DNA of 29,494 bases, taken from a virus. Below the pieces are notes generated by a model, which worked only from the letters and a program-made list of their open reading frames with translations, was not told the DNA's origin and did not search any database. Below, in pieces: positions 1-29,494 of this stretch. The stretch is taken from the IMG/VR virus record IMGVR_UViG_3300025305_002629, positions 1-29,494 of that record. One strand, written 5' to 3'. The position numbers and the translations under genes were made by a program. Positions within the stretch are counted from its first letter, which is position 1. Each line of letters starts with the position of its first letter.

Positions 1-1
1 C

Positions 2-3000
2 GAGGAGGGCTGGTGGTACGACCAGCTCACCTACGGCATGGCCGCCGGGTTCAACCGGGTGGGCGAGGCCGCCAACAAGGTGCTCGAGTCTGGTGTGCGA
101 ACCGGCGTCTATAAATACCTACCGGGAACGGCAATCCCTGCCCTGATACACCGGCTGGCTGTTGGTGAGGAGGGAGCCCAGCGCTTCCAAAAGGCGGCGG
201 CGGATCAGTTCAAGGGCGCGGCGGCGATCGCCGCCGAGGACGCCAAGATTATCGACATGGTGGCGGGCGAGACTCAGGGCGCACCGTTTGCCAAGAAACT
301 GGGCGAGGGCGCCATGAGCCTGATACCGTCGCTGGCGGGCGGTCCGGCGGGAATCTGGGGTATGGCGGTGGGTGGGGGTCTGCACTCCTACGGCAGCGCC
401 CTGGCTGATGGTGAGCGCGCCTACAAGGCGCAGGGATTTAGTGATGAAGAGGCGTTCAACAAGGCGCTGGCCCCGGCACTGGCGCAGGGGCTGGGCACGA
501 CACTGATCACCCGGGGTTTTGGCAAGACCGGTATCGAGTCAATCCTTGCGCCGGGAATGAAGGCCACCTTTAAGAGCGTGGGCAAAGCGTTTTTCAACGG
601 GGCCAAGTACGAGGCCACCGAGGAGTGGTGGGATCAGTTGTGGCAGTCGATTGTGCGCAAGATGACCTATCAGCCGGACCTGACCTTCGAGCAGGCGTTT
701 CAGGAGATGGCCGAGGCTGGTGTGATTGGCGGAATCCTTGGCGGCGTCGTTTCTGGGGTGAAGGGGGTTGAGGGTGAGGTTAAGTCCAAGATGCTCGATT
801 GGCAGATGGACAAGGACATCACCGAGCGCGGCCGTGCCATAGCGCTCGAGGAATCGTTGCCCGCCGGGTTTGCCGGTGAACCGGAGCCTGTCGGCATCAT
901 GGACACGCGCCCAGCCATCCCTAATCTTGAGGCGGACATACCGGACGTGGTGGGTGAAGGCCAGAAGGTCACGGTCAAGTACAAGGCACCGGGCGGTGGC
1001 GAGGGCATCATCGAGAGCGGCCCGGGCACCACGCGGGACACGATCCAGCGGCTGCTGTTCAACGCCAAGGCGGGCGAAGTGACCGAGGTACGAATCGACA
1101 CGGCACCGGAGGCGGCACCCGCACCGGAGCCGGTGGTGGAGGAGGCGGCACCGGAGGATGAATTTGCGCCGACTCCGGAAGAGGCAGCGATGGAGGCCGA
1201 AGCCTTTCCCGAGGAAGTGATCGAGGAAGAGGCTGCCCTCGAGGCGGAAGCGAGAGAAGAAGCGGAGGGAGAGGTACGGGCCGCTCGACTCTGGGCCCAG
1301 TCCTTGACTGAGAAGGGGATACCTAACGCTGAAGAGGTTAACCGAATCGCCGGTGAAATAAGAAAGACTAGCGAGGAAGCGGTAGATGCTTTCCTGAACG
1401 AAATTGAGAGAGCTACAAAGGCTCCTGCGCCTGAGCCGGTGAAGGAGGAGCCTGCACCTACCCCGACGCCTGCACCGGAGGAGGCGCCCGGGTTTGAGGC
1501 GCAAACGTATCAGGGCGAGCTCTCCGACGCACAGATTTTTCAGGTCCAGCAGTACGTCGAGGAGCAGGCGGAGCGTGGTGGGTTTAACCCGGAGGAGAAT
1601 GAGTCTTATGAGACTGTCTTACAGCTCAAGGAGGCGCGTCGGGTGCGTAAGGCGGCGGCCTCTCAGGGGATGCAAAAGATTCATGATCAGCAGCTTGAGC
1701 TTGAGAAGCGGCTGAATGAGCAGATCAAGGATTATTACAATGAGATTTTGGGGGAGTACCCGGATCAGTTCAAAACACAGTTGACACCGGACGAACCCCT
1801 GTTTAAGCAACCCCTGAACGAAGATGATAAGGATAGAGAAGCCACAAGACCTTCCGTGGTGGAGGAGCCGACTCGAGCACCTGAAGGAACAGGAGCCGGA
1901 CCTACTCAGGAGTCTGTGGGGCCAGAACAAATTGAAGAAGCACCTCGACCAGATCGCGGACCGGGCGCAAGAGTTGAACCACAGCCTACAGCAGAAAGGG
2001 CTGAGCGAGAGCCGGGCGAGGGAGGTCGTGCAGGCCGACGTGGTGAGCCCGATCGACCCGAGGGAGCAGAGGGAAGAGCTCCGGCCCCCGAGCCCGCAGT
2101 TGCTGAGCCAGTTGAGGGCGTGGGAAGAGCGGCTGGCGGAGAGCTAACAGATCCGAACCACAGCATTGAACCGGGCGACGAGATAGCGCCCAAGGGCAAG
2201 AAGGGCAAGGCCAACGCCAATCTTGCCGCCATCCGACTGCTCAAGCAGCTTGAGGCGGAGAACCGCCCGGCCAGCCCCGCAGAGAAGAAGGTGCTGGCCC
2301 AGTACACCGGCTGGGGCGGGGTCAAGGAGGTGTTCGAGCACGGCAAGGCGGCGGCCGGTAACGATCCCAACTGGGAGAAGGATTGGCGGCCACTCTATGA
2401 CGTGGTGCGTGCCGAGCTCGGTGACGAGGAGTATCGCCGGGCCTCGGCCTCAATCCTGAACGCGCACTACACGTCGGACGAGGTGATCGGTGAGATGTGG
2501 GAGGGCATCCGCAAGCTCGGGTTCAAGGGTGGGCGCGTGCTCGAGCCGGGCGCGGGCATTGGGCATTTCTTTGGCCTGATGCCCAATGATCTTGCCAACA
2601 AATCGCACCTGACAGGTGTGGAGATTGACAACATCAGTGGGCGCATCCTGGCCAAGCTCTATCCGCAGGCCAAGATTCACCAGAAGGGATTCGAGAAGGC
2701 CAACATCGCCAAGGGCAGCATGGATTTGATCGTGGGCAACGTGCCGTTTCACAAGGATGGCCCGGTGGACGGGGCGTATCCGAAGGCAAGCCTGCACAAT
2801 TATTATTTCCTGCGCGGCATTGACCTCCTGAAACCGGGCGGCCTGATGGTGGCGATCACGTCCAAGTCCACGATGGACAATGATGTGTCTAAGCAGTCCC
2901 GGGAATGGCTGGCGGAACGGGCCGATCTGGTGGGGGCGATCCGGCTGCCCAATGATGCCTTTGCCAAGAACGCCAACACACAGGTCACGACCGACATCCT

Positions 3001-6000
3001 GATCTTTCGCAAGAAGGACGGGATGCCGTTCAAGGAGGGCAACCTGTTCACGCGCAAGGCGGAAACCAAGACCCACAAGGGTGAGCCGATCAAGGTGAAC
3101 CAGTATTTTGTGGACAAACCGGACATGATGCTGGGGCGGTTGAGCCTTGAGGGTACGCTGTACGGGGGCGACCCGGAGATGGCGGTGCTGCCGCACAAGG
3201 GTCAGGAGCTTGGCCCGCAGATTGTGGAGGCGTTTGGCAAGCTGCCCGGGGAGGTGTTTGGCAGTGACACCACGGTCAACGATTTCACGGCGCCCGTGGA
3301 GGCGGCGCCCGGCATGAAGAACAACACGCTGGTGCTGCACGAAGGCAAGGTGGCTGCGGTGCGCGATGACGTGCTGGTGGCGCCCGAGTTCAAGCACGCC
3401 AAGACCCAGGGAGCGCGGGCAAGGGATTTTCTCGGGGTCAAGGAGGTGGCGCAGGCGATCAACCGGCTGCAGCTCGACCCGGCGGCGACCGAGGAGCAGA
3501 TCGAGGTGGAGCGTGCCCGGCTCAACAAGGTGTACGACGCCTATGTGAAGCGGCACGGGGCGTTCAACGGTTCCAAGTCGAGGTTCCTGTGGGAGCACGA
3601 CGTTGAGTTTCCCCAGCTCGCGGCGCTGGAGACGATCAGGAGCCAGTGGGTGCCCCGGATCGACAAGAGCGGCAAGGCGCGCACGGTCAGGGAGGATACC
3701 TACCACAAGTCGGACATCTTCAACCGCCGCACGGTGCGACCCCGGCTGGCGCCGACAAGCGCCGACACGGTGGGGGATGCACTGCAAATTTCATTAAGCT
3801 ACAAGAACGGGCTCGACCTTGGTTACATGGGGGGGCTGCTGGGGATCACGGCGGACAAGGCCAAGCAGTCGCTGCTCGAGCAGCAACTGGCCTTTGAGAA
3901 CCCGGACAACGGCAGGCTCGAGACGCCCGAGGAATATCTTTCCGGGCACGTCAAGGACAAGCTGCGGCAGGCGCGTGAGGCGGCCAGGGACAACCCGGCC
4001 TACGAGCGAAACGTGGCCGAGCTCGAGGCGGTGCAGCCCGCGCCGATTCCGTTGGAGAAGATTGGGTTTCGGATCGGCAGCCAGTGGATCAGTCCCAAGA
4101 TCATCGAGGGCTTCGTGCAGGACGTGCTCGGCACACCCTCGAGCGTCATTCACGTCAGTGAAACCGGCCATTGGAAAATTCAGGCTAGGGGTTATGCCCG
4201 CTCGAGCGCCAATGAAGTCACCTACGGTTTCCCGGCGGGGGACAAGCTGGGCACGGACCTGATCAATGCGGCGCTTAACATGAAGCAGCCTGCGGTGTGG
4301 GTGTCTGACCCGAGTGATCCTACCGGCAAGAAGAGAATGAAGGATCGTGTGCTGACCCGGCAGGCCCAGTTGAAACTTGATGAGATACAGCTCGCGTTCA
4401 CGGATTGGGCATTGAAGAAGCCGGAAGTGGCGCAGGAGCTCTTCCGTGATTACAACGAGCGCTTCAATGGCACGGTGGACCGGGTGTACCGGGAGCCCGC
4501 ATGGCGGCATTACCCGGGCGCGGCGGATCAAAAGGAATTATATCCGAGCCAGAAGCGTGCGGTGAGCCGCATCCTTCAGGGCAACACACTTCTTGCGCAT
4601 CAGGTGGGCACCGGCAAGACGTACACGATGGTGACGGCGGCGATGGAGATGCGGCGGCTGGGCATTGCCAACAAGCCGATGATCGTGGCACTCAACTCCA
4701 CGGTGGAGCAATTCAGCCGGGAGTTTAGGGAGCTCTACCCACAGGCCAAGGTGTTGGTGCCCACGGAAAATCAGCGGGACGCCAAGAACCGCCAGCGCCT
4801 GATGGCGATGATCAACACCGGGGATTGGGATGCAGTGATCATCCCTCACTCCTTCCTTGAGAAGATGCCGGACGATCCCAAGCGGGAGGAGGCTTATATC
4901 AATGAGGAGAAGGATGAGCTTCAGGCGGCGCTGATACAAGCCAAGGCAGCCGAGGGCGGTCGCTCGGTCCGGGCGACGACGCTCGAGTCGGCCATCAAGA
5001 GGCTCGACTCGCGGCTGGACGAGTTGCAGAAGCGCAAGGTGGACGAGGGCATGACCTTCGAGCAGCTCGGCGTGGATGCCATGTTCGTGGACGAGGCGCA
5101 CCAGTTTAAGAAGCTCTCGTTTGCCTCCCAGATGGAAACCATCAAGGGGCTGGATCGGGGCGCCAGCAAGAGGGCGAGCTCGCTGTTTCTCAAGTCGCGC
5201 TGGGTCATGGAGAACAACGACGGCAAGAATTTTGTGCTGGCAACCGGCACGCCGGTGTCCAACACGATCGCGGAAGCCTGGACGATGATCCGCTATCTCT
5301 CCCCGGAGACGCTGAAGAAGTTTGAGATGGAGCGCTTTGATTCCTTCGCCGGAATGTTTGGCAATACCACCACCGAGCCGGAGCTTACCGCCGGTGGGCA
5401 GTGGAAGCTGGTGCAGAGATTTGCCAGTTTCCAGAATCTGCCGGAGTTCAGGCGCGCATGGCGTACAGTGGCCGATCAGGTGTGGGCTAACGAAGTGGAA
5501 CAGATCAAGCTGCCGCCGCTTAAAGGGGGTGAAGTGCAGAACGTGGTGCTCGAGCGCACCAAGGCGGTGGAGGAACAGATTGCCAAGATTCAGCAGATGC
5601 TCGAGGAGTTCGAGAAGATGACCGGTCGGGAGAGGCGGGAGAACAGCCACATCCCGCTGGTGGCCACGGGGCTGGCCAAGAAGGCGACGATTGACATGCG
5701 CCTGATCGACCCGTCCCTGCCGGATGATCCCGGTAGCAAGGTCAACAAGGTGGTGGAGAACGTGCTGCAACGCTACCACGCCACGGCTGATAATTTGGGG
5801 ACGCAGTGTATTTTCTGCCAGAATGTAAAGACCCACATCGAGGGGCTCGAGCCGCATGAACAGTTCAATGTTTATGAGGAGATCAAGGCCAAGCTGATGG
5901 AGGGCGGTGTGCCGGAGCATGAGATCGCTTTTGTTACCGGTGGCATGAAGTCGGCAGAGAAGCGTGTGTTTGGCGAGAAGATGAATAGCGGTCAGGTGCG

Positions 6001-9000
6001 CATTGCCATTGGGATGACCGAGACGCTGGGCACAGGGCTCAACATTCAGGAGCGCATGGCGGCGCTGCATCATCTGGACGCGCCGTGGCGGCCGCAGGAC
6101 ATCGAGCAGCGCAATGGCCGCATCTCGAGGCAGGGCAACATGTACGCCACGCTGGGTGGTGTGGAAATCCTGACCTACGGCATGGAGCAGACGCTTGATG
6201 CGGCGATCTACCAGAAGCTCATGATCAAGGCGCAGGCCACAGAGTCATTGTTGCGGGGCGATGATGAGATGCGCGTGTCCGACGATGCCGCCAACGAGGT
6301 GGAGATGAGCTATGAGGAGCAGTTGGCGGCCTTTAGTGGGGATGAGCGCACCTTGCAGCGGGTTGGGCTGGGTCAGACGTTGCGCACGCTTGAGATGGCC
6401 CGGAGCAGTTTTGCCTCGCAGCAGGCCAAGGCGAGGGAGGATATTGTCAAGTACGAGGAGGAGCTGATCCCGCAGCTCGAGGAACGTCTCGAGCATGAGC
6501 AGGAGCTGGTGGCCAGGATTCCGGACAAGGTGGACAGCGTGGAGGTGGAGGGAAATACCTACACCGATCGCAAGGCCATCCGGATCGCGCTCGATGATTA
6601 CATCACAAAGCAGACGGCGGAGGCCAAGGCGAAGCAAAGCAAGGGGGTTGGTGCGGTTGTTACCGTCCACCATGCAGCGCCGCCGTTCAAGGTGAACGGG
6701 GAACTACTCAAGGCCACGGTCAAGGGCAGCTACGATCCCAACGCAGGCGATTGGGCCAAGGGGCCTGATGGCAAGCCTGCGGTGCAAATCCAGTATCAGT
6801 ACGAGAACCCGGTTCTGATGTCGTTGGTGGCCAACTTTAAGAGCGGGCAGGGGTTCCTGCAAAGCATGGACTCCAAGCTCAAGGAATTTCAGATGCGGCC
6901 CGAGCACACGGCGCGTGAGCTCGAGGGGTATCGCAACAATCTGCCGACGCTCCATGATGCGGTGAACAAGGAATGGCAGCGGCAGAAGGAGTATGATGAC
7001 GCGGTGCAAAAGATGGCGTTGCTCGATGCCGAGATCAAGGAGGAGCAGGAGGCGAGTGAGAAGGTTCTGCAGGCCGAGAATCGGGGCAAGGCTGGGCTCG
7101 ATCAGATCGACGAGCAGCAGAAGCGGGGCATGAAGATCGAACCCGGTGGCGGGCGTCCCGGTGAGGCTGGTTTTGTTAATTTCAATATCCTGGCTGATCT
7201 GGCCATCAAGGGCGCTGATCTGATGCGCAAGGGCTTCACCCACTTTGTGAGCTGGTCAGGCGCCATGAAGCGGGTGTTTGGTGATCGTGTGGGGCGCTGG
7301 TTAAAGAATGTCTGGAACAAGGTACAGCGTCAGAACCACGCCAAGGCGCTGAACCTCTCGCCGGAAGGTCTGGCTGCCAAGCACCGGATCGAGCGCAAGC
7401 GCGAGGTGGATGAGGAGGAGAAACCGGACTACGCCGAGGAAAGGCACCGCAGTTGGCTGCGCGATTATGTGACGCGGCAGAGTAAGAAGGTGATTTATCA
7501 CGGCAGCCCGGACCTGTTGCTCGCCCAGCAGGGCCTGAACATGCAGCACAACTACGATCAGGCGGCGGTCAAGCGGCAGGGAGAACAGCTCGAGGAGCAG
7601 CTTTGGAAGAGCCGCCCCGAGGGTTGGTCACTGCCAGGATTTCTGCGATCCGGGCCTTGGAAACGCCGAATTAAGGATTTTAAGGGGGTGTCCTTACCCC
7701 TCGCCGCTCATTTAAACGTCACAGGGCGCGATTCTGAGGGCAATTTTATCTTTGAACCCTTTGAAATGCGCGCTGGGCTCATGTCTAAGGCTCAATTCGA
7801 CAAGGGAGAGCACGATGTTGGCGACATGGTGATGGTGTCAAACCCGCTCACAGGCGAGCAGGATCAGCTTTACATCGACAAATACATCGAGACACCGGAC
7901 GGCCGCCGTGGGTTTCAGTTGATTCGAGAGATGCCTGCGCACATCCAGCAGGAGCTCTACAATCATTTTACCACTGACGAGTTCCCCGAGTTTGGCTGGT
8001 TTATCGACATGTATATCGACCCGGCGCTCAAGGACACCCGGCAGACAGTGGGCGGGGTTGAGATCCCGGTCTTTAACCGGTTCGCGCTGGCGGCCATGAT
8101 GGCCGAGAACAACCCGAACTTTGATCCGCTGGACGCCTACACGCCTGACGTGCTGGTGAGTCGCTCGCTCTTTGGCGCGATCCGCAAGGTGTTGCAGCTA
8201 CGCACCGGCACACGCTCGGCTGGGCGCAAGTACAAGACCGGGAAGAGCCGTGAAGAGGGCAAGGTGCTCGATCTTTTGAGTGGCTTTAATGTACGGGCGT
8301 TGCAGGCGATTCAGGAGCGCTCACGCAAGCGTTGGCTTAAACAAGTCATCAAGCACGGCAAGGCTTTTAAGGGAACCCACCCGCCGGAGGGCTGGGTGTC
8401 GCTCGAGCAGGGTGTTCCCGAGATTTGGGCGGCGATCAAGAAGGTGCGCGGTTGGAATCTGCCCAAGGACCCGATCACCGGCGAGGCTGCGTTTCCCGAG
8501 ACGGAGATGCGCTTGCAGGAACAGGCCGAGGAGGATGCGTTCAAGGAGTTCATGGGCGAGGCATTTCGGTTGCGGGGCAAACAGGTGGCCATCCCTCGGC
8601 CGCTCCTCGATGTGCTGGTCAAGCAGTACGCCAGCCAGCAGGCGCATGGGCCGCTGTATAACACGCTCACATGGATGTTGCGCAATTCGAAGATTCTGTT
8701 CCTCGGTGATCCAATCACGATCGTCGGTAATATCGTTGCCAACGACTTTTTCAATCTCGAGGCCGGGTTCCGGTACAGCACCGTCGGGGCGCTGAAAATG
8801 CTGGCGCTCGACCCGAAGAACGCCGCCCTTAATTTTCGCCGGGCGCGCAATCTATTTGTCGGCCAGGTTTTCAACCGGTTCATGGGCGCCCGGAAATATC
8901 TGCCCGGGCCGAACAGTAACTTCCGCGAGGCGATCGAGACGGTGTTGCCGGATGAAATCTTTGCGGACTCGACCCGGTTGCAGGACCTCAAGATCAAGTA

Positions 9001-10513
9001 CGATGACAAGTGGTGGAATCTGCTCAAGCAGGGCGAGCTCGGCGGCGCGTCGATGGCGCTGGTGAAATACGGCAACATAGACATCCGGGCCAAGCAGCGC
9101 TTCGCCTACGCGATGCTCCGGGCCGATGCCGTCACCCAGGGCAAGGCCAAGGGCCTGCGCGGCAAGGCGCTCAAGTCGTTCGTCAATGAGTTTATGGCCA
9201 ACCCGCCGATGGACGCCCGCCTGACGGCGATCAACGCGGCCCAGTTGGAGATGCTCAACTACGCCGACAGTCCGGATTTTATCAATGACATCGTAAAGAA
9301 TGACTTCGGTGCACTGATCAGTGCCTTCCCTCGCTTTGGTGCGGCGTACATCAACAAGCAGGGCGATCGTGCCGCCGGGCTCAAGCGATTCATCCGGGGC
9401 GTGCCGCAGGGGCAACGAGCCGAGGCGCTGGCCGATGTGGTTACGTTCTCGATGTTCGGCGCCGGGGCGATCGGGTTGGTGGGTGCGGCGGCGCTCGCGC
9501 TGCTAAGGGGAGATGATGAGCCGCCCGAGGATGCCCGAGAGGTGGTGGGCACCAGCGATATTTTGGTGGATGATGGGCTGGGCAATCTGGAGCGGAAGCG
9601 TATCGACCCGGAATTTATCACTGCCAACCGGATGAACATTTCCAAGTGGGGGGAGCTGGCTGGGATTGATCTCGATGATGACCGGGATTTCTGGCTGCGC
9701 GTTCGGCAGTACCCGGTGATCGGCATGGCGGGCGCGGCGGTGCTCGCCCAGAACGACTACCGGAAGCACGGGGCGGCGGTTGCGGCCGAGACTTACGCCA
9801 GACATGTCACTGAGCTCGGAGGTGAGTTTTTAAGCCTCGGCGTGGCATTCCGTGTCCCGTTCAAGGCGCTGGCGGATTGGCAGGCGGGCGAACCGTCGCC
9901 CACGCCGGTCGATCCCTACGCCGGAGGCGTGCCGTTCAAGTTTTATGTGACCGACGAGCTCATGGGCGCCTTTATCCCGGGTCAACGCCAGTTTGACCGG
10001 GTGATCGCCTGGGTGGACCCGGTTTACAAGCGGACGAGGCAAAGTGAGCGCATGGGCTACGATCCCGGCCCGCTCGAGGCGATCCGGGCCAGCCATCTCA
10101 CTGGCCTGATCGACCGGATCGGCGCCCAACGGGGTGCTTGGGACCCGATGTTGCCGAAGGGTAAGGTCGAGACTGAGATCAGTCTGGTGCCCTCGAAGAG
10201 TATGCGTCCGGATCGGATACCGCTATGGGTCGAGGCCCAGAAGCTGCGGTTCAGTGACAGCGCTGCTGAGCGCGCCCGTGTGAATCAGTACAAATCGGTC
10301 CGGAACCTGACCAAGCCCGCGACCGGCTGGAAATACCGCACCGAGGCCGACAAGCTCGCCCTGATCCCGCAGGAGAATCTGGTGGAAATCCCGCTTGAGA
10401 GTCGCATCTCGAGCCTGTTCGGTGTTAATTTGAGGGCCTTTGACAAGAAGGGCTACGCCGAGGCCATCGACACCACGTTGCCGCCCCTCATGCCACCTCG
10501 TCCGCCCCGATGA
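2..10513 (+). CDS. Giant polyvalent virion protein: N6-adenine methyltransferase + SNF2-type helicase (5' partial)
   Basis: The frame is open from base 2, so the real start lies upstream. The first ATG in view is at 38 (3,491 residues from there; residue numbers count from it). Order: Gly/Ala-rich amphipathic segments (1-260); Pro/Glu-rich linker (290-490); coiled coil (500-600); low-complexity linker (600-715); N6-adenine methyltransferase with QYTGWGG (755), an SAM-binding LEPGAGIGH (about 836) and catalytic-type NVPFH (901); SF2/SNF2 helicase with Walker A HQVGTGKT (K1527), DEAH box (D1685), ATGTP motif III and QRNGRISRQG motif VI (Q2024); coiled coils; then a C-terminal region with a hydrophobic stretch near 3134-3158. 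Methylase-helicase fusions of this kind (DarB-like, 'large polyvalent proteins') are carried in phage heads or on conjugative elements and protect incoming DNA from restriction. The C-terminal part resembles LPD38-type regions, which is a weaker inference. The next gene overlaps its stop as ATGA. Confidence 0.9.
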   Translation, partial: EEGWWYDQLTYGMAAGFNRVGEAANKVLESGVRTGVYKYLPGTAIPALIHRLAVGEEGAQRFQKAAADQFKGAAAIAAEDAKIIDMVAGETQGAPFAKKLGEGAMSLIPSLAGGPAGIWGMAVGGGLHSYGSALADGERAYKAQGFSDEEAFNKALAPALAQGLGTTLITRGFGKTGIESILAPGMKATFKSVGKAFFNGAKYEATEEWWDQLWQSIVRKMTYQPDLTFEQAFQEMAEAGVIGGILGGVVSGVKGVEGEVKSKMLDWQMDKDITERGRAIALEESLPAGFAGEPEPVGIMDTRPAIPNLEADIPDVVGEGQKVTVKYKAPGGGEGIIESGPGTTRDTIQRLLFNAKAGEVTEVRIDTAPEAAPAPEPVVEEAAPEDEFAPTPEEAAMEAEAFPEEVIEEEAALEAEAREEAEGEVRAARLWAQSLTEKGIPNAEEVNRIAGEIRKTSEEAVDAFLNEIERATKAPAPEPVKEEPAPTPTPAPEEAPGFEAQTYQGELSDAQIFQVQQYVEEQAERGGFNPEENESYETVLQLKEARRVRKAAASQGMQKIHDQQLELEKRLNEQIKDYYNEILGEYPDQFKTQLTPDEPLFKQPLNEDDKDREATRPSVVEEPTRAPEGTGAGPTQESVGPEQIEEAPRPDRGPGARVEPQPTAERAEREPGEGGRAGRRGEPDRPEGAEGRAPAPEPAVAEPVEGVGRAAGGELTDPNHSIEPGDEIAPKGKKGKANANLAAIRLLKQLEAENRPASPAEKKVLAQYTGWGGVKEVFEHGKAAAGNDPNWEKDWRPLYDVVRAELGDEEYRRASASILNAHYTSDEVIGEMWEGIRKLGFKGGRVLEPGAGIGHFFGLMPNDLANKSHLTGVEIDNISGRILAKLYPQAKIHQKGFEKANIAKGSMDLIVGNVPFHKDGPVDGAYPKASLHNYYFLRGIDLLKPGGLMVAITSKSTMDNDVSKQSREWLAERADLVGAIRLPNDAFAKNANTQVTTDILIFRKKDGMPFKEGNLFTRKAETKTHKGEPIKVNQYFVDKPDMMLGRLSLEGTLYGGDPEMAVLPHKGQELGPQIVEAFGKLPGEVFGSDTTVNDFTAPVEAAPGMKNNTLVLHEGKVAAVRDDVLVAPEFKHAKTQGARARDFLGVKEVAQAINRLQLDPAATEEQIEVERARLNKVYDAYVKRHGAFNGSKSRFLWEHDVEFPQLAALETIRSQWVPRIDKSGKARTVREDTYHKSDIFNRRTVRPRLAPTSADTVGDALQISLSYKNGLDLGYMGGLLGITADKAKQSLLEQQLAFENPDNGRLETPEEYLSGHVKDKLRQAREAARDNPAYERNVAELEAVQPAPIPLEKIGFRIGSQWISPKIIEGFVQDVLGTPSSVIHVSETGHWKIQARGYARSSANEVTYGFPAGDKLGTDLINAALNMKQPAVWVSDPSDPTGKKRMKDRVLTRQAQLKLDEIQLAFTDWALKKPEVAQELFRDYNERFNGTVDRVYREPAWRHYPGAADQKELYPSQKRAVSRILQGNTLLAHQVGTGKTYTMVTAAMEMRRLGIANKPMIVALNSTVEQFSREFRELYPQAKVLVPTENQRDAKNRQRLMAMINTGDWDAVIIPHSFLEKMPDDPKREEAYINEEKDELQAALIQAKAAEGGRSVRATTLESAIKRLDSRLDELQKRKVDEGMTFEQLGVDAMFVDEAHQFKKLSFASQMETIKGLDRGASKRASSLFLKSRWVMENNDGKNFVLATGTPVSNTIAEAWTMIRYLSPETLKKFEMERFDSFAGMFGNTTTEPELTAGGQWKLVQRFASFQNLPEFRRAWRTVADQVWANEVEQIKLPPLKGGEVQNVVLERTKAVEEQIAKIQQMLEEFEKMTGRERRENSHIPLVATGLAKKATIDMRLIDPSLPDDPGSKVNKVVENVLQRYHATADNLGTQCIFCQNVKTHIEGLEPHEQFNVYEEIKAKLMEGGVPEHEIAFVTGGMKSAEKRVFGEKMNSGQVRIAIGMTETLGTGLNIQERMAALHHLDAPWRPQDIEQRNGRISRQGNMYATLGGVEILTYGMEQTLDAAIYQKLMIKAQATESLLRGDDEMRVSDDAANEVEMSYEEQLAAFSGDERTLQRVGLGQTLRTLEMARSSFASQQAKAREDIVKYEEELIPQLEERLEHEQELVARIPDKVDSVEVEGNTYTDRKAIRIALDDYITKQTAEAKAKQSKGVGAVVTVHHAAPPFKVNGELLKATVKGSYDPNAGDWAKGPDGKPAVQIQYQYENPVLMSLVANFKSGQGFLQSMDSKLKEFQMRPEHTARELEGYRNNLPTLHDAVNKEWQRQKEYDDAVQKMALLDAEIKEEQEASEKVLQAENRGKAGLDQIDEQQKRGMKIEPGGGRPGEAGFVNFNILADLAIKGADLMRKGFTHFVSWSGAMKRVFGDRVGRWLKNVWNKVQRQNHAKALNLSPEGLAAKHRIERKREVDEEEKPDYAEERHRSWLRDYVTRQSKKVIYHGSPDLLLAQQGLNMQHNYDQAAVKRQGEQLEEQLWKSRPEGWSLPGFLRSGPWKRRIKDFKGVSLPLAAHLNVTGRDSEGNFIFEPFEMRAGLMSKAQFDKGEHDVGDMVMVSNPLTGEQDQLYIDKYIETPDGRRGFQLIREMPAHIQQELYNHFTTDEFPEFGWFIDMYIDPALKDTRQTVGGVEIPVFNRFALAAMMAENNPNFDPLDAYTPDVLVSRSLFGAIRKVLQLRTGTRSAGRKYKTGKSREEGKVLDLLSGFNVRALQAIQERSRKRWLKQVIKHGKAFKGTHPPEGWVSLEQGVPEIWAAIKKVRGWNLPKDPITGEAAFPETEMRLQEQAEEDAFKEFMGEAFRLRGKQVAIPRPLLDVLVKQYASQQAHGPLYNTLTWMLRNSKILFLGDPITIVGNIVANDFFNLEAGFRYSTVGALKMLALDPKNAALNFRRARNLFVGQVFNRFMGARKYLPGPNSNFREAIETVLPDEIFADSTRLQDLKIKYDDKWWNLLKQGELGGASMALVKYGNIDIRAKQRFAYAMLRADAVTQGKAKGLRGKALKSFVNEFMANPPMDARLTAINAAQLEMLNYADSPDFINDIVKNDFGALISAFPRFGAAYINKQGDRAAGLKRFIRGVPQGQRAEALADVVTFSMFGAGAIGLVGAAALALLRGDDEPPEDAREVVGTSDILVDDGLGNLERKRIDPEFITANRMNISKWGELAGIDLDDDRDFWLRVRQYPVIGMAGAAVLAQNDYRKHGAAVAAETYARHVTELGGEFLSLGVAFRVPFKALADWQAGEPSPTPVDPYAGGVPFKFYVTDELMGAFIPGQRQFDRVIAWVDPVYKRTRQSERMGYDPGPLEAIRASHLTGLIDRIGAQRGAWDPMLPKGKVETEISLVPSKSMRPDRIPLWVEAQKLRFSDSAAERARVNQYKSVRNLTKPATGWKYRTEADKLALIPQENLVEIPLESRISSLFGVNLRAFDKKGYAEAIDTTLPPLMPPRPPR
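1824..2147 (+). CDS. Nested alternate-frame ORF, 107 aa, charged helical protein, function unknown
   Basis: This ORF lies wholly inside the giant gene, one frame over. It opens with ATG at 1824, just after an in-frame TGA (1815-1817), and ends with TAA at 2147. By hand count about 86% of its codons end in G or C, like the rest of this genome, whereas the main frame over the same bases is only about 38% and is full of GGA, GCA, CCT, CGA and GAA. The product reads like a real soluble helical protein (KKHLDQIADRAQELNHSLQQ, then ESRAREVV) and has its own LE pair written CTC-GAG. The main frame here is a Pro/Glu/Arg/Gly-rich linker with no recognisable fold. No good Shine-Dalgarno is visible; AACGAAG precedes the ATG. 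It is either an overlapping gene or the trace of a formerly separate gene read through after fusion. I do not recognise its family. Confidence 0.5.
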   Translation: MIRIEKPQDLPWWRSRLEHLKEQEPDLLRSLWGQNKLKKHLDQIADRAQELNHSLQQKGLSESRAREVVQADVVSPIDPREQREELRPPSPQLLSQLRAWEERLAES

Positions 10514-10773
10514 TTTCTGACCCGGAACTGCGCGATCGCGCCCTCGAGGACTTCGTTCGGTTGGCCCCGGCCAAGTTCAACAAGGGCATGGCCGAGCACA
10601 ACCCCAATGGTGACCGTGGCCTCATGCGCATGAGCCCGGAGGCGTTGATTGACTGCATCGAGGAGGAGATCGTTGACGAGTGGCATTATGTGGCCGCACT
10701 CAAGCGTTATATCAAGTTGTTGAGAAGCGAAAATGCAGAGCTAAAGGCCCGCCTAAACATATTTATTTGCTGA
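10510..10773 (+). CDS. Small helical protein, 87 aa, possibly MazG-like
   Basis: The ATG overlaps the TGA of the giant gene (ATGA, 10510-10513), so translation is probably coupled. The protein is mostly helical, with an acidic patch IEEEIVDEWHYVAALKRYI at about residues 50-68. Such E/D-rich helices are seen in MazG-type all-alpha NTP pyrophosphohydrolases and in small phage 'dATP/dGTP pyrophosphohydrolase' relatives, which also often carry a KFxxGMxEHxP-like opening like the one here (residues 22-31). The protein is too short for a full MazG fold and the match rests on eye alone. It ends with a leucine-zipper-like segment (LRSENAELKARL). A plain structural or accessory role is equally possible. 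Confidence 0.65.
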   Translation: MISDPELRDRALEDFVRLAPAKFNKGMAEHNPNGDRGLMRMSPEALIDCIEEEIVDEWHYVAALKRYIKLLRSENAELKARLNIFIC

Positions 10774-11039
10774 TGAGCGGGATGGCGTTACTTGAGGTGC
10801 TGCTGGTAATCAGTATCATTGGGTTGTTGGTTGCCATGTCCTTACCGGCTTATTTGGCGGCCAGGAACCAAGCTCAGAAGGTATCCTGCCGGGTCGCGGT
10901 GAGGTCTTATGCCTTGAGTTTATCAGAGCGGGGGCGATTGATTATTGAGATTCCGCAGGAAGCAAATTGTCATCAATGCCACCGGCCGCGATACAATGCC
11001 GGAAAGTATTTGGACATCATATCGGCACCCAGACCATAA
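10773..11039 (+). CDS. Type IV prepilin-like protein (phage-carried pseudopilin), 88 aa
   Basis: The frame is open from 10680, but the sensible start is the ATG at 10773, which shares its A with the preceding stop (TGATG). From there the protein begins MSG|MALLEVLLVISIIGLLVAM, a short leader ending in Gly followed by a hydrophobic helix with Glu at position +5. This is the signature of class III (type IV pilin/type II pseudopilin) signal peptides cut by prepilin peptidase PilD/GspO. After the helix comes AARNQAQ, as in many pseudopilins, then a short C-terminal domain with a Cys/His cluster (CHQCH near residue 70) that could bind metal or form disulfides. Known pseudopilins are usually longer (100-170 aa), so this one is minimal. 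It lies beside the likely attachment region and may be a host-derived cargo gene. Confidence 0.7.
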   Translation: MSGMALLEVLLVISIIGLLVAMSLPAYLAARNQAQKVSCRVAVRSYALSLSERGRLIIEIPQEANCHQCHRPRYNAGKYLDIISAPRP

Positions 11040-11046
11040 GATATAT

Positions 11047-11063
11047 TCGACCAAAACTCGACC
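11047..11063 (+). repeat. Direct repeat copy 1, TCGACCAAAACTCGACC
   Basis: This 17-bp sequence recurs exactly at 11286-11302. Each copy is two CGACC motifs 11 bp apart, about one helical turn, so two protein subunits could bind on one DNA face. CTAAACCA also follows both copies at different distances. It is a candidate arm-type integrase site or regulator site. Confidence 0.6.
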
Positions 11064-11187
11064 GCAGCAAAAACAAAACAACCTAAACCACTGGTAGTCA
11101 AAGGCGAGGAAACAACCCCCAAATGACCAGCTATTAGCTCTTTCAAAATATATATTCCTTTTAATTCCTTTAGGTAATTGCACTATA

Positions 11188-11221
11188 TCCCGGTTTTATT
11201 GGCTCAACCGGGAGTTTTTTT
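11188..11221 (+). terminator. Rho-independent terminator upstream of integrase
   Basis: Perfect 8-bp stem TCCCGGTT (11188-11195) / AACCGGGA (11206-11213) with a 10-nt loop, followed by G and seven T (11215-11221). The direction is plus, so it ends transcription of the giant gene and the two small genes and insulates the integrase. Confidence 0.85.
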
Positions 11222-11285
11222 GACTATTACAAAGAAATGTCTTGCAAAGAAATATAAAGATATGCAAACATATCGCCGGTTGAAC

Positions 11286-11302
11286 TCGACCAAAACTCGA
11301 CC
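11286..11302 (+). repeat. Direct repeat copy 2, just upstream of the integrase start
   Basis: Exact second copy of TCGACCAAAACTCGACC, ending 14 bp before the integrase ATG. Here the unit is a clear tandem ACTCGACC-AAA-ACTCGACC with an 11-bp period. Because it sits where the int ribosome binding site should be, it could serve as an operator as well as a recombination arm site. Confidence 0.6.
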
Positions 11303-11316
11303 ACTTTATCTAAACC

Positions 11317-12804
11317 ATGAGAACCAACATTATCTCCATCGAGGTGGCGCCGCAGGCACAGAGCCCCAAGGTCGCCAAGGGCAGGACCGAACACACTTTC
11401 GAGGTGAACGGCCGGGACTTCACCATCAAGCTCAAAGGAAAGTATTGGCAGATCAACTGCATGGTCGCCAAGAAGCTCCTCAAGCGTTCCCTCAAGAAAA
11501 CCAGCCACGTTGCCGCCGAGAAGGTCGCCCGGGATTTCATCATTCAGGCGCTCGCGGGCAACTGGACCGAGATCGAGAAGCGCCGGAGCAAGACGGCGTT
11601 CGGCACGACGTTCGGCCAGATATTCGCCGCAGCGCCGGAGATCAGCCGGGCCAGTACGTCGGCGGTCGCCGCCTACGTCAATCACGCCCGGGAGGCGCTG
11701 GCCAGGCTGTTCCCTGATCGCTCGGCCGACTCGATCCGGCTCGAGGAGCTCCCGAGCGGCGCGGCCAACATCGTCGAGAAACGGCTGCTCGCCGAGTACA
11801 CCGCCAACGGCAACCGCTCGAGGAGCAAGCAGTACGGCTCGGCAAAGGAGGCGGCAGTCGGCGCGGCGCGCACCGCCGGGATCATCTGCCGGAGCTTTCA
11901 ATGGCTGTTCAAGAGCAAGGTGGGCAGCGTGCGGGTTCCCCTTGTGCCGGAGTACGAGGCGCGTGGGCTGGCTGTTCCGCCCAACATGGTGGAGTATCTG
12001 AAGCTCGACATCGACCGGCACTATAACACGATCGAATACAAACCGATCGCCGACGCGATCTGGGATCGGATCATACCCGGCATCGAAGTGTTCAACACCG
12101 ACGAGTGGCTGCCCAGCAGGCGCCCCATTCGCGGCTGGGGCTTTGTCTATGCCCGCCCGGGTTACAGTTTTTTGTCTGCACAGGTGCGTCAGCTCAACGG
12201 AAATCCTACGCAGCGCTCGACCGGCACGCTTGACAAGGCGGAGGCGATCGAGATTGTGGAAGGGTGGCTGGCCGGTGGCCTCTGTCTGCCGATGAATCCG
12301 GCTGGGCGGGATCAGTCGCTTCGCTTCATCAAGGCGCGCGATCTTTACAAGATGTTTATCTGCGCGATCGGCGCCGGGCTCCGCCGTGAGGAGATCGGCC
12401 GGGTGGATCATGACCACTTCATCGAGGAGAAGGACGGGCTCTACATCGAGGGCGGCATCGGCAAGGGCGGCAAGCCGATCAGCGTGCGATTTCAGGAGCA
12501 TTGGGCGGCGAAGATGCGGCCGCTCATTCAGCCTGGGTGCGGGCTGTTCATCGACGGGGTGGATTCAGACGCCTACCGCTACTCACGGACCGTGACCTAT
12601 TTGCAGGAGTGGATCGTGGAAACCGCCAAGCCATTGAAGTGGACGGCGGACAAGTTCCTGCATGAACTCCGAGCCTACACTGGCAGCAAGATTTACAAGG
12701 AGGACCCGATGGCCGCCTGCGAGTTCATGCGGCACGGGGATGTCAGGGTGACGAAGAAGTTTTACTTTCGCTATGGTCGAAGGACGCCGGTTGACGTTTA
12801 TTGA
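11317..12804 (+). CDS. int: Tyrosine recombinase / phage integrase, 495 aa
   Basis: Site-specific recombinase expected to integrate and excise the phage at attP/attB. The C-terminal third shows the tyrosine recombinase catalytic set: GLRREE (R356) in box I, HELRAY (H449, R452) in box II, RHGD (H473) and the probable nucleophile Y483 in TKKFYFRY, ten residues after H473, the usual spacing. The N-terminal part (1-110) is basic and likely the arm-binding region. Residues 110-300 hold the core-binding helices. At 495 residues it is longer than lambda Int (356) but within the range for large phage integrases. No clear Shine-Dalgarno precedes the ATG; the first bases upstream are AT-rich with a repeat. 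It is convergent with the minus-strand gene at 12743-12967, whose 3' end it overlaps by 62 bp. Confidence 0.9.
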   Translation: MRTNIISIEVAPQAQSPKVAKGRTEHTFEVNGRDFTIKLKGKYWQINCMVAKKLLKRSLKKTSHVAAEKVARDFIIQALAGNWTEIEKRRSKTAFGTTFGQIFAAAPEISRASTSAVAAYVNHAREALARLFPDRSADSIRLEELPSGAANIVEKRLLAEYTANGNRSRSKQYGSAKEAAVGAARTAGIICRSFQWLFKSKVGSVRVPLVPEYEARGLAVPPNMVEYLKLDIDRHYNTIEYKPIADAIWDRIIPGIEVFNTDEWLPSRRPIRGWGFVYARPGYSFLSAQVRQLNGNPTQRSTGTLDKAEAIEIVEGWLAGGLCLPMNPAGRDQSLRFIKARDLYKMFICAIGAGLRREEIGRVDHDHFIEEKDGLYIEGGIGKGGKPISVRFQEHWAAKMRPLIQPGCGLFIDGVDSDAYRYSRTVTYLQEWIVETAKPLKWTADKFLHELRAYTGSKIYKEDPMAACEFMRHGDVRVTKKFYFRYGRRTPVDVY

Positions 12805-12967
12805 GAAGGCGCTCGATGCAGCGCTGAAGCAAATATTCTGGTGTTGCTTTCCACCACCGCCGGGATGTTCGCCGCATCAGGCGGGAGGCTGTTACCAGCG
12901 CGTCCGCCAAATCCTTTTCAACTTCGATCGTCCTCGGCCCCTTCTTGGAGGTTTGACTGTGCCTCAT
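12743..12967 (-). CDS. Small basic protein, 74 aa, unknown
   Basis: Last gene of the leftward cluster as read from its promoter. It overlaps the ribbon-helix-helix gene by 50 bp at its start and the integrase by 62 bp at its end. The middle looks structured: PRTIEVEKDLADALVTASRL suggests one strand and a helix, followed by TPEYLLQRCIERLL, a second amphipathic helix. This strand-helix-helix pattern could be another small RHH-like DNA binder paired with its neighbour, but this is uncertain. The double overlap is unusual, so the true start may lie later or the ORF may be fortuitous. Confidence 0.45.
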   Translation of the reverse strand: MRHSQTSKKGPRTIEVEKDLADALVTASRLMRRTSRRWWKATPEYLLQRCIERLLNKRQPASFDHSESKTSSSP

Positions 12968-13196
12968 CTAAATCTTTTGCAAGTTTTGCGGTCTGTTGTT
13001 GCAGGGCGGCAATTAAATTTATCAGGTCAGTGACCCCGAGGCCGCCTTCCTTCTTCAGCATGCCGCTGATGTGTTCCGTGATCGACTGCGTGACCAACGC
13101 CGAGGCGGTTGTGCCTCTGCGTTCGGCTTCTTTTTTGAGCAGCGACCAGATGTCGTCATTGATCCGAAAGCTGCGGGTTGTCTTGGTTGGTTCCAT
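12918..13196 (-). CDS. Ribbon-helix-helix (Arc/MetJ-type) regulator, 92 aa
   Basis: The N-terminus TTRSFRINDDIWSLLKKEAE (residues 5-24) is the DNA-contacting strand and first helix of a ribbon-helix-helix fold. The second helix, TTASALVTQSITEHI, follows. The C-terminal half (55-85) is a coiled coil rich in Gln and Leu that may mediate oligomerisation. RHH proteins bind DNA as dimers and usually repress their own promoter. Here a perfect ATCGGC-ATC-GCCGAT inverted repeat lies 10 bp upstream of the start, a natural operator. A similar repeat overlaps the promoter at the other end of the cluster, so this protein may control both. No Shine-Dalgarno is obvious. Confidence 0.8.
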   Translation of the reverse strand: MEPTKTTRSFRINDDIWSLLKKEAERRGTTASALVTQSITEHISGMLKKEGGLGVTDLINLIAALQQQTAKLAKDLDEAQSNLQEGAEDDRS

Positions 13197-13205
13197 TGAT
13201 ATATT

Positions 13206-13249
13206 ATCGGCATCGCCGATGTTTTAGTGGTTTATGGTTTTCGTTGCAA
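13206..13249 (-). promoter_or_regulatory. Promoter and operator of the ribbon-helix-helix gene
   Basis: On the minus strand, TTGCAA (13249-13244), a 17-bp spacer and TAAAAC (13226-13221) form a plausible sigma70-type promoter. Immediately downstream, ATCGGC-ATC-GCCGAT (13206-13220) is a perfect 6+6 inverted repeat covering the expected transcription start, which suits repression, probably by the RHH product. Confidence 0.5.
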
Positions 13250-13256
13250 ATTAAAC

Positions 13257-13418
13257 TTATCCACCTTTGTTCACACGTTTTTCACGCTCGAGTCGCCAGC
13301 GCTCCTTGGCGATCCGGCGGTAGTGCTCCTTCGAGCGCGTCTTGGCGCGCCCGGTGCCCGCCTTGCCTCCTCGTGCGCCGATCATCTTGAAATATTCTTG
13401 TAGCTCCTCCTCGTTCAT
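13257..13418 (-). CDS. Small basic protein, 53 aa, unknown
   Basis: Its ATG (13418-13416) shares a base with the TGA of the upstream 102-aa gene (TGATG), a standard coupled arrangement, and a GGAGGAGC run lies just inside the ORF. The product starts acidic (MNEEELQEYF) and then turns strongly basic: GARGGKAGTGRAKTRSKEHY and ERWRLEREKR. The Gly-Lys-Ala-rich block resembles short nucleic-acid-binding proteins common in phages and bacteria, but I cannot name a family. Confidence 0.6.
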   Translation of the reverse strand: MNEEELQEYFKMIGARGGKAGTGRAKTRSKEHYRRIAKERWRLEREKRVNKGG

Positions 13419-13726
13419 CAATCTACTATTTCCCATTGGCGTTCGACCCAGCCCAATTTGCCCTTGTCGTTCATGTGGCCAAAGCCTTTCTCGCCGATCC
13501 TAGCCAAATGCTTCTCCGCTGCTTCCCGTGTCTCGAAGCTCTTATCGCTGGCCGGGAATCCTTTGTCGTGCCAGTGATCGGTAAAGCCGTAAACGGAAAA
13601 CCTGTTGTAGTAGATGACTTCGTACAAGACATCACCGCTTCCGTCGCCAGCCAGATGTTTAACGCGAGTGACTGCTTTTCTACCTTTGTTCCTTCTACTT
13701 ATTAATTTTTCTATATAATTGCTCAT
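13418..13726 (-). CDS. Hypothetical protein, 102 aa
   Basis: Start chosen at 13726 because GAAAGGAACCA directly precedes the ATG, the same leader as in other genes of this cluster. The N-terminus is basic (ISRRNKGRKAVTRVK), followed by a beta-rich middle (DVLYEVIYYNRFSVYGF) and a conserved-looking FETREAAEKHLARIGEKGFG segment. It has the look of a small single-domain phage protein of the kind that decorates early accessory regions. No catalytic motif is visible. A 16-bp palindrome lies 20 bp upstream of the start. Confidence 0.75.
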   Translation of the reverse strand: MSNYIEKLISRRNKGRKAVTRVKHLAGDGSGDVLYEVIYYNRFSVYGFTDHWHDKGFPASDKSFETREAAEKHLARIGEKGFGHMNDKGKLGWVERQWEIVD

Positions 13727-13745
13727 TGGTTCCTTTCAGGTTAGA

Positions 13746-13761
13746 CCGGATCCTGATCCGG
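13746..13761. repeat. Perfect hairpin CCGGATC-CT-GATCCGG in the leader of the 102-aa gene
   Basis: A 7-bp perfect stem with a 2-base centre, 20 bp upstream of the minus-strand ATG at 13726 and just before its ribosome binding site. It stands where the 52-bp hairpin elements stand in front of two other genes of the cluster but does not share their flanks. It is a possible operator or RNA hairpin. The 116-bp gap 13727-13842 holds nothing else convincing. Confidence 0.45.
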
Positions 13762-13842
13762 CCGTTGGGGTTACTACGCTTATTTGTGTGAGACAATCAA
13801 ATTGGCCCGGTGTGTTGGTATTACCTTGACCCCAAAAGTCGC

Positions 13843-14037
13843 TTACAGCGCATCCTGTGGCCATCTTTTTTGTTGTTTGTGTGGTAAAGCCCACTTTTGG
13901 AGACTTGGATCGAGTTCGCGGCGGATTCTCGCCACCCAGGCTGTCGCGTCGCGGAACGTGGGGAACAATTCGGGACGCGAAGCGTGGGCGGCTCGCACCG
14001 CCCACGTTCCGTCGGGTTGTTGTTTGATGTCTAGCAT
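13843..14037 (-). CDS. Hypothetical protein, 64 aa
   Basis: The frame extends back to a non-ATG start inside the upstream gene, but the ATG at 14037, one base after that gene's TGA (TGACATG), is the likely start. The product, MLDIKQQPDGTWAVR then ELFPTFRDATAWVARIRREL, reads like a small alpha/beta domain: two strands with a DGTW turn followed by a helix. This shape is seen in many short phage and plasmid proteins, and no function can be assigned. The tail is Lys/Gln-rich. Tight spacing places it in one operon with the genes either side. Confidence 0.65.
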   Translation of the reverse strand: MLDIKQQPDGTWAVRAAHASRPELFPTFRDATAWVARIRRELDPSLQKWALPHKQQKRWPQDAL

Positions 14038-14038
14038 G

Positions 14039-14413
14039 TCAATTCCAATCTGCGCCAAGGTGACCCATGTAGATGGGATCGTGCTCGAGCGCCGCCTCGA
14101 GATCGTCGTTATGCCGATACGAGTCGTACAGCCCGACCGAGTTCTCGACAGTCGAAATGCACGCGACGTGATCCGGGGCCAATCGAAATAGCATGTGGCA
14201 CCCGGCGCTGTCGGTGGTGATCGACATCCCGGGCGTTGCCGCTCCCTCGACCCACAATTGCTCGAGCTCGGGGTATTGCTTGCCGATGACGCGCGCGTAC
14301 TTGTCGATATGCTCGGGCTCGAGGTCCGGCTGATCGGGGAATGTCGAGTAGTAGAGTTTCTCGATCTCGATCAGTCGAGCGCTTGCGTCGTGTAGTGATT
14401 GAAGGTAGTTCAT
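14039..14413 (-). CDS. Hypothetical acidic protein, 124 aa
   Basis: The ATG at 14413 overlaps the TGA of the upstream gene (ATGA). The N-terminal helix (SLHDASARLIEIEKLYY) is followed by EPEHIDKYARVIGKQYPELEQLWVEG, then a beta-rich C-terminal half (HMLFRLAPDHVACISTVEN, SVGLYDSYRHNDDLEAAL). It is acidic overall, and no signal peptide, membrane helix or catalytic motif is visible. Acidic small early phage proteins include DNA-mimic inhibitors, but nothing here shows that specifically. Confidence 0.7.
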   Translation of the reverse strand: MNYLQSLHDASARLIEIEKLYYSTFPDQPDLEPEHIDKYARVIGKQYPELEQLWVEGAATPGMSITTDSAGCHMLFRLAPDHVACISTVENSVGLYDSYRHNDDLEAALEHDPIYMGHLGADWN

Positions 14414-14673
14414 TGTATTTGTTCCTTATAAGCTTCGTTGTACTTGTCCCGGTCTGCCGCTTCTGCGGTGTGTGTGGCGCTGTCTCTGTCCGCCTGTGCG
14501 TGGCCGCTGAATTCCTCCAGCGTCTTGAGTGCCTCCTTGTCCCTGATCGCCTCGATGATGGCCTGTGCCTTTTTCTTGCCAAAGGCGATTGCCTTGTTGC
14601 CGTCCCGGTGAATCTCAACAATATTGTGAGTCTTCCCGGCCTTCGTGAATGTACTGTTTTTTATTTCAATCAT
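14410..14673 (-). CDS. Hypothetical helical protein, 87 aa
   Basis: A longer frame exists to 14757, but the start at 14673 is preferred: GAAAGGAACCAATACA precedes that ATG, and upstream lies a structured 52-bp element. The product begins with beta strands (MIEIKNSTFTKAGKTHNIVE, IHRDGNKAIAFGKKKAQAI) like a small KOW/SH3 or AbrB-like barrel, then a helical tail rich in Asp, Arg and Ala (EFSGHAQADRDSATHTAEAA). The function is unknown. Confidence 0.7.
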   Translation of the reverse strand: MIEIKNSTFTKAGKTHNIVEIHRDGNKAIAFGKKKAQAIIEAIRDKEALKTLEEFSGHAQADRDSATHTAEAADRDKYNEAYKEQIQ

Positions 14674-14690
14674 TGTATTGGTTCCTTTCT

Positions 14691-14742
14691 GGGCTAAAGC
14701 CCGATCAACTCTCCCTGAGCGGGAGAGCTGAACGGGGGTTAG
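14691..14742 (-). repeat. 52-bp hairpin element, copy A
   Basis: On the plus strand it is GGGCTAAAGCCCGATCAA, a 7-bp stem CTCTCCC/GGGAGAG with loop TGAGC, then CTGAACGGGGGTTAG. A second copy at 16107-16158 has identical flanks, a different loop and a compensating base-pair change in the stem. The two flanks can themselves pair (CTAA/TTAG, CCCG/CGGG, TCAG/TTGA) with small internal loops, giving one long hairpin. On the minus strand it starts with the TAA stop of the gene at 14739 and ends just before the next gene's Shine-Dalgarno. Confidence 0.75.
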
Positions 14743-15113
14743 CGGCAGAGCGGGCAATAGTCGCCTGCGTGTTCGTTGTACTTCACGGTGCGCTGGAATG
14801 GGCGCGGCGCGTTGCCTTGCACGATGTCGATGCAGAGCTCGATCATCTCGAGGTTGCGCTCCTCTGAGCGCCCTGCGGTGATCGACTCAAACTGAATCAT
14901 ATTACCGTCTAGGTGAGGGCAGGGAACGGTTGTCACGGCCCACTCGTTTGCGCCGTCCTCGCAGGTGGCGTCGTTGATGAACATGAGCCCTGTTGTGCCT
15001 TCAGCGTCGAGTTTGAAGGCGGTGCACAATGTCCATGTGCTCATCAGTTTCCCGGCCAGCGCTGCGGCTGAATCGGCCTTGGCAATCTTGATTTGTCTGT
15101 GTTCGTAAAACAT
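14739..15113 (-). CDS. Hypothetical protein, 124 aa, with C-terminal CxxC
   Basis: GAAAGGAACCAATAAT precedes the ATG at 15113. It is a mixed alpha/beta protein: basic N-terminus (HRQIKIAKADSAAALAGKL), then beta-rich TTGLMFINDATCEDGANEWA and VTTVPCPHLDGNMIQF, a helix (ERNLEMIELCIDIVQG) and a tail ending YCPLCR. With six Cys overall, the terminal CPLC pair could bind zinc or be redox-active. Its TAA stop forms the first bases of hairpin element A. I do not recognise the family. Confidence 0.7.
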   Translation of the reverse strand: MFYEHRQIKIAKADSAAALAGKLMSTWTLCTAFKLDAEGTTGLMFINDATCEDGANEWAVTTVPCPHLDGNMIQFESITAGRSEERNLEMIELCIDIVQGNAPRPFQRTVKYNEHAGDYCPLCR

Positions 15114-15131
15114 ATTATTGGTTCCTTTCGT

Positions 15132-15749
15132 TTATGGGTTTGCGTGTTTGAATGCTGTTGCGAATCCTTCAGGCGTGATGGATCGCAATTCCTTGGTTCT
15201 CTCGCTCGCACCACCGTACTTGGCGTGCATCTTTGAGCCGTGGATGGCCTCCAGCGGCTTTTTTTCTGGCATGGTGAAGTCTCCCCACAAACAGGTGCGC
15301 TTGGTGTAACGCTCAGCGTCCTGCTTCTCCGGATCATCCAACCAACCGGCGTACTCGAACGGTTGGAATGTGTGGGCGCACGCGCCGATCCAATCACCGA
15401 TCCGGCCGACCGGATTCTCGAGTACCCACCACTCGGGCTTATATATTGCCACGAGGCTCAGGCACGCCTGAACGACGTGCAGGGCGCGCTCGAGTTTCTC
15501 CGGGCTTGTGGCCTGCTTGTTGGCCCACCAGCGCGCGCCGCTCGCTGCGAACTCAGTGCAGGGCGGCTGCGCGATGATGCCGTGAACCTCGCAGCCCTTG
15601 ATGAAGGGCAGGTTGGTCACGTCCTCGCCTTTTTTAATGTCCACCCGGCGGACTAGGTACTTCCTCGAGTCTGCGCCTTGATGGTCGGCGCAGTAGGGCC
15701 GTGACCAGTTGCCGGTGTAGTCACACAACGAGAGGACGAGCTTCATCAT
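15132..15749 (-). CDS. Small C5-cytosine methyltransferase-like protein, 205 aa
   Basis: Start chosen at 15749 (MMKLVLSL), which overlaps the TGA of the upstream gene and has GAGGAA upstream. An ATG at 15746 is the alternative, and a longer upstream frame is only overlap. Motifs of the C5-MTase-like phage family are visible: LVLSLCDYTGNWSRPY (motif I, SAM loop, residues 4-19), AQPPCTEF with the Pro-Cys of motif IV (C64), GARWW, and WWVLENPVGRI (motif VI, E111). The second half, HTFQPFEYAGW and YTKRTCLWG, is typical of this compact family. It lacks a long target-recognition domain; canonical enzymes exceed 300 residues. It may be a minimal methyltransferase or a related nucleotide-modifying enzyme for phage DNA. 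The catalytic Cys and Glu both appear present. Confidence 0.75.
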   Translation of the reverse strand: MMKLVLSLCDYTGNWSRPYCADHQGADSRKYLVRRVDIKKGEDVTNLPFIKGCEVHGIIAQPPCTEFAASGARWWANKQATSPEKLERALHVVQACLSLVAIYKPEWWVLENPVGRIGDWIGACAHTFQPFEYAGWLDDPEKQDAERYTKRTCLWGDFTMPEKKPLEAIHGSKMHAKYGGASERTKELRSITPEGFATAFKHANP

Positions 15750-16090
15750 ACTGCTTCCTCGATGATGAGCACGCCGTGCTCGGGGCTGGTGACGTTGACG
15801 TAAACCTTGCCGTCCTGATCTTCCCCGGCCCGCTCGAACCACATCTCAACTGACTTGTTGGAGATGTCGATCACCGGGCGGTTGTGGTGGCCGCTGACGA
15901 CCTTGGGTTTTTCGTTGACGAGCTCGTCAGCGCTGGGCAGATAGAGTGCCAGTTGACGAAGCTCCGGGTTCCATGAGCGCAAGTAGTGAGTGCCGGTTGT
16001 GAAACCGACATCCTCGAGCCAGTGGCCATCCAGCCACACGCGGGCGTGCCCACGGTGCTGGCCTATTTGTATTCGATGTATTTTTTTCAT
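15746..16090 (-). CDS. Hypothetical protein, 114 aa
   Basis: AAAAGGAACCA lies directly before the ATG at 16090. The N-terminus (KKIHRIQIGQHRGHARVWLD) and the rest are beta-rich, with HYLRSWNPELRQLALYLP, DISNKSVEMWFERAG and a C-terminal strand GKVYVNVTSPEHGVLIIEE. It looks like a small beta domain and might be a DNA or RNA binder. No catalytic residues stand out. Its stop overlaps the start of the methyltransferase-like gene (ATGA), so the two are probably translated together and may act together. Confidence 0.7.
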   Translation of the reverse strand: MKKIHRIQIGQHRGHARVWLDGHWLEDVGFTTGTHYLRSWNPELRQLALYLPSADELVNEKPKVVSGHHNRPVIDISNKSVEMWFERAGEDQDGKVYVNVTSPEHGVLIIEEAV

Positions 16091-16106
16091 TGGTTCCTTT
16101 TGTAGT

Positions 16107-16158
16107 GGGCTAAAGCCCGATCAACCCTCCCGACTTGGGAGGGCTGAACGGGGGTTAG
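16107..16158 (-). repeat. 52-bp hairpin element, copy B
   Basis: Same 18-bp left flank and 15-bp right flank as copy A, with stem CCCTCCC (16125-16131) / GGGAGGG (16137-16143) and loop GACTT. Relative to copy A, one stem pair changes from T-A to C-G on both sides, so pairing is kept while the loop has diverged completely. On the minus strand it begins with the TAA of the gene at 16155 and fills the gap up to the next ribosome binding site. Confidence 0.75.
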
Positions 16159-16472
16159 TTGACGGGGCCACCATCTTTACCGATGAAACCGTGACCCATC
16201 TCGGCACGGTGTTCTTGGTAGTCGTAACTGGGTCCCTCTTCGGGTTTGATTTTGATTCCGTACAGATCGTAATCTTGGGTGGGGATGTCCCAGCGAACCT
16301 CGGCGTTGAAGCCTCGCTCGTTCATTGGGTGTTTTGGCCAGTAGTTGATGGAGTACCACCGCCCGTTTTTGGTTTGACCCCATGTGCAATGGCCGTAGGT
16401 GGTCTCACCGTGTTTCACTGTTTCCGGCTTCACATGTACGAGCCCCGTATCTTCGTTGTTTTTTTCTGTCAT
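16155..16472 (-). CDS. Hypothetical protein, 105 aa, first gene of the leftward cluster
   Basis: The frame is open to 16502, but the ATG at 16472 is preferred because GAAAGGAACCGACGAA precedes it; the shared leader motif marks the start. The product is polar: MTEKNNEDTGLVHVKPETVK, TTYGHCTWGQTKNGRWYSIN, then aromatic-rich AEVRWDIPTQDYDLYGIKI and DYQEHRAEMGHGFIGKDGG. It is a soluble small domain of unknown function. It lies directly downstream of the cluster's main promoter. Confidence 0.7.
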   Translation of the reverse strand: MTEKNNEDTGLVHVKPETVKHGETTYGHCTWGQTKNGRWYSINYWPKHPMNERGFNAEVRWDIPTQDYDLYGIKIKPEEGPSYDYQEHRAEMGHGFIGKDGGPVN

Positions 16473-16503
16473 TTCGTCGGTTCCTTTCTTGTTAATACGC
16501 ACG

Positions 16504-16539
16504 TCGGCATTATTAGCCGATGCACAAGCAGCTTGTCAA
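16504..16539 (-). promoter_or_regulatory. Promoter with overlapping operator for the leftward cluster
   Basis: Minus strand: a perfect -35 TTGACA (16539-16534), an 18-bp spacer and TAATAA (16515-16510). The -10 is enclosed by the inverted repeat TCGGC-ATTATTA-GCCGA (16504-16520), whose arms match those of the repeat in front of the RHH gene. This is the layout of a repressible early promoter. A second small repeat, ACAAG-CAG-CTTGT (16524-16536), overlaps the -35. Confidence 0.65.
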
Positions 16540-16587
16540 CCATATTTAACACTTTTTTTTGTATTACACATTTAGCCCGGATTCATT

Positions 16588-16630
16588 GGGCCAAACGCTG
16601 TTCACAAGCAGTGAACAACCGGCCCTTTTT
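16588..16630 (+). terminator. Terminator-like hairpin with operator-like symmetry ahead of the rightward genes
   Basis: GGGCC (16588-16592) pairs with GGCCC (16621-16625), enclosing a second perfect stem TGTTCAC (16599-16605) / GTGAACA (16611-16617) with a 5-base loop, followed by five T. As RNA this is a plausible intrinsic terminator or attenuator. As DNA the inner 19 bp are a good dimeric repressor site. It lies between the divergent promoter region and the excisionase-like gene. Confidence 0.55.
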
Positions 16631-16684
16631 ACTTTTTGGGTTGGAATACTACTCAAATCCGTATGTCGTGAAGGGGTGCAAGCA

Positions 16685-16885
16685 GTGTGGTCACTGGCTG
16701 AAGATAGGCTCTACACAACCAAGGAAACTGCCGCTCTTTTATCGCGCACAAGCGTGTGGGTGCGCCAACAAATACGAGCGGGAACACTGACCGGCTTCGC
16801 AATGGATAAACGAGGATTCAGCCACATCTCAGGGCGTGAGATTAACCAATTTCTAAAGGAGAGAAGCAGCAGTGCAAACGAGTAA
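16685..16885 (+). CDS. Excisionase/MerR-like small HTH protein, 66 aa
   Basis: The frame is open from 16559, but the upstream part is poor and overlaps the control region. GTG at 16685, with AAGGGG eight bases ahead, gives a compact protein and is preferred. It contains DRLYTTKETAALLSRTSVWV, a winged helix-turn-helix opening as in phage excisionases and MerR-like 'helix_turn_helix_17' proteins, then RQQIRAGTLTGFAMDKRG and a final helix ISGREINQFL. Being the first gene of the rightward operon, it could be the excisionase directing phage excision, or a Cox/Cro-like early regulator. It overlaps the next gene by 14 bp. Confidence 0.7.
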   Translation: MWSLAEDRLYTTKETAALLSRTSVWVRQQIRAGTLTGFAMDKRGFSHISGREINQFLKERSSSANE

Positions 16886-17414
16886 CCTAGTCCCGGTCGC
16901 TGAGCCGGATCAGCCGCAGCTATTCAGCGCCGACGAGTTTGAGGCCGGTGAGGAGCTGGTGGCGTCGCTCGAGGCGGACAAGCTACCGGACAAGAAAAGG
17001 CGGACCGGGCGCACACTCGAGCGGCGCCGAGGGCTCGTTAAGATGATCATCGAGCGGATCGCGGCAGGCATGAGCCAGCGCGCCGTGGCCGAGCTGTTTC
17101 AAGTCTCCCGGCAGTCAATCGCCATGTTGATCGAGAGGGCCGAGGATCGCGGGGAGTTGGAGCCAATAAGAAAGAGAATAGCAAACAAGTATTTCACTGT
17201 GGCCGAGCTCACAACCGAGGAGATGAGGCGGCGACTCGAGGATGAGCCGGAGAAGATAAAGTATCATGAGCTGGCAGTCGGCGGTGGGATAGCAGTGAAC
17301 AACGGCAACCTTTTGACCGGTTCGGCCACGTCAATAACTGCCAAAGTGGTGGTCGATCAGGGCGCACTGGTCAAGCGGCTCGAGGAGCTCAAGAAAGGGG
17401 CGATTGATGTCTGA
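16872..17414 (+). CDS. HTH DNA-binding phage protein, 180 aa
   Basis: Starts at GTG with AAAGGAGAG nine bases upstream, a strong ribosome binding site. After a polar N-terminus and a basic stretch (DKKRRTGRTLERRR, about 38-52) comes a clear helix-turn-helix: IAAGMSQRAVAELFQVSRQS (about 63-82) followed by IAMLIERAE. The C-terminal half is helical with a conserved-looking VGGGIAVNNGNLLTGSATS and a final VKRLEELKKGAIDV. Small phage proteins of this shape include terminase small subunits and transcription regulators. Its place in the early block, over 5 kb from the large terminase, favours a regulator, but the architecture would also allow a small terminase. Confidence 0.65.
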   Translation: MQTSNLVPVAEPDQPQLFSADEFEAGEELVASLEADKLPDKKRRTGRTLERRRGLVKMIIERIAAGMSQRAVAELFQVSRQSIAMLIERAEDRGELEPIRKRIANKYFTVAELTTEEMRRRLEDEPEKIKYHELAVGGGIAVNNGNLLTGSATSITAKVVVDQGALVKRLEELKKGAIDV

Positions 17415-17560
17415 TTCTGGTCCAAATGACTCCTTGTTACCTACAAAGGGGCGGATCTGGCCGTATTTTGGGCACAAAGGGGCTCTTTGGTTGTGTTTTG
17501 GTCGAGGGGTCCGTTCATTTCACTCTGCTCTGGCTCGGCTCGGAGAGCCTCGTAGACAGT

Positions 17561-17571
17561 GGGGGGGGGGG
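17561..17571. repeat. Homopolymer tract of 11 G
   Basis: Eleven consecutive G followed by TCGCGATT-TTC-AATCGCG, a perfect 7-bp hairpin. Such tracts slip during replication and can act as phase-variable switches, but no good gene spans it here. It is also a common site of sequencing error. Confidence 0.7.
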
Positions 17572-17679
17572 TCGCGATTTTCAATCGCGGCCCCTGGGTA
17601 CAATGGATTCCGACTCTCACAAAATTTGGCAAATGGGCCAATCGGTTTTGCAGGATGCTGTTTCTACAAGGAGGTTTCT

Positions 17680-17694
17680 ATGGAATGGTTGTAA
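17680..17694 (+). other. Four-codon ORF behind a near-perfect Shine-Dalgarno
   Basis: AAGGAGG (17668-17674) lies five bases ahead of ATG GAA TGG TTG TAA. This is one of the best ribosome binding sites in the window, yet it starts a tetrapeptide (MEWL). It could be a leader peptide for attenuation, a toxic minigene like lambda barI, or the 5' stub of a broken gene. Confidence 0.4.
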
Positions 17695-17780
17695 GGTTTA
17701 TTCCAAACAGAAGCAGTGCCCTGCATTTCTAATTTAAAAAAAATTTGGCTAACGTGACATTCCATATCGATGCGCGCGTT

Positions 17781-17939
17781 CCCGGCGGGGAGCCGGGTCA
17801 GCCACAGTCCCGGGTTCTTGGTTGGTTCCTACCCGGGGCTGGAATTTTGGCGGTTAGGTTTGGGGCGGGCTTCCTTGGTTGGCCCGTTAGTTTCTATACC
17901 GCCACCGCCGGGGGGTTTACTAGCGTTTCCCTCCGGCGG
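17781..17939 (+). ncRNA. Candidate structured RNA / leader upstream of the replication genes
   Basis: Four stems in 159 bases: CCCGGC/GCCGGG (17781-17797); AGTCCCGGGT/ACCCGGGGCT (17806-17840, one G-U); GGCGGT (17849-17854) / ACCGCC (17898-17903) enclosing CGGGC/GCCCG (17866-17886); and CCGCCGGGGGG (17905-17915) / CCCTCCGGCGG (17929-17939), followed by ATTTAATTT and then the ATG at 17953. The loops share TTCCTTGGTTG-like sequence (TTGGTTGGTTCC and TTCCTTGGTTGG). The last stem with its AT tail could act as a weak terminator. Folding is by eye only. Confidence 0.45.
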
Positions 17940-17952
17940 ATTTAATTTGTCA

Positions 17953-18402
17953 ATGGATGAACTGATCTCAGAGGAGGAGCTGGCCAGCCGGATCGGCGTT
18001 TCCCGTGGGGTGCTGCGCGATCTGCGCGTGGCCGAGCTGGGGACTCCGGAGGACGGCTACTGGCGTCGGATAATACGGACGATTCATTACACCGAGAAGG
18101 GCTCCCAGAGGGTGCTGGAGAACATTAAGAGTGGATTGTCGGGTGAAGTGACCCCTGACGATAAAAAGCTCCTCAAGGGGCCGTTGGAGGAGCTTGTGAC
18201 CTTTGTGAAGGGCGGTTTTGGCAATCAATATATTATCCATGCTAAACGCAAGAACGGCGAAATAATAAACGTGCGCGTGGGTGATAGTTCAAATTTTAGA
18301 CTCCGGTTGATCAATGGTGATCCAATGATCTTTCCGGCCATTAAGGAAAAATATGGCTGGGTGATAAAAGGGCGACCGCCGAGGGCGCCGGGTCGATGGT
18401 AG
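17953..18402 (+). CDS. HTH protein of the replication module, 149 aa
   Basis: The frame runs back to 17770, but that stretch is the structured non-coding block, so the ATG at 17953 is taken. The N-terminus, MDELISEEELASRIGVSRGV (1-20) with LRDLRVAEL, is a helix-turn-helix of the excisionase/MerR-like type. A helical linker follows, then a beta-rich C-terminal domain (QYIIHAKRKNGEIINVRV, FRLRLINGDPMIF, KEKYGWVIKGRPPR) ending in a basic tail. It could be a small DNA-binding factor for replication or late control. No Shine-Dalgarno is evident, possibly because the upstream hairpin controls translation. The last bases overlap the next ORF. Confidence 0.7.
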   Translation: MDELISEEELASRIGVSRGVLRDLRVAELGTPEDGYWRRIIRTIHYTEKGSQRVLENIKSGLSGEVTPDDKKLLKGPLEELVTFVKGGFGNQYIIHAKRKNGEIINVRVGDSSNFRLRLINGDPMIFPAIKEKYGWVIKGRPPRAPGRW

Positions 18403-18641
18403 GAAGATGGATTAAATTAACAACAAACGGGCTGGTTAGGCTGACCCAAAAACTACCCGAGGAGAAAAGATGGAAATGGCGAAAAATACGTCACAGGAAA
18501 GGTGCGCGCATTTATCTGGTGGACCCACGGCAACGCCAGTGGGAGTTCAAGATGAGTCAAGGCATACACATTAGGCTCGATGGCAACCGATCAGACATGG
18601 TGGGCGCTGACCGAGACGCCAAAAATGAAAATCGGAACTAA
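18396..18641 (+). CDS. Small basic protein, 81 aa, unknown
   Basis: The ATG overlaps the preceding stop (ATGGTAG), and the 3' end overlaps the initiator-like gene by 62 bp. The first 55 residues are strongly basic and aromatic (KRWKWRKIRHRKGARIYLV, RQRQWEFKM), suggesting nucleic-acid binding. The C-terminal 25 residues coincide with the next gene and look like shadow sequence. The codon use is acceptable in the first part. It may be real, or only fill the gap ahead of the initiator. Confidence 0.45.
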   Translation: MVGRWIKLTTNGLVRLTQKLPEEKRWKWRKIRHRKGARIYLVDPRQRQWEFKMSQGIHIRLDGNRSDMVGADRDAKNENRN

Positions 18642-19392
18642 AGCCGTGCTTTGCGCAATGGCAATCGTGTCAAGTAAAAAAGATGGTAAATGTTACTTTT
18701 GGCAGTCACCGGCCAGGCTGGCCAAGTTCCTGGGTTGCAGTCGTTCGACGGTTTACAAGCATATCAATTTACTCTGTGCCCTGAATCTTATCGAGCCCTC
18801 GTTTAAAGGTTATATTCTTTGTGTCCAGATTCCGGAATCCGGAATCCGGAATCCGGAATCAACTGTCCAGAAACCGGAATCAACTGTCCAGAAACCGGAA
18901 TCAACTGTCCGGAAACCGGACACCAGTATAGAAAGAGAAGATGAAGAGATTAATGAAGAGATTATGGGGAGGGAGGGAGCCCCGGAATTGGTGGAGAAGG
19001 GGACTTTGATGAAGAGGGCCGAGATGCTTGCGATCCCAAGCGACTTTGCCTGCGAGTGGTATGAGAGGTGGTATGCCAACGGCGTTTTCTGGAACGACAG
19101 TGACATGACGAAGGCGCTCAAGCCTTTTGGCAGTGAGTTGTCGGTGCTGGAGAATCGGTTGATTGTGAAATGGGCGAAGCACAGGGAGGAGTGGATGGAT
19201 GATAAAAAAAGGGGAGGCAAGTCAACTTGGGAGTTGGAAAAGCAAAAAGTTAATCTTGAGGAGTTGATGAAGAATCATTCGGGCAACCCGAAAAATGAGG
19301 GCAGCCTGGGTGCGGATCAGGAGACAATTAAGGAGTTTCGTAAATTGCGTGATAAGCGTGATGAAATTACAAAACAACTGGCGGGTGTATGA
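18580..19392 (+). CDS. Putative replication initiator with winged-helix domain, 270 aa
   Basis: The N-terminal 90 residues resemble phage replication proteins of the lambda O / 'helix_turn_helix_36' type: WWALTETPKMKIGTKAVLCA, a helix after FWQSPARLAKFLGCSRSTVY (recognition helix) and KHINLLCALNLIEPS. Residues 84-115 are a run of 7-residue repeats (PESTVQK) encoded by 21-bp tandem repeats, a candidate origin inside the gene. The C-terminal half has an acidic-basic helical region (WYERWYANGVFWNDSDM, AKHREEWMDDKKRGGKS), which may contact the helicase. It is followed by a small gene and a DnaB-type helicase, the usual initiator-loader-helicase order. The stop overlaps the next start (ATGA). Confidence 0.75.
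   Translation: MATDQTWWALTETPKMKIGTKAVLCAMAIVSSKKDGKCYFWQSPARLAKFLGCSRSTVYKHINLLCALNLIEPSFKGYILCVQIPESGIRNPESTVQKPESTVQKPESTVRKPDTSIEREDEEINEEIMGREGAPELVEKGTLMKRAEMLAIPSDFACEWYERWYANGVFWNDSDMTKALKPFGSELSVLENRLIVKWAKHREEWMDDKKRGGKSTWELEKQKVNLEELMKNHSGNPKNEGSLGADQETIKEFRKLRDKRDEITKQLAGV
18832..18922 (+). repeat. Tandem repeats inside the initiator gene, candidate replication origin
   Basis: Four copies of CCGGAAT in a row (18832-18859) run into three 21-bp units CCGGAATCAACTGTCCAGAAA (18853-18915, the last with one change) and a partial fourth (18916-18922). Both unit lengths are multiples of 7, so the protein frame is kept. A purine-rich, AT-rich stretch follows (18929-18967). Lambda ori has the same layout: iterons within gene O followed by an AT-rich unwinding region. 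Confidence 0.65.
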
Positions 19393-19640
19393 AGCTGGAC
19401 AGACACGGTGCTCGGACGCTGGCGGTTATGGTGGTGATGCAGGCGGTGACGGATTATAGGAAATTAAAAAGGTCAAAGGAAATAAAAAAGAAGCTCGAGA
19501 GTGGCTGGGTGTTGAAGGAGGTGTTGTTGAAGGAGGTTGAAAAGTTTTTTTCGGAGGGGGGTGGTGCTGATTATTATTTGGAGTTGTCGGGTATGAAGGT
19601 TGATGCGGTGCTGCTTATAGAAAAGCTAAAAAATGAATGA
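19389..19640 (+). CDS. Small helical protein between initiator and helicase, 83 aa
   Basis: The ATG overlaps the initiator stop (ATGA), and the 3' end overlaps the helicase start by 8 bp. The product is helical and basic, RKLKRSKEIKKKLESGWVLK then EVLLKEVEKFFSEGG and MKVDAVLLIEKLKNE. Phages often encode a helicase loader at this position (lambda P), but this protein lacks an ATPase site and is too small for one. It might be a loader-like adaptor or a helicase modulator, but this is context only. Confidence 0.6.
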   Translation: MKLDRHGARTLAVMVVMQAVTDYRKLKRSKEIKKKLESGWVLKEVLLKEVEKFFSEGGGADYYLELSGMKVDAVLLIEKLKNE

Positions 19641-21036
19641 ACTGTTCCCAAGAGATTTGACGGCCGAGCGCGGCGTGCTCGGGTGTTGCCTGCTTACCCC
19701 GGCTCTGAGTTTGAGTGATGTGCTCGAAAAGCTCGGACACAGCGAGCCGCAGGATGCGTTCTATGACACGCATCACCGGGAAATCTTTTGGGCGATGTTC
19801 GAGTTGCACCGTGACGGAATCGGGATCGATCTGTTGACACTCAACTCGAAATTAAAAAAACGAAAGCCGGATCAGCCGTGGGCGACGCTGATGGCGGCAC
19901 TTGAGGACGAGGTGGGGAGTTCGGTAAATCTGGAATTTTATCTGAAGCCGGTGCTGGAGTGCTGGCATTTGCGAAAGCTGATCGAGGTGAGTCGCCAGCA
20001 TGTTGAGCTGGCAAAAAAACCGGACGATCACGGTGGGGTGGGCGCGGTGCTGGACAAGGCCGAGTCGGACATCCTCGAGCTCAACTCGGCGCGGGCGCCG
20101 GATCAGACAGTGGACCTGAACGGGATGATTGATCGGGTCTATGAGGAGATTCAAAACTACGAGCGCGGCGAGGGGCGCCTGACCGGTCTGGACACCGGGT
20201 TTAAGTATCTGAACAAGCAGACCAGCGGCTTTCAGGATCGGCAGATGATTCTGATCGCTGGTCGGCCAGGAATGGGCAAGACCTCCTTTGCCACCAACAT
20301 GGTGTCGAGGATGCTCTTTGATCAGAAAATACCGGTGGCGTTTTTCTCGATGGAAATGTCGGCCATCGAGCTGGTGGAGCGGATCATCTTTGCGGAGGGG
20401 TGGTGTAATTATCAGCATTATCGCACCGGGTACGCCTATAAGGCGGATTTAATGGCTGATTCGGAAACGGGGGAACCGGGGCTCTTGGAGATTTGTGAGG
20501 AGTTCAGGAAGCTGCCGCTCTTCCTTGATGACACCACCCAGCAGAGCATACTTGACATCCGGGCCAAGTGTCGGCGGCTCAAGGCGCAGCATGGCATCAG
20601 GCTGGTGGTGCTCGACTATGTGCAGCTTATCCGTGGCACCAGCAGTCAGTATAACAATCGGGAGAGTGAGATTGCCGAGATTTCAAGGGGCATCAAGGCG
20701 CTGGCCAAGGAGCTCGAGATGCCGGTGCTGGGTCTGGCGCAGCTCAATCGTGCCTCGGCCCAGAAGGGGCACTACGCGCCCTCGATGGAGGATTTGAGGG
20801 AATCGGGGCAGCTCGAGCAGGACGCCGATCTGGTGGGCATACTGGCCGATGCGCAGCCGCGAAACAATGCCGAGCGCGACATGTGGGAGAGCGACGAGGG
20901 GTGGGCTGGAAAAAAGAGGCGAAACCTTGTGATCGTCAAGCAGCGCAACGGTCCCTGCGGCAAGAGCGATTATATCTTTCACAAGGGGGCCATGCGCTTT
21001 GAGCCTTACAAGGAGGCTACAACAACAGAGGAATAG
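19633..21036 (+). CDS. dnaB: Replicative DNA helicase, DnaB family, 467 aa
   Basis: Unwinds DNA at the phage fork and recruits primase. Residues 1-110 form the DnaB N-terminal helical domain (AERGVLGCCLLTPALSLSDV, FYDTHHREIFWAMFELH). The C-terminal RecA-like motor has Walker A AGRPGMGKTSFA (K216), FFSMEMSAIELVERI, Walker B LVVLDYVQLI (D328), LGLAQLNR, and DLRESGQLEQDADLV, all classic DnaB motifs. The length (467 aa) equals bacterial DnaB (about 470). It lies downstream of the initiator-like gene and upstream of SSB, a complete replication module. The start at 19633 overlaps the small upstream gene, as expected for coupled translation. Confidence 0.95.
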   Translation: MNELFPRDLTAERGVLGCCLLTPALSLSDVLEKLGHSEPQDAFYDTHHREIFWAMFELHRDGIGIDLLTLNSKLKKRKPDQPWATLMAALEDEVGSSVNLEFYLKPVLECWHLRKLIEVSRQHVELAKKPDDHGGVGAVLDKAESDILELNSARAPDQTVDLNGMIDRVYEEIQNYERGEGRLTGLDTGFKYLNKQTSGFQDRQMILIAGRPGMGKTSFATNMVSRMLFDQKIPVAFFSMEMSAIELVERIIFAEGWCNYQHYRTGYAYKADLMADSETGEPGLLEICEEFRKLPLFLDDTTQQSILDIRAKCRRLKAQHGIRLVVLDYVQLIRGTSSQYNNRESEIAEISRGIKALAKELEMPVLGLAQLNRASAQKGHYAPSMEDLRESGQLEQDADLVGILADAQPRNNAERDMWESDEGWAGKKRRNLVIVKQRNGPCGKSDYIFHKGAMRFEPYKEATTTEE

Positions 21037-21040
21037 CATT

Positions 21041-21442
21041 ATGATACACATATCAATAGAGGGAAGGCTGGGTGCGGACCCTACACCGCACGAAGATTAT
21101 GGCAACGTGACCAATTTCAACTTGGCCGCTAGTCAGGGTAAAGACAAGGACCCTGTGTGGTTCCAATGCAGCGCTTGGGACACGCTGGCGGATAACATAC
21201 GCAAGTGGTTCAAGAAAGGTTCGGGCATACTTGTGCATGGTCGCTTGTGTCCAACCAGATACGAAAAAAACGGCAAGACCATTCACGATTGGGAGGTCAA
21301 GGTGAGCAGCTTCGATTTTCCGCTATCCGGCGGGAAAAAGAAGGAGGAGGCGACCGATGAAGTGGTTGAACCGGAAATCATTGAGGACAACGGCGAGGCG
21401 ACAGTCGCGCATTGTCCTGACATAACAGAAGAAAACAAATAA
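21041..21442 (+). CDS. ssb: Single-stranded DNA-binding protein, 133 aa
   Basis: Start chosen at 21041 with GAGGAA nine bases upstream, four bases after the helicase stop; an earlier in-frame start would lie inside the helicase. The OB-fold is recognisable: IHISIEGRLGADPTPHEDYG, NVTNFNLAASQGKD, PVWFQCSAWDTLADNIRKWF, KKGSGILVHGRL, and WEVKVSSFDFP. An acidic tail follows, ending DITEENK. It lacks the DIPF tip by which bacterial SSB recruits partner proteins, so it may interact with phage proteins instead. It protects single strands during replication by the adjacent helicase. Confidence 0.9.
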   Translation: MIHISIEGRLGADPTPHEDYGNVTNFNLAASQGKDKDPVWFQCSAWDTLADNIRKWFKKGSGILVHGRLCPTRYEKNGKTIHDWEVKVSSFDFPLSGGKKKEEATDEVVEPEIIEDNGEATVAHCPDITEENK

Positions 21443-21447
21443 AACAA

Positions 21448-21687
21448 ATGGCAAAAGAAAACGAAAAGACAGATGGGGCCGTAAGTCAGGCCGACGTGAA
21501 CAAGGCCAACGCACAAGCAGCACTTCGAGTGCTCGCGAACCTCGCGCTGCAACTCGCAAGTCAGCAGCAACAGGAAGTGCAGAACGCGGCGAATGTCCTT
21601 GAACAGGTCATTCACGATGCCGGTGAAACGTGGTCAATTGCGCCAGCGGTGGTTGAGCCGGTGAAGAAGGAGGAGAAAGGTGGCTAA
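21448..21687 (+). CDS. Small Ala/Gln-rich protein, 79 aa, unknown
   Basis: Starts six bases after the SSB stop in the same operon; the ribosome binding site is poor (AAATAAAACAA). The product is one long Ala/Gln-rich helix (NAQAALRVLANLALQLASQQ, QEVQNAANVLEQVI) with Lys/Glu ends. It is a likely coiled-coil protein, a possible SSB or helicase accessory factor by position only. Confidence 0.6.
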   Translation: MAKENEKTDGAVSQADVNKANAQAALRVLANLALQLASQQQQEVQNAANVLEQVIHDAGETWSIAPAVVEPVKKEEKGG

Positions 21688-21711
21688 ATGAAAGGCAAAC
21701 AACATAAACCA

Positions 21712-21723
21712 ACCCAATTGGGT
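21712..21723. promoter_or_regulatory. 12-bp palindrome ACCCAATTGGGT upstream of the ParB-like gene
   Basis: Perfect palindrome 24 bp ahead of the ATG at 21747, in the 59-bp gap after the previous gene. It is a possible operator. The gap also holds a 14-codon ORF (21688-21732) of doubtful meaning, and GAAGGAAGGAGT as the ribosome binding site for the next gene. Confidence 0.35.
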
Positions 21724-21746
21724 ACAAACTGAAGGAAGGAGTAGTC

Positions 21747-22775
21747 ATGTCGATAAAGAACATAACAACAACCGAAGAGTTGATTAGGGAACAGGACAAG
21801 GCACAGAGACGTGTGTGCAATATACAGACGGAATTGCATGAACGCGGCGATGTGAAGCATGAGTTTCACTCGCCCGTCATGTGTTCTGTTTATACGGAGA
21901 TCACACCCGGGGTCGCTTCAAAAATACTGATAAGCTTCAATGGCGGCAAGGGTGGAGAGGCAACAAACCGTTCGATGTCCAGAGTGAAGGCGGCCCAGAT
22001 CGAGAAGGATATGAGGAACGGCAACTTCCTGGGATATGTTTCCACGATCATCTTCGATGACGAGGGTGTCCTGATGGACGGTCAAACAAGGTTGCAGGCA
22101 TTGCTGGACTCAAAGTCGGCCCAGCAGATGCACGTTATCATGGGTGTTCCCAGAGAGGGCATGCTCAAGGTCGATATTGGTCGGAAAAGAACCAACGCAG
22201 ACAGGTTCAGGTTGGCGGGGATGCTTGGTAAGTGTACCAACACTCAGGCGAGTTGGTACGAGAGGATTGCAAGGTTCTCCTGTGCGTCTGGTGTCCCGAA
22301 TGGAAAACCAAGAAATCCGTTCAATAGAATGAAGTCTTATATTCCGGATGATGAGATAGAGCTGGAGTTTGTGAGGTTAAAGGAACCGATAAAATATATC
22401 GTTGAGAATCTTGCAGACAACAAACTGCTGAGAAAACTGCCGTCACTAGCTGCCATTGCACAGTGGTGGGTTGAGTATGATGGTTGTGGTTGTTCGCAGG
22501 CGGGGCTGGCAGAAAGGTTCTATCATGATTTGATTACCGGAACCCGCGAGACAGGCATGTGGCAGGAGGGTGATCCTATTTTCACCTTGAGGGAGCAGTT
22601 GTTAAAGGTTGATTGGCAAAAGCAGGGTCATAATCTGGTTGATCAATATAGGATGTGTTATGGTTGGACAATTCATTCCATCAACAAGCATCTTAATTAC
22701 AAGAAGCTTGTCCGGCTGACCAAGCGATCGTTGAGTTTTGATCTGGTTCTAAACGACGATGTGCCTTTTGTGTAA
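21747..22775 (+). CDS. ParB-like nuclease-fold phage protein, 342 aa
   Basis: GAAGGAAGGAGT seven bases ahead supports the ATG at 21747. The centre has MSRVKAAQIEKDMRNGNFLG (about 77-96) and VLMDGQTRLQALLDSKSAQQ (about 108-127). The 'xDGQ.RL.A' signature of ParB/Srx-like domains is followed by MHVIMGVPREGMLKVDIG. Such proteins in phages act as DNA-binding regulators, ssDNA nucleases or partition-like factors. The C-terminal 200 residues are helical with several Cys (GCGCSQAGL) and no recognised domain. It bridges the replication and packaging blocks; its TAA stop overlaps the terminase start (TAATG). Confidence 0.6.
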   Translation: MSIKNITTTEELIREQDKAQRRVCNIQTELHERGDVKHEFHSPVMCSVYTEITPGVASKILISFNGGKGGEATNRSMSRVKAAQIEKDMRNGNFLGYVSTIIFDDEGVLMDGQTRLQALLDSKSAQQMHVIMGVPREGMLKVDIGRKRTNADRFRLAGMLGKCTNTQASWYERIARFSCASGVPNGKPRNPFNRMKSYIPDDEIELEFVRLKEPIKYIVENLADNKLLRKLPSLAAIAQWWVEYDGCGCSQAGLAERFYHDLITGTRETGMWQEGDPIFTLREQLLKVDWQKQGHNLVDQYRMCYGWTIHSINKHLNYKKLVRLTKRSLSFDLVLNDDVPFV

Positions 22776-24418
22776 TGGGGTTCAAGCAGACAGCCCACCC
22801 GATCCTTCCGGAGTTCACGGATCAGGAGATGCTTCGGATCTCCGAGTCCAAGGGGGTCGAGTATCTGGCGGCGCTCATTGAGGAGCGCGAGCAGGCGATT
22901 GGGCTCTCCAACAATGACCCGCTAAACAGCGGGTTCGAGCTCGCGCCGTGGAAGCGCGCCCGGGAACTGCTCAAGGTGTCGGATGAACTGCTCATCTTGG
23001 GTGGCAACCGGGCGGGTAAAACCGACTTTGCCGCCAAGTATGTGGTGGAAACCATGTGCGCCAAGGATAAGTGCAACGTGTGGTGTCTGCACTCCACGCT
23101 GCCCAGCAGCATCGAGATGCAGCAGCCGGTCATCCGGCGCTATCTGCCGGTCGAATGGCGCGACATCGGCAAGCAGGGTAGGACAACCAATGTCCGATGG
23201 ACCGACAAGGGCGGTTTCTCGGATCAGGTGTTCATCCTGCCCAACGGTTCGCGCTGCCGGTTCCTGAATTATTCGATGATGGAATCGGTGTTCGAGGGCG
23301 GTGAGCTCGATCTGATTTGGGCCGATGAGCTGATTGGTTATGATCTGGTCAGGACGCTGCGTTTCCGCATCGCCACGCGCTCGGGCAAGCTGATCATCAC
23401 CTTCACCCCGGTCAAGGGGTACAGCATGACGGTCAAGGAGTACCAGAGCGGGGCCAGGGTGCTGGAGAGCTCCGAGAGCGAGCTTCTTCCGGACAACGTG
23501 AACGTGGCCGGGTGTGAGCCCGGTCACATGCCCTACATCCTTCAGCCGATCCGGCGCAACGCAAGGATGATTTGTTTTCATTCCATCTGGAATCCGTTCG
23601 GCGGTTATCACAATGTTAAAAAGATGCTCGAGGGCAAGAGCAGCGAGGAGGTCAAGATCCGTGCGTATGGCTGGGCGGAGCGGCTTGAGGGAAAGGCGTT
23701 CCCGAAGTTCAACGAGAACGTGCATGTGGTTCCTGCGGAGAAGGTGCCGGGCAGCGGCACGCGCTACTGCTCGGTGGACCCGGCCGGGAGCAAGAACTGG
23801 TTCATCAAGTGGTACATCATCGATGACCTGAACCGTGTGTTCCTCTACCGGGAATGGCCCAACCGCCAGCAGTACGGTGAGTGGGCGCTGCCCAGCGACA
23901 AGCCGGACGGCAAGCCGGGTCCGGCGCAGACCGGGCTGGGCCTGAGTCTGGTGAGCTACAAGAAGATGATCCTCGAGCTGGAGGACGGCGAGGAGATTTA
24001 CCGGCGCATCATCGACTCGCGCTTCGGCGGGGCGGAGGTGCCCAGTGCCAAGAGCGGCATGACACCGATCATCATGCTCGAGCAGGACGACCACGACGAG
24101 GAGGGCAACCTCATTGTGCCGGGCATGGTGTTCTTCCCGGCGCCGGGCGGCCAGATCGAGGACGGGATTCAGGGGATCAACGACATGCTCGACTACGACG
24201 AGAGCAAGCCGGTGAGCATGATGAACGCGCCGCGCTACTACATCAGTGAGGCGTGCGAGCAGTCGATCTACGGCTACGCCGAATACACCGGTCTGGACGG
24301 CCTCAAGGGTGCCCTCAAGGACGTAATCGACCCGGACCGCTACATGTTCAAGGACGGCATCCATCACTTCGATCCGGTGGCCTTTGCGGCCACGGGCGGG
24401 GACGCCCCTGATTTTTGA
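22775..24418 (+). CDS. terL: Terminase large subunit, 547 aa
   Basis: Packaging motor: an ATPase that drives DNA into the prohead and a nuclease that cuts the concatemer. ATPase domain: Walker A LGGNRAGKTDFA (K82), Walker B LDLIWADEL (D184, E185), then a coupling motif IITFTP. The nuclease domain (RNase H fold) has YCSVDPAGSKNW (D335) and IIDSRFGG (D414), plus a late acidic YMFKDGIHHFDPVAF. The start overlaps the upstream gene by one base (TAATG). No adjacent small terminase is obvious; the HTH protein at 16872 or the one at 24478 could fill that role. Confidence 0.9.
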   Translation: MGFKQTAHPILPEFTDQEMLRISESKGVEYLAALIEEREQAIGLSNNDPLNSGFELAPWKRARELLKVSDELLILGGNRAGKTDFAAKYVVETMCAKDKCNVWCLHSTLPSSIEMQQPVIRRYLPVEWRDIGKQGRTTNVRWTDKGGFSDQVFILPNGSRCRFLNYSMMESVFEGGELDLIWADELIGYDLVRTLRFRIATRSGKLIITFTPVKGYSMTVKEYQSGARVLESSESELLPDNVNVAGCEPGHMPYILQPIRRNARMICFHSIWNPFGGYHNVKKMLEGKSSEEVKIRAYGWAERLEGKAFPKFNENVHVVPAEKVPGSGTRYCSVDPAGSKNWFIKWYIIDDLNRVFLYREWPNRQQYGEWALPSDKPDGKPGPAQTGLGLSLVSYKKMILELEDGEEIYRRIIDSRFGGAEVPSAKSGMTPIIMLEQDDHDEEGNLIVPGMVFFPAPGGQIEDGIQGINDMLDYDESKPVSMMNAPRYYISEACEQSIYGYAEYTGLDGLKGALKDVIDPDRYMFKDGIHHFDPVAFAATGGDAPDF

Positions 24419-24428
24419 TTTTGCCCCC

Positions 24429-24456
24429 TTGACGATATTGCGCTGAGACGTAATAT
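24429..24456 (+). promoter_or_regulatory. Promoter with inverted repeat ahead of the HTH-portal genes
   Basis: TTGACG (24429-24434), a 16-bp spacer and TAATAT (24451-24456). GATATT and AATATC (about 24434-24457) form an inverted repeat spanning the spacer and -10, a good site for a repressor or activator such as the HTH protein encoded just downstream. It lies in the 59-bp gap after the terminase gene. Confidence 0.55.
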
Positions 24457-24477
24457 CCGGCCGGTGAAGAAGATTGA

Positions 24478-24687
24478 ATGAAGCAATTTAACGAGTTGCC
24501 GCTTCTGTTACGGGTCGGGGCCGTCACCCAGCTTCTTGGGGTTGGGAAGGGAACGGTTTACCGGCTGCTCGACACCGGTAAACTGGAAAGCGTGAACACG
24601 GACGGGGGCCATAAAAAGATTTCGCGGGAGAGTGTCCGGCGTTATTTGAAGCTGCCTGTGGGGGGGGCGATGGTGGAGGTGCTATGA
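24478..24687 (+). CDS. Excisionase/MerR-like HTH protein, 69 aa
   Basis: A compact HTH DNA-binding protein of the 'helix_turn_helix_17'/excisionase class: LLLRVGAVTQLLGVGKGTVY (9-28), RLLDTGKLESVNTDGGHKKI with the wing-like GGHKKISRESVRRYL. Placement between terminase and portal suggests a regulator of late genes or a small packaging-related DNA binder. It has its own promoter with an inverted repeat, consistent with autoregulation. The Shine-Dalgarno is weak (GTGAAGAAG). The stop overlaps the portal start (ATGA). Confidence 0.75.
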   Translation: MKQFNELPLLLRVGAVTQLLGVGKGTVYRLLDTGKLESVNTDGGHKKISRESVRRYLKLPVGGAMVEVL

Positions 24688-26774
24688 AATCCGACAATTT
24701 AATCTATGAGCTGAACCTCGGTCAGATACTCAACGAGTACCGCGAGGCGACCGAGAGCGATCTGGTGGATCGCAAGAACAAGAACTGGGAGAACCGCTAC
24801 AACATCTGGTCCGGCCAGAGTGATGACGGGCGCAAGTGGAAGAAGAAGCTCGGGCGCGACCCGGTTCCCTTCGATGGCTCAAGTGACAGTCGTGTGCCGC
24901 TGATTGACTCGTATGTGAACGAGGACACCGACATGCTGTTGACCTCGCTGCGCAGCATGACCGTGCAGGCGATGCCGACCGAGAGCAACGATGCGAACAA
25001 GGCGTTCCAGACAACCAACTTCCTGCGCTACATGTTGAGCAACTCGATGGACGAGTTTTTCCCCGAGGCGGAGCTGGCGGCCAACTACTATCTGGAAAAC
25101 GGGCTGGCGGTGGTCGGCGTGTTCTGGGAGAGGGAAACGCAGCGCTACTACGAGACGATTGACCTCGAGGACCTGAAGAACGCGGCGATGAGTGACCCGG
25201 CGCTTGCCGAGCTGCCAACCATGCTGCTCGATCCCGCAAACGACGATGCTGTTTTCGTGATCGTGCAGAATTTGTTGGCGACACAAAACTTTGACGTGTC
25301 CGACGCGGAGGTGCGCAAGTTGATCTCTGATCTGCGCAAGTTCGGTGAGGGCAAGGTGACGGTGCCGATGGTGCACAAGGATCGCCCGACCATCGTGGCG
25401 CTGAAGGTGGGCGAGGATTTCTTTGCGCCGCCGGACACGACCGACATCCAGAAGGCGCGCCGACTCTATTATCGCCAGTACATGACGGCCGAGCAGATAC
25501 AGGACGCGGTGGTCAGCCAGGATTGGGACAAGCGCTGGGCGTCGGAGGTCATTGAACGGGCGAAGGGCAACACGACCTCGACCAACTATCAGAACAACGG
25601 GCGGCTCACCCGGCGCGGCACGCGGCCGGGCCAGCTCGATCTGGACACCGAGAACCTCTATGAGATCGTGCACGCCTTCGAGCGGCGAGTGGACCCCAAG
25701 ACCGGTGTGCCGGGAATCTACATCATCATTTTCAGTCCGCACCTCACCTCGGATGAGTCCGGCAGCGAGATCGTGGCCAAGCATGAACTGCTCAACTACG
25801 CGCACTGCCGGATGCCCTTTGTCCTGATGCGGCGCGAATACCTCTCGCGGCGCGTCGATGACTCACGCGGCTACGGCGAGATCGCCCACACTTGGCAGCG
25901 CCAGATCAAGACCGAGTGGGACGGCCGGGTGGACCGCTCCTATCTGGCCACCATGCCGCCGCTCCTGCACCCGCACGGGCGGGCGCCAAGCAAGTGGGGG
26001 CCGGGGGTCATGGTGCCCCGGATGCGTGCCGATGATTATCAGTACGCGGAGAGCCCGCGCCATGACGCCGGGAGCAAGGAGATCGAGGAGAGCATCCGCA
26101 CGACGGCCGACCGCTACTTTGGTCGCCCGGTGGATGAGGCCAACGTGGCCTATTCGCAGATGCGGCAGCAGAACATGGTTCGCAAGTGGCTCGACTACTG
26201 GCGCGATGTGGCGCAACAGGTGTTGCAGCTCTGCCAGCAGTTTCTGCCCGAGCCGTTTTATTTTCGCGTGGTGGGCAGCAACCAGGCTGAACCGTTGCAG
26301 ACCACGCGGCAGGAGATACTGGGCCAGTACGACATTCAGCTTGCGTTTAATGTCGCCAACCTCGACTCGGATCTGGTGAAGCAGAAGCTCGAGCTCCTGC
26401 GTGCTGCCGTGGGTGAGTTTGACATCAACGGTGTGGTGGATCGCACCGAGTTGATGAAGGTCGTGTTTGACTTTGTTGACCCGAACATGGGCGAGCGCCT
26501 GCTGCGACCGGCCGAGGCGGCGAGCGAGCAGGAGAAGGAGGAGGAGCGCAATGTGTTTGCACAACTCATGGCCGGTGTGCCGGTGGACGTGAAGGAGGGG
26601 CAGGCGTATGAGTTGCGGCTCAACGAACTGGGGCAGCTTGCGCAGACGCCGACGGCACAGAAAAAAATTCAGGAGGATGAGCATGTGGCGGGCATGATTG
26701 AGCGGCGCGCCAAGCAACTTGAACATCAGCTTGTGCAGCAACAGAACGCGCAGATCGGAAGGCTGGGTGCATGA
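24684..26774 (+). CDS. Portal protein, 696 aa
   Basis: GGAGG four bases upstream supports the ATG at 24684, which overlaps the HTH gene's stop. The portal forms the dodecameric ring through which DNA enters and leaves the capsid. The call rests on position (terminase, portal, scaffold, capsid), on length (P22 portal is 725 aa) and on portal-like content: the N-terminal WENRYNIWSGQSDD and DGSSDSRVPLIDSYVNED region, a long mixed region with DDSRGYGEIAHTWQRQIKTE (about 393-412), a stem/crown segment DAGSKEIEESIRTTADRYFG, and a C-terminal Gln-rich coiled coil (IERRAKQLEHQLVQQQNAQI) resembling the barrel of P22-type portals. No motif is diagnostic by itself. Confidence 0.8.
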   Translation: MKSDNLIYELNLGQILNEYREATESDLVDRKNKNWENRYNIWSGQSDDGRKWKKKLGRDPVPFDGSSDSRVPLIDSYVNEDTDMLLTSLRSMTVQAMPTESNDANKAFQTTNFLRYMLSNSMDEFFPEAELAANYYLENGLAVVGVFWERETQRYYETIDLEDLKNAAMSDPALAELPTMLLDPANDDAVFVIVQNLLATQNFDVSDAEVRKLISDLRKFGEGKVTVPMVHKDRPTIVALKVGEDFFAPPDTTDIQKARRLYYRQYMTAEQIQDAVVSQDWDKRWASEVIERAKGNTTSTNYQNNGRLTRRGTRPGQLDLDTENLYEIVHAFERRVDPKTGVPGIYIIIFSPHLTSDESGSEIVAKHELLNYAHCRMPFVLMRREYLSRRVDDSRGYGEIAHTWQRQIKTEWDGRVDRSYLATMPPLLHPHGRAPSKWGPGVMVPRMRADDYQYAESPRHDAGSKEIEESIRTTADRYFGRPVDEANVAYSQMRQQNMVRKWLDYWRDVAQQVLQLCQQFLPEPFYFRVVGSNQAEPLQTTRQEILGQYDIQLAFNVANLDSDLVKQKLELLRAAVGEFDINGVVDRTELMKVVFDFVDPNMGERLLRPAEAASEQEKEEERNVFAQLMAGVPVDVKEGQAYELRLNELGQLAQTPTAQKKIQEDEHVAGMIERRAKQLEHQLVQQQNAQIGRLGA

Positions 26775-27022
26775 GCGACGGCGAGCCAAGGAAGGAAGAG
26801 GATTTTATTGCGGACAGCATCCGGGGTCTGATGGGTGATCCGCGATGGGAGGCGGTGGAGTTGCTGGTAAGCAATCACCGGGATGAGCTGGTGCGCTTCA
26901 TGTCGGATCCGAATTTGGCGGGGGATTATGGGCGGCTGGCCCATTCGGCCGGGGCGGTGGATGCGCTGGGCCATCTCTTGCAAGGGTTTTTAGAAATTAA
27001 AAACAGGTCTAAACAGGTCTAA
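26771..27022 (+). CDS. Small protein after portal, 83 aa, unknown
   Basis: The ATG overlaps the portal stop (ATGA). The product is a mostly helical acidic protein (KEEDFIADSIRGLMGDPRWE, AVELLVSNHRDELVRFM) with a tail ALGHLLQGFLEIKNRSKQV that ends within the first copies of a 10-bp tandem repeat. Many phages have a short conserved gene between portal and scaffold with this look, function unknown. Confidence 0.7.
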   Translation: MSDGEPRKEEDFIADSIRGLMGDPRWEAVELLVSNHRDELVRFMSDPNLAGDYGRLAHSAGAVDALGHLLQGFLEIKNRSKQV

Positions 27023-27034
27023 ACAGGTCTAAAC
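27001..27034 (+). repeat. 10-bp tandem repeat AAACAGGTCT, three copies plus a partial fourth
   Basis: AAACAGGTCT is repeated at 27001, 27011 and 27021, then AAAC (27031-27034). The stop of the gene at 26771 lies in the third copy region (27020-27022). The 10-bp period presents the same face of the helix each time, as in iterated regulator sites. Slippage expansion is the simple alternative. Confidence 0.7.
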
Positions 27035-27069
27035 GGTCGCCCAAGGCACATTGTTGCTAAACAGATGAG

Positions 27070-27102
27070 GGTCGGGGAGGTAAAAGCCTCCCCGACCTTT
27101 TT
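27070..27102 (+). terminator. Rho-independent terminator between portal block and scaffold gene
   Basis: Perfect 11-bp stem GGTCGGGGAGG (27070-27080) / CCTCCCCGACC (27087-27097) with a 6-base loop TAAAAG, then five T. It ends the portal transcript, partly or fully, so the more abundant head proteins downstream may have their own supply. Confidence 0.9.
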
Positions 27103-27125
27103 CTTTGTTTGGAGGCAATCAAACA

Positions 27126-27161
27126 ATGGACACCTCAATGCAAGGTATAAAGCATGGCTAA
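27126..27161 (+). other. 11-codon leader ORF overlapping the scaffold start
   Basis: GGAGG (27111-27115) precedes ATG at 27126. The ORF encodes MDTSMQGIKHG, and its TAA lies just inside the scaffold gene. Ribosomes finishing it would be placed at the scaffold ATG (27154), so it may aid translation, though AAGG ahead of 27154 could suffice. Confidence 0.35.
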
Positions 27162-28269
27162 TATAGAGACAGGCGTGGCGGAGGCCCTTAAACCCGCAGA
27201 CAACATATCAGTGGATGAGCTCTCGTCCATGTTCGCACCGGCAACGGGCGAACAAAGTGGGGAGCAGACGGAAACCGGGGACACAGGTGAACAGTCCCCG
27301 GCGGATGCAGAGGAAGAGCCCGTTGAAGAGGCGCCCTCTATCGTCCCGGACCCGGAGGATCAGCCGGAGGAATCGGAGGAACCCGAAGAGGAGGCGCAAG
27401 CCGATCCGGAGGAGGAATCCGGGGAGCCCGATGAACCCGAGGAGACGGTGGCCGAGCCGGAAAATGCGGATGCGCGATGGGAGAAAAAGTTCCAGAAGCG
27501 GATCAACAAGATGACGGCGCGGTCCAAGGAGTCGGAGGAGCGTGCAAGGCAGGCAGAGGATCGAGTTACGGAACTTGAGCAGGAGGTTGAAACCTATCGC
27601 AACGTCGCCGAACAACCGGTGGCAGGCCCGGGTGACGGGCCTTTGGCAAACATCAACACCGTGCAGCAGTTGCGTGACGAGAAAAAGAAGTGGCTTAACG
27701 TGAAACATTGGTGCGAGGAACACGCCGAGGGCGGGTCCTACACTGATGATAGCGATAAGGAGGTCTATATTGAACCGTCGGAGGTGCAGAAGGCCAAGCG
27801 GGATGCGGAGACGCATCTCATGGTAAGCATCCCCGAGAGGGAGGAACAGATCAAGGAGTACAACACGAAGGAGACACGGTTCAACGAGCCGGTTTACAAC
27901 ATGTTTCCGGAATGGAAGGACCCCAAGAGTGTGTTCTACAAGCAGGCGATGGAAATCGCCGCCGCTGTTCCCGAGGTCAAGAGGCTTCCCCACTGGAGAG
28001 GCATCGTGACGGCGCAGATGATTGGCTTGCAGCAAATAGAGAAAATGATGAACGGCAAGACCAAGAAGAGCGCCAAGGGGGAATCGCCCGCACCAGTTTC
28101 GGTGCGCAGCAATTCGGCCCCGGCGCCGACCCGAGGGACACCGGCCGACAAGGCCGCCTCAAGCGCCGACGATGCCTTCTACGATGAGAGCAGTCCCGAC
28201 TACGGCTCGGCTGATGCGCTACAAAAAATGTTCTCCGCTAAACGCAAAGCGCGGCAAGCTGCCGCGTAA
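27154..28269 (+). CDS. Scaffolding protein, 371 aa
   Basis: Lies between portal and major capsid genes, the usual place of the assembly scaffold, which guides capsid protein polymerisation and leaves the head before packaging. The first 105 residues are extremely acidic and Pro/Glu-rich (long EEEPVEEAPS and PEESEEPEEEAQADPEEES-type runs). A coiled coil follows (MTARSKESEERARQAEDRVT, ELEQEVETYRNV), then a central domain with VKHWCEEHAEGGSYTDDSD. The C-terminus is basic (SAKRKARQAAA), typical of scaffolds that bind the capsid protein through a positively charged end. No family beyond this was recognised. Confidence 0.7.
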   Translation: MANIETGVAEALKPADNISVDELSSMFAPATGEQSGEQTETGDTGEQSPADAEEEPVEEAPSIVPDPEDQPEESEEPEEEAQADPEEESGEPDEPEETVAEPENADARWEKKFQKRINKMTARSKESEERARQAEDRVTELEQEVETYRNVAEQPVAGPGDGPLANINTVQQLRDEKKKWLNVKHWCEEHAEGGSYTDDSDKEVYIEPSEVQKAKRDAETHLMVSIPEREEQIKEYNTKETRFNEPVYNMFPEWKDPKSVFYKQAMEIAAAVPEVKRLPHWRGIVTAQMIGLQQIEKMMNGKTKKSAKGESPAPVSVRSNSAPAPTRGTPADKAASSADDAFYDESSPDYGSADALQKMFSAKRKARQAAA

Positions 28270-28286
28270 AAACAAGGAAAAATAAG

Positions 28287-29300
28287 ATGCCAGGAGCAAA
28301 TTCTTACAGTGTGCCCGGTGATACGGGCGGCAATAGGGAGGACTTGCGGAATGTCTTGACGGTTTTGGAACCGGAAGAGACACCCGTGGTCAGTTCTATG
28401 AAGAAGGGGCCGGGGCCAAACGCCACCTTTGTTGAAGTGCTTGCAGACACCCTAGACTCGGTAAACCGGACAGGTATTCCGGAGGGTCAGGATGTTACAA
28501 GTTTCGACAACAAGGCGACGAAGCGCGCCCGGTTCGGTAACTACATACATATATCACGGCGCTCGTTCGGAGTTACGGACGTGCAGCAGTTGGTGGACAC
28601 CGCCGCAGTCGATTCGGAATACGATTATGGCAAGCGGAAGGCAGTTCAGGAGTTGAAACGCGATGTTGAAGCCGTTGTTTGCGGCGGACAGGATCGCACG
28701 TCCGGGGATCAGGACACACCTTGGGCCACACGCGGTCTGTTCGATTGGATCGACAGCGCGGGGCCGAGTGATGTGCCGAGCAGTTTCCGCACGCCGTCGG
28801 CTCAGATTCACAACGGAGCGACGATCACCGAGGTGGTGCTTAACGGCATCCTCCAGAGTCTTTTCGAGGTTCACGGAACCAAGAAGAGCTACATGGCGGT
28901 GTTCAGCCCCGAGCTGATCGAGCTGGTGGACTACTTCACCCGTACAGAGGCCGCAGTGGCCAACTACACGGGCGCAGCCAGTGCCACCGCCGGCCGGTTC
29001 AAGGTCAACGACAACAACAGCAGCAAGACGATCAGCATGGAGGTCAAAACCTTCAACAGCTCGTTTGGCAAGCTGGCGTTGGTTCCGAGCGTGTTCCTTA
29101 ACACGGACGCAAACGGGACGTTTGACGATGACGCAGGGCTGATTCTGGACACCTCGCTCCTCGAGCTTCAGACAATGGACAGCCTTCACACGGTTGACAT
29201 GACTGACGAGGGCGGCGGGAAGCGCGGCTACACCAAGGTGATCTACTCGCTTTGCTGCAAGTCTCCGCGTGGATTGGCGAAATTAACCGCAGCAGACTAA
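28287..29300 (+). CDS. Major capsid protein, 337 aa
   Basis: AAGGAA precedes the ATG at 28287. The opening resembles the DUF5309/SU10-like phage major capsid family: GNREDLRNVLTVLEPEETPV (residues 15-34), then KGPGPNATFVEVLADTL, KRARFGNYIHISRRSFGVTD and DYGKRKAVQELKRDVEAVVC, the HK97-fold N-arm, E-loop and spine helix region. The length suits this family. It is the main structural shell protein, with likely partner the scaffold just upstream. There is no obvious N-terminal prohead protease site. Confidence 0.8.
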   Translation: MPGANSYSVPGDTGGNREDLRNVLTVLEPEETPVVSSMKKGPGPNATFVEVLADTLDSVNRTGIPEGQDVTSFDNKATKRARFGNYIHISRRSFGVTDVQQLVDTAAVDSEYDYGKRKAVQELKRDVEAVVCGGQDRTSGDQDTPWATRGLFDWIDSAGPSDVPSSFRTPSAQIHNGATITEVVLNGILQSLFEVHGTKKSYMAVFSPELIELVDYFTRTEAAVANYTGAASATAGRFKVNDNNSSKTISMEVKTFNSSFGKLALVPSVFLNTDANGTFDDDAGLILDTSLLELQTMDSLHTVDMTDEGGGKRGYTKVIYSLCCKSPRGLAKLTAAD

Positions 29301-29316
29301 TTACAAGGAGGATATT

Positions 29317-29494
29317 ATGGCTAATTGGTATAGGTTAAATTCTAATGAACGGGGCATGACGGGATTCACCGACGTGCTGGTGTTTGATTACACGGAGCTG
29401 ACAGCGGCGGCCACGACACAGACGATCTCGCACACGCTGCCGAAATGTCTGCTCGACACCGGCGTGATTGCGCGGGTGGGACAGGCTTTTGCCC
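29317..29494 (+). CDS. Start of the next head gene (3' partial), unknown
   Basis: Very strong AAGGAGG (29305-29311) five bases ahead of the ATG, suggesting high expression. The visible 59 codons begin MANWYRLNSNERGMTGFTDV and include FDYTELTAAATTQTISH. A capsid decoration, head-completion or neck protein is likely by position. It runs off the window. Confidence 0.65.
   Translation, partial: MANWYRLNSNERGMTGFTDVLVFDYTELTAAATTQTISHTLPKCLLDTGVIARVGQAFA

Follow-up and report, generated by a model that had tools for sequence, protein, structure and literature searches.

Giant gene and nested reading frame

Judged from its own sequence and from that of its relatives, the reading frame at positions 1824 to 2147 (+ strand) of the window is a real and ancient gene that lies wholly inside a giant gene, on the same strand and in the +1 frame to it. 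We consider the explanation as a whole, in which a nested gene is translated by internal initiation and reached its present place through the fusion of an operon, very likely to be correct, with about an even chance given to a partner role for its product. The window is the whole stretch of DNA analyzed here, positions 1 to 29,494 of the IMG/VR record IMGVR_UViG_3300025305_002629.

The giant gene (2–10513, + strand) encodes a DarB-like polyvalent protein with the arrangement LPD36-MTase-SNF2/SF2 helicase, and matches phrog_10089 (DarB-like antirestriction) with an E-value of 7e-277. The window does not include its 5′ end; contig L003, which is near-identical, has the start at a GTG about 250 nt upstream of the window. 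The LPD36/N6-adenine MTase part begins directly 3′ of the nested gene (2156–3100, + strand), and a profile match places the helicase part (ResIII/SNF2-like) at 4532–4792 (+ strand). The protein is about 38% identical to those of phage records annotated as DarB-like/PLxRFG, and the contig also carries genes for a terminase, a major head protein and DnaB. DarB-like or MTase-helicase polyvalent proteins were described by Iyer et al. 2017 (PMC5512222), and DarB of phage P1 protects injected DNA from type I restriction (PMC5512222). With its LPD36-MTase fused to an SF2/SNF2 helicase in a very long phage protein, the product of the giant gene belongs among them. Ten differences separate L003 from the window, of which five fall within 71 bases (757–827) and three in a single codon (11–13) near the window edge.

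The nested ORF runs from ATG to TAA on the + strand and encodes 107 amino acids, as originally predicted. Its start (1824–1826, + strand) is the sole ATG, GTG or TTG before the conserved core of the protein. Over 1824–2147, GC3 is 85.2% in the nested frame and 37.6% in the giant frame, compared with 76.7% over the whole giant ORF, which bears out the hand counts of the original prediction (86%, 38% and the 80s). In sliding windows the flip is sharpest exactly at 1824–2147; giant-frame GC3 is also somewhat low (0.54–0.69) in the linker just upstream, at 1136–1783. The third codon position of the giant frame is the second position of the nested frame, and the first position of the giant frame is the nested wobble position, so a constrained nested frame must give such a flip. 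A second, smaller dip of giant-frame GC3 (0.60) was seen at 7616–7939, where no other frame shows an excess. Read in the giant frame, the same DNA (1823–2149, + strand) gives a linker rich in Gly, Glu, Ala, Arg, Asp and Pro and nearly without Cys, Trp, Phe, Met and Tyr, much like the Pro/Glu/Arg/Gly linker that had been described from the sequence, and profile searches with this linker returned no convincing match (no Pfam match).

Relationship of the nested protein to TnpV

A profile search with the 107-aa product, as had been proposed for checking the prediction, returned a distant match to Pfam TnpV (PF14198). The conserved core, amino acids 12–67 (1857–2024, + strand), matches this family with an E-value of 6e-5 and 23.4 bits, which is under the curated cut-off of 27 bits. 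Within the nested family, 29 of 60 members match PF14198 at an E-value of 0.01, the best reaching 2.7e-44, and an iterated HMM joins the window protein to TnpV of Bacillota, the homology running via intermediate sequences. By sequence comparison, then, the nested protein is a distant relative of TnpV. It shares the helical core of PF14198 (TnpV of Tn4451 and relatives), and nested members from Bacillota are clear TnpV proteins; TnpV of this family is, however, encoded by a separate transposon gene, whereas the window protein is encoded wholly inside another gene, in another frame, in a virus contig.

AlphaFold2, supplied with 60 relatives, gave a confident all-helical model of the nested protein (1824–2144; pLDDT 86). 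Foldseek searches of the model against PDB and BFVD gave no significant match; the top BFVD hit, Q8W6J4_2, is presumably the ORF of phage PBC5 itself. The best structural match was PDB 2apl (PG0816 of P. gingivalis), with Z 6.7 and an rmsd of 1.9 over 62 residues, which for a small helical protein is a weak match without sequence support and serves as a lead only. We take PG0816 to be a member of DUF1896 (PF08989). In conjugative elements of Bacteroides, genes of the DUF1896 family are neighbors of MTase-helicase genes. A search for the DUF1896 family found no match in the window or in control genomes, and none was annotated beside the giant gene in the single Alistipes plasmid inspected from the Bacteroidota. 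Two other kinds of hit were set aside: PADLOC matches were weak, single-member and formed no coherent family, and profile hits to designed helical proteins in PDB were compositional.

Distribution of the nested layout

Used alone as a query, the nested protein found no relatives in phages or plasmids (tblastn) nor in genome contigs. Relatives were collected via the downstream MTase part of the giant gene, and all six-frame ORFs were then searched. A single-sequence search placed the nested protein at the same site in about 35 loci, all in the +1 frame and with the giant frame open. An iterated profile raised this to 135 copies, 131 of them nested in giant MTase/SNF2 genes and four separate and not covered by a giant frame; all 131 nested copies share the +1 frame, and the giant frame runs open through each of them. 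Nested homologs occur in 62 of 80 IMG/VR loci, 63 of 80 genome loci (mostly mobile elements of Bacillota) and all six of the phage records first fetched. Most genome loci without a match have little upstream sequence, and most viral loci without one still have a +1 ORF with a GC3 flip just before the MTase; no such ORF was present in four or five of the 80 viral loci. The nested gene is absent from darB of phage P1.

The same layout was found in plasmids of Campylobacter, Virgibacillus, Rhodococcus, Corynebacterium, Streptomyces, Arthrobacter and Cohnella, although some of the plasmid proteins are too diverged for the profile. The Arthrobacter locus L182, a candidate for a separate gene, proved on a frame check to be nested too. 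In a tet(O) conjugative plasmid of Campylobacter jejuni, a +1 ORF of 166 codons is nested close to the beginning of the SNF2 gene and shows the same pattern of GC3 (L178:5432–5929). At four further loci (L024:9552–9968, L035:9558–9962, L040:9540–9983 and L172:8645–8974), +1 ORFs with the same site and the same GC3 flip encode proteins that are not recognizably TnpV-like, and this site in giant genes may host several nested protein families. At three loci, a second TnpV gene stands on its own immediately 3′ of the giant gene (L101:13863–14240, L097:13866–14243 and L047:13941–14318).

Start sites and selection on both frames

The small TnpV-like protein would be made by internal initiation on the mRNA of the giant gene. 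An ATG with a Shine-Dalgarno-like motif of at least 4 nt is present in 110 of 121 family members, and a motif of at least 5 nt precedes 75 of 117 nested starts compared with 1.4% of 7805 control ATGs in the same frame, a count that is somewhat favored by the choice of each nested start as the best candidate of a few. Unlike most homologs, the ATG in the window has almost no Shine-Dalgarno sequence (−0.6 kcal/mol); several other genes of this virus likewise lack one.

These starts bear on the possibility that programmed ribosomal frameshifting joins the nested frame to the N-terminal half of the giant protein and so yields an alternative N-terminal-TnpV fusion. The constant +1 relation of the frames would suit such a mechanism, as would orf33 of Sinorhizobium phage PBC5, in which the N-terminal part and the TnpV-like part form one ORF. 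A fusion product, however, needs neither a start codon nor a ribosome-binding site, while most members have an ATG and a good Shine-Dalgarno sequence exactly at the conserved N-terminus. Moreover, the change of frame in PBC5 comes from a local difference immediately ahead of the TnpV start. All compared relatives lack it and have the two frames separate, which points to a single indel (mutation or sequencing error). We therefore regard frameshifting as highly improbable and internal initiation as the better account. Apart from this indel, none of the loci with a nested ORF had the giant frame broken, so the search for relatives with one broken frame turned up no case against the overlap.

The giant frame is open across the nested genes far more often than chance would allow. 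When nested genes were recoded with genomic codon usage, the giant frame was expected to stay open in 3.3 of 122 distinct loci, and when each gene's own codons were shuffled, in 24.7 of 122; it was observed open in all 122. The third frame carries 10.5 stops on average across nested genes, and among TnpV hits in five whole genomes the −1 frame is closed in those that lie outside giant genes.

Both frames also leave their mark on substitutions. In 18 separate pairs, third positions of the giant frame changed at 6.4% in the overlap, compared with 27.7% in the MTase part and 34.9% in the upstream flank, which is 4–5 times less than in flanking giant sequence (Fisher tests with sites treated as independent, p = 1e-117 and p = 1e-128, respectively). 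Synonymous sites of the giant frame, named beforehand as a check, are thus strongly constrained where the two frames overlap. Between the window and its nearest divergent relative (L011), 23 of 97 giant third positions changed in the overlap and 617 of 925 in the comparison (p = 3e-16). The sole close contig, L003 (99.9% identical), shows no difference from the window in the overlap; relatives were therefore gathered through the MTase part.

The same 18 pairs speak to the idea of a relic, in which a fusion engulfed an old tnpV-like gene that now serves as a linker only, its own frame no longer translated. The giant frame is indeed read through in all loci, and the peptide it gives has the look of an ordinary disordered linker. 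Over the same DNA, however, amino acid change is 11% in the nested protein and 21% in the giant-frame peptide, and the second codon position of the nested frame changes least; in a relic, the Shine-Dalgarno sequence, the start and the frame would be lost, yet all are kept across phyla. Such a relic is extremely improbable. There is next to no chance that a Gly/Glu/Arg/Pro linker in GC-rich DNA gives a long +1 frame fortuitously, for although recoding the giant frame alone leaves the +1 frame open in about 43 of 122 loci, the +1 products are homologous across loci (HMM E-values down to 1e-43, and the Pfam match), the gene also occurs in AT-rich elements (e.g., L141 and L175), a start and Shine-Dalgarno sequence are present, and the giant-frame wobble position is frozen. 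The first of the two alternatives offered by the original prediction, an overlapping gene, is strongly supported by the 131 loci that share one frame relation, the suppressed synonymous change of the giant frame and the ATG with a Shine-Dalgarno-like motif in most members.

Origin of the overlap

In the Acaryochloris plasmid pREC3, the TnpV gene is separate and stands directly upstream of the MTase-helicase gene, overlapping its start by 8 nt; its −1 frame contains 13 stops. Of the two alternative frames, the −1 frame is the one with fewer stops in most separate TnpV copies, about half as many as the other. The ancestral state would have been, on the simplest account, an operon in which the small gene preceded an MTase/helicase gene. 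Upstream domains would then have been fused to the latter through the small gene, read in its less stop-rich alternative, the −1 frame. One clearly non-nested adjacent case, that of Acaryochloris, suggests this later fusion through the middle gene. Given a fusion through the −1 frame, the Gly/Glu/Arg/Pro linker of the giant protein would be the overprinted novelty and the small gene the older partner, and the composition of the linker in the giant frame fits the expectation for a newly read frame.

The second alternative of the original prediction, a fusion of three genes, accordingly fits as an evolutionary route, a history that we infer from the separate small gene on pREC3, and both alternatives are probably true together. 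In a tree of this short protein, which cannot root the history, separate copies are scattered among nested ones. This scatter makes it likely, as far as sequences can tell, that TnpV genes have also escaped from nests.

Possible function of the small protein

Since the small gene stays with the MTase-helicase gene even where it is separate, as in Acaryochloris, its product may be a partner of the MTase-helicase, a role to which this lasting linkage gives about an even chance. The small protein could, for example, act as an adaptor for the injected anti-restriction protein or help in its assembly or packaging, and translation of both from one mRNA (co-translation) would keep the small and giant proteins in proportion.

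A different role would make the small protein a transposon or excision (Xis-like) factor with no tie to anti-restriction; the gene would be real and its overlap a matter of genome compression only. This reading is a rival of the partner role and leaves the overlapping gene itself untouched. For TnpV of Tn4451, a part in excision was postulated from its similarity to lambda Xis (PMC3158075). Separate TnpV genes in transposons and plasmids, and their scatter among nested ones in the tree, agree with such a role. On the other side, the gene is kept at the MTase-helicase gene in very different phages and plasmids and adjoins it even where separate, and the similarity to Xis is a statement of the literature. 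We judge an excision role unlikely, though it deserves serious consideration beside the partner role.

Annotation and relation to known overlaps

No phage record examined annotates the nested gene as a separate gene. The giant gene alone is listed at the site, apart from PBC5, which lists the frame-merged orf33 (L008:1811–8401), where a difference of one base has apparently brought the N-terminal part and the nested protein into a single frame. Of two long overlapping genes on one strand, gene finders generally retain one, and the nested gene is for this reason missing from every properly framed phage record checked. The PHROG 938 family, labeled "endolysin", matches nested proteins over the last 100 of 2185 profile positions, which fits the frame-merged ORF of PBC5; the endolysin function was rejected, and since the family carries what appears to be a merged tail of the PBC5 type, nested proteins come to be mislabeled as endolysin. 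Five plasmid records do annotate the small gene (L182:6549–6956, L195:1252–1911, L196:4396–4941, L198:4651–4926 and L176:6004–6342). In these the giant gene either has its listed start immediately behind the small gene or is missing from the record, even though the giant frame has no stop across the small gene; the giant starts as listed may be wrong.

The Rz/Rz1 spanins are known nested same-strand phage genes, those of BcepMigl being an example. The present pair resembles them in that a whole gene with its own start lies inside another in a different frame. It differs from them in that the family of the hidden gene is an old one already known on its own account, while the linker of the giant gene looks like the new reading. 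It is also distributed across several phyla, and across phages, plasmids and mobile elements in chromosomes. Neither TnpV nor an overlap is mentioned by Iyer et al. (PMC5512222), and a search of the open-access literature, with subscription journals outside its scope, found no report of a TnpV/giant-gene overlap. TnpV, DarB-like polyvalent proteins and overlapping genes were each already known; the overlap of a TnpV-like gene with the giant gene is apparently new.

A wider view can be put forward, which we hold to be somewhat less likely than not: that the small gene and the multi-domain anti-restriction gene, which share the same DNA in Pseudomonadota, Bacillota, Actinomycetota, Campylobacterota and Synergistota, whether in phages, on plasmids or in chromosomal mobile elements, would be among the most widespread same-strand nested genes of prokaryotic mobile DNA, with the linker overprinted, the two products forming one complex, and "transposon" TnpV genes being escaped copies. 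The nested layout links TnpV, a family so far unexplained, to the polyvalent anti-restriction proteins, for which the small gene offers a concrete candidate partner, and it explains the odd Gly/Glu/Arg/Pro linkers of the giant proteins as a tnpV-like gene spelled in its −1 frame. The overlap is old, widespread and directly testable, and makes it possible, as few systems do, to trace such an arrangement through many lineages while the separate-gene state is still alive for comparison.
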